From NCBI RefSeq assembly GCF_001484605.1, contig NZ_CP013747.1:3410001-3474000 (forward strand): a DNA stretch of 64,000 nucleotides, in the 5' to 3' direction. The notes beneath the pieces are model-generated. The model made no database searches, was not told the origin of the DNA, and saw only the letters and a program-made list of their open reading frames with translations. The first letter of the stretch is position 1, and each line of letters starts with the position of its first letter. Source of the stretch: Pseudarthrobacter sulfonivorans (GTDB lineage: Bacteria; Actinomycetota; Actinomycetes; Actinomycetales; Micrococcaceae). The translations under genes and the position numbers were made by a program. Positions 1 to 64,000 of this stretch are shown piece by piece.

Positions 1-2
1 GC

Positions 3-1207
3 AGGGCTGTCACGAAGGTTCTGGCCACGGAATACCGCCGTGCTTCCAAGGCCAGGAAGGGCGAGATCCTGGATCAGATCTGCGCGGTGACGGGCTGGCA
101 CCGCAGTCATGCTCGCAAGGCGCTGGGTCTGGTCCTGAGGATCAGGGTTGTCCGTCCCCGCCCGCCGAGGCCGCTGGTCTATGACAGCTCTGTGATCGAC
201 GCCCTGCGGTTCTGTTGGGCGGTGCAGGGCACGCCGTGCGGGCGGCTGCTGGCGGCGGCCCTGCCTGATCTGGTTCCGCGTCTGCGCCGGTTCGAGGAGC
301 TTCAGATCGAGGACGGGACGGCGGCGCTGCTGTTGCGGATAGCGCCGGCGACCATTGACCGCCGGCTCAAGGCGGACCGGGCCAAACTGGATCCGCGGGG
401 CCGGTCCCATACAAAGCCGGGAACGCTGCTGAAGGACTCCATCCCGATGCGGACCTGGGCCGAATGGGATGATGCTAGACCCGGTTTCGTGGAGATCGAC
501 CTGGTCGGTCACGAGGGCGGCAATTCCCAGGGCGAGTTCTGTTTCACCCTGGATATCACTGACATCGCGACGGGCTGGACGGAGACCGTATCGGTGCGGA
601 ACAAGGCGCAGAAGTGGGTGTTCGCCGCGATCAAAGAGGCGACCGCGAAGTTCCCCTTTCCCGTCCTGGGCATCGATTCGGACAACGGGTCCGAGTTCAT
701 CAACTGGGGGCTTTTTCGCTGGTGCGAGCAGGAGAAACTGACCTTCACCCGGTCCCGGTCAGGGAACAAGAACGACGGCGCCACGTGGAGCAGAAGAACT
801 GGCACATCGTCCGTCAGACCGTGGGTTACCACCGGTACGACACCCCCGGCGAACTGGATCTGCTGAACCGGATCTGGGAGCTGCAGCGGCTGCTGACCAA
901 CCACTTCGGCCCCCAGCAAAAACTCGTCTTCAAGGAGCGCAACGGCGCGAAGACCACGAAGAAGTACGACCTACCTGCCACGCCATACCAGCGAGTTCTG
1001 GCCGACAAGGGCACGGTCCGCAAAACGGACAAAACCCGACTCGGCCGAGAAAACCAGCCCCTGAACCCGGCAGCCATTCAACGCCAGATCCAGGCACTCA
1101 CCGCCGAGCTACTGACGCTCACGACCAGCAAACAAGCCGCCAAACCCAAGCCCGCCACGCGCGCACTTCCGAATGATTCCACGAAGACGGCCACGCGCGC
1201 ATCTTGA
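3..1207 (+). pseudogene. DDE transposase, integrase-core type, frameshifted and cut by window edge
   Basis: An open frame runs in from the window edge, so the N-terminus is missing. It encodes a transposase with an rve-type DDE core: first Asp in VEIDLVGHEGG, second Asp in IDSDNGSEF, and the Glu in HVEQKNW. The Glu lies in another frame, because one base appears to be missing near 782 after SGNKNDGA; downstream the protein continues to 1207 and ends with basic residues. The layout resembles ISNCY/IS481-like actinobacterial elements, but I cannot assign the family. Either the gene is inactive or the base is a sequencing error. No outer inverted repeat can be checked because the left end is outside the window. 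Confidence 0.8.
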
Positions 1208-1545
1208 CATGATTCCTCGGGTTGATGCAGTCACGGCGCAGGTTTACCGGAATTGCGCTCACTGCCATCCGCGGCCGTTGCGGAGGTGCGGGTAAGGGGC
1301 TAGGTTCCCCTTGGGGGACGGGACGGTTCTCTGCACTTTATGGGCGCCTTCCGACGTCAACGTCGTGGAAGGGCATCTGAAAAGCAGTGCGTACGAAGCC
1401 AGCTGAGACTCCACGCGTCGCAGGATCCCTCGCCGCGCGGTGGCCGGCGGTCGCCCGGACTGCGGCCTTGACCTGCGCCCTGTTGTTCGTGAGCATGCTG
1501 CCCAATCCCTCCCTCGCTTTTGCGACGATTGCGCAATGTCCGCCC

Positions 1546-1566
1546 GGTGATTGAGCTTGTCGAAAT
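1546..1566 (+). repeat. Dispersed REP-like repeat unit
   Basis: The unit reads GGTGATTGAGCTTGTCGAAA followed by T. Close variants occur at 1689-1736, 2843-2864, 5751-5772, 6590-6610, 8198-8281, 43205-43227 and 43418-43450. It therefore behaves as a short interspersed repeat of this genome. Confidence 0.75.
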
Positions 1567-1688
1567 TTTGACGCCGCAGGTCGACACGCACGTCTACTCT
1601 CGACGCGCCTCCGCTCTGACGCGCGCGAAATATGGGCCGCGTCAGCGGATATGCGAGTCGACAAGGGATATGCGCGTCGTCGCGGCCC

Positions 1689-1736
1689 GGTGGTTGAGCT
1701 CGCCGCGGCCCGGTTTCGGCAAGCTCAACCCACCGG
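1689..1736. repeat. Inverted pair of REP-like units
   Basis: A forward unit GGTGGTTGAGCTCGCCG is followed by an opposite-strand unit TTTCGGCAAGCTCAACC and CACCGG, making an imperfect palindrome able to form a hairpin. Both halves match the dispersed repeat seen elsewhere in the window. Confidence 0.7.
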
Positions 1737-1744
1737 CACCCTCC

Positions 1745-1794
1745 TTGACGCCCTCCGCGCCCTGCGCATATCCTGAACGAACGGTCGGTAAATA
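1745..1794 (+). promoter_or_regulatory. Putative paa promoter and TetR/PaaR-like operator
   Basis: A TTGACG hexamer (1745-1750) is followed about 16 bases later by CATATC (1767-1772), a weak -10 match. Directly downstream, GAACGAACGGTCGGTAAATA (1775-1794) contains an imperfect palindrome with ACNNACNGTNNGT symmetry, as expected for a TetR-family operator. PaaR of the TetR family represses paa genes in several bacteria. The assignment to PaaR is inference from position and symmetry; no paaR gene is in the window. Confidence 0.4.
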
Positions 1795-1830
1795 AATCGA
1801 ACCAATCCAGGCAGGTGCATAGGAGCAACC

Positions 1831-2823
1831 ATGGAAGCCAACGCCCAGCGCAACGCGGACAGCCAGGCCAAGGACAGCCAAGACGCGGACGGTCAGGCCA
1901 ACTTTGACCGCGTGATCGCCGAAGACTCCCGCATTGAACCAAAAGACTGGATGCCGGACGCTTACCGCAAGACTCTCCTGCGCCAGATCTCCCAGCACGC
2001 GCACTCCGAGATCATCGGGATGCAGCCGGAAGCCAACTGGATATCCCGCGCGCCCAGCCTGAAGCGCAAGGCCATCCTCATGGCCAAGGTCCAGGACGAA
2101 GCCGGCCACGGGCTCTACCTGTACTCCGCCGCCGAGACGCTCGGCCAGAGCCGCGACAAGATGATGGCCGATCTCATCGCCGGCAAGGCCCGCTACTCCA
2201 GCATCTTCAACTACCCGGCCCTGACCTGGGCGGACATGGGTGCGATCGGCTGGCTGGTGGACGGCGCCGCCATCTGCAACCAGGTGCCGCTGTGCCGCGC
2301 CTCCTACGGCCCCTACGGCCGCGCCATGGTGCGCGTCTGCAAGGAAGAGTCGTTCCACCAGCGGCAGGGCTTCGAGATCCTGCTGGAACTAGCCCACGGC
2401 ACCCAAGAGCAGAAGCAGATGGCCCAGGACGCGGTGAACCGCTGGTACGCCCCGGCGCTGATGATGTTCGGCCCGCCGGACGACGATTCGCCCAACTCCC
2501 GCCAGTCCATGGCCTGGAATATCAAGCGCTTCAGCAACGACGAACTCCGCAGCCGCTTCGTGGGAATGATGGTGGAGCAGGTCCGCGTGCTGGGCCTCAC
2601 CCTCCCGGACAGCGAGATCCGCTTCAACGAGGACACCAAAAAGTGGGAGCACGGCCCGCTGGACTGGAACGAGTTCCACGAAGTCCTCGCCGGCCGCGGC
2701 CCCTGCAACGCCCAGCGCCTTGGGCGCCGGAGGGAAGCGCACGACGACGGCGCCTGGGTCCGCGAAGCAGCCGCGGCCTATGCAGCAAAACAGTCACTGA
2801 AGACAAAGGAATACGCAGCATGA
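1831..2823 (+). CDS. paaA: 1,2-phenylacetyl-CoA epoxidase catalytic subunit PaaA
   Basis: This is the catalytic di-iron subunit of the ring-1,2-phenylacetyl-CoA epoxidase, which makes the ring epoxide that opens aerobic phenylacetate degradation. The 330-residue protein has normal length, with ferritin-like iron ligands visible in two ExxH motifs: E90-H93 in DEAGHG and E173-H176 in EESFHQ. The C-terminus [10 protein letters not shown] is typical of PaaA. The ATG is preceded by AGGAG, and a hydrophilic tail of about 30 residues precedes the conserved core. It is the first gene of the paaABCDE operon and overlaps paaB by 4 bp (ATGA). Confidence 0.96.
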
Positions 2824-3146
2824 GCGAGACACAAGGCCCGGAGGTTTCGACAGGCTCAACCACCGAAAGGGCGTGGGGCTTGTGGGAGGTCTTTGTCCGG
2901 TCGAGCCGCGGCCTGTCCCACGTCCACGCCGGATCCCTGCATGCGCCGGATGCCGCCATGGCACTGCGCAACGCCCGCGACCTCTACACCCGCCGCAATG
3001 AGGGCGTATCCATCTGGGTGGTCCCGGCCGACGCCATCGCCGCCAGCGATCCCGACTCCAAGGGTTCATTCTTCGAGTCCCCGCAGGGCAAGGACTACCG
3101 GCACGCCACGTACTACACCAAGAGCGAAGGGGTGAAGCACCTGTGA
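2820..3146 (+). CDS. paaB: 1,2-phenylacetyl-CoA epoxidase subunit PaaB
   Basis: Small 108-residue subunit of the PaaABCE epoxidase, thought to help assemble the complex. The family core begins at [18 protein letters not shown] and includes [16 protein letters not shown], matching the usual PaaB of about 95 residues. The start ATG overlaps the paaA stop. Odd: residues about 8-18 ([11 protein letters not shown]) are encoded by a copy of the genome's dispersed repeat (GGTTTCGACAGGCTCAACCACC, 2843-2864) inserted in frame between start codon and core. This lengthens the N-terminus without breaking the gene. Confidence 0.94.
2843..2864 (-). repeat. REP-like unit inside the paaB coding sequence
   Basis: The sequence GGTTTCGACAGGCTCAACCA plus CC is the reverse complement of the dispersed GGTGGTTGAGCCTGTCGAAA unit. 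It lies in frame within the first 16 codons of paaB. Confidence 0.8.
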
Positions 3147-3979
3147 GCAACGAATCCGCCACCCGCATCACCCCCGGCAACGCACTGCGCCCGGAGGACA
3201 TCGCCCTGGAGGTCCGCACCGGCCTGGCCAGGCCCACCGAGGACGTGGCCGAGTACGCGCTGCGTCTCGGGGACGACGGCCTGATCCTCGCGCAGCGCCT
3301 GGGCCACTGGATCTCCCGCGGCCCCGAGCTGGAGGAGGACGTGGCCCTGGGCAACATCGCCCTGGACCAGCTGGGCCATGCCCGGAGCTTCCTCACCTAC
3401 GCTGGCGGCGCCTGGGACAAGACCGAGGATGATCTGGCGTACTTCCGGCGCGAGCACGAGTTCCGGTCGGCGGCCATCTTTGAGCAGCCCAACGGCGACT
3501 TCGCGGCCACCATTGCCCGGCAGTTCGTGGTGAGCTATTACCAGTTCGAGCTCTACCGCGGCCTCACGCAATCCACAGACGCCACCCTGGCCGCCATCGC
3601 CGCCAAGGCCGTGAAGGAAGTGGACTACCACCGGGACCACAGCGCCCAGTGGGTCCTCCGCCTGGCCGGCGGCACGGACGAATCCCGCACCCGGATGATC
3701 CAAGGCCTGAAGCAGATGTGGCCCTACGTTGCCGAGCTGTTTCAGGACGACGAGTTGACCACCCGCCTGACTGAAACGGGCGCCGCCGTCGAGCCTTCCA
3801 GCCTGCGCGCCGACTTTGACCGCCTGACCGGCGAAGTCCTCAAAGAAGCCGAGCTGGAGGTGCCGGACGGGCCGGCTGCCCCCGGCGGCGGTCGGCACGG
3901 CCGGCACTCCGAGCACCTAGGTTACCTCCTCGCGGAGATGCAGGTGCTGGCGCGCGAGTACCCCGGAGCAAGCTGGTGA
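3143..3979 (+). CDS. paaC: 1,2-phenylacetyl-CoA epoxidase structural subunit PaaC
   Basis: PaaC is the structural, non-catalytic partner that pairs with PaaA in the epoxidase core. The 278-residue product has a ferritin-like helical fold with family motifs DDGLILAQRLGHWISRGP and LDQLGHARSFLTYAG near the N-terminus and VDYHRDHSAQWVLRLAGG in the middle. The GTG start overlaps the paaB stop by 4 bp (GTGA), and its own stop overlaps paaD the same way, indicating translational coupling. The length is slightly above the E. coli protein. Nothing looks damaged. Confidence 0.95.
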   Translation: MSNESATRITPGNALRPEDIALEVRTGLARPTEDVAEYALRLGDDGLILAQRLGHWISRGPELEEDVALGNIALDQLGHARSFLTYAGGAWDKTEDDLAYFRREHEFRSAAIFEQPNGDFAATIARQFVVSYYQFELYRGLTQSTDATLAAIAAKAVKEVDYHRDHSAQWVLRLAGGTDESRTRMIQGLKQMWPYVAELFQDDELTTRLTETGAAVEPSSLRADFDRLTGEVLKEAELEVPDGPAAPGGGRHGRHSEHLGYLLAEMQVLAREYPGASW

Positions 3980-4497
3980 CGGCCGTGGCCACCGCTGCGG
4001 GTGAGCAGACACAACAGCAGCAGGCGTGGGACATCGCCGCCACGGTCTGCGATCCCGAGATCCCGGTGCTCACCATCGAGGACCTGGGCATCCTCCGCGA
4101 CGTGCAGATCACAGCGGACCACGGAGTCCGCGTCACCATCACACCCACGTACTCGGGCTGCCCGGCCATGGACGCCATCCGCGATGACCTGAAAAAGGCG
4201 TTCGCCAAGGAAGGCTACAAAGCAGAGGTGGACCTGGTCCTCGCCCCGGCCTGGACCACCGACTGGATGACGGCCGCAGGGAAGGCGAAGCTGCAGGAGT
4301 ACGGCATCGCGCCGCCGTCGGGCATGGCAGCAGCCGGCGGCCACAGCGGCCCCATCAGGCTCAAAATGGCCGTGAAATGCCCCCAGTGCTCCAGCCTGAA
4401 CACCAAGGAGCTCACCCGCTTCGGCTCCACGTCCTGCAAGGCGCTGTACGTCTGCAAGGACTGCCTGGAACCGTTCGACTACTTCAAAGTCCTGTAA
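3976..4497 (+). CDS. paaD: Phenylacetate pathway iron-sulfur assembly protein PaaD
   Basis: A 173-residue PaaD/MIP18-like (DUF59) protein, believed to help mature the Fe-S centre of PaaE. The N-terminal DUF59 domain shows DPEIPVLTIEDLGILRDV and TYSGCPAMDAI; the C-terminus carries a four-cysteine cluster (CPQCSS, then CKALYVCKDC), typical of PaaD and probably metal-binding. The GTG start overlaps paaC by 4 bp. Nine bases separate it from paaE, so it sits mid-operon as in other actinobacteria. Confidence 0.93.
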   Translation: MTAVATAAGEQTQQQQAWDIAATVCDPEIPVLTIEDLGILRDVQITADHGVRVTITPTYSGCPAMDAIRDDLKKAFAKEGYKAEVDLVLAPAWTTDWMTAAGKAKLQEYGIAPPSGMAAAGGHSGPIRLKMAVKCPQCSSLNTKELTRFGSTSCKALYVCKDCLEPFDYFKVL

Positions 4498-4506
4498 GGA
4501 AGCCCC

Positions 4507-5748
4507 ATGCCTGTTGTGCGCCAGACCGCCGCCGAATCGGCGCTAGCCAGCGGCCGCCGTCGTCCGTCCTTCCACACCCTGACCGTCAATGAGGTGCGCC
4601 GCCTGACCGAGGACGCCATCGAGGTCACGTTCGGCGTCCCCCAAGAGCTCGCCGGCCAGTTCGACTACCTGCCCGGCCAGTACGTGGCCCTGCGCACCAC
4701 GCTGCCGGATGAGAGCGGCGAGCCGCACGAGATCCGCCGCAGCTACTCCATCTGCGCCGAGCCACGCACGTTCCCGGACGGCAGCAGCGAGATCCGGGTG
4801 GCTGTGAAGCAGGACCTGGGCGGGCTGTTCTCCACGTGGGCCAACGCGGAGCTGAAGGCGGGGGACACCCTGGACGTCATGAGCCCCATGGGCGCTTTTG
4901 TGTCCAAGCACGGCCGGGACGGCAAGGCCGTGGAGCAGAACGTCATGAACTCCATGAACCACCCGGAGGAGCTGGCGGGGGAGGCCGCGTCGAACGGGGC
5001 GGGCACGTTTGTGGCCATCGCTGCGGGGAGCGGCATCACCCCGGTGATCGCGATCGCCCGCACGCTGCTGGCCGCCAACCCGGAGACGCGCTTTGACCTG
5101 ATCTACGCCAACAAGGCCGCCATGGACGTGATGTTCCTGGAGGAGCTGGCGGACCTGAAGGACAAGTACCCGCAGCGGCTGGCCATCCACCACGTGCTGT
5201 CCCGGGAGCAGCGGATCGCGCCGTTGCTCAGCGGACGGATCGACGCCGGGAAGCTCCAGCAGCTGCTGGGCACCGCCATCCACGCGGACGATGTGGACGA
5301 GTGGTTCCTGTGCGGGCCGTTCGAGCTGGTGCAGCTGTGCCGGGACACCCTGGCCGAGCGCGGGGTGAAGCCGGAGCACGTGCGGTTCGAACTGTTCACG
5401 TCGGGCAAGCCGGACCGCCCAGAGGGCCACGCCGGCCGCCCCGTGGTGGTGGACGAGTCCCAGGAGACGTACAAGATCACCTTCAAGCTGGACGGCCTGC
5501 AGGGCGACGTGGCCAGCCCCACGCACGCCCGCGAATCGATCCTGAACGCCGCGCTGCGGGTCCGCGCGGACGTGCCGTTCGCGTGCGCCGGGGGAGTGTG
5601 CGGCACGTGCCGCGCCAAACTGGTCACCGGCACCGTGACCATGGACGAAAACTACGCGCTGGAGCAGGATGAACTGGACAAGGGGTACGTCCTGACCTGC
5701 CAGAGCCACCCCACGAGCAAAGAAGTAACAGTCGACTTCGACGTGTGA
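4507..5748 (+). CDS. paaE: 1,2-phenylacetyl-CoA epoxidase reductase subunit PaaE
   Basis: The reductase passes electrons from NADPH via FAD and a 2Fe-2S centre to the PaaA di-iron site. The 413-residue protein shows, in order, an FAD domain (LPGQYVALR, then RRSYSIC near residue 80), an NAD(P)-binding domain (AAGSGITPVIAIARTL and FLCGPFELV) and a C-terminal plant-type ferredoxin domain with CAGGVCGTCRAKL and LTCQSHP supplying four cysteines. An AGGAAG-like site precedes the ATG. It is the last structural gene of paaABCDE; a dispersed repeat unit follows the stop at once. Confidence 0.95.
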   Translation: MPVVRQTAAESALASGRRRPSFHTLTVNEVRRLTEDAIEVTFGVPQELAGQFDYLPGQYVALRTTLPDESGEPHEIRRSYSICAEPRTFPDGSSEIRVAVKQDLGGLFSTWANAELKAGDTLDVMSPMGAFVSKHGRDGKAVEQNVMNSMNHPEELAGEAASNGAGTFVAIAAGSGITPVIAIARTLLAANPETRFDLIYANKAAMDVMFLEELADLKDKYPQRLAIHHVLSREQRIAPLLSGRIDAGKLQQLLGTAIHADDVDEWFLCGPFELVQLCRDTLAERGVKPEHVRFELFTSGKPDRPEGHAGRPVVVDESQETYKITFKLDGLQGDVASPTHARESILNAALRVRADVPFACAGGVCGTCRAKLVTGTVTMDENYALEQDELDKGYVLTCQSHPTSKEVTVDFDV

Positions 5749-5750
5749 TC

Positions 5751-5772
5751 GGTGATTGAGCCTGTCGAAATC
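5751..5772 (+). repeat. REP-like unit between paaE and the enoyl-CoA hydratase gene
   Basis: GGTGATTGAGCCTGTCGAAA followed by TC, two bases after the paaE stop. It fills most of the 41-bp gap before the next gene. Confidence 0.75.
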
Positions 5773-5789
5773 CAAGAAAGAAGGACTCA

Positions 5790-6572
5790 TTGATCTCCCT
5801 CTCCATCGTCAACAATGTCGCCGAAGTGGTCCTGGACGCGCCCCACAAGCTGAACTCGCTCGACGAACAGGCGCTCACTGATTTAACACAGGCGTACGAC
5901 GAGGCCGCTGCCGCCGCCTCGCGCGGTGAGGTGCGGGCGCTGCTGCTCAGGGGAGAGGGCCGCGCCTTCTGCGCGGGCCGTGACATTTCGGCCGTGACGC
6001 CGGAGACGGACGACGCCGAAGCGTACCTGGGCGGGCTGGTGCAGCCGCTGCTGCAGAAGATGAGCGCATTCCCGGCACCTACCTTCGCCGCGGCACATGG
6101 CGCCTGCCTGGGGGTGGGGCTGGGCCTGCTGCTGGCCACGGACGTGGTGTACGTGGCGGAGAACGCCAAGTTCGGCTCGCCGTTCGCCAAGCTGGGCGCC
6201 ACACTGGATTCGGGCGGGCACTGGTACTTCACGGAGCGACTGGGCATGCACCGGACGTTGGACCTGATCTACACGGCAGAGCTCATGTCCGGGACGGAGG
6301 CCGTGGCGCAGGGGATGTTCAGCCGGGCGATGCCTGCGAATGAATTGTTGGCCAACACCCGGGAAATTGTGACGAAGGTTGCCGCCGGCGCCACGGGCGC
6401 GTTCACGGCGAGCAAGGAGCTGGTGGCACACATCCGCGACCAGCGGCTGGGGCTGTGGGACGCCATGGCCGAGGAAAACGCTGAGCAGGCCCGGCTCTGC
6501 AAAAGCGCGGACTATGCCGAAGGCTTCAGGGCGTTCCAAGAGAAGCGGGCGCCTGCCTTCGAAGGTCGGTGA
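5790..6572 (+). CDS. paaG: Enoyl-CoA hydratase/isomerase, PaaG-like
   Basis: Crotonase-family enzyme of 260 residues, probably the 1,2-epoxyphenylacetyl-CoA isomerase that converts the PaaABCE product to the oxepin. Oxyanion-hole segments are visible in GRAFCAGRDIS and HGACLGVGLGLLLATD. The segment FGSPFAKLGATLDSGG carries an Asp in the DSGG context that is catalytic in PaaG-type isomerases, which favours PaaG over an ordinary hydratase. The start is TTG at 5790 with GAAGGA upstream. It follows paaE by 41 bp, probably in the same transcript. A plain enoyl-CoA hydratase remains possible. Confidence 0.82.
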   Translation: MISLSIVNNVAEVVLDAPHKLNSLDEQALTDLTQAYDEAAAAASRGEVRALLLRGEGRAFCAGRDISAVTPETDDAEAYLGGLVQPLLQKMSAFPAPTFAAAHGACLGVGLGLLLATDVVYVAENAKFGSPFAKLGATLDSGGHWYFTERLGMHRTLDLIYTAELMSGTEAVAQGMFSRAMPANELLANTREIVTKVAAGATGAFTASKELVAHIRDQRLGLWDAMAEENAEQARLCKSADYAEGFRAFQEKRAPAFEGR

Positions 6573-6589
6573 TTGCGCCCGCCCAAGCC

Positions 6590-6610
6590 GGTGATTGAGC
6601 TTGCCGAAAT
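6590..6610 (+). repeat. REP-like unit before galU
   Basis: GGTGATTGAGCTTGCCGAAA followed by T, in the 86-bp gap between the paaG-like gene and galU. It is another member of the dispersed repeat. Confidence 0.7.
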
Positions 6611-6658
6611 CAAATCACTCAATTGCGAGATTCCCCCAACGATTTGTAAGGTTCACCT

Positions 6659-7549
6659 ATGACAATGGGGAAATCTATTACCAAAGCCGTCATTCCTGCT
6701 GCCGGCCTGGGGACTCGCTTCCTGCCCGCCACCAAGGCAATGCCGAAGGAAATGCTGCCGGTGGTTGACCGCCCGGCCATCCAGTACGTCGTCGAGGAAG
6801 CCGTCAAGGCCGGCCTCGACGACATTTTGATGATCACGGGGCGTAGCAAGCGCGCCCTTGAGGACCACTTTGACCGTGAACCCGGACTGGAGCGCGCGCT
6901 TGAGCTGAAGGGCGATCAGGGTCGCCTGGACCTGGTCCACGAAGCCTCTGATCTTGGTCCAATCCACTACGTCCGCCAAGGCGAAGCCAAGGGCCTGGGC
7001 CACGCGGTGCTGTGCGCCAGCCAGCACGTTGGCAACGAACCGTTCGCCGTCCTTCTGGGTGACGACCTCATTGATGAGGCCGAGACCCTCCTCACCACCA
7101 TGATCGAGGTGCAGCAGAAGACCGGCGGTTCGGTTATCGCGCTCATCGAGGTGGACCCCTCAGAGATCAGTGCGTATGGCTGCGCTGACATTACGGCCAT
7201 TGAGGGCGAGGACTTTGTCCGCGTCAACAGCCTGGTGGAGAAGCCAGCCGCGGACGAGGCGCCGTCCAACCTAGCCGTCATCGGCCGGTACGTGCTGCAC
7301 CCGTCCGTCTTTGGCGTCCTGGAGAAAACGGAACCGGGCCGCGGCGGGGAGATTCAGCTGACGGATGCCCTGCAGACTCTCGCCGCCGGCGACGGAGAAG
7401 GATCTGGCGTGTATGGCGTGGTCTTCAAAGGCCGCCGCTACGATACCGGCGACAAGCTGAGCTACCTCAAGGCAGTCATCACGCTGGCTTCCGAGCGAGT
7501 GGAGTTCGGCGAGGACTTGAAGACGTGGCTGAAGGCTTTCGTTGGCTAA
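6659..7549 (+). CDS. galU: UTP--glucose-1-phosphate uridylyltransferase
   Basis: Cytoplasmic enzyme making UDP-glucose from UTP and glucose-1-phosphate, the precursor for the UDP-glucuronate and UDP-galactose routes encoded later in the window. The 296-residue protein has the nucleotidyltransferase signature AAGLGTRFLPATKAMPKEML at the N-terminus, ITGRSKRALEDHFD, and GDDLIDE in the middle. The ATG at 6659 is used; a second ATG two codons later is possible. It faces the vanZ-like gene convergently across a shared terminator hairpin. It stands outside the main sugar-gene operon. Confidence 0.94.
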   Translation: MTMGKSITKAVIPAAGLGTRFLPATKAMPKEMLPVVDRPAIQYVVEEAVKAGLDDILMITGRSKRALEDHFDREPGLERALELKGDQGRLDLVHEASDLGPIHYVRQGEAKGLGHAVLCASQHVGNEPFAVLLGDDLIDEAETLLTTMIEVQQKTGGSVIALIEVDPSEISAYGCADITAIEGEDFVRVNSLVEKPAADEAPSNLAVIGRYVLHPSVFGVLEKTEPGRGGEIQLTDALQTLAAGDGEGSGVYGVVFKGRRYDTGDKLSYLKAVITLASERVEFGEDLKTWLKAFVG

Positions 7550-7565
7550 CTCCTGATGCTTCTGT

Positions 7566-7612
7566 GACGCCCTACAGGCCCGCCGCTGACCAGCTGTGGG
7601 CCTGTAGGCGTC
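7566..7612. terminator. Bidirectional hairpin between galU and the VanZ-like gene
   Basis: GACGCC plus TACAGGCCC pairs with GGGCCTGTAGGCGTC across a 16-base loop with one bulged C, a 15-bp stem. It lies between convergent genes and overlaps the last codons of the minus-strand gene. Confidence 0.75.
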
Positions 7613-8018
7613 TAAGGGCCGCAGCGACCAGGAGAGCGCCAATTACGGCCCCTCCGGTGTTTGTGACAAGATCTGACGGGCTCGCGAACCGGTTGTGAAG
7701 AAACAGGAGCTGGCCCAGTTCGATGCAGCTGGAGACTATCAGCCCAAGAATCCCGATCTTCCACAGGTGTTTTTTCGGATACGCCAAGGCCGCAACTGCG
7801 CCGAACGGAATAAAGAGCGCTACATTGGCGGATGCTTCGACAAATTGGTAACTGAACCACGCAGGAATTCCGTGGGCGTGGAGGAATTCCAGGGCGCTGG
7901 AGAGCTCGCCCTGGACGGGTTGATCGACGGGGCTGGGCCAGAATGCGATCAACGCCAGCGGCACCAACATGCCTATCAGGACAGCACGCCAGAGCCTCGG
8001 GTTAGATGGGCCTTTCAA
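7572..8018 (-). CDS. VanZ-like membrane protein
   Basis: A 148-residue membrane protein of the VanZ-like family, whose founding member gives low-level teicoplanin resistance by an unknown mechanism; most homologues have no known function. Visible features are an N-terminal membrane segment (VLIGMLVPLALIAF), the family-type stretch NVALFIPFGAVAALAYP, and further helices with the acidic EL in SSCIELGQLLF followed by PSDLVTNTGGAVIGA. The start appears to be TTG at 8018. It ends inside the terminator shared with galU. A role in the cell envelope is inference. Confidence 0.82.
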   Translation of the reverse strand: MKGPSNPRLWRAVLIGMLVPLALIAFWPSPVDQPVQGELSSALEFLHAHGIPAWFSYQFVEASANVALFIPFGAVAALAYPKKHLWKIGILGLIVSSCIELGQLLFLHNRFASPSDLVTNTGGAVIGALLVAAALRRLQAHSWSAAGL

Positions 8019-8025
8019 CGGGCTC

Positions 8026-8172
8026 TCAGGTTGTTCTCAGCAGGGCCAGCGTGGCCATTCCCAGGGCGGCTACGGCCAGCACTACGAGAAGTATGTAGAG
8101 GAGCGCCTGAGGTCGTGGGAGGGGAACAGAGAAATCGAACTCCCATGGTGTTCTGCGCCAATGTCTCCCCAT
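8026..8172 (-). CDS. Small single-pass membrane protein, hypothetical
   Basis: A 48-residue reading frame ends 8 bases before the VanZ-like gene on the same strand, so the two may be co-transcribed. It has a basic N-terminus (MGRHWRRTPW) and one strong membrane helix (ALLYILLVVLAVAALGMATL). I recognise no family. The start is uncertain: the frame stays open upstream through the 21-bp tandem repeats, where it would encode STGSTTG-like heptapeptides, and the ATG lacks a clear ribosome binding site. Confidence 0.35.
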   Translation of the reverse strand: MGRHWRRTPWEFDFSVPLPRPQALLYILLVVLAVAALGMATLALLRTT

Positions 8173-8197
8173 AGTTCTAATAAATACCACAGGGTCA

Positions 8198-8281
8198 GTG
8201 GTCGAGCCTGTTAGTTCGGCGCTTGATCCTGTCAGCTCGGTGGTTGAGCCTGTCTCGCCGGTGGTTGAGCCTGTCGAAACC
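8198..8281 (+). repeat. Four tandem 21-bp units of the REP-like repeat
   Basis: Four consecutive 21-base units (8198-8218, 8219-8239, 8240-8260, 8261-8281) are variants of GTGGTTGAGCCTGTCGAAAC. The last is nearly consensus and the first two have drifted. The 21-base period is 7 codons. The array separates the small membrane ORF from the terminator of the next gene. Confidence 0.85.
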
Positions 8282-8290
8282 ATAAACGCA

Positions 8291-8334
8291 GAGGGTGGGT
8301 GGTTCTCCGGTTTCCCGGAGAACCACCCACCCTC
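8291..8334 (-). terminator. Strong hairpin after the LAxTG protein gene
   Basis: GAGGGTGGGTGGTTCTCCGG and its exact reverse complement flank a four-base TTTC loop, giving a 20-bp perfect stem. It lies 23 bases downstream of the stop of the minus-strand wall-protein gene. Confidence 0.85.
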
Positions 8335-8357
8335 GTTGGTGCTAGTGAGTGCTGCGG

Positions 8358-8969
8358 TTAGGCAGCAACCTCGTTCTTTGCGCGGCGGCGAACAACAACC
8401 ACGGAGGCTGCGCCTGCAGCCAGTGCGCCTGCGCCCACCAGGGTCCACAGGATCAGGCCCGAGTCGGCGCCGGTGTTGGCAAGGCCGGCTCCGGTGTTTG
8501 CGAGCGGAGCGCCGCCCGTGTTGGACAGCGGTGCACCGTTGCTGGCGAAGCTCGGGTCCACAACAACCGTGATGGGGGCAGTCGAGTTACCCGAGATGTT
8601 ACCCGTGGCGGTGATGAAGAAAGTGCCGGCGGTGTTGATGGTGATCGGCACGGAAAAGTTGCCCTGTGCGTCCGCCTGACCGGGGAAGGTCTGCGGCGCC
8701 TGGAAGACGGGGATCTTTGCCGATACTGAAGTGCCACCGATGGTGGCGCCGCTTGCTGCCGGCGGGTTGCCCGGGGTCACGGTGATGGTGAGGGATTCGC
8801 CAGCGAAGGGGCCGCGTCCGCGGAAGACGAACGTTTCGCCCGGGCCAACGGTGCCGTCAGACACGGCGGCCTGCGGCGGGATGGGCGGGTAGTTGGCGGC
8901 GATGGCCGGCGCGGTGCCGACGAGTGCGAGAGATCCTGCAAGTGCGAGTGCTGCGAGCGTTTTTTTCAT
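8358..8969 (-). CDS. Sortase-anchored cell-wall protein with LAxTG-type signal
   Basis: A 203-residue secreted protein. The signal peptide is MKKTLAALALAGSLALVGTA with cleavage probably after AIA. A beta-rich Ig-like region follows (VFRGRGPFAGESLTITV; GTFFITATGNISG). The C-terminus has LSNTG, LANTG and LANTGAD repeats, a hydrophobic helix and RRRAKNEVAA, the classic sorting layout. LAxTG is the motif typical of class E sortases in high-GC Gram-positives. The ATG at 8969 follows GGGGGGAC; longer upstream frames look spurious. It is the last gene of the gmd-to-DUF4012 minus-strand run, so it may belong to the polysaccharide locus. No sortase is in the window. Confidence 0.85.
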   Translation of the reverse strand: MKKTLAALALAGSLALVGTAPAIAANYPPIPPQAAVSDGTVGPGETFVFRGRGPFAGESLTITVTPGNPPAASGATIGGTSVSAKIPVFQAPQTFPGQADAQGNFSVPITINTAGTFFITATGNISGNSTAPITVVVDPSFASNGAPLSNTGGAPLANTGAGLANTGADSGLILWTLVGAGALAAGAASVVVVRRRAKNEVAA

Positions 8970-9147
8970 TGTTGTCCCCCCGGAGACGTTTAAGTTTTTT
9001 CGTGTACCCGAATTGAGGAGGTTCCTCTCCGCACGAGACCTGTGCAGAAATCCCGGATATATATCCCATAGAGACGTTACCACCCGCATCGAGCAGCCAG
9101 CAATCTCAATCCAGTCGGTTTACATAGTGTTAACGCACCGTCCATAC

Positions 9148-11001
9148 CTATTGCCCGCATGGCAGAATTTCTGTGGGCAAGATCACATCCTTGACAGCTT
9201 GGACAGTGGGTGTGACAACGACGTTGGGCTCGGTGTGTTGCACGATCTTGCCGAATGTGAATTCGACTGTCCGGCTTTCGCCTGGGGCGAGCTTGATAGC
9301 CAGAACGCCCACGGGCCTGTTGCTGTGGACGAATGGAGCGAAGTCAGTGCTCTGACCGTCGACCTTGGCAGTTTCTACGTTTGCTTGGACGGGACCGTAC
9401 GCCACGATGTTGGTTTGAACTGATCCCGCGGGCACGCCGAAAGCCCCACCACCGGTGACGTAGGCCGGCAGCGACGTTGCGGCGTCGGCTGGTGCAGTGT
9501 TTGTGCTCGTAACGCGAACAGTTGTTTGCTCGTAACCGTCTCTGGAGCATTCCTTCACTAGTTGAACGGTTCGCTTCACGTGGTAATCCATCTTTGCGCC
9601 CGTGCCATCGTTGAAGTAGACACCGAATTGGGCTGGGGCAACGCTAGGTCCAGCAATGGATCCGCTAACGGTGTACTTGGCTATTACTGACTGTTCCGCC
9701 GCCAGTCCGGACCAGACGAGAACACGACCTTCATCGGTCCCGCGACTGAGCCCGGCGATTATGCCCGTGGCGTTCCCCCTACCTTCCGACAAGGCTGCAA
9801 AAATTTCCTGAGCAACACCGGCGAAGTAGACATCTTGGAGAGCGGGCTGCTCGATCTTTGCATATACGTCAGAGAGCAACGTCTGCACGACGTTCTTGCC
9901 GGTAAGCTCTGTGGGCAAGCCTACGGATGCGAGTGCCACGAGCTCCGGATGCGTGATTGTTACGGGACCGGTGGCATCCAAGATGTAGCCCAATGCCACC
10001 GGGTCGATGGAGATCACACCGTCAACACGCTGTCCGGTCTTTCTCTCCCACATGGCCTGAGCAGTGCTGGCGGCTGTTGGAAAGTCCGGCGTCAAGTTCA
10101 CATCCTGCATAAACTTGCCCACGCGCCCGGAGTAGATCTGTTGCTGCTCCGGGTCCAACGGCACTATTGGCGCCATGACGCCGATGTCACTCGCGCTGCT
10201 CTGTGAGCCAAGTGACAGCGTGCCCTTGTCGAGGCTGAGAACGGCTAGCGCCCCAGGTATGCCGCCTGAGGACCGACTCTCGGCATTGTTTTGGATCATG
10301 AGGAGATAGTTGCGTGGGGTTTGCGAGCCGAGCATTCCAGGCGCGATGTTCGCGGCATTGGCGGCCGCGTCGAGAGCCCCGGTCGCGTTCTGCAACTGGT
10401 CCCTTGCACGAGTCAACGGGTCCGCTACTTGAGGTACCAGCTTGCCAATATCGATCTGATTTAGCCGATCCGCTGACAACCGGACGGCATTCGCTGCAGC
10501 CGAGACGCTTGGAGACGCTGCCTGGAGTGGACCGAGGTCAGTACCCGTGCCGCTGGGAAGAAGTGCCTGCCAATCGAGGGTGCTGTAAACCTTCACTAGC
10601 GGTTCGAGACCTAGGCTGGTCACGTCATCCGCCGAGCGTGCAACCTCGGACACAGCGCTGAAGTTGGAGCCGAGGCCGGGCAAGCTCGATGCTAACTTCC
10701 AGATTGGGTCGTTGGCAGCTTCGTTCGCTGCTGTGGTGTGAGCGCGAAGTTGTTTGACTGTAGCAGCCGCGTCGCCGGGGTTGTCACCAGTAATTGCCTC
10801 CTTCAGCGGCTGGATTAGAAGAGTTGCCGCGTTGAGTTCGGAGTCTATCGCGGACGCTTTGCTTGCCAACCAAGCCGCTCCCGTAACTGTGATGAGCAAC
10901 AAGACGCCCACGGCCACCAGAGGCAGCAGCAGAGGTCGGCGGTTGTGCCTCTGGCGAGACCTTGGAGGATTCCGAGTGCTGGAACCGACGTTTTCCGTCA
11001 T
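9148..11001 (-). CDS. DUF4012 domain membrane protein
   Basis: A 617-residue DUF4012-family protein. A basic cytoplasmic N-terminus (RSRQRHNRR) precedes one membrane helix (LLLPLVAVGVLLLITVTGAAWLA); the rest is probably extracellular, with a coiled stretch of predicted helices and then the conserved core containing YLLMIQNNAESRSSGGIPGA. Family function is unknown; members are often found in actinobacterial exopolysaccharide clusters, as here. The ATG at 11001 follows AGGGAG and begins 2 bases after the stop of the UDP-glucose dehydrogenase gene, so the two are coupled. Confidence 0.85.
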   Translation of the reverse strand: MTENVGSSTRNPPRSRQRHNRRPLLLPLVAVGVLLLITVTGAAWLASKASAIDSELNAATLLIQPLKEAITGDNPGDAAATVKQLRAHTTAANEAANDPIWKLASSLPGLGSNFSAVSEVARSADDVTSLGLEPLVKVYSTLDWQALLPSGTGTDLGPLQAASPSVSAAANAVRLSADRLNQIDIGKLVPQVADPLTRARDQLQNATGALDAAANAANIAPGMLGSQTPRNYLLMIQNNAESRSSGGIPGALAVLSLDKGTLSLGSQSSASDIGVMAPIVPLDPEQQQIYSGRVGKFMQDVNLTPDFPTAASTAQAMWERKTGQRVDGVISIDPVALGYILDATGPVTITHPELVALASVGLPTELTGKNVVQTLLSDVYAKIEQPALQDVYFAGVAQEIFAALSEGRGNATGIIAGLSRGTDEGRVLVWSGLAAEQSVIAKYTVSGSIAGPSVAPAQFGVYFNDGTGAKMDYHVKRTVQLVKECSRDGYEQTTVRVTSTNTAPADAATSLPAYVTGGGAFGVPAGSVQTNIVAYGPVQANVETAKVDGQSTDFAPFVHSNRPVGVLAIKLAPGESRTVEFTFGKIVQHTEPNVVVTPTVQAVKDVILPTEILPCGQ

Positions 11002-11003
11002 CG

Positions 11004-12317
11004 TCAGGGTCTCCCTAGGCCGCGGTAGGTCCACCCGGCCGCACGCCATTTATCGGCGTCCAGGACGTTTCGGCCATCAAGAACGCGAGGCAGTGCGACC
11101 GACCTCGCTAACGCGTAGGGATCTAGGTCTCGGTATTCCTGCCATTCAGTTAGTAACAACAAAGCATCCGCGTTCTGGACGGCTGTCGCCGCATCGGTTT
11201 CGTAGTGGAGTTCCGGGAACCTGCGCGCGGCGTTTGCCAGCGCTTTCGGGTCCGTCACTGTCACCACAGCACCTTGCAATTGGAGCTGCGCGGCAATGCT
11301 GAGCGCCGGCGAGTCACGAACGTCATCGCTTTCAGGCTTAAATGCGGCGCCCAATACCGTGATCCGTTTGCCAAGCAAGGAGCCATCGCACAAGTCGCGG
11401 GCAAGCTCTACTACACGAGTTCGGCGACGCATGTTGATGGCGTCTACCTCGCGAAGAAACGTCAGCGCCTGATCGGCGCCGAGCTCTCCGGCGCGGGCCA
11501 TGAATGCACGGATGTCCTTCGGTAAGCACCCTCCGCCGAAGCCAATTCCCGCATTGAGGAATTTCCGACCAATCCGATCATCCATGCCGATAGCGTCAGC
11601 GAGTTGGGTAACGTCTGCTCCGGCCGCTTCGCATACTTCAGCCATGGCGTTGATGAAAGAAATTTTGGTGGCCAAGAACGAATTTGCCGCAGCCTTCACG
11701 AGTTCCGCGGTCGGGTGGTCGGTGACGAGTCGGGGAGTGCCCGCTGCGCGCGGAGCCGCGTAAACGTCATCCAGAACGGCAACGGCAGGATGGTCCTCAG
11801 AACCGTCGAAAACCCCATAAACGAATCGGTCGGGGTGGAGAGTATCCGCAACGGCATGGCCTTCACGAAGGAATTCTGGATTCCAAACCAAGTGCGCATC
11901 GGGTTGTTCTGCGCGGAGAAGGCCCGCCAGACGTGAGGCCGTTCCCACAGGTACTGTCGACTTTCCTACCACGACGTCACCTGGAGAAAGATAGGGAAGA
12001 AGTCCTGTTGCGGCGGCATCCACGTACGTCAGATCAGCACCGTTTTCTCCCTTTTTCTGAGGCGTGCCGACACAAATGAAATGCACAGCGCTTCCCGCAG
12101 CGGCCGAGAGCTCGCTGGTGAACGATAGCCGTCCCGTTTCCTGAACCTCCCGCAGGAGGTCATCAAGTCCCGGTTCGTAAAAGGGTGCACGTGCTGCGGA
12201 CAGTTCTTCGATTTTCCGCGCGTCCACATCGATGCCGACCACCTCGTGGCCCAACTTCGCCATGCACGCCGCGTGAACAGCTCCCAGATACCCGCAGCCG
12301 ATTACCGATATGCGCAT
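11004..12317 (-). CDS. ugd: UDP-glucose 6-dehydrogenase
   Basis: Oxidises UDP-glucose to UDP-glucuronate with two NAD+. The 437-residue protein starts with a Rossmann motif (VIGCGYLGAVHAACMAKLGH), has KSTVPVGTA and NPEFLREGHAV in the first domain, the catalytic cysteine in GFGGGCLPKD, and a C-terminal domain with LGAAFKPESDDVRDSPAL. Length is typical. It uses the product of galU. Within the minus-strand exopolysaccharide operon it lies between the initiating sugar transferase and DUF4012, implying an acidic sugar in the polymer. Confidence 0.94.
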   Translation of the reverse strand: MRISVIGCGYLGAVHAACMAKLGHEVVGIDVDARKIEELSAARAPFYEPGLDDLLREVQETGRLSFTSELSAAAGSAVHFICVGTPQKKGENGADLTYVDAAATGLLPYLSPGDVVVGKSTVPVGTASRLAGLLRAEQPDAHLVWNPEFLREGHAVADTLHPDRFVYGVFDGSEDHPAVAVLDDVYAAPRAAGTPRLVTDHPTAELVKAAANSFLATKISFINAMAEVCEAAGADVTQLADAIGMDDRIGRKFLNAGIGFGGGCLPKDIRAFMARAGELGADQALTFLREVDAINMRRRTRVVELARDLCDGSLLGKRITVLGAAFKPESDDVRDSPALSIAAQLQLQGAVVTVTDPKALANAARRFPELHYETDAATAVQNADALLLLTEWQEYRDLDPYALARSVALPRVLDGRNVLDADKWRAAGWTYRGLGRP

Positions 12318-12379
12318 TGTGATGATTCCTTCCCCAAGGGGTCAGTTGTCCGCGTCGCGTCGAAACGAGCTCAGCGAGA

Positions 12380-13816
12380 TTAGTAGGCGCCAGTGCTGCG
12401 AAAGACAGCACGGACTGTTCGGAGGATGATTACGAGGTCGCCGGCTAGCGACCAGTTTTCTACGTAGTACAGGTCCAGTCGGACAGAGTCCTGCCACGAC
12501 AGATTGGAGCGGCCACTAACCTGCCACAGCCCCGTGAGCCCGGGCTTGACCAGCAGACGACGACGAACGTCGCTTTCATATGCTTCGACTTCCCGGGGAA
12601 GAGGAGGGCGAGGGCCAACAAGACTCATTGATCCACTGAGGACGTTTAGCAGCTGCGGCAATTCGTCGACGCTGAATCGCCGCAGGAAGCCGCCAATGCG
12701 CGTCACTCGTGGGTCATTCTTCATCTTAAATAGCGGGCCACTGCCTTCGTTCTTCCGTGCTAATTCTGCAAGGCGGGCTTCGGCGTCGATCACCATAGAG
12801 CGGAACTTGAGCATATAGAAATGGTTCCCTTCCATTCCTACTCGTTCCTGACGGAAAAAGACCGGACCCGCGCTATCCATCCTTATCAGGGCGACTACGA
12901 GGAGCATTGCGGGTGATGCCAGCAAGAGCAGAAGGCCCGCTGCAAAGAGGTCAAAAAGCCGTTTGGCGACACGTTGGCCTGCTTCAAGCGTCGGCGTCGT
13001 GACATGGATCAGAGGTAAACCTGCGACCTGCTGTGTATGAATCCGAGGCCCAGCAATGTCCGTGAGCGCTGGTGCCATTATCAGCCCGATATTCCGAGCA
13101 GCCAGTTCCCAGCCCAACTGTCTGAGCGTCTGAGGATGCAATTGAACGCCTGCGGAGACGGCTACGGCATCGGCCCCGCAGGCATCTAAAGCGGCGACTA
13201 TGGAACGTGTGTCGGGTTTGTGCCCCATAATCGCAAGTCCCGAATTTGGTTCGACTCCATGGTCGCTTTCGGTCCCAGGCATGTAAACGCCGACGGGAAG
13301 GTAGCCGGCATGCTTTGCGCTTTTCAATGAGGATGCCAGGTGCGCGACAGCACCGGGTCCGCCCACCAAGAGAAGACGGGACATGCTGTAGCCCTGTCCG
13401 CGCTTGATGCTGAGGTGTTGCCTGATGAGCCATCGACCAAGCAGGAGTCCAAGTAGCCCGACGGGAAGCGCTAAACCAACGTATCCGCGTGCTGTGTCAA
13501 TCCTGAATACGTAGGAAACAATTGCAATAATGCCAAACAGCCAAAGAGACGCCGCTGCTACGCGTTTATATTCGTCCGGTCCGGACCCGAGGATACGGCT
13601 CTGACGACTATTCCAAGCGCCCAGCATCAACCACCACGCGGCAGCGAGGACCACCGAAAACCATACGTACGGGATGTCCTGGCCCGCAGAACTAAATTCT
13701 GGGTCAAGTCCGAACCGTATCAGGAACGCACCCACGACAGCCCAAACGACGACGAAGGCGTCAACTATCCGTAAGCGCCGCGAAGAACGCCTGCGCCAAT
13801 TGGCGTCCTCACTCAC
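12380..13816 (-). CDS. Undecaprenyl-phosphate sugar phosphotransferase (WbaP/CpsE type)
   Basis: Initiates polysaccharide repeat-unit assembly by transferring a sugar-1-phosphate to undecaprenyl phosphate at the membrane. The 478-residue protein has several N-terminal membrane helices, a central CoA-binding-like domain (SRLLLVGGPGAVAHLAS) and a C-terminal bacterial sugar transferase domain with KRLFDLFAAG, FFRQERVG, FYMLKFRSM, RRFSVDELPQLLNVL, VGPRPPLPRE and KPGLTGLWQVSGR. The GTG start at 13816 is preceded by a GGGGGA site. The sugar transferred (glucose or galactose) cannot be read from sequence. Confidence 0.92.
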   Translation of the reverse strand: MSEDANWRRRSSRRLRIVDAFVVVWAVVGAFLIRFGLDPEFSSAGQDIPYVWFSVVLAAAWWLMLGAWNSRQSRILGSGPDEYKRVAAASLWLFGIIAIVSYVFRIDTARGYVGLALPVGLLGLLLGRWLIRQHLSIKRGQGYSMSRLLLVGGPGAVAHLASSLKSAKHAGYLPVGVYMPGTESDHGVEPNSGLAIMGHKPDTRSIVAALDACGADAVAVSAGVQLHPQTLRQLGWELAARNIGLIMAPALTDIAGPRIHTQQVAGLPLIHVTTPTLEAGQRVAKRLFDLFAAGLLLLLASPAMLLVVALIRMDSAGPVFFRQERVGMEGNHFYMLKFRSMVIDAEARLAELARKNEGSGPLFKMKNDPRVTRIGGFLRRFSVDELPQLLNVLSGSMSLVGPRPPLPREVEAYESDVRRRLLVKPGLTGLWQVSGRSNLSWQDSVRLDLYYVENWSLAGDLVIILRTVRAVFRSTGAY

Positions 13817-13843
13817 CGAGCATCCCCCATTCCCAAAAGCTGC

Positions 13844-14818
13844 TTAGCTGCGAACGGAGAGTGAATTTTCTCTGAACCATTCGACTGTTCTGCGAATTCC
13901 CTCTTCAAGTCCGATCGACGCAGACCAGCCGGCATCGGCCAATTTGGAGACATCGAGTAGCTTCCTGGGCGTGCCATCAGGCTTGGTGGTGTCCCACGCG
14001 ATTTCGCCTGTGTAGCCGACCGCTGATGCAACCATCGAGGCAAGCTCACGAATGGTGACGTCGCTTCCAGTGCCCACGTTGACCTGTGACGGGCCGTCGT
14101 AGTTTTCCAGAAGGTGAAGGCAGGCTGACGCCATGTCGTCCACGTGCAGGAACTCCCGCCGCGGTGATCCTGTTCCCCAGTTAGTCACGACCTGGGTCCC
14201 TGACTTTGCAGCCTCGTCGTAGCGCCTTATCAAAGCAGGCAAGACATGGGAACCCGTGGGCGAGAAGTTGTCTCCAGGTCCGTACAGGTTAGTCGGCATG
14301 GCCGAGATCCATGGAAGGCCGTACTGCCGGCGAATAGCTTGGATCTGCATGATTCCTGCAATCTTGGCAATTGCATAGGCGTCGTTAGTTGGCTCCAGGT
14401 GGCCGGTGAGCAGTGAGTCTTCGCGTATGGGCTGTTCAGCGAATTTCGGATAGATGCAGGAGGATCCCAAGAAGAGGAGTCTCTCAACTCCATGTTCCCT
14501 TGCAGCGTCGAGGACGTTGACTTGAATGCGGAGGTTGTCACTGAGGAAATCAACCGGATAAGTATTGTTGGCGAGGATTCCACCAACCTTGGCAGCAGCA
14601 AGAACCACGTAGCGCGGCTTCGACTCAGCAAAGAACGCGAATACGGCGTCGCGATCCTTCAGGTCGAGCTCCGATGATGTCTTGCCAACAAGATTAGTGA
14701 AGCCCTCGGTTTCCAAGTTTCGCCAGATCGCGGAGCCCACCAGACCGCGGTGGCCCGCCACATAGAATTTTGACGACCTGTCCAGCGCAGTTGGTTCGAA
14801 TACACCGTCCTCAGACAC
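13844..14818 (-). CDS. fcl: GDP-L-fucose synthase
   Basis: Epimerase/reductase that converts GDP-4-keto-6-deoxymannose, the Gmd product, to GDP-L-fucose with NADPH. It shows the short-chain dehydrogenase N-terminus (YVAGHRGLVGSAIWRNLE), AAAKVGGILANNTYP, the catalytic Ser in FLGSSCIYPK and the Tyr/Lys pair in DAYAIAKIAG. I chose GTG at 14818, which overlaps the gmd TAG by one base and has GGAAG six bases upstream. A TTG at 14830 would add four residues inside gmd. Length is about 324 residues, usual for the family. Confidence 0.93.
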   Translation of the reverse strand: MSEDGVFEPTALDRSSKFYVAGHRGLVGSAIWRNLETEGFTNLVGKTSSELDLKDRDAVFAFFAESKPRYVVLAAAKVGGILANNTYPVDFLSDNLRIQVNVLDAAREHGVERLLFLGSSCIYPKFAEQPIREDSLLTGHLEPTNDAYAIAKIAGIMQIQAIRRQYGLPWISAMPTNLYGPGDNFSPTGSHVLPALIRRYDEAAKSGTQVVTNWGTGSPRREFLHVDDMASACLHLLENYDGPSQVNVGTGSDVTIRELASMVASAVGYTGEIAWDTTKPDGTPRKLLDVSKLADAGWSASIGLEEGIRRTVEWFRENSLSVRS

Positions 14819-15846
14819 TAGTTCTTCCAACTTTCGAGCTCGACCGTGTCGATCCAGTGATTCCCAGCATGCTTAAGGGCTTCGATGTCAGCGTCGACCA
14901 TGATTCTGGCCAGTTCAGGTGTATGAACCGAGGCCTTCCAGCCGAGCTTCTCCTGGGCTTTCGATGCGTCTCCGACAAGAGCGTCAACTTCCGTGGGACG
15001 AAGGTAGCGTTCGTCAAAGCGGACATGGTTTTCCCAATTTAGGCCAGCGTGTTCAAATGAAATTTGGAGGAAATCGCGAACCGTGTAGTTGCCCCCCGTC
15101 GCTAGGACAAAGTCATCGGGCTCGTCTGCCTGAAGCATGCGCCACATCCCTTCGACGTATTCCGCAGCGTAACCCCAGTCGCGCACGGCGTCGAGATTTC
15201 CCATGTACAGCAGGTCCTGCTTGCCCGCCTTGATGGCCGCCACAGCGCGCGTAATCTTACGCGTCACAAATGTTTCGCCTCGACGAGGTGATTCGTGGTT
15301 GAAGAGGATTCCATTGACTGCAAACATCCCGTATGCCTCACGGTAGTTCTTGGTGATCCAGTAGCTGTAGACCTTTGCCGCTCCGTAGGGCGAACGGGGA
15401 TAGAACGGCGTTTCCTCATTCTGCGGCGGTGGTGTCGCACCAAACATCTCCGAAGACGAGGCTTGGTAGAACTTCGTGTTGATGCCGGACATTCGCACTG
15501 CTTCCAGCAGCCGAATAGTACCAACGCCCGTGGTGTCAGCGGTGTGTTCAGGCTCATCAAATGAGACACGTACGTGAGACTGGGCTGCCAGGTTGTAGAC
15601 CTCGTCAGGATTTATCTCCGCCAGTAGCGTCACCAACCGGGCGCCGTCACTCAGGTCTCCATAGTGAAGGAAAAGCTTGGCTTTCGGATCGTGCGGGTCT
15701 ACGTAAAGGTGATCGACCCGCGCCGTGTTGAAAGTCGAAGCCCGGCGAATGAGTCCATGAACTTCGTAGCCCTTGTTCAGCAAAAGCTCGGCAAGGTAAG
15801 AGCCATCCTGGCCTGTGATACCGGTAATTAGTGCGCGTTTTGTCAT
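14818..15846 (-). CDS. gmd: GDP-mannose 4,6-dehydratase
   Basis: Converts GDP-D-mannose to GDP-4-keto-6-deoxymannose, the first step to GDP-L-fucose. The 342-residue protein has [19 protein letters not shown] at the N-terminus, [15 protein letters not shown], the catalytic region [10 protein letters not shown] and [20 protein letters not shown], and [17 protein letters not shown]. The ATG at 15846 follows GGGGGC. It heads the minus-strand operon gmd-fcl-wbaP-ugd-DUF4012-LAxTG protein and diverges from the BY-kinase operon across about 500 bp. No mannose-1-phosphate guanylyltransferase is seen nearby. Confidence 0.95.
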
Positions 15847-16345
15847 GATGCCCCCACAATGCAAGTGATACTGCGCCCACGGGCGCTTGATGGCTCGGCT
15901 GAATACCGACCTCATCATAGTGGGCAGCCGCGCAAGCCGCTAAACACACCGTTATGCTACGGGGCGCGATCGCTCAGCGGAGTTAGTTGTGAAGCGGCCG
16001 TGGGCTCACCATGGGCGTCCACGACAGGATTTATCCCATGAAATCCGGCTCCGCGCTAGTGGAAGCCGGCAGCGTGGGGTGCAGAGAAGGACTGCGCAGC
16101 CGCAAGGTCACGTCTTGGCGTCCGGCCTCACTCCTCTAAATTTTCATGTCGGCGGCTTGCTTAGTCAGCGGGGCTTGCCCGAAGGCTGACTGGTAAGGGC
16201 TGCTCTGCCTACCCAAGTATGGCGATTTACAACGGCGGCCTGAGCCCCCCCGACGGGGCGGCTATAATTACCGAGACGACGAATGTTGCCGTTCTTGAGC
16301 ATGCCGGTGGGGGCAACGCCAGAAACTTACAGGGGGACTCCGGTT
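15847..16345. other. Divergent regulatory region between gmd and BY-kinase operons
   Basis: About 500 bp with no convincing gene. The plus-strand side carries a perfect TATAAT (16263-16268) next to a C/G-rich inverted repeat (GCCCCCCCGACGGGGCGG). The middle part (about 16020-16200) has several short GC-rich self-complementary stretches that could fold in RNA, but I cannot match them to a known riboswitch. It presumably controls both arms of the polysaccharide locus. Confidence 0.5.
16240..16268 (+). promoter_or_regulatory. Probable promoter of the BY-kinase operon
   Basis: A perfect -10 hexamer TATAAT lies at 16263-16268, with a weak -35 candidate CTGAGC 17 bases upstream. Transcription would start near 16275, leaving almost no leader for an ATG at 16283. 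This favours the TTG start at 16346, which has AGGGGG upstream. Confidence 0.5.
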
Positions 16346-17875
16346 TTGGATTTACGCGACTACCTGCGCATTTTGCGCCGCAACTGGATATTAGTAGTTG
16401 CCGCAACGCTGGCTGGTCTCCTCGTCGGAGGGGTGTTTTCGGTTCTAGCCAAACCCATTTACAAAGCCGATACAGAGCTCTTTGTAGCTACTCATAGTTC
16501 GGGGTCAGTCCAAGAACTCCTGCAGGGTAACACTTTTACTCAGGCACGAGTTCAATCTTATGTGAAGACGGTTGGGTCGCCCCTGGTGCTTCAACCGGCT
16601 ATCGATTCCCTTGGGCTCGAGACGACCCCCGCCCAATTATCAAGGGTAGTGACGGCGAGCAGTGACCTTGATACGGTCCTGATCAACATTACTGTTGAGG
16701 ACGGTTCGCCGGTTCGGGCAGCAGCAACGGCGGAGGCGGTAGCTACCAGCCTGATTCGCGCGGTCGATTCCCTTGAGCGGCCAAAGACGGGGGGAACATC
16801 CCCTGTGAGTCTTTCAATCATCAAACCGGCAGTCGCGCCAGATGCGCCTTCCAGTCCGAATACGCGTCTAAATTTGCTCCTCGGCCTGGTAGTTGGGCTG
16901 GCGTTGGGTATCGGCCTCTCCGTTCTGAGGACACTTACGGATACCCGTATCAGGGGCGAAGCCGATATGCGCAACATAACGGATGCTCCACTATTGGGCG
17001 GCATTTCCTTTGACGCTGAGGCGACCAAAAAGCCTCTCCTAACACAGGTTGCACCTCAGAGCCCAAGAGCAGAATCGTTCCGCCAACTACGCACGAACCT
17101 TCAATTCGCTAATGTGTCGGGGCACGCGAAAACCGTCCTAATTACATCGTCCTTGCCTGGCGAGGGAAAAAGCACCACTGCTACAAACCTGGCGATAGCC
17201 CTGGCTCAGGCGGGTGAATCCGTTTGTCTGATCGATGCAGATCTTCGTCGGCCTATGGTGGGTGACTACATGGGTATCGACGCGAGCGCAGGTCTCACCA
17301 CCGCACTTGTAGGTCTTGCCGATGTAGACGATCTGTTGCAGCCGTGGGGCGATGACAATCTGTTTATCCTAGCCTCTGGTCAGATTCCGCCAAATCCCAG
17401 TGAGCTTCTGGGATCGACCGAGATGAAGCAACTCATTATGAGGCTGGAACAAGCATTCGACACGATCATCATCGATGCGCCGCCGCTGCTGCCGGTAACG
17501 GATGCAGCAGTACTTTCGCAACACGTAGGCGGTGTGGTGCTTGTAGTTGGAACACAGAAGCTCAAGCACCAAGATTTGGTCAAGTCAATTGCGGCTCTGC
17601 AACTGGTTGGATCCAATCTATTGGGAGTTGTTCTCAATAGGCTTCCGCCGAAGGGGCCTGACGCGTATTCTTACTCCTACGGCGGTCATGACGCAACATT
17701 GTCGAATGATGAGACTCCATTGGCGGCCGATGGGACTAGCCGCCGTCGGGCTAGGGGCAACCAGAATGGTGGGTGGAAGGTACATGGGGCAGCGTCAGCT
17801 GGCTCTGAGGTGCTACAAGATGACGGTCCTAGACCGGCGACCAAGTATCCGGCCGGCCGATTGTCCAAGAGATGA
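16346..17875 (+). CDS. Polysaccharide co-polymerase / BY-type tyrosine autokinase
   Basis: Wzz-like chain-length regulator fused to a bacterial tyrosine kinase. The N-terminus (LRDYLRILRRNWILVVAATL) begins a Wzz domain with one membrane helix, and a second follows near residue 180 (LLLGLVVGLALGIGLSVL). The cytoplasmic kinase domain shows Walker A SSLPGEGKSTTATNLA, Walker A' LIDADLRRPM and Walker B IIIDAPPLLPVTDA. Tyrosines in AYSYSYGG near the C-terminus are candidate autophosphorylation sites. The TTG start is chosen for its AGGGGG site; ATG at 16283 or 16301 would extend it by up to 21 residues. It heads the plus-strand arm. Confidence 0.9.
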   Translation: MDLRDYLRILRRNWILVVAATLAGLLVGGVFSVLAKPIYKADTELFVATHSSGSVQELLQGNTFTQARVQSYVKTVGSPLVLQPAIDSLGLETTPAQLSRVVTASSDLDTVLINITVEDGSPVRAAATAEAVATSLIRAVDSLERPKTGGTSPVSLSIIKPAVAPDAPSSPNTRLNLLLGLVVGLALGIGLSVLRTLTDTRIRGEADMRNITDAPLLGGISFDAEATKKPLLTQVAPQSPRAESFRQLRTNLQFANVSGHAKTVLITSSLPGEGKSTTATNLAIALAQAGESVCLIDADLRRPMVGDYMGIDASAGLTTALVGLADVDDLLQPWGDDNLFILASGQIPPNPSELLGSTEMKQLIMRLEQAFDTIIIDAPPLLPVTDAAVLSQHVGGVVLVVGTQKLKHQDLVKSIAALQLVGSNLLGVVLNRLPPKGPDAYSYSYGGHDATLSNDETPLAADGTSRRRARGNQNGGWKVHGAASAGSEVLQDDGPRPATKYPAGRLSKR

Positions 17876-18690
17876 ATCAGCGCCGTATCCCCGAACCGCA
17901 GGAAACTGACATGAACCAAACATCGGGTGGGGCCACACGGCTTCGCACCAAACACTCTCTTGGGACTATCGACGTAGTTTCGACAAGCCCAAGAGAAGCG
18001 GCCTCGGAGCTGTGTTGTATGGCACTCCAAGGAACGCCCAGACACGTGCACTTGGTGAACGCCTACACTGTTGCATTGGCCAGCCAATCCGAGGTCTATC
18101 GTGAGTGCCTCCAGCAGCCCGCAGTAAATCTTCCTGACGGTAAACCGCTAACATGGGCTTCACAGCTTTTCGGGCAGAACCCCGTTATTCGGCAGATACG
18201 CGGTCCGCAATTATTTCTTGACACGTTTGACGTTGGTCAGTCTGCTGGTATCAAGCACTTTCTTTTGGGGTCTACTGAAGAAGTGCTTTTAAAGCTGCGT
18301 AATAACCTGCTGAAACAGTTTCCTGACGCACAAATTGCTGGTATGGAGAGTCCTCCATTTCGACAGCTTACCGCTAAGGAATACGCGGCTCAAGACGACA
18401 GGATTGTCAGGTCTGGTGCCCACATTGTTTGGGTCGGATTAGGGACGCCCAAGCAGGATTTTGAGGCTCGCCGCCTGGTTGAAGCAACAGGACTACTTGC
18501 AGTGGCGGTGGGTGCAGCATTTGATTTCGCTGCTGGCACGGTTCGAGAGGCGCCTGCATGGGTGCGAAATGCTGGGTTTGAGTGGCTGTTCCGCTTGCTT
18601 AGCGAGCCACGAAGACTCTGGCGGCGCTACGTATTCGGAAACGTGACGTTTATCAGAACTGTTATCAGCGAGCGGTACGCACGTCGGTAA
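17872..18690 (+). CDS. WecG/TagA/CpsF-family glycosyltransferase
   Basis: Glycosyltransferase family 26 enzyme adding a sugar, often an amino sugar such as N-acetylmannosaminuronate, to a lipid-linked acceptor at the membrane. Family hallmarks are HLVNAYTVALASQ, NLPDGKPLTWASQLFG, GIKHFLLGSTEEVLLKL, VWVGLGTPKQDFEA and AVGAAFDFAAGTVREAPAW. The ATG overlaps the kinase stop (ATGA). A second ATG at 17911 has a better ribosome binding site (CAGGAAAC) and may be the real start. The donor sugar is unknown. Confidence 0.9.
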   Translation: MNQRRIPEPQETDMNQTSGGATRLRTKHSLGTIDVVSTSPREAASELCCMALQGTPRHVHLVNAYTVALASQSEVYRECLQQPAVNLPDGKPLTWASQLFGQNPVIRQIRGPQLFLDTFDVGQSAGIKHFLLGSTEEVLLKLRNNLLKQFPDAQIAGMESPPFRQLTAKEYAAQDDRIVRSGAHIVWVGLGTPKQDFEARRLVEATGLLAVAVGAAFDFAAGTVREAPAWVRNAGFEWLFRLLSEPRRLWRRYVFGNVTFIRTVISERYARR

Positions 18691-18872
18691 ACCAAGGGAG
18701 ATTCTCTGCGCGAGCCAGCGTATCAAGTGCACACGATAGCTCCAATTCTATGTGGTCTGGTTTCGCTAATGAAGGCATTGGGCGGGCGAGGGCAACCACA
18801 GTCAGGCAACCTAAGCCTGCCCTTCATTGAATATTGTAATTTGGTATTTCTAGTCTTAATTTAGGTGCAAAT

Positions 18873-19751
18873 GTGAATCTATATATCATTATGGCCTGCC
18901 ATAACAGACGAGAGTCTACGCTTCAGTGCATTCAGAGCGCTCACGATGCAGCTAAAAAGGCTGACGTGGGGATGCGGATAACTCTCTATGATGATGGCAG
19001 TCACGATTCGACGGCGGAATCCGTTTCCGCGCGGTTTCCAGACACGGAGATACTGACCGGAACTGGGTCAGAATATTGGGCCAAGAGTATGGCAATCGCC
19101 GAGGCCTCGGTTCTCAACGCCATTCGGCGGGATAACAAAGAGAATCCCTATGTTGCGTGGATAAACGACGACGTCGTTCTTGATCTGGATGCCTTCGAGC
19201 GACTACACGACCTGTCTCTGAAATATCCTGGCCAGATCTTGGTGGGTCCAATGCGAGATCCGCTTTCGTCCGCAGTGACGTACTCCGGCCTAAGAAGAAG
19301 TGGACTCCATCCTCTAAGTTTTGAGGTGTGCCCGATGTCGTCCATTCCCGAGTCAGTGGAGATCTTTAACGGGAACCTAGTCTTGGTGCCTGCATTCGCT
19401 GCTGAATCGATCGGCGGCATCGATGGTGCATACTCGCATGCTTTGGCTGACATTGATTATGGCTTCCGGGCCAAATCGAAATCTATTGGTGCAAAACTGG
19501 CGCCCGGTTCCCTCGGAACGTGTGCGCGGAATCCTATCCCTCCTTGGCGTTCCATAGCGACGGAATGGAAGCACTTCGTGGGGCCGAAGGGGGCTGGCAA
19601 TCCGAAGTCCATGATGAAAATCCTCCGACTGGCAGCCCCCCGAAGCTGGGTAGCCTACTACCTGGCCAGCTATGGACTCTGGTGGGCGCGCCGCCTTCGC
19701 GAGGGCTTCCTTAGAGTTTCTCCATCTCGTCGTTCTAAGCGGCCGGCGTAG
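18873..19751 (+). CDS. Glycosyltransferase family 2 protein
   Basis: A GT-A fold glycosyltransferase of 292 residues for the polysaccharide repeat unit. The N-terminus IIMACHNRRESTLQCIQS and LYDDGSHDSTAE are typical of GT2; a DxD-like metal site is present in WINDDVVLD, and DIDYGFRAKSKSIG follows later. The GTG start at 18873 is needed to keep the first strand. The 182-bp gap upstream is AT-rich, unlike its surroundings, and may carry its own promoter. Donor and acceptor cannot be predicted. Confidence 0.85.
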   Translation: MNLYIIMACHNRRESTLQCIQSAHDAAKKADVGMRITLYDDGSHDSTAESVSARFPDTEILTGTGSEYWAKSMAIAEASVLNAIRRDNKENPYVAWINDDVVLDLDAFERLHDLSLKYPGQILVGPMRDPLSSAVTYSGLRRSGLHPLSFEVCPMSSIPESVEIFNGNLVLVPAFAAESIGGIDGAYSHALADIDYGFRAKSKSIGAKLAPGSLGTCARNPIPPWRSIATEWKHFVGPKGAGNPKSMMKILRLAAPRSWVAYYLASYGLWWARRLREGFLRVSPSRRSKRPA

Positions 19752-20911
19752 TGAAGATTGCCGTACTTGGTCCCTGTCGGCCATCGGAATTTATTGGAGA
19801 TATCGAGTCGTCTCGTGCGGGCCTGCCGGAGGGGCTCGGTGGTACGCCGATCAATGATCTTGTACGCGGACTTCTGGACTTGGGCCACCATGTTCACCTG
19901 ATAAGTGCGTCTCCGGATGTGACCTCTGTCTGGCGGGGAGAGGGGCCCCAATTTTCCATTTCTGTTGTTCCTTTCAGGAATCGGGCGAAAGAGCGTGCCC
20001 TCGATCTGTTCCGCAAGGAGAGGAATCTGATGGCACGTGAGCTCGCATCCAGTGACGCCGAAGTGGTAAGCGCACACTGGTCATATGAGTTTGGTTGGGT
20101 GGGTGTTACTTCTCGAAAACCATGCGTTCTCAGTGTCCACGATGCACCTCTGACGATTCTCCGGAACCTTCCGGATGCTTACCGTCTTATTAGAACGCTT
20201 ATGGCTTACCGGGTTCGACTGTCTGCCTCCTGTGTTACCGCGGTATCACCGTATCTTGCCAAGACATGGCGGCGGCAGATGCTGTTCCCAAAGGCCATTA
20301 GAGTAATACCGAACATGACGCCTCCGTTGCCGATTGCCGACCCTCAGCCGAGACGAATGCCAGTAATCCTTGACATTGCTGATGGTAGTTCGTTGAAGAA
20401 CGTGCGGCGACTTATCGAGGCCTTTGGCATTTTCAACCGGGATGTGCACGGATATGAGTTGCGACTCGTCGGTCCAGGTTTGGGGGAAGATGACGAGATG
20501 GCGAGGTGGGCTGCGGCCCGGAATTTGTCCGAAGGGGTTCGTTTTTTTGGCAAGCAATCTCGTTCTCAAATAGCTCGTCATTTAGCCGAAGCCTCCTTAT
20601 TCTGTCATCCCTCTCTGGAGGAGAGCCAACCGATGTGCCTTTTAGAGGCGATGGCGGCGGGCGTGCCTATTATAGGCGGTTACCGCGCGGGCGGAGTGCC
20701 GTGGACCTTGGATGGCGGCAAGGCAGGACTCCTTGTTGATGTTTCCCGTCCAGAGGTGATTGCTTCTGCGCTTCGCGATCTTCACGAGAACACCCCTCTC
20801 GCTGATCGTCTAGTCGAGCATGGACGGCGCTTGGTCACGGACAGACATAGCAAACAGAACGTGACTACGGCCTACTTGGAAGAGCTTCGTCGAGCATCGC
20901 TATTTGACTGA
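19751..20911 (+). CDS. Glycosyltransferase family 4 protein
   Basis: A GT-B fold retaining glycosyltransferase of 386 residues. The N-terminal domain begins MKIAVLGPC and includes GGTPINDLVRGLLDLGHHVHLIS; the C-terminal domain shows LRLVGPGLGEDD, VRFFGKQSRSQIARHLAEAS and the nucleotide-sugar motif HPSLEESQPMCLLEAMAAGVPII. The GTG start shares one base with the preceding TAG, so the two transferases are coupled. Codon use is less GC-rich than in the paa genes, as in the rest of this arm, a common sign of transferred polysaccharide genes. Confidence 0.88.
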   Translation: MKIAVLGPCRPSEFIGDIESSRAGLPEGLGGTPINDLVRGLLDLGHHVHLISASPDVTSVWRGEGPQFSISVVPFRNRAKERALDLFRKERNLMARELASSDAEVVSAHWSYEFGWVGVTSRKPCVLSVHDAPLTILRNLPDAYRLIRTLMAYRVRLSASCVTAVSPYLAKTWRRQMLFPKAIRVIPNMTPPLPIADPQPRRMPVILDIADGSSLKNVRRLIEAFGIFNRDVHGYELRLVGPGLGEDDEMARWAAARNLSEGVRFFGKQSRSQIARHLAEASLFCHPSLEESQPMCLLEAMAAGVPIIGGYRAGGVPWTLDGGKAGLLVDVSRPEVIASALRDLHENTPLADRLVEHGRRLVTDRHSKQNVTTAYLEELRRASLFD

Positions 20912-21067
20912 TGGCTATTTGAAGCGGCTATGATGCCGTTTTTCGTATAGTTGGGGGCGTCTTGGCAGATCGAAATACCGTCGAGCCATCCAACAATGCG
21001 TTCATAAACGAAGCCCAACTGATCGCTGCAGAAAGATTGAGATGAAACTAGCGTCAAGGGCCGTAAA

Positions 21068-22555
21068 GTGAGCCGATTTCGAAGTGTCTCCCGGGGTTTG
21101 TCGTGGGCGTTGACAGCTCAGATGATTATGAGCGCTGGTCAATTGGTCTATGCAGCCTTGACTGCGAGGCTTTTTACGCCTACTGAATTTGGCGGCTTTG
21201 CGGCGGCTCTAAGCCTTATGGGCCTACTCGCCCTTCTCACGACAACAGGGTTGCCGTCGTTCGTATTGAAGGAATCTGAGCTCGGAGGCCGTGCCGTCCT
21301 AACCATTCGTCTGTGCGGCCTCCTGGGAGGAATTTTATCGGCCGTCGTCTTTGTGGTCCTGGTTCCAGGTTGGCTCTTGATACTGCGCGCCCCAGAAGGT
21401 CACATGTACATTGCTCTGCTCGCTGTGGGCCAAGCCATAGGACCCTCTGCGTCTATCGAGTCGGCGCTACTTCGCCGTGAACTGCAGCCAAAGAAGGACG
21501 CGCTTGCACTACTTATAAGCTTCATGTTGGCTAGCGGGTGCGGGGCCCTCTTGGCTTTACATACTAAACAAAGCTGGACATTGGCAGTCGTGGTTGCCTT
21601 GCAGTTACTCCTGCTGGCGTTTCTTTCTAGGTTATTTCAATCCCACAAACGCGTTCAGGGGAGCCCAATATTATATCGCACCGTAATGGGATTCACGCGG
21701 AAAATAACAGCTCAAAATACCGGTTTTTTTCTACTACAGCGAGTGCCTGAGTGGATCGTGAGTGCTTTATTGGGTTCTAGCGCCTTGGGTCAATTTACCA
21801 GGGGAGCCTCCTTGGCCCAGATGCCAGCTACTGCGCTTAGTGCTGCACTAAATCGTGCCATGCAACCATACTGGCGTCTTGTTACCCGGCCACACGTTGC
21901 GGATAGAGCCATGAATGACGCTGCCACTCTTTCAGCGGGATTTGCCTTCCCGATTTTCGGTATTGTTGCCGTGAATGCCGGGGCGCTTGTGGATCTGTGG
22001 CTGGGGGATGGTTGGGAACAAGCTGGGGCCCTAGCTACTCTTCTAACGATTGGTGCTGGACTCACCGTACCGTTCGGTGGCTTGGCCAGCGGTCAGGAAA
22101 TGCGCGGCAATTTTAGGCACGTACGACGTGCGCAGTGGTCTATGGCAGGTTCCCTGGTTATACCGCTTTTTCTGTTGTTTACAACCCATGCGATTTGGTG
22201 GGCCGCCGCGGCCGTTACTATCTCTTCTTTTGTTGGCCTGTTCGTCATGGCGATATCGTCGGCCACCTCGCATAGCGGGCTCAGAGTAAGGATGAGGAGT
22301 CGCCTCGTACGGCGGCTGGCATCACTTGCACTGTGGTCTGCTGGATTATCCGTCGTTGGGTTGCTCGCGGGACTCGAGGCGGCCAGGCTCGTTTCACCAG
22401 CGGGTCGACTTACAGAGGCTGCAGTGCAGATTAGCGTTGCCGGGACTGTATCCGCATTTGCCTGGCTGTTGACATTCCGCTGGCACGAGACAAATCGCGT
22501 TCTTAGTCGCCGAGGCGTGCGGCTCCCAGCCTTTGTTGGGGGACGCCCTGCTTGA
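21068..22555 (+). CDS. Wzx-like polysaccharide flippase (MOP/PST family)
   Basis: Integral membrane protein of 495 residues with about 12-14 hydrophobic helices, likely moving the lipid-linked repeat unit across the membrane. The N-terminus resembles PST transporters: LSWALTAQMIMSAGQLVYAALTARLFTPTEFG. Other family-like parts are ESALLRRELQPKKDA and LGSSALGQFTRGASLAQMP. The start is GTG with AAGGGC upstream. It is the last gene of the plus-strand arm, followed by a hairpin and a convergent glycosyltransferase. Confidence 0.87.
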   Translation: MSRFRSVSRGLSWALTAQMIMSAGQLVYAALTARLFTPTEFGGFAAALSLMGLLALLTTTGLPSFVLKESELGGRAVLTIRLCGLLGGILSAVVFVVLVPGWLLILRAPEGHMYIALLAVGQAIGPSASIESALLRRELQPKKDALALLISFMLASGCGALLALHTKQSWTLAVVVALQLLLLAFLSRLFQSHKRVQGSPILYRTVMGFTRKITAQNTGFFLLQRVPEWIVSALLGSSALGQFTRGASLAQMPATALSAALNRAMQPYWRLVTRPHVADRAMNDAATLSAGFAFPIFGIVAVNAGALVDLWLGDGWEQAGALATLLTIGAGLTVPFGGLASGQEMRGNFRHVRRAQWSMAGSLVIPLFLLFTTHAIWWAAAAVTISSFVGLFVMAISSATSHSGLRVRMRSRLVRRLASLALWSAGLSVVGLLAGLEAARLVSPAGRLTEAAVQISVAGTVSAFAWLLTFRWHETNRVLSRRGVRLPAFVGGRPA

Positions 22556-22568
22556 GGGGGTGCAACTC

Positions 22569-22590
22569 CGGTTCTTCGGGCGAAGAGCCG
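22569..22590. terminator. Short hairpin between flippase and convergent glycosyltransferase
   Basis: CGGTTCTTC pairs with GAAGAGCCG around a GGGC loop (one T-G wobble), 13 bases after the flippase stop. Confidence 0.55.
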
Positions 22591-22770
22591 AGAACGCTGG
22601 CGGGACAGGGAAGTTTCATCCGCTGGCGCCGTGTCTGCAGTAGGTGCGAGAGGGGGCATAGGTGGTCGGTTTGAGGGCCCTTGAGCCCGGGCGGAGGTCC
22701 TGTTCATTTGACTCGCCATCTTGCGCCTCCCGAACCTAGGCTCGGCTTGTCGAACGGCTAAATGTGGGTT

Positions 22771-23895
22771 CTAATCCAGTGACGCCAGCGCCATTTGAAT
22801 CCCCTTAAAGAATCTAGAGACCATGGCATCGATTGAATACTCCGCCCTTGAATCGCGGCAAGATTCCTGCATGGCAGCCAATCTTCCTTTATCCTGCAAC
22901 AAGGCCACCAAAGCATCCGCGTACGCTTCCTCGTTGTCGGTGGTGACAAGACATGTTTGCCCGTCAACCAGATATTCAAACTCGGGTCCGTGCCATGGCC
23001 ACGTCGTCGTGACGATTGGTCGTGCTGCAGCGAAACTATCGACGGCGACCAAGCCAACTCGACCGGGCATGGAAATGACCTCTGAGGACGCTATAGCAAT
23101 TGCCTTTTCTTTGCCGAATCGTGGTCCCAAGTACCTTAACCAAGGTTCCTCATTGGCCAGACACTCAACGTAGTCCTTTTGAGGTCCGCTTCCGATTACA
23201 ATCAGGCGAAACTCTGCATCTTTCTCATAGGCATGTCTCCCGGCTTTGAAAAGAAAGGGCAAACGTTTCGACTCGTCTAGGCCTCCTATGAAGACAGCTG
23301 TCGAACTGGTCAACTGGTATCTTCTGCGGAACTCTGCTATTTCTTCTTTCGAGATTTCGAGCAGTTGCTCCTGGAGCTCGTTTGTGTCGATGGAGTTCCT
23401 AACGACAGTGGTTTGTTCCGCGGGGAAGCCGGCCCCGACTACAGCCGCACGAGAACCCTCCGTGTAGGCAAAGAACCAATCTGCTGCGTTTGTAAGCCGC
23501 GTCAACAGGGTGCGACTGAACCAGGAGGGGCTCAGAACGAAGTCTTTCCCGTGGCCCCAAAGACAGACTTTTTGGCTGCGCCAAGGCCTAAGTAGGAGCC
23601 GATAGGCATCTAGGTTGCGCCTTGCCTGCTCCATGATGATCAAATCAGCGGACTGAATGACAGGGCGCGTGTCCCGGATAACAATCCTACGTTTACCTAA
23701 GCGAAATTCGCGTTGACGAATCGGGGATATAAAGCCCGCGGCAACGCCGTCTTGTCGTTTGTTTTGTTTATTGTTTGGTTGTCCGGCAGCAACCTTAATC
23801 TGAATAGAATTGGCCGCACCCAGGGCAATCAGACCTTCAAAGAATGGAACCCTGTATTGGGGAACGTACTCTTGGAGAATTACGACAGTCTGCAT
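22771..23895 (-). CDS. Glycosyltransferase family 4 protein
   Basis: A GT-B glycosyltransferase of 374 residues on the strand opposite the flippase. It shows VPQYRVPFFEGLIALG at the N-terminus, FFAYTEGSRAAVVGAGFP in the linker, and VFIGGLDESKRLPFLF plus FRLIVIGSGPQKDYVE in the donor-binding domain. VGLVAVDSFAAARPIVTT replaces the usual ExGxxxxEAMA motif with a related form. The start at 23895 is chosen because the family begins at QTVVILQEYVPQYR; upstream codons to 24033 look non-coding. The sugar added is unknown. Confidence 0.85.
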   Translation of the reverse strand: MQTVVILQEYVPQYRVPFFEGLIALGAANSIQIKVAAGQPNNKQNKRQDGVAAGFISPIRQREFRLGKRRIVIRDTRPVIQSADLIIMEQARRNLDAYRLLLRPWRSQKVCLWGHGKDFVLSPSWFSRTLLTRLTNAADWFFAYTEGSRAAVVGAGFPAEQTTVVRNSIDTNELQEQLLEISKEEIAEFRRRYQLTSSTAVFIGGLDESKRLPFLFKAGRHAYEKDAEFRLIVIGSGPQKDYVECLANEEPWLRYLGPRFGKEKAIAIASSEVISMPGRVGLVAVDSFAAARPIVTTTWPWHGPEFEYLVDGQTCLVTTDNEEAYADALVALLQDKGRLAAMQESCRDSRAEYSIDAMVSRFFKGIQMALASLD

Positions 23896-24312
23896 ATTCG
23901 AAGCCCTTTGATTCGTTTTGAGTATCGCCCTCCATCTCGAGACGGCGGTCGACAATACCGGCACATCCGAACATGCCGGTGGTGGGAAGAGGAAAAATAT
24001 CAGAATGCCACGCCAGCGCCAACTAGCCGACAACTCCCGATCCTATTGGTACTGTTGCAGCAACCGTTGCGAAGTTGGTGCGCTTTAGTCCCCTTGCCTG
24101 AACGATTCTATCGTGAGTGCATGCTGGCTCCCAGGTGCGAGGGCCGTAGCCTTGTCGGTGACGGTCGAAAACTGAGCCATTGTGACGGCTTGGCGTCCAG
24201 TAGTCGTTGCAAAACCCGAGCTTTTAGGAGTTGCAATTGGGAGAGATGAAAAGACCAAGAAAGTCCCGGGGCACCCTTCCAAGAACGCTGCCGGGCTCAC
24301 AATGATCAGCTG
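23896..24312. other. Gap upstream of the IS30 remnant
   Basis: No gene recognised. A 71-codon frame on the minus strand (24085-24300) has ordinary composition but no family resemblance or ribosome binding site. The stretch lies between a glycosyltransferase and transposase debris and is probably insertion scar. Confidence 0.45.
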
Positions 24313-24672
24313 ATGAAACAGGGAATGGGCAATTCAGAACCCTGTCGGATCGTAGGGATCAGCCGTAGCTCGGGCACTCGCTGGCGGCACGGCCACGAAG
24401 TCGTCCTCAAGTCCGGCGACATCAAGAAGTACCCTCCGATTTCCCACCAGCGGCCAGCGGTAATCTCAGCCCGGTTTTTCTCCGAGTCGGAACGCATAAC
24501 CATCGCGGACCTGTTGCACGCCGGTCACAGTATCCGTGCGATTGCTATGGAGCTCGGGCGAAGTCGGTGGACCGTGAGCAGGGAGATCCGCCGCAACTAC
24601 CGTCCCCGGACTGCCCAGCGCAGCGCCGAGCGCAGAAGCAGCCGTCAGCGCACCGGGAAGCTCGCTGGCTGA
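24313..24672 (+). pseudogene. IS30-family transposase, N-terminal remnant
   Basis: About 119 codons match the N-terminal part of IS30-type transposases: NSEPCRIVGISRSSGTRWRHG, ARFFSESERITIADLLHAGH and the helix-turn-helix SIRAIAMELGRSRWTVSREI. The frame then jumps to YRPRTAQRSAERR and stops. The catalytic DDE domain of a full transposase (over 350 residues) is absent. No intact inverted repeats were found, so this is a dead fragment. Confidence 0.8.
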
Positions 24673-24779
24673 AACAGCCCTGCATGAGTGGCATGATCTG
24701 CGACACCTGCGTTGCATCATCTGCCGCAACAGGATGCCATGACTGGTTGTTCCGGTCAGGTCTAGGTTTACTCAGCCAG

Positions 24780-24930
24780 TAGTTGAGTTGCACCTGCTGA
24801 TCGGTGGTTGGCCTCCGAGGCCGCCGTCTGATCGGTGGTTGTTGTAGAAGTGTAGCCGTGGCTGCAGCGCTTGTGTTCGGGCCTGGTTGAGCTGACGGGC
24901 CTGGGGCGCACTTGGCCGGCGTTATGTAGT
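24780..24930 (-). pseudogene. IS481/IS3-like transposase, C-terminal remnant
   Basis: On the minus strand, ALQPRLHFYNNHRSDGGLGG followed by QPPISR matches the end of the integrase core in IS481/IS3 transposases (consensus FYNHxRPHxALGGxPP). It ends with a stop at about 24780. Everything upstream is missing at the junction with the next glycosyltransferase gene. Together with the IS30 piece it marks repeated insertion and deletion here. Confidence 0.6.
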
Positions 24931-24992
24931 CATTGGCGCCTCCAGTGGTCAGCGTTTTCATGGGCCAGTACGAAGACCCTATGATTGGGGGC

Positions 24993-26174
24993 ATGGGGAC
25001 GACTAGCGCTGCAGATGATGACCGGAACAACTCTTACCGCGTGGCTGTCGTCCACAGCTTCTACTCTTCCGGAGTGCCGAGTGGGGAGAATGTAGTTGTC
25101 CAACAGCAGGCGGACGCACTCCGACGAGCTGGTTACTCAGTCGAGGTTTTCGCTCAGCGCACGGACGACAGGGAGCGAAGTAGGCTCTACCCATTAGAGG
25201 CGGCACTGACTGCTGCCACAGGTAGGGGTCCGAGTCCGCAACGCCTAAGTGATTTCAACCCCGACATCATTCATGTGCACAACCTGTTCCCGAATTATGG
25301 GAAGCAGTGGCTCGTAGAATCGGTCGCGCCAGTCATCTCGTCTCTGCACAACTACAGGCCGATGTGCGCCGCTGGCACGTTTTACCGTGACGGCAAGGTC
25401 TGCACTGACTGCCCCGATAGCAAGTCTTCCCTGCCCGCAGTTCAGCATGGCTGCTACAGGGGTCGGATAGCGTCCGTTCCAGTCGCGCTAGGGCAGAAGT
25501 TCGAGCGCGATCCATTCCTGGCTGAGGCGTCCGCGATTGTGGCTCTCAGCGGTCAGATGAGTTCGACCTATGCGTCCTACGGCGTACCCCCCGAGAGGCT
25601 GCACGTGCTTCCGCACTTCCTGCCCGACGCGCTGGATGGCGGCGCTGGGTCTGGCGGCGATTACTGGCTCTACGGAGGCCGCCTTTCCCACGAGAAGGGC
25701 ATCCTGCCTCTTGTCCAAGAGTGGCCGTCAGAGCGTCCCCTCCTGATCGCGGGACAAGGCGAACTTGAAGCTGAAGTTACCGCTGCCTCTAAGGGTAAGA
25801 ACGTCAGGATGCTCGGTGCTGTTATGCGTGACCATCTGATGGACCTCATGCGGGGCGCTGTGGGCGTCGTCTTCCCGTCGCGGTGCTTGGAGGGCTTCGG
25901 GCTCGTATACATGGAAGCCCTCGCCGCAGGTACGCCGGTTCTTGCCTGGGAGCCTTCTGTTGTGGCGTCCTTCATTAGGGAGGATAGTACGGGTGCCGTG
26001 GTCAGTGGGGCGCTTGCCGGTGCCCTTGAGGCAGCCGACACATCGTTTCCGTCGATGCGTTCTCACTGCCGGGATGTGTTCGAGCGTAGATACCGCGAAA
26101 CGCCTTGGGTGGAAGGGATTCGCGGTATCTACGACACTGCCTACGGACTAAAGCACTCGGGCTCCCCGTCGTAG
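24993..26174 (+). CDS. Glycosyltransferase family 4 protein
   Basis: A GT-B glycosyltransferase of about 393 residues. The N-terminal domain has VAVVHSFYSSGVPSGENVVV and ADALRRAGYSVEVFA, then IHVHNLFPNYG and SLHNYRPMCAAGTFYRDGKVC, a cysteine-containing segment seen in related capsule transferases. The C-terminal domain shows YGGRLSHEKGILPLVQEW, LLIAGQGELEAEV and CLEGFGLVYMEALAAGTPVLAW. Starts at 24960 (ATG), 24981 (ATG) and 24993 (ATG) are in frame; I chose the shortest. Its own promoter may be missing because transposon debris abuts it. Confidence 0.85.
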   Translation: MGTTSAADDDRNNSYRVAVVHSFYSSGVPSGENVVVQQQADALRRAGYSVEVFAQRTDDRERSRLYPLEAALTAATGRGPSPQRLSDFNPDIIHVHNLFPNYGKQWLVESVAPVISSLHNYRPMCAAGTFYRDGKVCTDCPDSKSSLPAVQHGCYRGRIASVPVALGQKFERDPFLAEASAIVALSGQMSSTYASYGVPPERLHVLPHFLPDALDGGAGSGGDYWLYGGRLSHEKGILPLVQEWPSERPLLIAGQGELEAEVTAASKGKNVRMLGAVMRDHLMDLMRGAVGVVFPSRCLEGFGLVYMEALAAGTPVLAWEPSVVASFIREDSTGAVVSGALAGALEAADTSFPSMRSHCRDVFERRYRETPWVEGIRGIYDTAYGLKHSGSPS

Positions 26175-26798
26175 TCACTGAGGACATGTAGCAATTGGGA
26201 ACACCGCTGGCAGCTGTTACGTCTTAGGTGCTGCCCGGCACCGCGTCTACCTCGGCGACGCACGGCGGCTGGCGTTCTGCTCCATGCCGCGGGCGGGGCT
26301 TTGCGGATAAGCAGCTCGTTACTTTCCTCGGTGAGGTGTCCGAGCCGGCCGGAGGCGGGGACGTGCGTTTCCGGACCCTCATTCCCGGGGTGCGTTGCCG
26401 AGTGTTCAATTTGTCCGGGTTGTGCCGCTGACCGAGGGCGGCGCTGAAGCTGCTTTTCGCTGTCTGCGGGCTGGTGCCGGTGGCTACCCCTGCTGGGTGC
26501 GGATCGTCCGCCCACTCCTGCGCTGGATGCTGCGACCGGTGCCGCCGCGGGTTTGACGATTACCGTCCGTGCGCCGGGACTGCGGCCGCACCCCCGGCGG
26601 CGTCGCCGGGCGGCGCCGCCGAGTACAGGCTATACCCAACCAGATGATCGAGTCGTTCTCGCTGTTCGCCCTCCCGACGTTGGCAACGATGAAGCCGAGT
26701 GCGATGAGTGTGGTTGAGACGATCATGACATCAATCATGCCCCCTGTTTGTTTGCCCGGTAGACTCATCGGGCGCCACCGAATCCGTATGGGGGAACT
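26175..26798. other. 624-bp gap between glycosyltransferase and ligase genes
   Basis: No convincing gene. A minus-strand frame starting near 26739 after CAGGGGGC would encode a small membrane peptide (MIVSTTLIALGFIVANVG) with a basic tail of low-complexity composition; this is the only candidate and is weak. The rest is GC-rich and resembles insertion scar. The AGACTC-rich sequence just before 26799 is presumably the promoter region of the next gene. Confidence 0.4.
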
Positions 26799-28202
26799 AT
26801 GTCTACACTGCTGCTTTTTGCCTTGGTTGGTGCTGTGGCGCTCGTTTGGGGGGTCATTGCCATCCGGACCTGGCCATCGTTGGATGGCAAGCATGCAGGG
26901 CGCCCCATGCACATGTTGCTTTGGGCCGTAGCCATTACCGCCGTGGCTTGCAGCGTCCTTGAATCGCAAGGGTTGCATGGCGTGTCGCGGTCGATCAGTG
27001 CGATCGCGGGTTTTGCCTTCCCCTGTGTGATGCTGGCGGGGATCTTCGGAACGTTGGCGATCCGTGGGAGGGCTGCCCATCCATTGGTGCCGGCTGGCTT
27101 GCTCGCGTTCTCAGGTGTTGTCGCCTCGTCTGCCGTAATAAATGGCCAGATAGGTGAAGTGACTTGGGGCGTAGCCTTGGGGGTGCTCTACCTGCCAGGC
27201 CTCGTTCTCGCGATCTGGAAAACCAGCGCCAGCCGCGAAAGCATCCGGCAAACCGTCCGAAGAATCAGCGTCAGCGTAGTTTGGCTGAGTCTCGCTTACG
27301 CCGCCGTCGATCTAACCCACGCCCTAGGAGACCTTCCACGGAGGATCGTCCTGCCTGGAGTCGAATTCCGACTAGCCGGGGTGACGCCCCACGCCAATCT
27401 GCTTGCCTTCACGGCGGCAATCGCCTTCTTCCTCACGATGCGGGCGCGCCCCAGGTTCTGGCTCCTTCACCTCCTCGCGTGTCTTGCCATACTTTTTCTT
27501 GCAGAGGCCCGGACACTCACCGTTGGTCTTTTGGTCGCTGGCGCCGGATATTGGATCGTCAATGCCCGGAAGTCCCGAATGGTCCGGGCGATCAATACAG
27601 CGATTTTCGGTGCCCCCATTGCTGTTTTCCTGTGGCCCGCAATCGTGTCCTCGTTCGATGAATCGTCCCTCGCGTCGGATGTGACCACCCTGAACTCCCG
27701 GACTCTGGTGTGGGATCTGGTTGCCGCCAACTGGACGGAACGCCCGGTCTTCGGCTGGGGAGCTTTCACTTTCGACAACGCGACAGGCTCCCCCCTGTCA
27801 GCGCTTTTCTTCAACAACTCGCACAACCAGTTCCTCGAAGCCTTGATTGAGGGTGGAACTGTGGGGCTGCTCCTAATGGGAGGCGTTGCCGTCGCGCTCG
27901 CATGGTCGCTGACGAAAGCGCGGGACGCGCCGTATGTGGCTGTGACCATCATGTGCCTGTTCTTCATGATGACCGAAGTCCCGTTCACCTTGCATAACTA
28001 CGGCTTTAGTTACGTGGTGGTGCTGGCCGCGCTGCTGCTTGCGATCCTTGTTCCTGGGCCTACTGTTCGGTCCGCTGCGGGTTCCGTTGAACCAACGCTG
28101 CCTGAACGTCAGGACGCCCATCTTGCGAAACTTGAGGGCGCGTTGACAGCGCAGCGCATCGCCAGGACCAGCGCCGTGTCTGGCCCCGGCGAACCGCGCT
28201 AA
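26799..28202 (+). CDS. Wzy / O-antigen ligase-like polysaccharide polymerase
   Basis: A 467-residue protein with about 11-12 membrane helices and the Wzy_C (O-antigen ligase/polymerase) pattern: the large outside loop and motif TLNSRTLVWDLVAANWTERP, then FGWGAFTF and NNSHNQFLEALIEGGTVGLL. It probably joins repeat units outside the membrane. The ATG has GGGGGAAC upstream. The C-terminus is cytoplasmic and charged. Polymerase and ligase cannot be told apart by sequence, but no separate Wzy is seen in the cluster, so polymerase is favoured. Confidence 0.82.
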   Translation: MSTLLLFALVGAVALVWGVIAIRTWPSLDGKHAGRPMHMLLWAVAITAVACSVLESQGLHGVSRSISAIAGFAFPCVMLAGIFGTLAIRGRAAHPLVPAGLLAFSGVVASSAVINGQIGEVTWGVALGVLYLPGLVLAIWKTSASRESIRQTVRRISVSVVWLSLAYAAVDLTHALGDLPRRIVLPGVEFRLAGVTPHANLLAFTAAIAFFLTMRARPRFWLLHLLACLAILFLAEARTLTVGLLVAGAGYWIVNARKSRMVRAINTAIFGAPIAVFLWPAIVSSFDESSLASDVTTLNSRTLVWDLVAANWTERPVFGWGAFTFDNATGSPLSALFFNNSHNQFLEALIEGGTVGLLLMGGVAVALAWSLTKARDAPYVAVTIMCLFFMMTEVPFTLHNYGFSYVVVLAALLLAILVPGPTVRSAAGSVEPTLPERQDAHLAKLEGALTAQRIARTSAVSGPGEPR

Positions 28203-29360
28203 GCGGCCTGTGTCGCGAGCTTCCAGCCGGTGCTGCCTGTGCCGCTGTTTTTGATGTACATCGTGCCGGTGTCCGTGCGGAGGTAGACGGAGCCGGGGCC
28301 ACCACCGAATGCGCTCTCGGGCGAACCGGCCCCGGATATTTGGCGAACATCGCCGGCGGCATTGAGGATGTCCGTGTACGGCATGTTCCCTGTCGCTCGC
28401 ACACCGGGCCCCAAAGTTGCACCGCCTGATAACTGCGTGCCGAGGGCGCCGTTGGATGAGACCAATACGGCGTTCTGGGTGAACCGCCGCGCCGTGTTGC
28501 CCGAGACGGTTGCCGGGAATGATTTGTCCAGCATGACCGCTTTGAGTGCTGTGGCGTTGCCGTCGAGCATGTTGCCGCTGATGGTGAGGTGAGTGGAGTT
28601 GATTACTTCCACTGCGTAGAGCGCTGCTGCATTGACGACGTTCCCAGAAACGCTGATGTTGGTGCACACGCCCTCAATTTTGAGGCTGCTGCCCGTGCAT
28701 CCGGCTACGGTGTTCCCGCTGATGGCGCAGTTGGTAGCTGCCGAGTTGCAGGAGATGCCCGTCGAGCCAGTACCGCCGCCGTCGATTGTGTTCCCGCTGG
28801 CCGTGAAGCGGGCTGCGCCGGAGAACTCAATGCCGTAGTCCTTATTGGATGTGCAAGTATTCCCGGCAACCGCCGCGCCCTTGGCGTTGGCGATGCTAAT
28901 GCCGATGCGTCCACCCGTGACAGTGTTCCCGGTGATGGCGGAACATTTCGATGCACACGGGCGGGGCCAGGGTTGGTCCGATGGGGAGGATAACCCTGTT
29001 GTTGGTGATGCGCGACCCGGTGACAGTCAGCGCGGCTTGGTTGTGGACTTTGATGCCACCCTCAACGATGCCTGTCCCCTGATCAGTGCGGTCCACGTAG
29101 TTGCCTGTGATAACAGGGTCTACGATGTTGACCGCCGCGGGCTGGACGAAGATTGCGTTACCGCCGCCGCCGAGGATGGTGTAGCGGCCGTTGCCTCGGC
29201 TGCTCCCGTCGCGTCCGCCGAGGCTGGGGATGCGATGGCAGCATAAGTCGTAGCCGCCTCAGTCTTATCGAGCTTTGGCGTCCCATAAGTGGCAGAAAGT
29301 GCCGATGCAGTTTCGGTGCCAGGTGTCGTGATCGCCTGCTTGATCGCGGCGTCTGTGGGT
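28199..29360 (-). pseudogene. Right-handed beta-helix surface/tail-like protein, frameshifted
   Basis: Three reading frames together encode a right-handed parallel beta-helix protein. The N-terminal piece has DAAIKQAITTPGTETASAL; then GNAIFVQPAAVNIVDPVITG; then ITGNTVTGG, VAGNTCTSNKDYGIEF, TASGNTIDGG, CAISGNTVAGC and ISVSGNVVNAAALYAVEV, regular GNT/GNxV rungs. The C-terminus ends VYLRTDTGTMYIKNSGTG, a tip seen in phage and secreted fibre proteins. Frameshifts lie near 29210 and 28940, and the N-terminus is cut at a junction with a recombinase remnant near 29360. The last 156 codons (28199-28669) remain open. Confidence 0.7.
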
Positions 29361-29985
29361 AGGATTGTTCACGGCCTCACCTGACTTGTTGCGTAGGAGC
29401 AGCGGCCCGGACGTCCGTTCACCGGCTGCTGCATCCAATGCGCGCAAGACCGGGACGGCTAGCGGGATGGTGGCGGGCTTGCCGACGAGGCGGAGCACCC
29501 GGTGGCCGCCCTCGATGTCCTGGTAGTCCTCGATCTTCACGTTGCACGCCTCAGTGACGCGCAAGCCCAGCATGCCCATCAGGGCGATGAGTGCGGAATC
29601 GGACCGCGAGGATGCCCGGGCGCACTGGATGACGGCGCACAGCTCCATCCGATCCAGCCCCATCGCCCGGGACGCGTCGATGAAGACCCGCAGCATGCGG
29701 ATGAGAGCGGCAGGGGATCGATCGATGTAGCCGTTGATCTGCGCGAAGCTGTAGTAGCCGCGGATGATTGGGCGGTGGTGGGCCACGGTGGGAGGGTGAG
29801 TTCTTCCGCTCGTCCTCGAGGTAGCGGGCAAAGAGTTCCAGCACCGGCCGGCGCATGCCCTCCAGTACGTCGATGTCTAGGCCCCGCACCAGCCGAACAG
29901 GATCTTCAGCGACACCTTGTAGGTCCCCCTGGTGCTGCCCCGGTAGCGGGCAAGGTACCAGCCGCCGCCAGCTCCGCCGTGGTCC
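29361..29985 (-). pseudogene. Tyrosine recombinase/integrase remnant
   Basis: Minus-strand frames piece together a site-specific integrase: the SAM-like DNA-binding part (YLARYRGSTRGTYKVSLKIL, then RRPVLELFARYLED, then GYYSFAQINGYIDRSPA) and the start of the catalytic domain with the first conserved Arg in MGMLGLRVTEACNVKIEDY. Two frameshifts lie near 29790 and 29890. The HxxR and Tyr residues are absent because the sequence switches to the beta-helix protein near 29360. It is therefore inactive and probably left by a mobile element. Confidence 0.75.
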
Positions 29986-29989
29986 CTTC

Positions 29990-31042
29990 TTATGGAGCCG
30001 CTACGGCGCTCCGGTATGCGGTGACGAGTTCGCCTACGCCTCGGCGTGCAGATAGGTCGAGCGGAGCGGGTGCCGGCTGTAGTTGGGCGCGGAAGTCCGG
30101 GAGGCCGAAAATTTCCAGCGCCCGATTCCATTCGGCCTGGTTGGCTCCGATCTTCATGACGTTGGGGAACTCCTTAGCCCACATCATTCCGGGGGCGTGG
30201 TTCACGATGGCTGGGACTCCGGCCACCAGTGCCTCTGACAAGGCAATGGGCATCCCCTCGTGGCGGCTGGGCATCAGGAACACGGAAGCCTTCAATAGGC
30301 TTTCCGCAGGATCGCTCACACCTCGGTGGCGAAGACGGCCAGCGGCCTGCAGCCCGTCGAGGATGGCCTTTTCTTCCGCAGTGGCTCCCGTTTCGTCGCC
30401 GTGGAAGTACAGGTCGAGGCTGCTGGCCTTGACGGCTCGCAGCGCTAGGGCGTGGTTCTTGATGTGCGATGAGTTGCCGACGATAACAGCGGCGGCAGCT
30501 TCACTCTTGGGGAGATTCGTTCGCACATCGCGCAGAGTGAAGAACCTATCCTCCACCCAGTTTAAAATGAGCGTGGGGTCCCGTTTGAAGGCTCGTTCAT
30601 TGTCCTGGACGTCCGGAGATACAGCGATGAACTGCTTGACGAACCTGTCGGCGACGAACGCCTGGGCTCTCCGGCTTAACAATGCTTTACCTTGGGGTCG
30701 GAAATAGCTGTGGATGGTCCGGATGATGGGCGTCTTAGGAAGCGCAACCTTGGCGGCCAGGGTGGAGAGCCCGAATGCGCCCTCAGTGTGGATGTGTATC
30801 AGATCTGGTTTCTCGGACTTCAGTAGGGTGGCCCATGCCTTAGCGCCAGCAGCGGTCCTGAGCGACGGGACTGCGGCGACTTGATAGCCTGCCGATTCAA
30901 GTTCGGGAGCGAAGGGGTGCTCCGTGCCCTGACCGACGATTAGGGTGTCCAGGCCCGCGTCCCTGAAGTGCTCCGCCGCCGAAACGAACATCCGTTCCAT
31001 ACCGCTCGGCTTCAATGCGCCCATGAGGTGAACTATCTTCAT
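29990..31042 (-). CDS. Glycosyltransferase family 4 protein
   Basis: A GT-B glycosyltransferase of 350 residues. The N-terminus MKIVHLMGALKPSGMERMFV is the family's nucleotide-sugar side; LIHIHTEGAFGLSTLAAK, IRTIHSYFRPQG and AVIVGNSSHIKNHALAL follow. The donor motif is SRHEGMPIALSEALVAGVPAIV. Compared with relatives the C-terminus is short, and the stop falls just at the junction with the integrase remnant, so a few residues may have been replaced. It probably adds a repeat-unit sugar. Confidence 0.86.
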   Translation of the reverse strand: MKIVHLMGALKPSGMERMFVSAAEHFRDAGLDTLIVGQGTEHPFAPELESAGYQVAAVPSLRTAAGAKAWATLLKSEKPDLIHIHTEGAFGLSTLAAKVALPKTPIIRTIHSYFRPQGKALLSRRAQAFVADRFVKQFIAVSPDVQDNERAFKRDPTLILNWVEDRFFTLRDVRTNLPKSEAAAAVIVGNSSHIKNHALALRAVKASSLDLYFHGDETGATAEEKAILDGLQAAGRLRHRGVSDPAESLLKASVFLMPSRHEGMPIALSEALVAGVPAIVNHAPGMMWAKEFPNVMKIGANQAEWNRALEIFGLPDFRAQLQPAPAPLDLSARRGVGELVTAYRSAVAAP

Positions 31043-31433
31043 TGTCTGTACCTTTCCCCCTGCGAGTTTGGGCGTGATGCCTGTAGGAACTTTACAGGGT
31101 GCGGATTGTCCGGTCTTTTGTACCCCCTAGACTTCGGCACATGACTTTTGGGGAATCGCGTAAGCGTGTGCTTGTTTTGGTGCTGGCCATGGATGCTTAG
31201 GTAGCAGAGCGCCCGTGAGCGCGGGAGATATAAACGTTCTGGGGCGCCTGGGCTGATTGACATTCTGCCTGTGCATGTCCGCCGGTGAATGCCAGCGCCA
31301 TGCCGCATGTATGTGGTACTGGGGCAGCTGCTGAATTAAGACTGTGTCGCTGCCACGATGGAGCCTGCGTCTCATTAACCCGAGTGACGCGCACCAGTTG
31401 GGAGGGCTGTCCGCTGCCAATTAGACTAACGGC
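31043..31433. other. Divergent intergenic region before galE
   Basis: About 390 bp between divergent genes with no gene recognised. It should hold promoters for the glycosyltransferase and galE; no clear consensus pair was found. Confidence 0.5.
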
Positions 31434-32450
31434 ATGAAGGTATTGGTGACCGGGGGCGCCGGCTATATTGGATCACACACTGTGCTTTGCCTGCTCGAAG
31501 GCGGCCATGAGGTCGTGGTTCTGGACAACCTACTGAACTCTAATGCGGAGTCGATGCGGCGGGTTGAGGAGCTCACCGCTCGGACGCTGGGCTTCCGTAA
31601 GTGCGACCTGCTGGATCGCGAAGCTCTCGACGCTGTCTTCCGCGACGATAAATTCGACGCAGTGATCCACTTTGCCGGGTTAAAGGCAGTGGGTGAATCC
31701 GTCGCGAAGCCTCTTTGGTACTACAGAAACAACGTCGTGGGGACTTTGAACCTACTCGAAAGTATGGAAAGCGCAAACGTCCGGAGACTGGTTTTCAGTT
31801 CCTCCGCAACGGTCTATGGCGCCTCTGAACAGGTTCCCCTCATCGAAAAGTCCCCGCTGGACGCCACGAACCCCTACGGTCGGACTAAGGAACAAATCGA
31901 AGACATCCTCTCGGATCTCTGTGCAGCCGATGACCGCTGGAGCGTCGCCCTACTTCGTTATTTCAACCCCGTCGGCGCCCATGAATCTGGACGCATTGGC
32001 GAAGACCCACAGGGAACACCCAACAATTTGCTGCCATTCGTTGCGCAGGTCGCAGTCGGACGTCGCGAGAAAGTCAGGATATTCGGCAACGACTATCCAA
32101 CGCCGGACGGAACCGGGGTAAGGGACTACATCCACGTCATGGATCTTGCCGGCGGGCACCTAGCGGCTCTGGATTATCTTGAGAGCAGGTCTGGGACCTT
32201 CCGCTGGAATCTAGGAACCGGCAAGGGAACATCCGTCCTGGAGGTCATCGCGGCCTTTAGCACGGCTGCTGGCCAGCCCATCGCGTACGAATTTGTGCCC
32301 CGGCGGCCCGGCGATGCAGCAGTTAGTTATGCCGATGCATCCGCTGCGCTTGCCGACCTTGGTTGGTCAGCGCGCCGAAATCTCGCGCAAATGTGTGAAG
32401 ACCATTGGCGCTGGCAGTCCTCCAACCGCAACGGCTACGGGCAGACCTAA
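31434..32450 (+). CDS. galE: UDP-glucose 4-epimerase
   Basis: Interconverts UDP-glucose and UDP-galactose with bound NAD+, feeding galactose to the polysaccharide and linking galU to repeat-unit synthesis. The 338-residue protein has TGGAGYIGSHTVLCLLEGGH at the N-terminus, HFAGLKAVGESV, the catalytic Ser in FSSSATVYG, the Tyr/Lys pair in NPYGRTK, RYFNPVGAH and DGTGVRDYIHVMDLA. Length and motifs are normal. It is the last intact sugar-nucleotide gene of the locus. Confidence 0.94.
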   Translation: MKVLVTGGAGYIGSHTVLCLLEGGHEVVVLDNLLNSNAESMRRVEELTARTLGFRKCDLLDREALDAVFRDDKFDAVIHFAGLKAVGESVAKPLWYYRNNVVGTLNLLESMESANVRRLVFSSSATVYGASEQVPLIEKSPLDATNPYGRTKEQIEDILSDLCAADDRWSVALLRYFNPVGAHESGRIGEDPQGTPNNLLPFVAQVAVGRREKVRIFGNDYPTPDGTGVRDYIHVMDLAGGHLAALDYLESRSGTFRWNLGTGKGTSVLEVIAAFSTAAGQPIAYEFVPRRPGDAAVSYADASAALADLGWSARRNLAQMCEDHWRWQSSNRNGYGQT

Positions 32451-32570
32451 AGCTCCACTGGACGGTTCCCTTCATCGAAGATCTCACGACCCTCGGTGGC
32501 GACTGGTCAACGGCTCGCAGCCTGGAGGCATCGAAGCGATGACAGCAGCAGCTGGTCTTGGTTTTGATGT

Positions 32571-33460
32571 TCAGCAGGAGGGTTCCGCAGCTTCGGCCTG
32601 GGCTGCCGGGAGATTACCCGAGATCGGGAGGTAGCTGGCCCCCGTCGTAGTGGCGACCGACTCGAGCAAGGCCGAGTCCTGATCGCCCCCGAGGCCGATG
32701 GTGTAGACGCGAACGCCGTTGGCGCGAAGGTCTGGCAGCACCTGCTCGGCGGTCTCTGCTCCGGCATTCTGCAGCCCGTCCGTGAACAGCACCATGACCT
32801 GGCTCGCCGCACGCCCGGCAGCGATGATGGCGTTCAGTCCTTGCCGCAGAGCGTCGCCGATCGCGGTTTGGCCGCCCGGGAGGAGGTTGTTCACGATAGT
32901 GTGTCGAGCGTTGCGCCAGGTGGTCTGGTTCGGTCCCGCCGCGGGCACCTCGCTTCGTGCCCCGACCGTGGTGGGACTTCCCGCATAGGTGACAAGCCGA
33001 GCTCTTCGATCGGATTCACGTAGTCCACCCAGAAGTTCGCGCCGATCTTCAGCTGATTGAACTTGGCTCCGGCCATGCTGCCGGAGCGATCCAACACCAA
33101 CTCGAAACGCTGGGCCGGTAGCAGGTCGTAGAGATAGTGGGACAGCTCGTGGGCCATGATGGTGGGCCGCATCAGGAAGTCCTGCGAGATGTCCGTCGAC
33201 TCCGTTGGCAGCCATAGCCGGGCGGACGTGGAATTGGGCCAGACGTCGCTGTTGGGATGCACCCAGATGCTGGCGTCCGCGCCGCCGAAATTGTTGGCCG
33301 CGTACAGCACCGTCCCGATCGAGTGAGTGCCGTCCGTCGCGTCGTGCAGGCTGCGCGACGCGCGGTTGAACAGATCGCACAGGAACGCGATCTCGTTCGG
33401 CTGCGGCATATAGCGCAGCGATACGGTCAGGTTGAACCTGCCGCCGTTGAAGAATCCCAT
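32571..33460 (-). pseudogene. CLCA-like metalloprotease plus VWA domain protein, frameshifted
   Basis: Two overlapping frames form one protein. The first (from 33460) has a zinc-protease-like site in MRPTIMAHELSHYLYDL (HExxH), then a VWA domain with the MIDAS start VLDRSGSMAG. A frameshift near 33005, after NPIEELG, moves to the second frame: LVTYAGSPTTVGA, LPGGQTAIGDALRQGLNAII, VMVLFTDGLQNAG and VYTIGLGGDQD, ending abruptly at 32571. Protease-like plus VWA order recalls CLCA proteins, but the spacer between them is very short, suggesting an internal deletion. No signal peptide is left. Cytoplasm or exterior cannot be judged. Confidence 0.7.
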
Positions 33461-33541
33461 GCCTTTCGCTCCTTGTCTCTTACGTCAGCGTCGACGTGCC
33501 GGTGCGTTTATTGGTGGGCGCGGTAGACCGACCCGAAAGAC

Positions 33542-33760
33542 TTAGGAGGTGAAGGAAACCGGTGGCGGGCTCCAAAGCGGTTCGTTGACCGGGGTGCTGT
33601 CGAGGCCTTTGCGACTGGCGGTGGCCGGGATACGGAGCTCGACCTGGTCTGCATTTGGAGCCAGCCAGGAGACGGGTAGCGGCGAGGGCCAAATATCCTG
33701 GGGGAGATAATCATCTTGACTCCAAGAACTGCAAAAGAATAAGGAGACTTTGCCGCGCTT
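33542..33760 (-). pseudogene. C-terminal protein fragment, unrecognised
   Basis: The minus-strand frame ending at 33542 reads like real protein (DDYLPQDIWPSPLPVSWLAP, VELRIPATASRKGLDSTPVN, SPPPVSFTS) but has no start codon in a sensible context and begins just after a stop. I do not recognise the family. Its strand and position just upstream of the VWA pseudogene suggest both are relics of the same decayed operon. Confidence 0.35.
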
Positions 33761-33956
33761 TAGCTAAATTGCGAAGCGGAATGTGCTGCCGAATCCGGAG
33801 CTGGCGATGCTCGGCCTAGTCCTCCCGCTTGCGGCCTGTCCAGACATTCAATCAAGTTGTTTTACGAAATCGAGTCATCGAATGGGCCCACGTTCCGAGG
33901 TGATCTCGGCCTCGACCGGCGGATACGGCGCTCCGCCTTCAGGTTGCTGCGGTTGG

Positions 33957-34103
33957 CTATTGGGCTGCCACGGACTCCGTGTGCTCAGCACACCGGACGG
34001 TCGCGATCAGCGGCCCGCCGCCGTCGTCCTTTTGGTAGCGCGTTACGTGATTGGTTGTTTTGCCGCACGACGGGCAGAAGGTTTTGTGTTGTTTTGTCCC
34101 CAT
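33957..34103 (-). CDS. Small zinc-ribbon protein, copy 1
   Basis: A 48-residue protein starting MGTKQHKTFCPSCGKTTNHV and ending VRCAEHTESVAAQ. CPSC plus the later C and H (RCAEH) are spaced as in a compact zinc ribbon. A near-identical intact protein is encoded at 59333-59473 and remnants lie at 35021-35070 and 36397-36490, so this is a family, not chance. The conserved middle is YQKDDGGGPLIATV. The function is unknown; a nucleic-acid or protein-binding role is only inference. Frames extending upstream are not shared with the other copy. Confidence 0.6.
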   Translation of the reverse strand: MGTKQHKTFCPSCGKTTNHVTRYQKDDGGGPLIATVRCAEHTESVAAQ

Positions 34104-34310
34104 ATCGAGCATTGTAGGGGGATCGAGTTTCCTGCATGTAAACGAGCGCGGCGGCCATGACCGGCTGCCCCGGCGGCGCCACCATTGTTGCTTGTTGACC
34201 GCCACTCCGGCCGGGCGTAGGGTGCCACTCTGGGCTCGAAGTAGATAAATCCTGGGGAGCCTGAAAGTAATCGATCGTGTTCTTTCACTCGAACCCTAGG
34301 GAGAATTGCC

Positions 34311-35002
34311 GTGCGCACCAGATTCATACTTATTGCGGCCCCTGATATTCGGGACAATGCTGGCTGTGCCGACCACGGCGTCGGCGACGGCGGGAGACGC
34401 CGTTTCCGGTTCGGCCGTCATCGTGGCTTGGTCCCACTGTCCGGATGGTTCCGACGCCCAGCTGGCATTTTCGGCCCAAGGTTCCACCGGGAAACGGCCA
34501 CCGGACTGGTATCAATCACTTGCCTTTCGTCCACCCACGCCTACGAAAGTGCCGTCTCCTGCCTCGACGTGTAAGGGGCCGTGGCGATAATGGGCATGAC
34601 GGTGACCACGTCGACTTCGCCAGCCTTCCCGTTGGCTCGGCTATGTCCCTGACGGTAGCGGACGGCGGTCCTGGCGGCGCCAATGCCGCCATTAGTGTGC
34701 TGATTACCGGCTCCAACTGGCGTTACGAGGTCGAATCACCCTTTGGCCAGCGGTGACATTCTTGTGACGGTAGGCCCCGGTGTGTCTCTGGCGCAGTGCT
34801 CGGATGGAACGGACAACGACGCCGACGGCATGACGGATTATCCTGCCGATCCCGGCTGCCAGTCCGCCCAAGACGCCACGGAGTCACCCAACCCTGCACT
34901 TCCGGCGGTCCACCCCACATTCAAGAAGGACTGCGAAAGGGCGGATACGTGAAATTCGGCTTCGCGAACCAGGGCGCGTGCGTCTCCGCTATTCGGCGCT
35001 GA
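34311..35002 (+). pseudogene. Secreted protein with Ca-binding-like segment, multiply frameshifted
   Basis: Pieces in several frames make one secreted protein: signal peptide MRTRFILIAA joined across a shift to PLIFGTMLAVPTTASATAGD; then AVIVAWSHCPDGSDAQLAFS; a shift to ATGLVSITCLSSTHAYESAV; a shift to DFASLPVGSAMSLTVADGGP and AISVLITGSNWRYEV; then AQCSDGTDNDADGMTDYPAD, a DxDxDG-type calcium-binding-like stretch; and finally GGYVKFGFANQGACVSAI, a C-terminal motif of actinobacterial secreted proteins. At least four frameshifts make it inactive. It may be two adjacent genes. Confidence 0.55.
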
Positions 35003-35020
35003 GATCCCATACCATTGGGC

Positions 35021-35070
35021 GGGCGCAGTCAGCGGCCCGCCGCCGTCGTCCTCTTGGTAGAGGTTTTGAT
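35021..35070 (-). repeat. Zinc-ribbon gene remnant, copy 2
   Basis: On the minus strand NLYQEDDGGGPLTAPAQW matches the centre of the small zinc-ribbon family (YQKDDGGGPLIATVRC), with high DNA identity over about 45 bases. The cysteine pairs are missing, so it is a fragment. Confidence 0.6.
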
Positions 35071-35171
35071 TCACCGCATCCAGCTGACGCCCAGCCTTCA
35101 GTCAGCTCGGCATATGGAACCTTACCTATGCTCGATGGGTGAATTCTTGGTCAAGTAGCGGAATCCCGAAC

Positions 35172-36350
35172 ATGAAGGAACGCCTGGTGGCGCCGGCATC
35201 CGGACTGCTGTCCGGGCGGCAGCACGCGCTCGATGGCCTGCGCACCATCGCGGTGGCCGGCGTTTTTCTCTTCCACACCGTCACCGGGTTCGCCCCCGGT
35301 GGATCCATTGGCGTGGACGTCTTCTTCACGCTCAGTGGTTTTGTCATCACGCTCCTGATCATGAAGGAGTACCGTTCCACGGGCCGGTTGCGCGTTGGAG
35401 TTTTCTACGCCAAACGGCTTGCCCGGCTCTGGCCTGCGCTGCTGGTTCTTTGTGCTGTGGTGGTTATGGTCGGCCTGATCTTTCCAACGTCGGGGTGGGG
35501 CGGCCAGGCAGCCGATGCCATTCCGGCCGCTGGCTACGTGATGAACCTGTCCAACTTCGGAGCCTTCGGTTCCTCGACCGGCGGCGGTGCGCTGAGCCCA
35601 GCCTGGACGCTCGCCGTCGAGGAGCAGTTCTACCTGGTCTGGCCAGTGCTCCTTCTGGTTATGCTGCGGTTCTGGAAGGTCCGTACGGTCGCCTGGATCA
35701 CCGCGGTTCTGGCGGCGGGGTTCCTGGTTTCACGGTTCTTCCTGGTCTCCGGAGGGGCATCGCTGGCCCGGATTTACAACGGGCCGGATACACGGGCTGA
35801 CGAGTTGCTGTTGGGGTGCGCCGTGGCTCTGGTGTTGTCGTCCATCAGCCCGGGCTCCCGGCTCCAAGTTTCCCTGCAGACCGGTGTGCGCCGGTTCGGT
35901 CCGTTCGCGGGGCTCGCCCTCGTGCTGGCCGTGTTCACGTTCAAAGAGCCGACCACGCCCGGGGCCTGGTTTGATATCTTCTGGACGGTCGGCCCGACTG
36001 CCTTGGCACTACTGGCCGGGCTGGCCATCGGGTGGCTTGTCCTGCTGCCAGAAGGCCTCGTCTCAAAGATCCTGGGCCACCGCTGGCTTTCCCGCCCGGG
36101 CCGGGACCTGTCCTATGGCATGTACCTCTGGCACTTGCCGGTCTATATCCTGCTGATTCCGCTGGTCCCGTCACTGGCCGTCCGCGTACCGCTGACGGCA
36201 GCCCTGACCGTGCTGATGGCTTACGGATCGTTCCGCTTTGTGGAGCGGCCCATCCGCCGCTGGGCCTCCGGAAGGCTGGAACCCGCCGTCCTCCGTCCCG
36301 TCCCGGAGCCCGCCCGGAAGCTGGAGCTTGCCGGGGTATCCGGGAAGTAA
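35172..36350 (+). CDS. OafA/YrhL-type membrane acyltransferase
   Basis: Acyltransferase family 3 integral membrane protein of 392 residues with about ten helices, likely acylating an envelope sugar. Diagnostic parts are ALDGLRTIAVAGVFLFHT (catalytic His in FLFH), GGSIGVDVFFTLSGFVITLL, FYAKRLARLWPALLV, SPAWTLAVEEQFYLVWP and SYGMYLWHLPVYILL. It lacks a C-terminal SGNH domain; a separate SGNH hydrolase gene lies 2.5 kb downstream. A GTG at 35139 would extend it by 11 residues. A degraded second copy of its 3' half lies at 38173-38838. Confidence 0.9.
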   Translation: MKERLVAPASGLLSGRQHALDGLRTIAVAGVFLFHTVTGFAPGGSIGVDVFFTLSGFVITLLIMKEYRSTGRLRVGVFYAKRLARLWPALLVLCAVVVMVGLIFPTSGWGGQAADAIPAAGYVMNLSNFGAFGSSTGGGALSPAWTLAVEEQFYLVWPVLLLVMLRFWKVRTVAWITAVLAAGFLVSRFFLVSGGASLARIYNGPDTRADELLLGCAVALVLSSISPGSRLQVSLQTGVRRFGPFAGLALVLAVFTFKEPTTPGAWFDIFWTVGPTALALLAGLAIGWLVLLPEGLVSKILGHRWLSRPGRDLSYGMYLWHLPVYILLIPLVPSLAVRVPLTAALTVLMAYGSFRFVERPIRRWASGRLEPAVLRPVPEPARKLELAGVSGK

Positions 36351-36396
36351 GGCCGAACCCAAGGTTCCTTCCCCCTGCTTTTGTGCGTGCCCAAGC

Positions 36397-36490
36397 TCAG
36401 GCGGCTTCACCCGAGTGCTCAGCGCACCACACAGTCGCAATTAACTGGCCGCCGTCGTCGGCCTTCTGATACACCGTGTGACAGATGCGG
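36397..36490 (-). repeat. Zinc-ribbon gene remnant, copy 3
   Basis: On the minus strand ICHTVYQKADDGGQLIATVW followed by CAEHSGEAA and stop matches the C-terminal two thirds of the small zinc-ribbon family. The start and the first CxxC are missing. Residues ADDGGQLIATV are closer to the 59.4-kb copy (KADGGGQLIATV) than to the 34-kb copy. Confidence 0.65.
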
Positions 36491-36622
36491 ATAGATTGTT
36501 GCCGAGGCGGTGGGTCTTAGATAGATCTGCATACTACGATGCAGCTACGTGATAGTGCTTCACAAAAGGCCCAGCAGAACGCCATGGAGTAGGAAACGCC
36601 TCCCGCTAATTGTGTCTCTTTT

Positions 36623-36661
36623 CATTTGTTGTCCTCTCGCATAGTGGCCGGACAACAAATG
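36623..36661. promoter_or_regulatory. Perfect 12-bp inverted repeat before the WXG100-like gene
   Basis: CATTTGTTGTCC (36623-36634) and GGACAACAAATG (36650-36661) are exact reverse complements separated by 15 bases. The end is 30 bases before the TTG start. It could be an operator for a dimeric repressor or a leader hairpin; the sequence does not say which. Confidence 0.6.
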
Positions 36662-36690
36662 AGGCCTGAATCGAATTTAGGAGGATTGTT

Positions 36691-37512
36691 TTGGCTGCTG
36701 GAATGTATGGGGCTGACGTTGAACAGCTTCGGTCCTTGGCGAAGAAGTTCGAAACGTCTGGTTCCAACTTGCTGAATGTCATCAGAACTTTGGACCATTA
36801 CATCAACTCCACGGATGCTTGGCGGGGGCCTGACGCCGAACGTTTCCGCTCCAACTGGAACGAACGCGACAGGCTCGCGGTGACGCGTTCTGCCGAAGCT
36901 CTCACTGAAGGAGCATCAGCGCTGGCTCGGAATGCCGAGGAACAGCAAGAAGCCAGCGCAGCAAACGGCGCATCCTCACATGGTTCTGTTCCTGGTGGTA
37001 GCCAGACGTCGATGACCGCGTCCGGTGCGCCCGGCGATAGCCAAGGTGGCGCGATTGATGAGCGGGCCGTGATAGAGATGTACCACGATTTGAGGCAGCT
37101 AAAGCTTGGCGGCCTCACCATTTCCGATGAGGCGGTAATGGTCGGGAAAATCATAGGCGGTGGTTTCCTTGAGAAGGCCGGATATGTGGTGGACGCCGCC
37201 GATCTGGTCGATGCGGTCAGCCACGGCGAGTGGGGCGATGCGGCCAGTGTCCTCACCAAGACCGCCGGCGACACGATAAAGAACTTCGGTCCCGTCGGTT
37301 ACCTTGTCGGCGCGAACATTTCCGTGTGGACTGATGTGGTCAACGAAGCCAGCAAGGCCGATTGGTCCGAGGAAGCAAGACTTCAAGTAGTGGACTACGC
37401 TACCCAAAACCCGTGGGATGCCTTAGATGCTGTAGTAGAAGCAGAAATGAATTTCCTCCCAAATCTCGTTATGGATGTTTGGCCCGCAAAATTAGGGTTG
37501 TTTAGCCGATGA
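36691..37512 (+). CDS. WXG100-like protein with C-terminal effector-like domain
   Basis: A 273-residue protein whose first 90 residues look like a WXG100/ESAT-6 helical hairpin: VEQLRSLAKKFETSGSNLLN, a central WRG in DAWRGPDAERFRSNWNERD, and a second helix to about residue 90. A flexible G/S-rich linker (residues about 92-120) precedes a C-terminal domain (EKAGYVVDAADLVDAVSHGE, GPVGYLVGANISVWTDVVNE) that I do not recognise. This is the plan of type VII secretion substrates. AGGAGG is placed well for the TTG at 36691. No secretion machinery is in the window. It overlaps the next gene by 4 bp, so the two are coupled. Confidence 0.7.
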   Translation: MAAGMYGADVEQLRSLAKKFETSGSNLLNVIRTLDHYINSTDAWRGPDAERFRSNWNERDRLAVTRSAEALTEGASALARNAEEQQEASAANGASSHGSVPGGSQTSMTASGAPGDSQGGAIDERAVIEMYHDLRQLKLGGLTISDEAVMVGKIIGGGFLEKAGYVVDAADLVDAVSHGEWGDAASVLTKTAGDTIKNFGPVGYLVGANISVWTDVVNEASKADWSEEARLQVVDYATQNPWDALDAVVEAEMNFLPNLVMDVWPAKLGLFSR

Positions 37513-38141
37513 GACTTGAACTGAGCGGCCCCGAGGTTGTTGCGCTCGCTGCGCACTCCGGGAAAATCTGGCCCGCCGCGGTAATTGGCCTGGATTACGG
37601 AAACCAGGAACTTCTCCAGGAATTCGTGTTGGACGGTACCCGCTCCCTCATTTCCCGCGGACTCGCCGACGTGGACAGCGGTCGCATCGCGATCGACTCG
37701 CGGTTGATCCGAGGCCTCAGGCCGGTGTTTTCCTCGCCTGGGGTGACCGCATTTGTCGGCACGGCTGAAGACGTTGCAGAAATTGCCGGTGGAGCAATCT
37801 ACCTGTATCCGGATGGTGAGGACTGCATTGTCGAAGTTGTTCGCGCGACAGGCCAGCGAGAGCTGCTCGGCCTGAGCAAGTCTCGTGCGATCCAGCTCCT
37901 GCAGATATTCGCGGAATCAGTCTTTCGGTCACCTCATGGCGACGATGATCCTTCGGACCTGGTAGTTTACGTCGGCGCTCCGGTCGCTCCGGATCTTCCG
38001 ATATCTGTTGTCCGGCCCGGTCGCCTAAGCCATGGTGTTGCTCCGAAGGCTGGTGGTCCCGTGGTGGGCGCCCGAGACGCAGAACACTGGGACATAGCTT
38101 GGATCATTCGTCTCCTGAACCAGACCCAAATCCCAATTTAG
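37509..38141 (+). CDS. EspG-like partner protein, hypothetical
   Basis: A 210-residue soluble protein translationally coupled to the WXG100-like gene (ATGA overlap). Its layout resembles EspG-type type VII chaperones: an N-terminal LSGPEVVALAAHSG strand-helix, FVLDGTRSLISRGLADVDSG, LIRGLRPVFSSPGVTAFVG and the beta-rich YLYPDGEDCIVEVV. The match is by pattern only. It could be a chaperone for the partner, or an immunity protein if the partner is a toxin. It ends 32 bases before a fragment of the acyltransferase gene. Confidence 0.5.
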   Translation: MRLELSGPEVVALAAHSGKIWPAAVIGLDYGNQELLQEFVLDGTRSLISRGLADVDSGRIAIDSRLIRGLRPVFSSPGVTAFVGTAEDVAEIAGGAIYLYPDGEDCIVEVVRATGQRELLGLSKSRAIQLLQIFAESVFRSPHGDDDPSDLVVYVGAPVAPDLPISVVRPGRLSHGVAPKAGGPVVGARDAEHWDIAWIIRLLNQTQIPI

Positions 38142-38172
38142 GAAATTGTCGTATTGCGCGACCGTTAATGTT

Positions 38173-38838
38173 ATGAATGTGCCGAACGCCTTCGGTTCCT
38201 CAACTGGTCCGGCCCGTGCTCCTGGTTTCACGGTTCTTCCTGGTCTCCGGCGGGGCATCACTGGCACGGCTGTACAACGGGCCGGATACACGGGCTGACG
38301 AGTTGCTGCTGGGGTGCGCCGTGGCACTCGTGTTCTGCTCCATCAGCCCGGGCTCGCGGCTCCATGTCTCGCTGCAGACCGGTGTGCGCCGCGGCGGCCC
38401 GTTCGCGGGGCTCGCCCTGCTGCTCGCCGTGTTCCTGCTCAAGGAGCCCACCACACCCGGAGCCTGGTTCGACGTCTTCTGGACCGTCGGCCCCACTGCC
38501 TTGGCACTGCTGGCCGGGCTGGTCATCGGCTGGCTTGTCCTGCTGCCGGACGGCCTCATCTCCAAGATCCTGGGCCACCGCTGGCTGTCCCGCCCCGGCC
38601 GGGACCTGTCCTACGGAATGTACCTCTGGCACCTGCCGGTCTTTATCCTGCTGATTCCCCTCGTCCCATCGCTCGCCGTCCGCGTACCACTGACGGCAGC
38701 CCTGTCCGTGCTGATGGCGTATGGGTCCTTCCGCTTTGTGGAGCGGCCCATCCGCCGCTGGGCCTCCTGAAGGTTGGAGCCCGACGTCGTCCGTCCCGTC
38801 CCGGAGCCCGTTCGGGAATTGGAACTCGCCGGACGGAC
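38173..38838 (+). pseudogene. Partial second copy of the acyltransferase gene
   Basis: This stretch is a degraded near-copy of 35540-36345 in the intact acyltransferase. It begins with a match to MNLSNFGAFGSST, lacks the segment holding TLAVEEQFYLVW, then is almost identical in protein from SRFFLVSGGASLARLYNGPD through SYGMYLWHLPVFILL to FRFVERPIRRWAS. A TGA replaces the GGA that continues the intact gene, and DNA similarity runs on to about 38838. It lacks the catalytic N-terminal half. With the intact gene it brackets the WXG100/EspG-like pair. Confidence 0.85.
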
Positions 38839-38907
38839 CTAGGCTCCTTGGCACCGCGACGACGCCGGTATGATGTGCCGGGTGACGAGAAACGGTGGGG
38901 ACTTAAC

Positions 38908-39705
38908 GTGACCAAGCAGGAATGGTTCAAGTACGGTGCGCTCTTTCTGCTGGCCGTGGTTGCCTTCGGGGTGGCAGGTATCGCCCTGACGAATCCGCGC
39001 GGCCCGGGCGAAGCCGTAAGCCCTGTGACGGCAAGCTCCCCGGTGGCCACGCCGACTGCTACGGCAACACCCGCACCCACAGTCGCTGCAACGGCCCAAC
39101 AGCTGAAAATCCAGCTCCCCGCCCAGCCCGTCCTCCTGATTCTTGGCGATTCGTACACTGCCGGTGACGGCGCGGACCAGCCAGACCAGGGGTGGGCGTA
39201 CGTTGTTGCCAACGCACTCGGATACCCCACCAACATCGACGGCGTAGGCGGAACCGGGTTCGCGTGGGGCGGTGGCGAGCAGGACAACCTTGCCCAGGAA
39301 TACGAAGTCCGGTTGCAGGAAATCGCTGCGAACCCGACCTTCGTCCCCAACGTCCTCATACTGCAAGGCGGCCAGAACGACGCCCTGATCACCAGCCCTG
39401 ATGAAATCCAAACCGCCACGGCGCAGACCATCGAGGCGGCCCGCACGTTGTGGCCCGGCGTCCAGGTAGTGGTTCTTGGGCCCTCGGCCCCCCATCCGTT
39501 AGCGGAGGAACTGCAAGGTGCGAACAGCGCCGTCCGCGCCGGGGCCGCAGCCGCCGGTGCTCCGTTCATCGACGCCTACGAGGCCGGCTGGTTCACGGGT
39601 GCCAACAGCCCGGGATTCGACTTTGACGGGGCGCACCCGAACACCGCCGGGCACGCGCATCTTGCAGAGAAGTTCCTGGAGTCCTGGGCCACGCTGATTC
39701 AGTGA
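38908..39705 (+). CDS. Secreted or membrane-anchored SGNH/GDSL hydrolase
   Basis: A 265-residue esterase-type protein with one N-terminal membrane helix (YGALFLLAVVAFGVAGIAL), a Pro/Thr/Ala-rich linker (residues about 40-65) and an SGNH domain: block I LILGDSYTAGDGAD (nucleophile Ser), a Gly near DGVGGTGF, block III ILQGGQND and block V FDGAHPNTAGH (His, Asp). The GTG at 38908 follows GGTGGGG; longer upstream frames run through the acyltransferase pseudogene. It may act on acylated envelope sugar together with the acyltransferase, by analogy with proteins that fuse the two domains. The substrate is unknown. Confidence 0.88.
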   Translation: MTKQEWFKYGALFLLAVVAFGVAGIALTNPRGPGEAVSPVTASSPVATPTATATPAPTVAATAQQLKIQLPAQPVLLILGDSYTAGDGADQPDQGWAYVVANALGYPTNIDGVGGTGFAWGGGEQDNLAQEYEVRLQEIAANPTFVPNVLILQGGQNDALITSPDEIQTATAQTIEAARTLWPGVQVVVLGPSAPHPLAEELQGANSAVRAGAAAAGAPFIDAYEAGWFTGANSPGFDFDGAHPNTAGHAHLAEKFLESWATLIQ

Positions 39706-39748
39706 GCTGCCTCCTGCGGACGCGGCGATGCCTCCTGGACACCATCTA

Positions 39749-40222
39749 CTAACGCGTATCAACATCCTCAAACACCAGAAAAGTCTGCGTGTCCTGAACG
39801 CCCGGCATCGCCTGAAGCTGATCGAAAATCACGCGCCGCAGGTCGGTGTTGTCGATGGCGCGCACCAGCAGGATCACGTCAAAATCGCCGCCCACGAGTG
39901 CGATGTGGTGGACCTCCGGGATCGCGCGCAGCTGCTCGCGCAGCTCACGCCATGAATGCTGGCTTACCTTCAGCGTCACGTAGGCGGAGGACTTCAGCCC
40001 GGCCTTGATGGGGTCCACCAGGGCCGTGAATTTGGTCAGCACACCTTCGCCGGTCAGCCTGGCGATGCGGGTGTACGCGTGGGCCCGGGAGATGTGGACA
40101 TTCTCAGCGACCTGGGTCACGGACATCCTCCCGTCCCGGGTGAGTTCGCCGATGATCCTGCGATCGACGTCGTCCAGCGGCACCTCGCCGGGCTCGCCTT
40201 CAAGTCGTGCCAATTCGTCCAC
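39749..40222 (-). CDS. Lrp/AsnC-family transcriptional regulator (BkdR-like)
   Basis: A 157-residue regulator with an N-terminal winged helix-turn-helix (LDDVDRRIIGELTRDGRMSV, TQVAENVHISRAHAYTRIAR) and a C-terminal RAM/AsnC effector domain (VHHIALVGGDFDVILLVRA). It is divergent from bkdA across 150 bp and probably controls it, as Lrp-type BkdR does in other bacteria, with a branched-chain amino acid or keto acid as ligand. The binding site should lie in 40223-40372; I could not define it. Confidence 0.88.
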   Translation of the reverse strand: MDELARLEGEPGEVPLDDVDRRIIGELTRDGRMSVTQVAENVHISRAHAYTRIARLTGEGVLTKFTALVDPIKAGLKSSAYVTLKVSQHSWRELREQLRAIPEVHHIALVGGDFDVILLVRAIDNTDLRRVIFDQLQAMPGVQDTQTFLVFEDVDTR

Positions 40223-40372
40223 CGCTCCCGCTCGTTATCCAGATCACATTCCAATTCGTCTTCCAGACTAGGTCCATCCGGCCGAACCTTCCACGATTCG
40301 GCGAAGTACTGGATACGAAAGTTCCTTCAGGACAATACTGGGAGTGACTAGTGGCTACAGAAGGACGGACCA

Positions 40373-41590
40373 ATGACGATCTCCGCGGACCACACTGCGC
40401 CGGACCAGGCCCAAAGATTGCCGGCTGAAGATGCTGCATCGGAAGCGGTGCGCAAGTTCGGCATCACGGTGGAGGACTACATGCTGCCGGCCCGCCACCA
40501 GATCCAGATGGTGGACCAGGACGGGCAGCTCAAAGCAGAAGGCGAGCAGGGCACAGAGCCCGGCCACGAGTACCCCCTGCCCGCGGATGAGGAACTGCTC
40601 GCTGCCTACGAGCAACTCGTCGTCGGCCGCCGCGTCAACGACCAGAACTCGGCGCTGGTCCGCCAGGGCCGCATGGCTGTGTACCCGTCCAGCCACGGCC
40701 AGGAAGCCTGCCAGGTGGCAGCCGCACTCTGCCTCTCCGACGGCGACTGGCTGTTCCCCACCTACCGCGACGCCGTGGCGGTCATGGCCCGGGGGGTTGA
40801 TCCCGTGGAGACCATGACCATCTTCCGGGGCGACTGGCACAGCGGCTACGATCCGGCCAGACACAAGGTGGGCATCCAGTGCACGCCGCTCACCACCCAG
40901 CTGCTCCATGGCGTGGGTGTTGCGCACGCGGCAAAGCTCCGCGGTGAGGACACAGTAGTCCTGGCCATGTGCGGGGACGGCGCCACCAGCGAAGGCGACT
41001 TCCATGAGGCCCTCAACTTCGCCGCCGTCTTCCACCTGCCCGTTGTCTTCTTCGTCCAGAACAACAAGTACGCCATCTCGGTTCCGCTGGCGCACCAGTC
41101 CGTGGCGCCGTCGCTCGCCCACAAGGCCGTGGGCTACGGCATGGCCGGCGAGCGGGTGGACGGCAACGACGTGGTGGCCCTCCTCGCCGTGCTGGACCGG
41201 GCGGTGAAGCTCGCACGGGAAGGTTCCGGGCCGCTCCTGGTGGAGGCGCACACGTACCGGATGCAGGCACACACCAACGCCGATGATGCCACCCGCTACC
41301 GGCAGGACAGCGAGGTGGCCGAGTGGTTGGCCAAGGATCCCATCAGCCGGATGAAGACGTACCTCACCGGGCGCGGACTGCTGGACGACGACGGCGCCGC
41401 GCGGATCGCTGCTCACGCTGAGGACGTTGCCACTCAACTTCGTGAGGGGCTGGGTGAGGATGTTCCGGTGGACCCCCAGGAACTCTTCCGGCACGTGTTC
41501 TCGGTGCCCACACCGCAGCTGAAGGAACAGTCAGCCATGCTGGCCGATGAACTTGCCCGCGAAGCGTCGTCTGAGGAGTCGCCGAAATGA
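40373..41590 (+). CDS. bkdA: Branched-chain 2-oxoacid dehydrogenase E1 alpha subunit
   Basis: Thiamine-diphosphate-dependent E1 alpha subunit of the complex that oxidatively decarboxylates branched-chain 2-oxoacids, supplying iso/anteiso starter units for actinobacterial membrane lipids. The 405-residue protein has RQGRMAVYPSSHGQEACQVA, the TDP motif CGDGATSEGDFHEALNFA with FVQNNKYAISVP, and EAHTYRMQAHTNADDATRYR. The ATG overlaps bkdB by 4 bp at the other end, giving a coupled bkdABC operon. Substrate is inferred from neighbours; a pyruvate E1 would be the alternative. Confidence 0.92.
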   Translation: MTISADHTAPDQAQRLPAEDAASEAVRKFGITVEDYMLPARHQIQMVDQDGQLKAEGEQGTEPGHEYPLPADEELLAAYEQLVVGRRVNDQNSALVRQGRMAVYPSSHGQEACQVAAALCLSDGDWLFPTYRDAVAVMARGVDPVETMTIFRGDWHSGYDPARHKVGIQCTPLTTQLLHGVGVAHAAKLRGEDTVVLAMCGDGATSEGDFHEALNFAAVFHLPVVFFVQNNKYAISVPLAHQSVAPSLAHKAVGYGMAGERVDGNDVVALLAVLDRAVKLAREGSGPLLVEAHTYRMQAHTNADDATRYRQDSEVAEWLAKDPISRMKTYLTGRGLLDDDGAARIAAHAEDVATQLREGLGEDVPVDPQELFRHVFSVPTPQLKEQSAMLADELAREASSEESPK

Positions 41591-42699
41591 GTCCGACCAT
41601 CACCACATCGTCCGAGGCGAACGGCAACGTCAGCGCAGCAACTGCCCGGGCGGCGGCTTCCGCCGCTTCTGTGGCTGAAGCTTCCGGACCGCAGGCCGTC
41701 ACCATGGCCAAGGCCCTCAACACGGCCCTGGCGGATGCCATGCACGCGGACCCGTCCGTCCTGGTCTTCGGCGAGGACGTGGGCCTGCTGGGCGGGGTTT
41801 TCCGCATCACGGACGGCCTCACCAGGACCTTTGGGGAGCAGCGCTGCTTCGATACGCCGCTGGCCGAGTCCGGCATTGTGGGCATGGCTGTGGGCATGGC
41901 CATGAACGGGATGCGGCCGGTGGTGGAGATGCAGTTCGACGCGTTCGCGTACCCGGCGTTCCAGCAGATCGTCAGCCACGTGGCCAAGATGCACAACCGA
42001 ACCCGAGGCTTGGTAAAGCTGCCCATGGTGATCCGGGTTCCCTATGCCGGCGGGATCGGGGGAGTGGAGCACCACTGCGACTCCTCCGAGTCCTACTATG
42101 CCCACACCGCGGGCCTGAAGGTGTTCACGCCCGCCACCGTGGCCGACTCGTACCGGATGCTCCGCGAAGCCATCGATTCGGACGACCCCGTTATGTTTAT
42201 GGAGCCCAAGAAGCTCTACTGGTCCAAGGACCTGGTGGACCTTGAGGACCTTGGGGCGCAGCACGCCGCCAACGCGGCAGCCGGGACTTCCTCGGAAGGC
42301 CGGGCCGCCGTCGCCCGTCCCGGGACCGACGCCACGCTCATCGCCTACGGACCGTCCGTGCCCACCGCTCTGGCGGCGGCCGCTGCCGCCGCTGAGGAGG
42401 GGCGCTCGCTGGAAGTCATCGACGTCCGCTCCATCGTTCCCTTCGACGACGAGACCGTGTGCGCCTCCGTCCGGAAGACCGGCCGGGCCGTGGTGATCGC
42501 TGAGGCGCACGGCTTCGCGTCCGTATCCTCCGAGATCGTGGCGCGCGTACAGGAACGCTGTTTCCATTACCTCGCCGCGCCCATCCGCCGCGTAACGGGA
42601 TTCGACGTCCCGTACCCCGCACCGAAGCTCGAGCACTACTACCTGCCCGGCGTGGACCGCATCCTCGACGCCGTAGACGACCTCCAGTGGGAGAACTGA
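41587..42699 (+). CDS. bkdB: Branched-chain 2-oxoacid dehydrogenase E1 beta subunit
   Basis: The E1 beta partner of the bkdA product. The 370-residue protein shows [40 protein letters not shown], the region [20 protein letters not shown] and [20 protein letters not shown] typical of transketolase-like beta subunits, then a C-terminal domain with [17 protein letters not shown]. An Ala-rich N-terminal tail of about 35 residues precedes the conserved core. Starts within the end of bkdA and ends 2 bases before bkdC. Confidence 0.92.
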
Positions 42700-42701
42700 C
42701 C

Positions 42702-44180
42702 ATGAGTGAACCGAAAGTATTCCTGCTCCCTGATCTCGGCGAAGGCCTGACCGAAGCCGAACTGGTCAACTGGCTCGTGTCCGTGGGCGATGAGATCCGC
42801 GTGGACCAGCCCATCGCCGAAGTGGAGACGGCCAAGTCCATGGTGGAAGTCCCGTCCCCGTACGCCGGCACTGTCACGGTGCTCCACGGCGAGCCCGGCC
42901 AGACACTGGACGTGGGCAAGCCGCTGATCTCCGTGCTTCCGGTGGGGGCTCGGGTGGCCAGCGCGGATGATGCCGCCCCCGCCCCTTCGCCGGACGGCAT
43001 TGCTGCAAGCAGCATGCCGTCCGGCTCCGACAGGCCCGATGCCACTCCCGGGGCGGCATCATCCGCGCCGGCTGCTGCTGAGGCCTACCGCGAGGAGGAG
43101 AAAGCCGGGTCCGGAAACGTGCTGATCGGGTACGGGACTCCCGGCGGCAGTGGCGCTGCCCGGCGAACCAGGGCTCCCCGAACGGTGGTTGCGCCCGTCG
43201 CATCGGTGATTGAGCCTGTCGAAATCCCGGATGTGGACATCTCGCTCCTACGTACCCGCGTCCCCGGCAAGCTCGGCGCCGTCATTTCACCGCTCGTCCG
43301 GCGCATGGCACGGGAACACGGCGTGGACCTGGGCAACATTCACGGGTCCGGGGACAGCGGCCTGATCATGCGCCGGGACGTTGAAGCCGTCATCCATCCG
43401 ATGGTTGAGGCGAGCCCGGTGGTTGAGGTTTCGACAGGCTCAACCAACGGCGGCGTTGACACCCGCACAGGTCTGGGCATTTCCTCCCGGACGCCTGTCA
43501 AGGGTGTCCGGAAGGCCGTGGCCGCCAACATGTCCCGCAGCCGCTCGGAGATCCCTGAGGCCACCGTCTGGGTGGACGTGGATGCCACGGCTCTGGTGGA
43601 ACTCCGGGCAGGCCTCAAGAAGTCTGATGCGCACAATACGCCGGGGCTCCTCGCGTTCATCGCGCGTTTTGTCACTGCCGGGTTAAAACGATTCCCGGAC
43701 CTGAACACCCGCATCGAAACGGCAGCCGACGGCGCCCAGGAGATAGTTGGCTTCGCCGGAATCAACCTGGGCTTCGCGGCGCAGACGGACCGCGGACTGA
43801 TGGTCCCCTCGGTCCGCAACGCGGACAAACTCAGTGCCCGCGAACTGGACGCGGAGATCCGCCGGCTCACCGCCGTCGTCCGCGAGGGCAAGGCGACGCC
43901 GGAGCAACTGGGCAGCGGCACTTTCACGCTGAACAACTACGGCGTTTTCGGGGTGGACGGTTCCGCAGCCATCATCAACCACCCCGAGGTGGCGATCCTG
44001 GGTGTCGGGCGCATCATTGACAAGCCGTGGGTGGTGGACGGGGAACTCGCGGTCCGCAAGGTCACCGAACTGACGCTCACGTTCGATCACCGCGTGTGCG
44101 ATGGCGGCACAGCGGCCGGGTTCCTGAGGTTCGTGGCCGACGCGATTGAGAACCCGGCTTCGGTGCTCGCTGACATGTAA
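42702..44180 (+). CDS. bkdC: Branched-chain 2-oxoacid dehydrogenase E2 (lipoyl acyltransferase)
   Basis: Dihydrolipoamide acyltransferase of 492 residues. Order: lipoyl domain with the lipoylated Lys45 in [17 protein letters not shown]; a long linker; a peripheral-subunit-binding domain ([20 protein letters not shown]); a second linker; and the catalytic domain ending with the His-Asp motif [14 protein letters not shown]. Both linkers contain peptides from the dispersed repeat: SVIEPVEIP (43205-43227) and [10 protein letters not shown] (43418-43450). GGGAGAA precedes the ATG. No E3 gene is present. A partial second copy of the 3' end lies at 45279-45688. Confidence 0.93.
43205..43227 (+). repeat. 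REP-like unit inside bkdC, first linker
   Basis: GGTGATTGAGCCTGTCGAAA followed by TCC, read in frame as VIEPVEI in the linker just before the subunit-binding domain. It matches the intergenic copy at 5751-5772 in all but the flanks. Confidence 0.8.
43418..43450. repeat. Palindromic REP-like unit inside bkdC, second linker
   Basis: GGTGGTTGAG followed by GTTTCGACAGGCTCAACCA makes an inverted pair of the repeat, in frame as [10 protein letters not shown] in the linker before the catalytic domain. Confidence 0.8.
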
Positions 44181-44225
44181 ACGACGTAGGGCGACGAGGG
44201 AACTTAACCGGTCTTATTGGCCCCT

Positions 44226-44924
44226 ATGCTCATCCGTATGGTGCAACTGGGGACCATCAAAATTGGGGGAAATGTGCCTTACGACAACACAGACGACATC
44301 GCCATATCCGAATGGCTCTTCTGCCATACATTCGAGGACCTTGAGGCACGTACCGCGCAGGAGGTAGACGACAGATACACGCTCTTGGGGTGCGCGCCAT
44401 TGCTGCGCAAATTGCTCATGGACCGACATCCACTTTTGGAACAGGCGAACAGTCAGTTCAAGTTGCCCATGAATTTCGTCGCCCACGAGTTGAAGCAGAC
44501 GAACCCTCATGGGCCAGACAGTGCCAGCAAGGACTGGGCCTACTGGATGCAGGGCGCGTTTATCGTGCCGGGACACGACAAGACGCCTCTTCGCTCGTAC
44601 GACCTAAGGAAATGGCTCACGCACAGAATCGGCGTGACCCCGGCTGGACCCATTACGGTTCGTGATCTCATTAAATTCACAAGCCACGTTGAGGGCGGCG
44701 TTCACGCCGGTACTCCGTCAACCCCTGTCGAAAAATCACTAAGGCGTCCCACTCGTTGGTTCCTATCCGAGGAGATACCAGCGGAGATAATGCGACTCTC
44801 TCCAGTCGGTCAGCTTAAGGAAGTGGCGCACATAACCCTTTCCGCCGCAAAGCCCCTCTACATTCTCTTGCGGAGCGGATTTGCGGACGAATACAGGATA
44901 AGAAGCGGCCCCCGACACTCGTAA
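44226..44924 (+). CDS. Hypothetical protein inserted between bkdC and its partial copy
   Basis: A 232-residue soluble protein that I do not recognise. It has no signal peptide or membrane helix. Visible features are a charged N-terminal third (DDIAISEWLFCHTFEDLEAR), a middle with NFVAHELKQTNPHG and the segment IKFTSHVEGGVHAGTPST, rich in His and Gly, and a C-terminal LKEVAHITLSAAKPLYILLR. ATG at 44226 or 44238 may be the start; neither has a strong ribosome binding site. Its GC content looks lower than bkdC. It is framed by bkdC and a 3' bkdC duplicate, so it probably arrived as an insertion. Confidence 0.65.
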   Translation: MLIRMVQLGTIKIGGNVPYDNTDDIAISEWLFCHTFEDLEARTAQEVDDRYTLLGCAPLLRKLLMDRHPLLEQANSQFKLPMNFVAHELKQTNPHGPDSASKDWAYWMQGAFIVPGHDKTPLRSYDLRKWLTHRIGVTPAGPITVRDLIKFTSHVEGGVHAGTPSTPVEKSLRRPTRWFLSEEIPAEIMRLSPVGQLKEVAHITLSAAKPLYILLRSGFADEYRIRSGPRHS

Positions 44925-45278
44925 CGGCGGTCGCCACTTGGGGACATAAGTGGCAGATTGTTCCCCTCGGCCGGGAAGCCGGGGTGCTTGGGCATTGGCA
45001 TCGGCTTGATTCCATCACCCGCCGGGCACATTCAGCCGGTCACTGGAGGTAGCGTCAGCCTCTCCTAGTGGCCTATGTAGCTCGGCAAGGGCTGGGGCAA
45101 TCTTCCTTCGAAGGGACACTGAAACGCCGCGACCAGCGACGGCAAAGCTGCGTCTTTCGGATTTGTGGCTGCCTTCCGACCGTTTTCTGCGTTGCTACTG
45201 GTCAGCCTTCCGCAGCGAAGGCTTCGATGGCGAACGTTGTCGCGCACTGCGCGGCAGCGAGCTGAGAGTCGTTCTAAC
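44925..45278. other. Gap between the hypothetical gene and the bkdC duplicate
   Basis: No gene recognised; short frames here lack ribosome binding sites and family resemblance. The right edge is the breakpoint where bkdC-like sequence begins. Confidence 0.5.
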
Positions 45279-45688
45279 TAATTCGCGGCCCAGACGGACC
45301 GGGGGCTGATGGTCCCCTCGATCCGCAACGCGGACAAACTCAGTGCCCGCGAACTGGACGTGGAGATCCGCCGGCTCACCGTCGTCGTACGTGAGGGCAA
45401 GGCGACGCCGGAGCAGCTGGGAGTGGCACTTTCACGCTGAACAACTACGGCGTTTTCGGGGTGGACGGTTCCGCAGCCATCATCAACCACCCCGAGGTGG
45501 CAATCCTTGGAGTTGGCCGGATCATTGACAAGCCGTGGGTGGTGGGCGGGGAACTTGCGGTCCGCAAGGTCACCGAACTGACGCTCACGTTCGATCACCG
45601 CGTGTGCGACGGCGGCACAGCGGCCGGGTTCCTGCGGTTCGTAGCCGACGCGATTGAGAACCCGGCGTCGGTGCTGGCTGACATCTAA
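45279..45688 (+). pseudogene. Partial second copy of the bkdC 3' end
   Basis: About 410 bp match 43771-44180 of bkdC with few differences, from [19 protein letters not shown] to the stop after [11 protein letters not shown] two-base loss near 45430 (GGGAGTGG for GGGCAGCGG) shifts the frame; after it the active-site motif DHRVCDGG remains open. It lacks lipoyl and binding domains and a start codon, so it is not a working E2. Confidence 0.9.
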
Positions 45689-45796
45689 GACAGGCACCTC
45701 CGGAAGGAACAGCGTAGGGGCTCAGGCTTGTTCCGCACTGGTCGCAGGAATTCGCGGCCGGATCCTCCGCTTCAGATGCTCGACCACGGAAACCCG

Positions 45797-45828
45797 AAAG
45801 CCGGGGCTCGTCCTGGAGCCCCGGCTTT
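45797..45828. terminator. Perfect hairpin terminator
   Basis: AAAGCCGGGGCTC and its exact complement GAGCCCCGGCTTT flank a six-base loop. It lies at the end of the DUF2752 gene on the minus strand and after the bkdC fragment on the plus strand, so it can serve both. Confidence 0.85.
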
Positions 45829-46270
45829 AGCCGGGTAGGGGCCAAGGCCACATCGCGATATTTCGAACGACGCCGAATGCCAATATTGCGGCTATGAGGA
45901 CGTCGGTTATGGCTTCATCAATACGGTGTGAGAGCAACGCTTGCCTGCTCAGCAGCATCAAAACGCACCACAGCCAGAGGCATCCAAAGAGTGGAAAGCC
46001 GGCGTTCATGCTGGCGATCCCGGCCCAGTCGCCAGTTATGAAGCTATGCGTTGCCCTTGTGAAACCGCAGCCTGGGCAAGCGTACCCACTGACTTGGCGG
46101 AACAGACAGGGATGCGCCAGATTCAGGTACGGGTTCATCTTGAGGATCAAGAGAACCCAGGCTACGGGTGCAACGGCTAAGAGAATTCCAAGACAGGGAC
46201 GGATGCAGTTCCCGCTTCTGAGGTACCCGCTGCTACTTTGAGACCAGTGGAGAGCCCATCTCGCCTTCAT
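45827..46270 (-). CDS. DUF2752 membrane protein
   Basis: A 147-residue membrane protein of the DUF2752 family, of unknown function. The signature is PCLFRQVSGYACPGCGFTRA followed by THSFITGDW, with the CPGCG pair between the first and second of about three helices (CLGILLAVAPVAWVLLIL; LFGCLWLWCVLMLL; DVLIAAILAFGVV). Its start overlaps the end of the upstream gene by 38 bp, so the real start may be further in, but no better codon is seen. Probably co-transcribed with 46233-46754. Confidence 0.8.
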   Translation of the reverse strand: MKARWALHWSQSSSGYLRSGNCIRPCLGILLAVAPVAWVLLILKMNPYLNLAHPCLFRQVSGYACPGCGFTRATHSFITGDWAGIASMNAGFPLFGCLWLWCVLMLLSRQALLSHRIDEAITDVLIAAILAFGVVRNIAMWPWPLPG

Positions 46271-46754
46271 ACGTCCCGTTCACATCAGAGGCGGCGACAA
46301 CTGATCGCACCTTGAAAAATGTGTCATTTATGTTGCTCTGCCAGCGAAGGACCTTATTCCGCGCACGGTCCAAAGTGATAAAACCTTGGGTCCCCCCGGA
46401 TTTCGACGGCTTGGCTGTTATCGTCATGTTCCAGTGCGTTATGGTCCTGTTTCCGGCCGTGATAACCAATGAATCGCTGGTTACCGAGCTAAAGTAGATC
46501 GTCTCAAGCAGGGGAGCATTTTCGCGCAGGTCTTCGACTTCCAAGTTCTGAAGGATTACGCCCAACATCTCCTGCGGATCGTGGACGACGGAGAAAGAAG
46601 CAGTGGGAATTGAATTTTCATATTCCTCCTTCTTTCGTCGCGCCTCGGCCTCAGCGTTCCGCCGCTTGACCATGGGAATCACCTTGGCTGCCACGACGCC
46701 GGCAATCACCAAAAAACAAAAAACCGAAAAAATATCCACTCGGGCTTCCCCCAT
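46233..46754 (-). CDS. Membrane-anchored hypothetical protein
   Basis: A 173-residue protein: an N-terminal membrane helix (FSVFCFLVIAGVVAAKVI), a charged coiled-coil-like stretch (KRRNAEAEARRKKEEYEN), then a beta-rich soluble domain (TIYFSSVTSDSLVITAGNRT; NRTITHWNMTITAKPSKSGG; KVLRWQSNINDTFFKVRSVV). I recognise no family. The coupling to the DUF2752 gene suggests a joint membrane role. Confidence 0.65.
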   Translation of the reverse strand: MGEARVDIFSVFCFLVIAGVVAAKVIPMVKRRNAEAEARRKKEEYENSIPTASFSVVHDPQEMLGVILQNLEVEDLRENAPLLETIYFSSVTSDSLVITAGNRTITHWNMTITAKPSKSGGTQGFITLDRARNKVLRWQSNINDTFFKVRSVVAASDVNGTYEGEMGSPLVSK

Positions 46755-46998
46755 GCGATAGCAATTGATTTAGAAGACTTGGGTAACGGAAGGATTCCGC
46801 AAGTGGCCGGGGAGACTGGGCCGCGATATCGGCCGGGCCTCCCCGACAGCTTGCTGTACCTCACTTGGTTTTTGGACACTTGGGGAGTTGCGAGCAGCGG
46901 TGGTTTGAGAAGTTATTCTTTTTGGCCTCAAGGCACCAAGCACAGTTGCAGTTGCACATTGCTTTCCTCCTTCCTCTTTACAAACAGCTTTACTGGAG

Positions 46999-47406
46999 CT
47001 AGGCCGTGATTGCCTGCGCATACGCCCCATACGCTAGTGCGGCTGCACGGTATGTGTTAGTTATTGCGTGCATATTGGAGAACTCCACGTAGAAGGCAGC
47101 TCGCATGAACAGGCCCCCTTCGCCAACAAAGGAGATGCCCATGACGGCGTAGGGCGCGATTGCGGTCAGGGCTTCGAAGATGTGGTCTGTATCGATGGCG
47201 ATCAGGACTTGGAAGTAGATCTCGTTGATGCCATTGTCGGCAATCATTTCAACCGGTTCCGCTCCGTTAACGGAAACAGACATCTTCCACATCGATTTTG
47301 CGCCGTCGATTCGCTCCAGCGACACTACATCTGCGTCATTTTGCAGAATGTACTCGATGTCAGCCGAGGTTAGTCCTGCTGGATACGAACTTAATTCGGT
47401 CTTCAC
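46999..47406 (-). CDS. Hypothetical protein
   Basis: A 135-residue soluble protein, start GTG at 47406 with AAGGAAGAG upstream; longer frames are not supported. It begins TELSSYPAGLTSADIEYILQ and has a beta-alpha pattern (KSMWKMSVSVNGAEPVEMIA; NEIYFQVLIAIDTDHIFEAL) and an alanine-rich C-terminus (AAALAYGAYAQAI). No family is recognised. It follows a 63-residue gene by 49 bp on the same strand. Confidence 0.6.
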   Translation of the reverse strand: MKTELSSYPAGLTSADIEYILQNDADVVSLERIDGAKSMWKMSVSVNGAEPVEMIADNGINEIYFQVLIAIDTDHIFEALTAIAPYAVMGISFVGEGGLFMRAAFYVEFSNMHAITNTYRAAALAYGAYAQAITA

Positions 47407-47455
47407 GGACTCTTCCTTTCGTGATGAAAAGCTGTGAATGCTCGCGCTACTGGAG

Positions 47456-47647
47456 CTATCCCTTGTTACGGAGATGGCGGGCGATTTCAGCTTCGACTTC
47501 GCGGCTGGACGATACGCCGTATTGTTTGGCAAGCGTTGCTGCTGCCTGGCTGACGTTTGCCTGTGCGACATTAGTTGCGAGCCCTGCCGCAATAATTAGG
47601 CCTTTGACAGCTTCCACAATCTTGACTTCTGGAACTTTTCCCATCAT
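47456..47647 (-). CDS. Small hypothetical protein
   Basis: A 63-residue, largely helical protein (EAVKGLIIAAGLATNVAQAN; VSQAAATLAKQYGVSSSREV) with a charged end (EAEIARHLRNKG). AAGGGGGA is well placed before the ATG, which supports real translation. No family recognised. It probably forms an operon with 46999-47406. Confidence 0.55.
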   Translation of the reverse strand: MMGKVPEVKIVEAVKGLIIAAGLATNVAQANVSQAAATLAKQYGVSSSREVEAEIARHLRNKG

Positions 47648-47833
47648 TCCCCCTTGTTCTAGGTCTTGTTCGCGGTCGTCATAAACCTAGCGAGCCAAGA
47701 CGGTATCTGGCCTGCAGCGGTCCGCTCCTGGCAGCAGTTGTCCCCGGAAGAGGGGACATCTCACCGGATTGCAGCGGCAAGCGGACCACCACCGCTGCTG
47801 GGCTGTGCGGTGTTTTGTGGCGCCCAGGCGGGC

Positions 47834-48829
47834 TTAGGGCTCGGGGGACCTGTCTGTGAACTCCACGAAAGTTGCCTCGTCCGGGTTCTCGGGGGCGGCA
47901 TAGATAGTGACTGCCTGGTCTCCGCCTTGCGGCCTGGCGCGGGCGGTGACGGTGCCGGTACGAGCTTGGTTAAGGATGCTGACGACGCGTTCAGAGACAG
48001 CGGCCAGCGTTCGTGGCGTGAGGTTTTGACGCCGGTCATCAAGGAGTTGAACCGTGACCCCGCGTTGGCGTGCCCTTCGGGCAGCTTCAACCACTTCTGC
48101 CGTCGCCAGGACACGGCCGCGAATCTCATCACGGAACTGGGCCTCCGCGAGTTGGAACTCAATCCGGTGGATTTCCGTGATGTCATGGTTCGCATCCGCG
48201 ATTTGGCCCAGGGCTGGACCGGCGACTGTTCGGACATGCTCCAGCCAATTTGTTCGGGCCACATGCAGAGCCTGTTCGGCTGCGAACCAGTCGGCGGCAG
48301 CTTCGGCGTCGGCCCGGTATTGGCCTACCTTGCGGTCATTGGTGCGCAGCAGATGCCCAATACCTGTACTGACGGTTACCCACCCGACCGTGGCGATGTT
48401 CAGCATTAGACCGCCAACGAATCCCATGGTGGTTTGCGAGGCCCATAGGGTGTTCAGAACGACGGAGAGCAGTACCCCGATCCATGACAGCAGCACTTGC
48501 CCACGGATGTTGATAGCCACGAGCACGGTGTATGTCGCGGCAAGGTGCCACGAAGCATACCCCGGCCACCTGTCCGTGGGCAGGACACTGGTGATGAGGA
48601 GGGTGAGTGCCGTGACTGCCATGAGCACAAAGACGGTGGCAGGCAGGGGCAACCGGCCCGAACAGGGCCTGAGGACGACGACGACGGCAATGAGATAGAT
48701 TGCCATGGCCAACAGCACGGGCCATACCGCGGACACCATGTCCAAAGAAAGCAAACCCAGTGCTATGTGCACGGCGACGAACGCGGCACATAAGGCCGCC
48801 ATGACTTTGGTGGATATGGCGCGAATCAT
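47834..48829 (-). CDS. Degenerate histidine-kinase-like membrane protein
   Basis: A 331-residue protein with about six membrane helices in the first 160 residues and a cytoplasmic part with a helical stretch (WFAAEQALHVARTNWLEHVR) and a C-terminal segment reminiscent of an HATPase N box (TLAAVSERVVSILNQARTGT, then ARPQGGDQAVTIYAAPENPD). No phosphoacceptor His and no DxGxG ATP-binding motif are visible. Its start overlaps the end of the histidine kinase gene by 4 bp. It may be a pseudo-kinase that modulates the neighbouring kinase; that role is inference. Confidence 0.6.
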   Translation of the reverse strand: MIRAISTKVMAALCAAFVAVHIALGLLSLDMVSAVWPVLLAMAIYLIAVVVVLRPCSGRLPLPATVFVLMAVTALTLLITSVLPTDRWPGYASWHLAATYTVLVAINIRGQVLLSWIGVLLSVVLNTLWASQTTMGFVGGLMLNIATVGWVTVSTGIGHLLRTNDRKVGQYRADAEAAADWFAAEQALHVARTNWLEHVRTVAGPALGQIADANHDITEIHRIEFQLAEAQFRDEIRGRVLATAEVVEAARRARQRGVTVQLLDDRRQNLTPRTLAAVSERVVSILNQARTGTVTARARPQGGDQAVTIYAAPENPDEATFVEFTDRSPEP

Positions 48830-50031
48830 GGTTCCACTCCTTCCCAGCCAAGCCGGACCTCGGTGCCGGCGCGGGGAGCGGTGATGATTTTCGCTGTGCC
48901 GCCAACAGCTTCCATCCGCCCGACAATTGAGACCTTTATCCCGAGGCGACGGTCTGAAACCGAGCCCGGATCAAAACCGGACCCGGTGTCTTTGATGGAA
49001 ACCCTCAGTTTCGCGCGCCCGTCAGTACGGTTTCCGGTGATGCTGACGTCGCAGCGGTTAGCCCCGGAGTGCCGAGCTGCATTCTGCACAGCTTCCGTTG
49101 TCGCCTCGAGGACAGCCCTCACGACGTCGGCTGGCAGGAGCAGGTGCTTCGGAGACTCGCAAGTGACGCTCGCGATCGCACCTGCCGTACCCGACCCAAC
49201 AGTAAAGCGGATCCGGGCAGCAATCTCGGCAACCGCGGCAGGGGTTGATTCTGAAGCTTCCGTCGCTTGCTGGTCGAGCCGAGTTAGGGCGCTTTGCGCC
49301 AACCTGGAGCTGGCCGAGCGTTCCTCCGAAGATCCGGCGTGGGCCGCCGTTAGAAGCGCCGTCATCACACTGTCATGTAGCAGGCCGTCAAGGCGTAGCC
49401 GCTCGTTGCTGAGAGCAGTGGCTGACGCAGCTTCCCTGTAATGCTCGATAGCTGTGTCCGCAGCTGTATCTGCGCGCTCCGCTGCCCGGCGGAGTATCCC
49501 GATCGCGACGCAGATGATGAGCCCCAGCACGGTTGCGAATGTAGCGTCCTCGAGGGCAATCAGCCACCCGCCGGATCCGCCCTGTGGCGTTGTTCTTACG
49601 GCGCTGAACACGCCGCCAATAATCAGCGTGTAGAGGCACCCTTTGCGGGCTCCGAAAGCGTACGCAGACCACGCCGCGCCGACATTGATCATGGACCACA
49701 GCCAGGGCGTCCCGAAGTTTTCCGGCACAGACTGCGGCACGGCCAAGGGCCAAAGTGCCAGACCGGCAAGGACCAGCAGTGCGAGCGTGCCAGCTATGGG
49801 CGTCAGCCCACGGCCCCGCACGGAGGCGACTGCGAAAGCCGCCACCAGGGCGAGGAACAGCCACAGGAACATGCTATTCCACCACGTGGCAGCCTGCGGC
49901 GTTTGGCTGGTCACGGAACTGGCAGCCTGAAGCAGCAGCAGAAGCGCGAAGGCTGCGATGCCGCGGGCCATCAATCGGTGGGTGTCTCTGGCCGAAATAC
50001 CAGTTGGGGAGGGGGCGGGCACGAGAGTCAA
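48826..50031 (-). CDS. Sensor histidine kinase
   Basis: A 401-residue membrane kinase. About six helices cover residues 20-190; the HisKA_3-like segment has the phosphoacceptor His in RLRLDGLLHDSVMTALLTAA, followed by an HATPase domain with the N box ATTEAVQNAARHSGANRCDV, the G1 motif IKDTGSGFDP and RLGIKVSIVGRMEAVGGTA. This is the NarL/LuxR-partner type. It overlaps the response regulator gene by 4 bp (50028-50031) and the degenerate kinase gene by 4 bp. The signal is unknown. Confidence 0.88.
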   Translation of the reverse strand: MTLVPAPSPTGISARDTHRLMARGIAAFALLLLLQAASSVTSQTPQAATWWNSMFLWLFLALVAAFAVASVRGRGLTPIAGTLALLVLAGLALWPLAVPQSVPENFGTPWLWSMINVGAAWSAYAFGARKGCLYTLIIGGVFSAVRTTPQGGSGGWLIALEDATFATVLGLIICVAIGILRRAAERADTAADTAIEHYREAASATALSNERLRLDGLLHDSVMTALLTAAHAGSSEERSASSRLAQSALTRLDQQATEASESTPAAVAEIAARIRFTVGSGTAGAIASVTCESPKHLLLPADVVRAVLEATTEAVQNAARHSGANRCDVSITGNRTDGRAKLRVSIKDTGSGFDPGSVSDRRLGIKVSIVGRMEAVGGTAKIITAPRAGTEVRLGWEGVEP

Positions 50032-50699
50032 CGCTTCCGCAAAGGAAGCAGAGGGGGGAGGATGCCGTCTTCGACGGCGCGCCTGTAAAGGTCGATCTTT
50101 GTGGTGGCAGGGCGCCCGGCGGCCTCATATTTTTCGCGGATACGGTCGATGTTCTTCTTCACGGTGCTCTCGGCAATACCCATGCGCCGTGCCACCTGAT
50201 ATTGGCCCAGGCCTGCGGCATAGAGGGCGATGCATTCGCGTTCGCGGTCCGACAGGCTTGCTTCGACGAAGTCTGTGTCGATCTCAATGGCCGCAGCCAA
50301 CTCCTGGCTGTCGATCGTTTCGCCGAGCGCAATGCGCCGGAGCTTGGCAAACGTCTCGGAAATTGGTTCGGACTTCAGGGACACTCCCATAGCTCCGTTC
50401 GCGATGGCGTCCTGAATCTGTCCGATGTTGTCCCCAAGTGTGAAGACAAGGATTCTGTAGCCGGCGGCCGTCAGTTTCGGAACATTGTCACCCGGCTGGG
50501 AGCCGTCAGCAAGGGATAGGTCAAGGGCGACAACATCGCAAATGTCTCGTCCTGCACTAAGAAAGGCATCAACGGTAGGGGCGCCACCAATTACCTGGAC
50601 ATAGGGCGTTTTGCTTTCGGCTTCACGGGTCGCCGAGGCCGCAAACCCGAGCCGGACAGCTTCGTGGTCATCGATAATCCCAGCTCGTACTGTTTCCAT
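50028..50699 (-). CDS. LuxR/NarL-family response regulator
   Basis: A 223-residue DNA-binding response regulator. The receiver domain has acidic IIDDHEAVRLG and the likely phospho-Asp in VVALDLSLADGSQPGDNVPK; the HTH domain shows LSDRERECIALYAAGLGQYQ and RRMGIAESTVKKNIDRIREK. The ATG at 50699 follows GGGGGCAAGG. It heads an operon with the kinase and the degenerate kinase-like gene. The giant surface-protein gene starts 506 bp away on the other strand and is the obvious candidate target. Confidence 0.9.
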   Translation of the reverse strand: METVRAGIIDDHEAVRLGFAASATREAESKTPYVQVIGGAPTVDAFLSAGRDICDVVALDLSLADGSQPGDNVPKLTAAGYRILVFTLGDNIGQIQDAIANGAMGVSLKSEPISETFAKLRRIALGETIDSQELAAAIEIDTDFVEASLSDRERECIALYAAGLGQYQVARRMGIAESTVKKNIDRIREKYEAAGRPATTKIDLYRRAVEDGILPPLLPLRKR

Positions 50700-51205
50700 C
50701 CTTGCCCCCTGTGTCTTCTGGCAGCCTTCGAAGAATTTCAGTTTGGGGTTCCACATGAAATGTTCCAACTGTGACGCGGTTAGTTTCCGGCGCGTCCCGA
50801 AGCTACATGGTGTCCCCACTTCCGGGGACACCGCCGGGATTCATCCTGCTTTTGCTGGTGCCGGGTGTTCGGGCCGGCTTTAGAGTCGAGTAGAACCACT
50901 GAGCTCAGGTAGCGAGCCTGCGGTTGCTACTTCAGTAAAGGCGGGAAATCAGCGGTCATATTGGGGGCCCGCTGGATTTCCGCCGACAAGAGAACACCTG
51001 ACAAAAAATCAATCACCGTATGAATCTTTCGTCACGCAATAGCGCTGGAACAAAAATAGCAAGAAGAAGTTGGTGACAATTTCTGTCACACGCGCCCAGG
51101 AAAGCTCTTTTGGGTAAATCCGACTTATATCGCCGGATGACGTAATTCTTTCTGTTTCTGATATCTTCCATTCGATAGCGCTTCTGCCGCATTTGGGGGA
51201 ACAAC
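50700..51205. other. Divergent control region before the giant surface-protein gene
   Basis: No gene recognised. The right half is AT-richer than the surroundings and carries a perfect inverted repeat GTGACA-N5-TGTCAC at 51073-51089. It should hold the promoters of the regulator operon and the giant gene. Confidence 0.6.
51073..51089. promoter_or_regulatory. Inverted repeat GTGACA-N5-TGTCAC, candidate operator
   Basis: Two exact 6-bp half sites, spacer ATTTC, 117 bases before the start codon of the giant gene. The symmetry suits a dimeric regulator such as the adjacent LuxR-type protein or a Crp-like protein (TGTGA-like halves). Confidence 0.45.
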
Positions 51206-54200
51206 ATGAAACAAGGTCCTGCTTCGAACATGTCCTGGATGGCCCGCCTGAGGCACGCCGTCTCTGTAGGTGTCGCCTCATCACTCCTGGCGGGATACAT
51301 GGTCCTGCTGCCGGCCTCAGTAATCCCAGCAGGTGCGGTGGAACCCCTTCCCTCCCCGTCGGAGTCCTCAACCGCACCCTCAAGCCCCTCGGCGCCGGAA
51401 CCGGCTGCATTGGGCGATGTCTTGCCTGCCTGGACAATGGTTGCGCAGAACCAGAGCGAAACCGATCAACGAATGCGACCCGGCAATTACAGCCCCAAAG
51501 TTTTGTCAGTGCGACTGGCTGATGAAACTGGTTCTCCGGTGGCGGGAGCCACCATTAAGTTCGAAGTCACCGCGGGCGACGCCTTCTTTGACCGGACCAA
51601 CACCACCACCATGGAGACGGCCACCAACGCGGAAGGCGTCGCGTCTGCCAGCAGCCGCTACAGCGAAGCGATGAGCGGCCTCGTTGCGGGCGGGAATTAC
51701 GCGGGCAGCATCACGGTAGAGGCCAGCGTGACTGGCTCCTCCGCATCCTTCACTTTCGACCAGATCCATTCAACGGTTGCAGAAAGGCTGGAATACGTTG
51801 CAGGCCGCGACCAGGAGCTTCACAGCCCCTACGAAGTAATAAAGCCGCTCTCAGTTCGCGCGGTCGACGGCGACGGTCATCCGGTTCCTGACACCCAGAT
51901 TGAGTTTGTCGCCAAGGACGGCACAGCAAATTTCGCCTGGTCATATCCCACCGCAACGATCACGACCAATCAGGATGGCGTGGCCTCCACAAGTGAGGGC
52001 GGAAACTACTACCAGGTGCTCCGATCCGGACTCGGCCCTGATGGGTATGCCGTGGCTGCAGAAATTGACGCGAGGCTCGCGGGCGCTGACGCCGTTCCGT
52101 TTTCCATCCCGTTGGCTCCCGTCGAGAGCATAGAAATTCTTACCGGTGACAACCAGGAAGTAGCAGGGGAAGACTTTTATCAACCGCTCCAAGCAGTTCT
52201 TCGAGATATCCACGGCCAGGCCTTGGCCTACAGGAAAACTACGTTTCTGGTAACCGGTGAAGCCAGCTTCACGAACACAGGTGAGGCCCAGAAGGCCTTT
52301 GATACCTCCAGCCAGTGGGATGGCACCGTCACCGTGCCGAGGTACACGCTCCGCGCAAATGCAGGCCACGCGGCGTCGGGCACGTCCCTTACCGTTGGCA
52401 CCTCGAGCGGCGGCAAGACCACAGACTTCCACCTCAAGGTTGCCAAGCAGCCCAGGGCATGGAACCTGACGCAGGAATACGGTGGAGGGCAGACCACTGC
52501 CATCGGCGGAGCTTTTGCTTCGCCGCTCGGTGTCTACGCCCGGGACGAACAAGGCCGGGCGGCGGGGTATGCGCCCGTGACTTTCGGCATCGTCAACGGC
52601 GGCGGTGCCTACTTTGAAGGGCCGAATGCTGCCCGGGTCACGTCCCTGACGGTCGAGGCGGACCGTTACGGTCGGGCTGCCTCCCCGGTCCTCTGGAGCG
52701 GGGAGGCAGTGGGTGGGTTTAGCGTCAAAGCAACCACGCCCGATTTCGCGGGCGAACTCGTCTTCGACCTCGACGTGGTGGGGCAGCCGACGTCGATCCG
52801 GATTTATCCAGAGACCGGCACCACGGCGTACCCCGACTCGAGCCTCGGCTGGCCTTACGCCGTTGTCACCGACAGCGACGGACGGCCCGTGGGCAACCAG
52901 ACGGTCACCTTCACGGTCGAGAGCGGCGCGATCGGGATTGGCCGCGGCACCGACGGCAGTGAGAAGAGCCGCACGGGCATCACCGACTCCAACGGCGTTG
53001 CCTACGCAGGGGATGCTCTTTACACGGGCGCCGGGAAGACTTCCTACGGCCCGGGTGCCCTCAGCGCGACCCTTGCAGGCGGGCAGCGGGCTGACGCGGC
53101 GTACACGGTTGTGAGCTATCCGGCCGTCAAGCAGCTGCTGGTGGTTGGCGGCGAAGGCCTCTCGGCGAAGCCGGGTGAAATGTTTGGGCCGGTAGACATC
53201 CTTGCCGACAGCCAGACCTGGCCTTACGCCGGCTACACCGACGTGACATTTGAGCTTGGCGGAAGCACGGGAAGCTATTTTGTGGACGGACAGGGCCAGC
53301 GGGTGGACGGGCCTGTGACTGTCACCGCGTCGCGCTACGGTTACGCGCAGGCCCCCACCATCGTGGCCGGCGACACACCCGGAAGTGTCAACCTGAAAGT
53401 ATCCGCACCAAGCGTTCCCGACGTACAGGTCAATCTTTCAGTCAGTGGCGGAGCCAGCAGCATCACCAAGATTTCGCAGGATGGCCTTCAGGCACTTCCC
53501 GAGGACAGCTTTGGCTATCTCAGTGTCCGTGTCCAGGATGAAGCCGGTAACCCCGTCAGCAACGAGGAAGTCACCTTCACTGTCCGGGAAGGCGGCGCTT
53601 CATTCTCCGGGTACTGGTGGGGTTACTGCGGTGGTCAGATAAGCGGCAACAAAACCCTAACCGTAAGGAGCGATGCCTTCGGGCAGGCATATACGTCCGT
53701 GGCGCTTTGCGCTGAAGCTGGCCCTGAAGCCCCGGGCGACGTCATCGTCGATGTCGCCGCGGCTGGGATACAGGCCGAATCCTTCACCTTCAAAGTGAAA
53801 GCGTTCCCGGCGGCCGCTGTCCTGGAGACCTGGGCCCAAATCGCACCCCACATTAAGACCGGCGACGACCTCTATGGTTTCCCCTATGCCTACGCACGTG
53901 ACAGCAGCGGCAATGCTGCAGGCTATGCCCAGGTCACCTTTGCCATCGAAGGAGAAACCGAGGCCCGGTTCAAGATCACCGACCCCGCAACGGGGGCGGT
54001 CAGCCTGGAGCAGCAGGTAGTCCTCACAGCAGACCGGTGGGGCAACCTGCCCTCACCGACGATCGCCGCAGGCGAAGTCAGGGGTACGTTCTCGGTTACA
54101 GCCAAGAGCGGCGAATCCAATGAGCTGCGCTGGGACGGCCTTCGCGTTGTTGGTCCGGTCGCTACCGTCTCGGCCATAGCCGGTGACGGTCAAAAGCTCT

Positions 54201-57200
54201 ACCCCAACAATTACACGTCCGGGTTGCGCATAGTGGCCAAGGATTCGGACGGGTACGCCGTTCCAAACCAGGCGGTGACCTTCAGGTTGCCACCGGAGCT
54301 CGAACACCGGTTCGCTTACACCTGGTCCTCCGAAGTTTCGGCTATGACAGACGCCAACGGCGAAGCGGCACCGGGATACTCCCACTACGCCGGCGTCTAT
54401 GTGGGTAACACCACCGGGCCATTCAACGTGACTGTGGAGCACAGCGGCCAGATCTATACGCCCTTCAGCCTTGAAGCCCTTGCATTCCCGGCTGCGAACG
54501 TGCTGGACAATCCCGGTGGAGGAAACCAGAACGTTCAACCAAACGCTGGCTTCCCTTCACGGCTCTCAGCCCGGGTCTCCAACGCGGATGTGGCCGTAGG
54601 CATCCCCAATGTTCCCGTCACCTGGGCCATTGAAGGGTCTACAGACGCGTACTTCGTCCTCGACAATGGCGCGCGAACCTCCTCGGCCGTCGTTACATCG
54701 GACGCGGCAGGATACGTGGTTTCACCCGCACTCTTCGCGGGAAGCCAAGGCGGAAGCTTCATGGTTACCGCAACCGCCGAGGGAATATCTCCGGCAGTCT
54801 TTGACATGGCCGTCCTCAGCTCCGCGCGAATCATGGAAAAAATCTCGGGCGATGGCCAGGTTGTGAAGGTCGGCAAGACTTTTGATCCGGTACAGGTAGT
54901 TGTTAAGGACGACGCCGGAAATCCCGTAGCCAACCAACGCGTCCGTTTCACAGCCGAGACACCCAGCCGGGCGAACTTCGCGGGAACCTTCAGGACCTAC
55001 GCCATCACCGACAGCCAGGGGCGGGCGAGCTCCGGTGCGATCACCGCAGGAACCGAAACGGGCGGAGCCACCATAACGGCGGCGTCTGGAACTTTGGCAC
55101 CGCAGACCTTTACGCTGACCACAGAGCCGCTGGCGACGCCAGCGGTCCTGACCGAAGCCACGGGTAACCAACAATCAGCGACCGCACGTGGTGTTTTCCC
55201 GGTCCCGCTGGGCATTCGTGCCCTGGACGCCGAGGGCAACCCGACTGAGCAGGTCAGCGTCACCTTCACCGTCACCGACTCGAGCGGGTCAAGCTTCGCC
55301 GACGGTTCTGTAACCTACACGGGGACGACGAATGCGGACGGCTGGATCTATTCGCCCTTGGTAAATGCTGGGGCGTCGGCCGGCACGTTGTCGATTATTG
55401 CCACAGCAGACGGTGTTGCTCCGTTCGCCTACGACCTCACGATTAAAGATCCCAATACGGCACCGCAGCTTGAGCTGTCCACTTCAGCCGCCGCCGTCGA
55501 GGTTGGCAAGGCGGTGACGTACACGCTCGACGCGACCGATGCTGATGGTGATGCACTTTCCTACACCATCGACTTCGGCGACGGCGCGGGCGTCCAGGGC
55601 AGTTATCCAAGCAGCCAGACGATCAGCCACGCCTACACCCAGGCCGGCTCTTACCTGGTGCACGCCACCGTACGGGACGCTGCCGGGTCAACTTCCACGA
55701 CGGCAAGGATCAGCGCAGTCCTGCCGGAGCCTCTGCTAGCCGACGCCGGCGAGCCGCAACAGGCCGAGACCGGCCAGCCGTTGGTGTTTGATGCGGGCCG
55801 CTCCAAGCCACTGGCATTGATTCACGAATTCAACTGGGACTTTGGCGACGGCAGTACAGGTAGCGGATTGAGGGCCCAGCACGTGTACTCAGCAGCCGGC
55901 GAGTTCGTTGTCTCGCTGACTGTCCGTAACGGCAGCGAGGCAGCCACTTCCTCCACGACGGTCAGAGTCGAACAGGCCAGTGTCCTGCCAGGGCTCGCGG
56001 TGACGGTGAAGTCGGGCGCCAGCCTCCTGTCCGGGGCCGTCGTGACCACCAACCTTTCCGACGGCCGGCGCGTTACCGCCACCTCCGGTACGGACGGCAT
56101 CGCCGTCCTTCGAGGATTGCCCGACGGCGGGCACAGTGTCTTCGTGTCCGCCGGCGGCCACCTTCCCCTTGTGGTGCAGGCGGTTGTTAGCGGCGAAACA
56201 GGCGCCGTAGAGGCGGTACTGACAACCGGGGATGTCGGTTCTGCAATTCTTGATACGCGCACGTTGACCATCGGTGAAATAACGGACCTCGGTATCGACC
56301 CCGCGGCGCCTGAGAACCAGCAGGTGTTCGAATCTGAAATCCACCTTGCCGTCAACGGCGAACAAGCTGCCGAGGTGCCACCACTTCAGGTCTATTGGAA
56401 CCTCGACGACCAGGTCGGCGTCCGAAGCGATCCAACGCAGCCGGTCTACTGGGTCAACTCCAACACGACCGGTATCACAATCGGAAACTACGATTTCGCT
56501 CCGAGCACCACGACTGTTGGCGGCCAGCGCATCGTGCAGTGGCTGATTGTGCCGACACGTGGCAGCTACCTCAAGGAGTTCTTTGAGGCCCGCCTCGTTG
56601 TCCAGAACCTTTCGGACGCGGCGTTCACCTTCACCAAGGGACAGGCTGAAATTGCCCTGCCCGCAGGGATCAGCCTTGCCCCCACGTCGGCCCTGCAGAC
56701 TGCCCTCGTCCCGGCAGGGGACATCCCGGGCGGCGAAAGCACCACAATCTACTGGACCCTCAGGGGTGACACCGAAGGCGAATACAACATCGGTGCTACT
56801 TACACGGGTGTGCTGGAGCCTGTAGGTACGCCGGTCCGCCTCGAGGCCAGCACGGAAAGGCCCTTGAAGGTTTGGGGCGGCTCCGCACTGGAGATGGAAG
56901 TGATCGCCGATCCGTCGGCGGAAGAACTTCACCCGTTCCGCGTCACGGTGAAGCTGCGCAACCAAACGCCGGAGGGCTCCGGGATACCGGTCTACAACCC
57001 GGCGTTCGAGGTTTCCGCGGGCACGAATTACCTTCTGGCTCCTGATGTCAGCTACAAGATGTCAGCGGCCGCGCTCCTGCCTGGTGAGGTGCTGGAGAAG
57101 GACTTTATTGTCTACTCGCGCGGCTCAGGAGACGTTGGGGTTGACGATGACGACCTTCGGAAGAGCTTCATAGTCTCAACCGGTGGAAGCGTGGAGGTTG

Positions 57201-59155
57201 ACTACGCACCCGTAGCGACGCACTCGTCCCGAACGCCGAATTCAAACGTGGATGGCATATGGGGAGGCCTCTGGTTTGACAGGGAGCTGACCATCGGCTG
57301 GCAACGCAGCACGGGCGCCGCTCAATACTTCCTGTACTCCCGCAACAACTTGGAGTCCGGGGAGTGGAAGCTGGTGACCGAGGGGCAATTTTCGGAGCGC
57401 GCCCTTGTACGCCAGTTGGCTGCCGCCAGCAGCCAACTGGGGAAATACTATGCAGTGGTTACCCAGTTGGAAAACGGCGACGTGACACCCATGCACAGGG
57501 TCCTCGAGATGCCGGTGACTCCTCCGCCGCATACTCCCGAGACAGACCCCGACCTCCGCATTTCTGACAGCACAGCGGATTTACAATGCCAGGATGTCCT
57601 GTTTATAGGTGCAGCTGGTTCCGGCGAAACGTTGCTGGGATCGGCCCTGAAGGATGTGGCAAAAGATCTGGTGAAGCTACGCGACTCCGGCAGAACATAT
57701 GAGGCGGTTCGTGTTGACTACCCTGCCGCGGCGGTCCCGCTTGTCGGCGGCGACATAACTGTCGACGCCCCAGATTACATGAGCAGCATTGAATCTGGGG
57801 TGATCGAACTCAAGCGCTTCCTGGCTAATCGCCAAGAAAAGAACTGTGTGAACGAAAAGTATGTTCTGGGCGGCTATTCTCAGGGCGGCATCGTTGTCTC
57901 ACGTGCCATTTCCGAGTCTCCCGGCTTGGTTCCATCGAGCAAAGTCGCTGGGGTCTTCCTCCTCGCGAACGGCGCCAACAGCCCATTCATTGGAGGGCGC
58001 ACGTGGGGTACGGCCCAATACAAGTACGGGATTGCACGGCCTGTTTGGCAGCCGGAAGTTCCCATCCACCTTGCTGATCACACATTTTCTCTGTGCGATG
58101 AGAACGACTTGGTCTGCGACACCGTCGCAACTGTTGGAGAGGCTGCCCTTGAACGTGACGGCACTGAAATCACCAAGGGACTGGGCGTGCACACGAGTTA
58201 CAAGGAAAGGCGAGAAACGGAACTGCTGAAATTTGCGAGTCTGATGCGTGATCGGCTCATGAGTGTTGCAATTCCGGAGGCTGACCCGCACAGGATTGAA
58301 GCGGCAGGCAATGGCCAATTTCAGACTCAATTCACCACCAAAACGCTTGAGGGAGCCACGGCACTTTGGGAACTCGCTGGCGGGCCTTTGCCTGCTGGTG
58401 TTGAGCTTAAGGTCACTCCCGAAGGAGCCGTCAGCGGGCGTGTACCGCCGGGCTTCTGGAAGTTCCAGGTGTCAGTGATCGGCCACGCGTGGCAGGGACA
58501 GAGGTTCCTCACCCTTGAAGTCCGTGCTGGCTGGGCTGCGGCTGTAGCGCAGATCATCCCGGAGACGGTCGTTGCCCCCGAGAACCTGCTCAAGCCGTAC
58601 GCGGTGAGGCTGCTGGACAGCGCCGGTAAGGCTGTCGCCCGCGCAGAAGTGGAGTTCCGGATCGAGGGGCCGGCATCCTTCACCGGAGGCTCGCAGACAT
58701 ACAAGGTCCTGAGTGATGCGCAGGGGTACGCCGAGTCGGTTATCCCCGTTCCTACAGCCGAGAGCGGGACCGTGACAGCCACCGCGGCGGTTCCAGGTAA
58801 ACCACCTGTGGTTCTCCAGTCCCAGGTGGTGGTTCCCCAGGTCCTTCCGGACGGGATTAGTGCTGTTGTAACCCCGAAATTCCTATCTGGAAAGGTGATC
58901 CTGGAAGTCAGGGTGTCGAACTCCTCATCCGAGGTCAAATCGCTTTCACTGGACAGTCTTTTTGGGGCAAAAAACCTCGGAGACATTGCACCGGGCTCAT
59001 CCAGCAGTTACGAATTTGAGACCGGTCAGAAGCAGATCCCGCAGGGATCCGTTCGCGTGACAGCGGTGGGGGCATCGTTGTCGGGATCGCAGGTCATGAA
59101 CTATGGCGCCTACAACACAGGCACGGAAAAGAAGCAGGCAAAGGCGACTTCATAA
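51206..59155 (+). CDS. Giant secreted Big_1/PKD protein with embedded cutinase-like esterase
   Basis: A 2649-residue exported protein. The signal peptide has helix VASSLLAGYMVLLPASVIPA and is followed by a Ser/Pro-rich linker. Residues about 75-1420 hold roughly 12 Big_1-like Ig domains, each with a VRVQDEAGNPVSNEEVTF-type strand. Two PKD domains (about 1420-1595; FGDG motifs) and a carboxypeptidase-regulatory-like domain follow. A cutinase-like domain at about 2125-2360 has the nucleophile S2225 in GGYSQGG, D2301 in NDLVC and H2329 in GVHTSY. After it come a putative-Ig-like and a last Big_1 domain near 2470. GGGGGAAC precedes the ATG. There is no LPxTG-type anchor or C-terminal helix, so attachment is unclear. 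Confidence 0.88.
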   Translation: MKQGPASNMSWMARLRHAVSVGVASSLLAGYMVLLPASVIPAGAVEPLPSPSESSTAPSSPSAPEPAALGDVLPAWTMVAQNQSETDQRMRPGNYSPKVLSVRLADETGSPVAGATIKFEVTAGDAFFDRTNTTTMETATNAEGVASASSRYSEAMSGLVAGGNYAGSITVEASVTGSSASFTFDQIHSTVAERLEYVAGRDQELHSPYEVIKPLSVRAVDGDGHPVPDTQIEFVAKDGTANFAWSYPTATITTNQDGVASTSEGGNYYQVLRSGLGPDGYAVAAEIDARLAGADAVPFSIPLAPVESIEILTGDNQEVAGEDFYQPLQAVLRDIHGQALAYRKTTFLVTGEASFTNTGEAQKAFDTSSQWDGTVTVPRYTLRANAGHAASGTSLTVGTSSGGKTTDFHLKVAKQPRAWNLTQEYGGGQTTAIGGAFASPLGVYARDEQGRAAGYAPVTFGIVNGGGAYFEGPNAARVTSLTVEADRYGRAASPVLWSGEAVGGFSVKATTPDFAGELVFDLDVVGQPTSIRIYPETGTTAYPDSSLGWPYAVVTDSDGRPVGNQTVTFTVESGAIGIGRGTDGSEKSRTGITDSNGVAYAGDALYTGAGKTSYGPGALSATLAGGQRADAAYTVVSYPAVKQLLVVGGEGLSAKPGEMFGPVDILADSQTWPYAGYTDVTFELGGSTGSYFVDGQGQRVDGPVTVTASRYGYAQAPTIVAGDTPGSVNLKVSAPSVPDVQVNLSVSGGASSITKISQDGLQALPEDSFGYLSVRVQDEAGNPVSNEEVTFTVREGGASFSGYWWGYCGGQISGNKTLTVRSDAFGQAYTSVALCAEAGPEAPGDVIVDVAAAGIQAESFTFKVKAFPAAAVLETWAQIAPHIKTGDDLYGFPYAYARDSSGNAAGYAQVTFAIEGETEARFKITDPATGAVSLEQQVVLTADRWGNLPSPTIAAGEVRGTFSVTAKSGESNELRWDGLRVVGPVATVSAIAGDGQKLYPNNYTSGLRIVAKDSDGYAVPNQAVTFRLPPELEHRFAYTWSSEVSAMTDANGEAAPGYSHYAGVYVGNTTGPFNVTVEHSGQIYTPFSLEALAFPAANVLDNPGGGNQNVQPNAGFPSRLSARVSNADVAVGIPNVPVTWAIEGSTDAYFVLDNGARTSSAVVTSDAAGYVVSPALFAGSQGGSFMVTATAEGISPAVFDMAVLSSARIMEKISGDGQVVKVGKTFDPVQVVVKDDAGNPVANQRVRFTAETPSRANFAGTFRTYAITDSQGRASSGAITAGTETGGATITAASGTLAPQTFTLTTEPLATPAVLTEATGNQQSATARGVFPVPLGIRALDAEGNPTEQVSVTFTVTDSSGSSFADGSVTYTGTTNADGWIYSPLVNAGASAGTLSIIATADGVAPFAYDLTIKDPNTAPQLELSTSAAAVEVGKAVTYTLDATDADGDALSYTIDFGDGAGVQGSYPSSQTISHAYTQAGSYLVHATVRDAAGSTSTTARISAVLPEPLLADAGEPQQAETGQPLVFDAGRSKPLALIHEFNWDFGDGSTGSGLRAQHVYSAAGEFVVSLTVRNGSEAATSSTTVRVEQASVLPGLAVTVKSGASLLSGAVVTTNLSDGRRVTATSGTDGIAVLRGLPDGGHSVFVSAGGHLPLVVQAVVSGETGAVEAVLTTGDVGSAILDTRTLTIGEITDLGIDPAAPENQQVFESEIHLAVNGEQAAEVPPLQVYWNLDDQVGVRSDPTQPVYWVNSNTTGITIGNYDFAPSTTTVGGQRIVQWLIVPTRGSYLKEFFEARLVVQNLSDAAFTFTKGQAEIALPAGISLAPTSALQTALVPAGDIPGGESTTIYWTLRGDTEGEYNIGATYTGVLEPVGTPVRLEASTERPLKVWGGSALEMEVIADPSAEELHPFRVTVKLRNQTPEGSGIPVYNPAFEVSAGTNYLLAPDVSYKMSAAALLPGEVLEKDFIVYSRGSGDVGVDDDDLRKSFIVSTGGSVEVDYAPVATHSSRTPNSNVDGIWGGLWFDRELTIGWQRSTGAAQYFLYSRNNLESGEWKLVTEGQFSERALVRQLAAASSQLGKYYAVVTQLENGDVTPMHRVLEMPVTPPPHTPETDPDLRISDSTADLQCQDVLFIGAAGSGETLLGSALKDVAKDLVKLRDSGRTYEAVRVDYPAAAVPLVGGDITVDAPDYMSSIESGVIELKRFLANRQEKNCVNEKYVLGGYSQGGIVVSRAISESPGLVPSSKVAGVFLLANGANSPFIGGRTWGTAQYKYGIARPVWQPEVPIHLADHTFSLCDENDLVCDTVATVGEAALERDGTEITKGLGVHTSYKERRETELLKFASLMRDRLMSVAIPEADPHRIEAAGNGQFQTQFTTKTLEGATALWELAGGPLPAGVELKVTPEGAVSGRVPPGFWKFQVSVIGHAWQGQRFLTLEVRAGWAAAVAQIIPETVVAPENLLKPYAVRLLDSAGKAVARAEVEFRIEGPASFTGGSQTYKVLSDAQGYAESVIPVPTAESGTVTATAAVPGKPPVVLQSQVVVPQVLPDGISAVVTPKFLSGKVILEVRVSNSSSEVKSLSLDSLFGAKNLGDIAPGSSSSYEFETGQKQIPQGSVRVTAVGASLSGSQVMNYGAYNTGTEKKQAKATS

Positions 59156-59191
59156 TCAGCGCGTACGGCGGGACAGATGACCCGCTGAGGA

Positions 59192-59237
59192 GGTGAGGGG
59201 TACGACGGCGGCGCGTGCCGCCGTCGTACGCCTCACC
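59192..59237 (+). terminator. Strong hairpin after the giant gene
   Basis: GGTGAGG and TACGACGGCGGC pair with GCCGCCGTCGTA and CCTCACC around a GCGT loop, a 20-bp stem with one mismatch. It lies 37 bases after the stop. Confidence 0.85.
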
Positions 59238-59332
59238 CCTGCCCGGCTTGCTTGAATGGCCGTAAGGAGGCCCATATGGCCTTCACCGCGGGGCCGGGAA
59301 GCGCGGTCGCCCGCAAGATCGCACCTGTCCTG

Positions 59333-59473
59333 TCAGACGGCTTCCTCCGCATGTTCAGCGCACCGCACCGTCGCGATCAGCTGGCCACCGCCGTCGGCCT
59401 TTACATAGTGGGTCACGTGGTTCGTGATCCTGCCGCAGTGATCACAGAAGCACGCGTGTTGTTTTGTCTGCAT
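59333..59473 (-). CDS. Small zinc-ribbon protein, copy 4
   Basis: A 46-residue protein, MQTKQHACFCDHCGRITNHV at the N-terminus and TVRCAEHAEEAV at the end, with CxxC and CxxH pairs spaced as in a zinc ribbon. It is homologous to the 48-residue protein at 33957-34103 (TKQH, CGK/RxTNHVT, DGGG, LIATVRCAEH conserved) and to two fragments near 35.0 and 36.4 kb. There is no obvious ribosome binding site. Function unknown. Too short for usual gene finders, but the conservation of both metal pairs supports it. Confidence 0.6.
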   Translation of the reverse strand: MQTKQHACFCDHCGRITNHVTHYVKADGGGQLIATVRCAEHAEEAV

Positions 59474-59639
59474 AGCGAGATGTTACGCAGTTCGATGGAT
59501 TTAAGGCGAGATCCCGGCCAGGAATGTGGATCTCCACATGCGGCCCGGACCGCGTCCCGCATCCCGGAAACTCCAAGGGCCCGCGGGTAGAATCGGGGCC
59601 AAGAAGAACGCAGTCGCTTTCCGGAGGTACGGAGAAACA

Positions 59640-60455
59640 ATGTCAGAATGGCTCGACGTCGGCGCGGACAACTACGTGCTGGTTACCGAAGGATCACTGC
59701 TGAACACCGGCCTAATTGTGGGCTCCGAGCGGGCCATGGTGGTCGATACCGGCTGCGGGCCGCGGCAGGGGCGCGAGATCCTGGACGCGGTGCGGGAGAA
59801 GACCTCTTTGCCCCTGGTGGTGGTCAACACGCACGCGCACTACGACCACTTCTTCGGCAACGCTGTCTTCGCATCCGACGGCGCCACCGAGTTCTGGGCA
59901 CACGAAAACTGCGCCCAGGAGATCGACGACCACGGGGACCTGCAGCGCCGGTTCGTGGGAACGCTGGAGCCGGAGATGTCCACCGGCGAGGGTGAGAACG
60001 TGGAACTGGTGGTGCCCAATGCCATCGTCAAGGACCAGCCCGTGCTGGTGGACCTGGGCGGGATCACCGTGACCCTCTTCTACCTGGGCCGCGGCCACAC
60101 CGACGGCGACCTCCTGGTGGGCACCCCCACCACCCTCTTTGTGGGCGACCTCGTGGAGCAGGGCGCGCACCCGTCCTTCGAGGACTCCTACCCGGAGGAA
60201 TGGGCCGACTCCCTGCGCCACATCTCGGCCCTGCGCCACCGGTACGAGTTCCTGATCCCCGGCCACGGCCAGCCCTGCAGCGACCAGTTCGTCAAGACCA
60301 TGGCCAACACCATGACCACAGCCGTGCGCCAGGCCCAGCAGTCCATCCGCGAAACCCCCACCGACGCCACGAAGGCCATCCCTGTGCTGCCCTACGGCCC
60401 GGAGCAGTCACGCTGGTTCATCAAGCGCCTGCAGGAGACACGGCCGCTGCACTGA
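59640..60455 (+). CDS. MBL-fold metallohydrolase
   Basis: A 271-residue metallo-beta-lactamase-fold hydrolase. Metal ligands are visible in NTHAHYDHFFGN (HxHxDH), then His in YLGRGHTDGDLL and Asp in LFVGDLVEQGAHP, and the late His in FLIPGHGQP. The start MSEWLDVGADNYVL follows GGAG at a good distance; an upstream frame to 59526 is not supported. The substrate is not predictable: thioesterases, lactonases and others share the fold. It stands alone. Confidence 0.88.
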   Translation: MSEWLDVGADNYVLVTEGSLLNTGLIVGSERAMVVDTGCGPRQGREILDAVREKTSLPLVVVNTHAHYDHFFGNAVFASDGATEFWAHENCAQEIDDHGDLQRRFVGTLEPEMSTGEGENVELVVPNAIVKDQPVLVDLGGITVTLFYLGRGHTDGDLLVGTPTTLFVGDLVEQGAHPSFEDSYPEEWADSLRHISALRHRYEFLIPGHGQPCSDQFVKTMANTMTTAVRQAQQSIRETPTDATKAIPVLPYGPEQSRWFIKRLQETRPLH

Positions 60456-60557
60456 CTGGCCAACTTTGGGCAATCATGCAGGATCCATGACCTCTGCCGC
60501 AGGAAACTGACAGTTCGACGCGGGCGGGAATTCGCCGGTCTCCGTGGCTGGGTAGGC

Positions 60558-61052
60558 TCAGCTGAGGCTGCAAACTTCCCGGGCACGTTTCATGGCCTGG
60601 TGGGATCTCTTTGAGAGGTTGTCACGGCCCGCGGTTCTGTACAGGTCCGATGCCCACTCGAATTCGGCTGCGGCGTCGTAGTATCTTGCCTCTTGGAAGA
60701 GGCGTCGGCCGATCTGGTGCCGGACCAGCGCTTCGCGGGCGGGAGTGGCGGCCAGGCGGAGTGCCTGTTCGTGCAATGTGGCCGCTTCATGCCAGCCGTA
60801 CTGTCGCTGGTGGGCATGGGCAAGGACGAGCAGCGGCCGAAGCGGGTCATGCGAGCCCGCCAGAAGGCGGCGTCCTTCGGCCAATGCTTCGTCGTCCCGT
60901 CCGAGCAGGGACAGGATCCACACCCGTTCCAGGGCCGGACATCCCTCAAGCCGGTTCTCCACCGCGGCTTTGTCCAGCAGAACATCGCGCAGCGTCGCAG
61001 GATCGACACGCCAGATCTCCGCTTCAGTACCCACCGAACACACCACCTCCAA
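60558..61052 (-). CDS. TPR-like hypothetical protein
   Basis: A 164-residue, mostly helical protein whose paired helices look like tetratricopeptide repeats: ALERVWILSLLGRDDEALAE, PLLVLAHAHQRQYGWHEAAT, LVRHQIGRRLFQEARYYDAA and FEWASDLYRTAGRDN. Probably a scaffold for protein contacts in the cytoplasm. No partner is suggested by its neighbours. Confidence 0.7.
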   Translation of the reverse strand: MEVVCSVGTEAEIWRVDPATLRDVLLDKAAVENRLEGCPALERVWILSLLGRDDEALAEGRRLLAGSHDPLRPLLVLAHAHQRQYGWHEAATLHEQALRLAATPAREALVRHQIGRRLFQEARYYDAAAEFEWASDLYRTAGRDNLSKRSHQAMKRAREVCSLS

Positions 61053-61289
61053 AAATTACGATGCCCAGCCAGCCGGAGCGTCACAGACAAATGGACTTCC
61101 GTCCGGCAATTTAATGCTCTCACGCCCGCGATATGCCGGCCATTCGGACCATCCCTCTCTCCCATATGCCGGGGCTGGCCTATTGTGTGGAGCTAGAGTG
61201 ATCGGAAGTGCATCACTGCTTTGCGTTGCTCCCAACGGAGTATCCGTGGCTTTCACCGCCACGGTCGGGGAACTTTATTTGGAGACTTT

Positions 61290-61619
61290 GTGGGGATTCA
61301 CCCATTGGACAGCGAGAAGGCCGCGGTGGAACTTCACGACGGCGTCGTCTACCTTCGCTGGACCCCTGGCGCAATGGTGACTGCAAAAGACGCGCGCGCC
61401 GTGATGGCCAAGGTCAGGTACCTGTGTTCCGGCCGCCATCGTCCTATGCTCGTCGACATGGCCAGAATGGAAGGCGTGGAGCACAAGGCGCGGGAAATAT
61501 TTGCCGCGCCCTGGCCGCTGACGCGCACTGCCATTGTGGGCACCTCACCGGTGGACCGCGTCATAGTCAGTTTCTACTTGGCCCGACATTCCCCCGTCTG
61601 CCCTCGAACGCCATACTGA
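61290..61619 (+). CDS. STAS/SEC14-like small protein, probably truncated by frameshift
   Basis: A 109-residue protein: VELHDGVVYLRWTPGAMVTA, DARAVMAKVRYLCSGRHRPM followed by LVDMARMEG, and AIVGTSPVDRVIVSFYLARH. This pattern is common in Arthrobacter-type STAS/SEC14-like proteins. Relatives continue for 15-20 residues after SPxCPTRFF; here the frame ends at RTPY. The next frame continues to 61792 with protein-like sequence (RLEGALAESQATANGMPLFA), so a frameshift near 61585 or a fusion breakpoint is likely. GTG at 61290 has GGAG upstream. Confidence 0.55.
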   Translation: MGIHPLDSEKAAVELHDGVVYLRWTPGAMVTAKDARAVMAKVRYLCSGRHRPMLVDMARMEGVEHKAREIFAAPWPLTRTAIVGTSPVDRVIVSFYLARHSPVCPRTPY

Positions 61620-62082
61620 ACGCTCTGCTGCGGCGGCTGGAAGGGGCGCTTGCGGAATCACAAGCTACCGCGAACGGAATGCCGCTCTTCGCCGTGGAAG
61701 CGCAATTGACTGAAAGACTTCAAACTCTTCTCCCGGGAGTGCGGTTCACCGCCCAGGAGATCAGGGCCTGGGCGGCCGAAATTTCCAGCTGAGCTCCGAA
61801 GCAGTGGAGCCCACAGCGACCTGCGGACGCGAACCTGACTGGGGCCGCTGGCGGCGCATCCAAGAACTCTGAAATGTGGCCCGGGATGTGGGGGACATCC
61901 CAGGTTACGGCCCTACTGTACGATACGTGCGCCGGCGGCCCTAAAATGCAGCAGCCGACGGATGCCTGATCGATGAAAGTTCATGCACATCCTTGGCGTT
62001 CCTTGTAGCTTAGGGACTGTGGGTCTGAATACCGCGCCAGCGCTGGGCTGACAGGGATTCTTCAGATTGACGTGGGGGGGCC

Positions 62083-62868
62083 ATGAGCGACCTGGGTGTG
62101 GCTGTAGTAATAGAGGATGACCTGGACATGCGGAACCTGTTGGTGGGTGTGCTCCGTCAATCAGGGTTTGAGGTCCATACGGCAAGCGACGGTAGAGAAG
62201 GCGTAGCGGCGGTCCGGGAAATACGGCCGGATGTCGTGACCCTGGACGTGGGTCTGCCTGATATTGACGGGTTCGAGGTTCTGCGCCGGATCCGCCAGTT
62301 CAGCAACGCCTATGTCGTGATGCTTACCGGCAGGACGGAGGAGCCCGATCTGCTGGAAGCACTCCAGGCAGGGGCCGATGACTACATCACCAAACCGTTC
62401 CGGCCCCGGGAGCTGCGGGCGCGGATGGCGGCGATGCTGCGCCGGCCACGTCCGCAGACGCTGGACACTACTGCGGCTGTGTCCCCTTCGGAACCTTTGC
62501 CTCCCGAGGCCGGAGTGGGGGAATCGGTCTTCCGGCACAACGGGTTGGCGCTGGATTACCGGAGACGGACGGCCGCAGTGGGCGGGAAAGGTGTGGAACT
62601 GACGCGAAGCGAATTTGATCTCCTCCACGAACTGCTCCGCGCGTCGGGAGCAGTCCTTTCGCGAGCTGAGCTCGTCCGCGCCGCCCGGGGCGAGTACTAC
62701 CGCGAGGACGCTTACATCAGTGACTCCGATGAACGCGCTGTCGAGGTACACATCGGCAACCTCCGCCGTAAGCTCGGCGATAATCCGGAATCGCCGCTGT
62801 GGCTGCAGACGGTCCGCGGCGCGGGCTACCGGCTGGCCAGCCCATCAACGCCCGGCGGGTCCGCGTAA
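62083..62868 (+). CDS. OmpR/PhoP-family response regulator
   Basis: A 261-residue two-component regulator: receiver domain with acidic VVIEDDLDMRNLL, phospho-Asp in DVVTLDVGLPDIDGFEVLRR, Thr in VMLTGR and Lys in DDYITKPFRPRELRARM; a linker; and a winged-helix DNA-binding domain ending AVEVHIGNLRRKLGDNPESP and LQTVRGAGYRLA. The ATG follows GGGGGG. There is no kinase next to it; the convergent gene encodes a histidine-phosphotransfer-like protein, which may be connected. Confidence 0.92.
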   Translation: MSDLGVAVVIEDDLDMRNLLVGVLRQSGFEVHTASDGREGVAAVREIRPDVVTLDVGLPDIDGFEVLRRIRQFSNAYVVMLTGRTEEPDLLEALQAGADDYITKPFRPRELRARMAAMLRRPRPQTLDTTAAVSPSEPLPPEAGVGESVFRHNGLALDYRRRTAAVGGKGVELTRSEFDLLHELLRASGAVLSRAELVRAARGEYYREDAYISDSDERAVEVHIGNLRRKLGDNPESPLWLQTVRGAGYRLASPSTPGGSA

Positions 62869-62895
62869 CCGCAGCCGCCGCGACGGAGGCGTGAC

Positions 62896-63363
62896 TTACC
62901 GTCCTTGCCGGAGGTACTGGTGCTGGAGTTCGTTCACCGTGGCAGGGCCATGGATCGAAATCAGGGCCAGGGCTGACGCTCCGCGACGGAGGTCGCCATG
63001 CCGGACGGCGGTCTCCAATATCTGAGCGAGACATGCCAAGCGTAACCCGCCGACCATGGCGGAGGAGACTTTCAGGCTGATGGCCGCGTCAAGCGCTGCG
63101 GCCTGATCCTCTCGCTCCAGTGAGTCGACGAGGCGGCGCTCCCGCTGCCCCCATAGCGCCGAATAATCCTTCGCAAAGTTCCGTGCCATATCCGGTTGCC
63201 CCAGCTGTTCTTCCAAGGCTTGCAGAACGGTCCTGTCCACCAACGGCAACTCCTCACTGCCAGGAAACGGGGTCAAAGTTCCGGCCGGCGCGGAAGTCTC
63301 GAGGGCACTTGCGGAGTTCGCACCCCCTGCGGTACCGAAGGGGGCGGATGCTGAAAAGACCAT
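62896..63363 (-). CDS. Hpt-like domain protein lacking the phospho-accepting histidine
   Basis: A 155-residue protein with an N-terminal flexible part and a helical Hpt-like domain: LVDRTVLQALEEQLGQPDMA, FAKDYSALWGQRERRLVDSL and ALDAAISLKVSSAMVGGLRL. In true Hpt domains the last segment reads AHxLKGSS; here the His position is Ile and Gly is Val, so it cannot accept phosphate there. It may still bind response regulators. The gene is convergent with the OmpR-type regulator gene, ending 28 bp from it. Confidence 0.7.
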   Translation of the reverse strand: MVFSASAPFGTAGGANSASALETSAPAGTLTPFPGSEELPLVDRTVLQALEEQLGQPDMARNFAKDYSALWGQRERRLVDSLEREDQAAALDAAISLKVSSAMVGGLRLACLAQILETAVRHGDLRRGASALALISIHGPATVNELQHQYLRQGR

Positions 63364-63767
63364 CCTTTGAGGCTACGGCCCCGGCGACGATAAAGCCCCG
63401 ACTTCGGGTGATACTGCGCAAACCTTGGCCCTCCCTTGAGCGCGTGAAGGATCTGCCCTTGCCGGTGAATGCACGTCCAGCATGTGTAGCAGAGCGCATA
63501 ACCGACTGCCCTCCGTTCCGCAGTTTCCCCCGTGCCGTGCTGGTGTTCCCCCTGATTCTTCGCACCTTGACAAGGGTTTCCGCAGGTTAGTCCAAGGAAC
63601 GGATTTATCCGGCCTCCGCACTGTTAGCTTCGAGATGTCGATGGAATGCGGATCGCAGTCCGGTCTGTGTCTTCGTTGGCAGCGGCATCCAGTTGTAGCT
63701 GGGGTTGCAACCGCCGCGGGGCCCGCTCAGGGGTGCCGGGCTTCCCAAAAACCGAAAGAGAAATCTA
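63364..63767. other. Divergent region before the last gene
   Basis: About 400 bp without a recognised gene. It should contain divergent promoters for the Hpt-like and the secreted protein genes. A GC-rich inverted stretch lies near 63715-63750 (CCGCGGGGCCC), 20-50 bases before the start codon, possibly a leader hairpin. Confidence 0.45.
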
Positions 63768-64000
63768 ATGCGCAAGTCTGCAAAGATCATCACCGCCCTG
63801 TCCGTTACAGGTCTCGCCCTTGCTGCCGGCTCTGCCTTCACCGGTACGGGTCTCGCCACCACGGCAGGCTCAGCCCAGTTCGTCGGCGGTACCGTGACCC
63901 AGTCCGTTACTGGCGCCACGCTTACCAACCTGGAATACGGATTCGTCGATGACGCCACCAAGACAGCCGTCGATCAGGTGACCCTCACGTTCGCTGCAGG
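63768..64000 (+). CDS. Secreted protein, N-terminal part only
   Basis: The window ends inside this gene. The visible 77 residues begin MRKSAKIITALSVTGLALAA, a signal peptide with probable cleavage after an Ala-rich stretch, followed by small-residue-rich mature sequence (GTVTQSVTGATLTNLEYGFV; TAVDQVTLTFAAG). The opening resembles small secreted actinobacterial proteins of unknown function. AAAGAGAA precedes the ATG. Family and length cannot be judged. Confidence 0.7.
   Translation, partial: MRKSAKIITALSVTGLALAAGSAFTGTGLATTAGSAQFVGGTVTQSVTGATLTNLEYGFVDDATKTAVDQVTLTFAA

Follow-up and report, generated by a model that had tools for sequence, protein, structure and literature searches.

Cutinases are known chiefly as small free enzymes. 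A stretch of 64,000 nucleotides from Pseudarthrobacter sulfonivorans (called the window throughout) carries a gene for a protein of 2649 residues in which a cutinase-like domain is combined with a long array of Ig-like domains. This raises the questions what this enzyme domain is, how it came to its place in such a protein, and how it is positioned outside the cell.

The preliminary description had given the length of 2649 residues correctly. A GGGGGA run (51195-51200) lies ahead of the start codon, and the N-terminus is common to P0003 and P0009. A Pro/Ser-rich stretch follows the signal peptide. The layout of the protein is as follows:

51206..59155, + strand: open reading frame of the 2649-residue protein, open for 2649 codons from the ATG at 51206
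51206..51337, + strand: signal peptide, residues 1-44 (AGA before V45), assigned by eye, most hydrophobic stretch at 27-45
51452..55441, + strand: 12 Big_1-like units, residues 83-1412 (Pfam Big_1; HMM of the protein's own units)
55466..55969, + strand: two PKD domains, residues 1421-1588 (Pfam PKD and PKD_4)
56000..56221, + strand: carboxypeptidase-regulatory-like domain (CarboxypepD_reg), residues 1599-1672 (Pfam E 5.7e-5)
56249..57199, + strand: unnamed beta block, residues 1682-1998 (common to 48 giants; all-beta model)
57239..57520, + strand: fn3-like domain, about residues 2012-2105 (assigned by eye, with the strands of the model)
57584..58261, + strand: cutinase domain, residues 2127 to about 2352 (Pfam, model, fold match)
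58565..58801, + strand: 13th Big_1-like unit, residues 2454-2532 (own-unit HMM)
58802..59152, + strand: C-terminal part, residues 2533-2649, without a recognised anchor

Pfam Big_1 matched the protein with E 2.3e-32, and seven stretches passed individually. When four of its units were used to build an HMM, the remaining nine were recovered with E 1e-6 or better, 13 in total; as a control, an HMM of all 13 units was run against one shuffled copy and yielded two stretches, the best with E 0.015. About 12 Big_1-like domains, PKD domains and further Ig-like modules behind the cutinase had been proposed, and the 12 N-terminal units, the two PKD domains found by Pfam and the unit at 2454-2532 found by the own-unit HMM are in accord with this. 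The Pfam search suggested at that time matched all three of Big_1, PKD and Cutinase. Two parts were absent from the earlier list, namely the carboxypeptidase-regulatory-like domain, which with 23.8 bits is below the Pfam cut-off of 32.3 and in P0009 is above the cut-off, and the block of 317 residues, which has no Pfam match. The observation of a giant protein bearing a cutinase was thus confirmed as real and correctly described; taken by itself, this protein combines known parts in a new order.

The cutinase domain was recognised by Pfam at residues 2127-2309 with E 2.9e-14 and 53.8 bits (cut-off 25.9). The structure prediction that had been suggested for this region gave a cutinase-type alpha/beta-hydrolase fold, and the Ser, the Asp and the Cys residues of the model align with Fusarium cutinase. 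With regard to the fold, the outcome named at that time as a refutation thus did not occur. The codons of the proposed triad are:

57878..57880, + strand: S2225, putative nucleophile in GYSQG, conserved and aligned with Fusarium cutinase
58106..58108, + strand: D2301, in CDENDLVC, conserved and aligned with Fusarium cutinase
58190..58192, + strand: H2329, in GVHTSY, conserved and outside the stretches aligned with Fusarium cutinase

All three residues are present as predicted, and in an alignment of 17 cutinase rows they are invariant in each row, together with C2128, C2214, C2297 and C2304. The four cysteines align with those of Fusarium cutinase, and their positions point to two disulfides at fixed places. 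Likewise, the Ser of GYSQG, the Asp of CxxxDxVC and the His would form the triad typical of the family. The mean pLDDT over ten residues was 89 around the Ser, 83 around the His and 72 around the Asp; the lower value of the stretch that contains D2301 counts against the explanation preferred below. In a sequence search with the window's domain, cutinases and a cutinase-like protein were at the top and a CE5 protein was third, and all these matches were weak. The alignment suggests a serine esterase with the cutinase/CE5 fold. It could also be a sugar O-acetyl esterase instead of a hydrolase of cutin or lipids: acetylxylan esterases have the same fold, and SGNH families, discussed below, also include sugar O-acetyl esterases. 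The order of the search matches, weak as they are, speaks for cutinases and the fold does not decide, so that we regard this alternative as rather unlikely. No stand-alone relative of residues 2119-2360 was found at E 1e-3 among 1037 candidates scored from 5.8 billion proteins, and a scan of viral contigs for carriers confirmed none of 191 stretches.

The block in front of the enzyme led to a larger group of proteins. With residues 1680-2000 as the query 48 giants were found, the window's own included. The candidates were proteins of about 0.55 to 1.75 times the length of the window's protein, and the 7969 with the most shared words were scored; due to these length bounds and this preselection the set of 48 leans to close relatives. 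The block is more conserved than the enzyme, with 88 versus 59% identity for P0004 and 51 versus 34% for P0010. In the window it is followed by the cutinase. Behind the block and the fn3-like domain, HMMs detected a cutinase in 17 of the 48 giants, an SGNH/GDSL hydrolase in ten and an alpha/beta hydrolase with the motif GHSLGG in one, i.e., a hydrolase in 28, or in 30 if two weaker SGNH matches are included. The enzyme of the window is therefore one among several occupants of a conserved slot, which the first reading had overlooked. In 18 of the 48 no domain was recognised behind the block; six of these have fewer than 430 residues there, and in P0044 the region runs into RHS repeats. Additional loci were reached by other routes, i.e., L022 with an SGNH domain, L061 and L079 with GHSLGG and L080 with a cutinase; in L023 and L024 (both Bacillota) no hydrolase was recognised behind the block. 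By eye, the GTCFGMALTGARF stretch of P0033 resembles a cysteine-enzyme motif, and P0036 and P0047 have dockerin-like ends.

The HMM seeds were picked by motif and comprised seven cutinase proteins (six within the 48), seven SGNH proteins and the pair P0021 and L061. Seeds thus make up 6 of the 17 cutinases and 7 of the 10 SGNH proteins that were counted, and the GHSLGG pair consists of seeds as well; the non-seeds are 11 cutinases and three SGNH proteins (P0023, P0026, P0030). Pfam GDSL matched P0022 with E 7.1e-18 and P0019 with 2.4e-8, P0027 just under the cut-off (1.6e-6) and P0025 weakly (1.8e-4). P0029 has the same GDSIAWG motif as P0025 and no Pfam GDSL match; P0030 has no Pfam GDSL match up to E 1e-3, and the database's own list assigns PF13472 to it. 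Two of the 11 SGNH occupants, P0023 (residues 2731-3130) and L022 (residues 1556-1958), have lost residues needed for catalysis: the Ser of GDS is replaced by Gly (GDG) and the His is gone, so that both are apparently non-catalytic. They lend some colour to the view that the cutinase domain, too, is a non-catalytic binding module, which is highly improbable given that S, D, H and the four cysteines are retained in 17 of 17 cutinase rows.

A tree was calculated from the block only, with 52 rows and without P0002, a version of the window's gene that starts later. The 17 cutinase rows formed one clade (100/99), and together with four SGNH rows (P0019, P0023, P0027, L022) a larger one (100/97). 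The occupant labels required ten changes on this tree, in comparison to a mean of 26.0 for shuffled labels. Many other forks are weak, and 18 of the 49 inner branches are open. The distance from the block to the start of the Pfam enzyme match is 129 residues for the window's protein, 121 for P0019 and 127 for P0027; in the SGNH group near the cutinase clade the enzyme directly follows the fn3-like domain, as in the cutinase group, and in P0022 and some others about 200 residues intervene. Because the cutinase clade is nested among SGNH carriers at a nearly equal offset, one enzyme has replaced the other at this position, in one direction or the other.

Taken together, these results make it likely that the product of the gene is an exported scaffold with about 20 domains, which bears a cutinase/CE5-fold serine esterase in a slot behind a conserved mount and positions it by the Ig-like array. 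The cassette of two PKD domains, the carboxypeptidase-regulatory-like domain, the unnamed beta block and the fn3-like domain would be the mount, and the slot behind it would hold a cutinase, an SGNH/GDSL hydrolase or a GHSLGG alpha/beta hydrolase, depending on the relative. The long array would hold the enzyme at a set position outside the cell and probably carry it to an insoluble ester substrate, which may be plant cutin or suberin, lipid, or an O-acetylated polysaccharide. Besides the pLDDT around D2301, several results count against this explanation, namely the 18 giants with no recognised occupant, the two SGNH occupants that lack Ser and His, the seeds among the counted proteins and the missing anchors described below. 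With somewhat more reserve, we are inclined to see here a class of giant extracellular scaffolds that the literature consulted does not describe, in which the PKD-PKD-carboxypeptidase-regulatory-like-block-fn3 mount presents interchangeable, unrelated ester hydrolases on exchangeable stalks and anchors, and in which lineages retarget the chemistry by a swap in the slot alone.

How the protein stays at the cell had been left open, and the absence of a sorting signal and a membrane tail was borne out. The last 100 residues contain no LxxTG-like motif, no C-terminal membrane segment was recognised in the window's protein, and the peak of the 19-residue hydrophobicity of all 2649 residues falls in the signal peptide. 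Six of the 48 giants (P0010, P0012, P0013, P0015, P0016, P0038) have an LxxTG motif, a membrane segment and a basic tail, while P0017 and L080 have a membrane segment and a basic tail. Other C-terminal anchors are CWB2 repeats in L061 and SLH in L023. In the majority of the 48 none of these features was recognised, and the Arthrobacter-type proteins P0002-P0009 and P0011, and also P0014, show no anchor; in P0011 the sequence LSATG lies 50 residues before the end, and there is no membrane segment. As no anchor is seen in the window's protein, its Arthrobacter relatives and P0014, a surface stalk is only putative for them. The main rival explanation is free secretion, i.e., the protein is released as a multi-domain esterase and its Ig-like domains retain it on the substrate or in the matrix. 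The signal peptide with its cleavage-like AGA and the missing LxxTG motif and membrane segment agree with release, and P0002-P0009, P0011 (apart from its LSATG) and P0014 show the same picture. However, the same cassette and enzyme occur with LxxTG-like or membrane tails in P0010, P0012, P0013, P0015, P0016, P0017 and L080, and an array of 12 units would be expensive for a free enzyme. We consider release possible, but as the less probable course.

For the scaffold at the cell, which we prefer, the relatives also bear on the orientation. The preliminary description had placed the enzyme near the tip of the stalk. The anchors recognised in relatives are C-terminal. Should the window's protein have this orientation as well, its enzyme would be nearer to the base, about 300 residues from it, with the 12 Big_1-like units distal. 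In view of the Pro/Ser-rich stretch that follows the signal peptide, the opposite orientation is also conceivable. Thus, the array, the cutinase-fold domain, the triad residues and the lack of a sorting signal stand, and the tip position is not supported.

With residues 2100-2400 as the query, nine giants of 2538-4489 residues were found, P0002 from the window itself among them. Across this and the other searches, the named holders of such giants are Arthrobacter sp. P2b, Arthrobacter sp. OV608 and Rathayibacter sp. VKM Ac-2754 as well as Pseudarthrobacter sp. PvP022, Arthrobacter sp. UYEF6 and Microbacterium paulum. Within the genus sample, frames of 2658-2987 residues with a match are present in 4 of 150 genomes (G000, G025, G059, G122); in eight further genomes the frames are shorter and the cutinase matches are all distant. 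In the family sample of 197 genomes, the Pfam cutinase model matched 15 at E 1e-3, five of them above the cut-off, and the block as a single sequence matched one. With the block profile, matches were obtained in 3 of 396 genomes at E 1e-10 for the order sample and in 19 of 396 at E 1e-3 for the phylum sample; two of the latter (G000, G455) match over most of the profile, and the other 17 were not counted, as they span only its first 96 positions, which were read as the carboxypeptidase-regulatory-like part. Presence in 4 of 150 genomes of the genus shows that the giant gene is accessory. This argues against a role on the cell's own envelope lipids, as it has been proposed for mycobacterial Rv3802c, and Arthrobacter is not known to make mycolic acids; we hold such a role to be improbable.

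The neighbouring genes were inspected as well:

50028-50831: LuxR-type regulator, in a divergent operon upstream of the giant gene
48826-50031: HATPase kinase-like protein, same divergent operon
47834-48829: third protein, no Pfam match, same divergent operon
59526-60455: metallo-beta-lactamase-fold protein, downstream of the giant gene

Not only in the window but also in L019 and L020, the giant gene has the divergent LuxR/kinase operon as its neighbour, which was considered as a dedicated regulator. Relatives of the LuxR-type regulator with at least 48% identity occur in 11 of 150 genomes. In the flanks fetched from eight regulator-bearing genomes without a known giant no giant was found, and in G059 the giant is present and the operon is absent from the 5.5 kb upstream. 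The operon was therefore rejected as a regulator and is a neighbour only; nothing ties it, or the metallo-beta-lactamase-fold protein, to the giant. In G059, the giant gene is followed by a small frame (L062, 14540-15028) with a twin-arginine-like leader (SRRKVVLAG).

Cutinases draw interest for the breakdown of polyesters and plastics. If the proposed scaffold is true, it would show how soil and plant bacteria hold an ester-cutting enzyme at a surface, it offers a natural frame for the display of such enzymes, and the block is a marker for finding these giants and comparing their occupants. Among the titles and abstract openings retrieved, none described a cutinase within an Ig-like array or a mount with exchangeable esterases.

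Several known systems share single features with the window's protein. The cutinase family (PF01083, CE5), with Fusarium cutinase, the Pseudozyma and Cryptococcus cutinase-like enzymes and the acetylxylan esterases, has the same fold, GYSQG, the Asp of CxxxDxVC, the cysteine pairs and the conserved His; its PDB chains have about 190-300 residues, whereas the window's domain lies within a chain of 2649. Rv3802c, a matched PDB chain of 285 residues with which the mycobacterial cutinase-like proteins Cfp21 and Cut4 are grouped, has neither Ig-like array nor cassette. The adhesins invasin and intimin have an N-terminal outer-membrane barrel; in the window's protein the Big_1-like array starts at residue 83, and no such Pfam domain was found up to E 0.1. 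Sortase-anchored surface proteins of Gram-positive bacteria also carry Ig-like arrays behind a signal peptide, but the window's protein lacks their LPxTG-like motif, membrane segment and basic tail. Eight other cutinase frames of the genus were scanned (L006, L007, L008, L009, L011, L012, L013, L016), of which two have a cutinase alone and six have further domains or a second cutinase. In these fusions (PD40 in L007, VWA plus PKD in L008 and L009, Kelch in L012, two cutinases in L013, RCC1 in L016) the cutinase is joined to beta-rich modules as in the window, but the frames have 187-864 residues, contain neither Big_1 nor the block, and have the cutinase N-terminal to the other modules. The giants with SGNH/GDSL or GHSLGG enzymes (P0019, P0021, P0022, P0027, L022, L061, L079) share with the window's protein the order of PKD, block, fn3-like domain and hydrolase and, in most of those scanned, the carboxypeptidase-regulatory-like domain; they differ from it in the enzyme family, in the stalk domains and often in an extra beta domain that separates the fn3-like domain from the enzyme.
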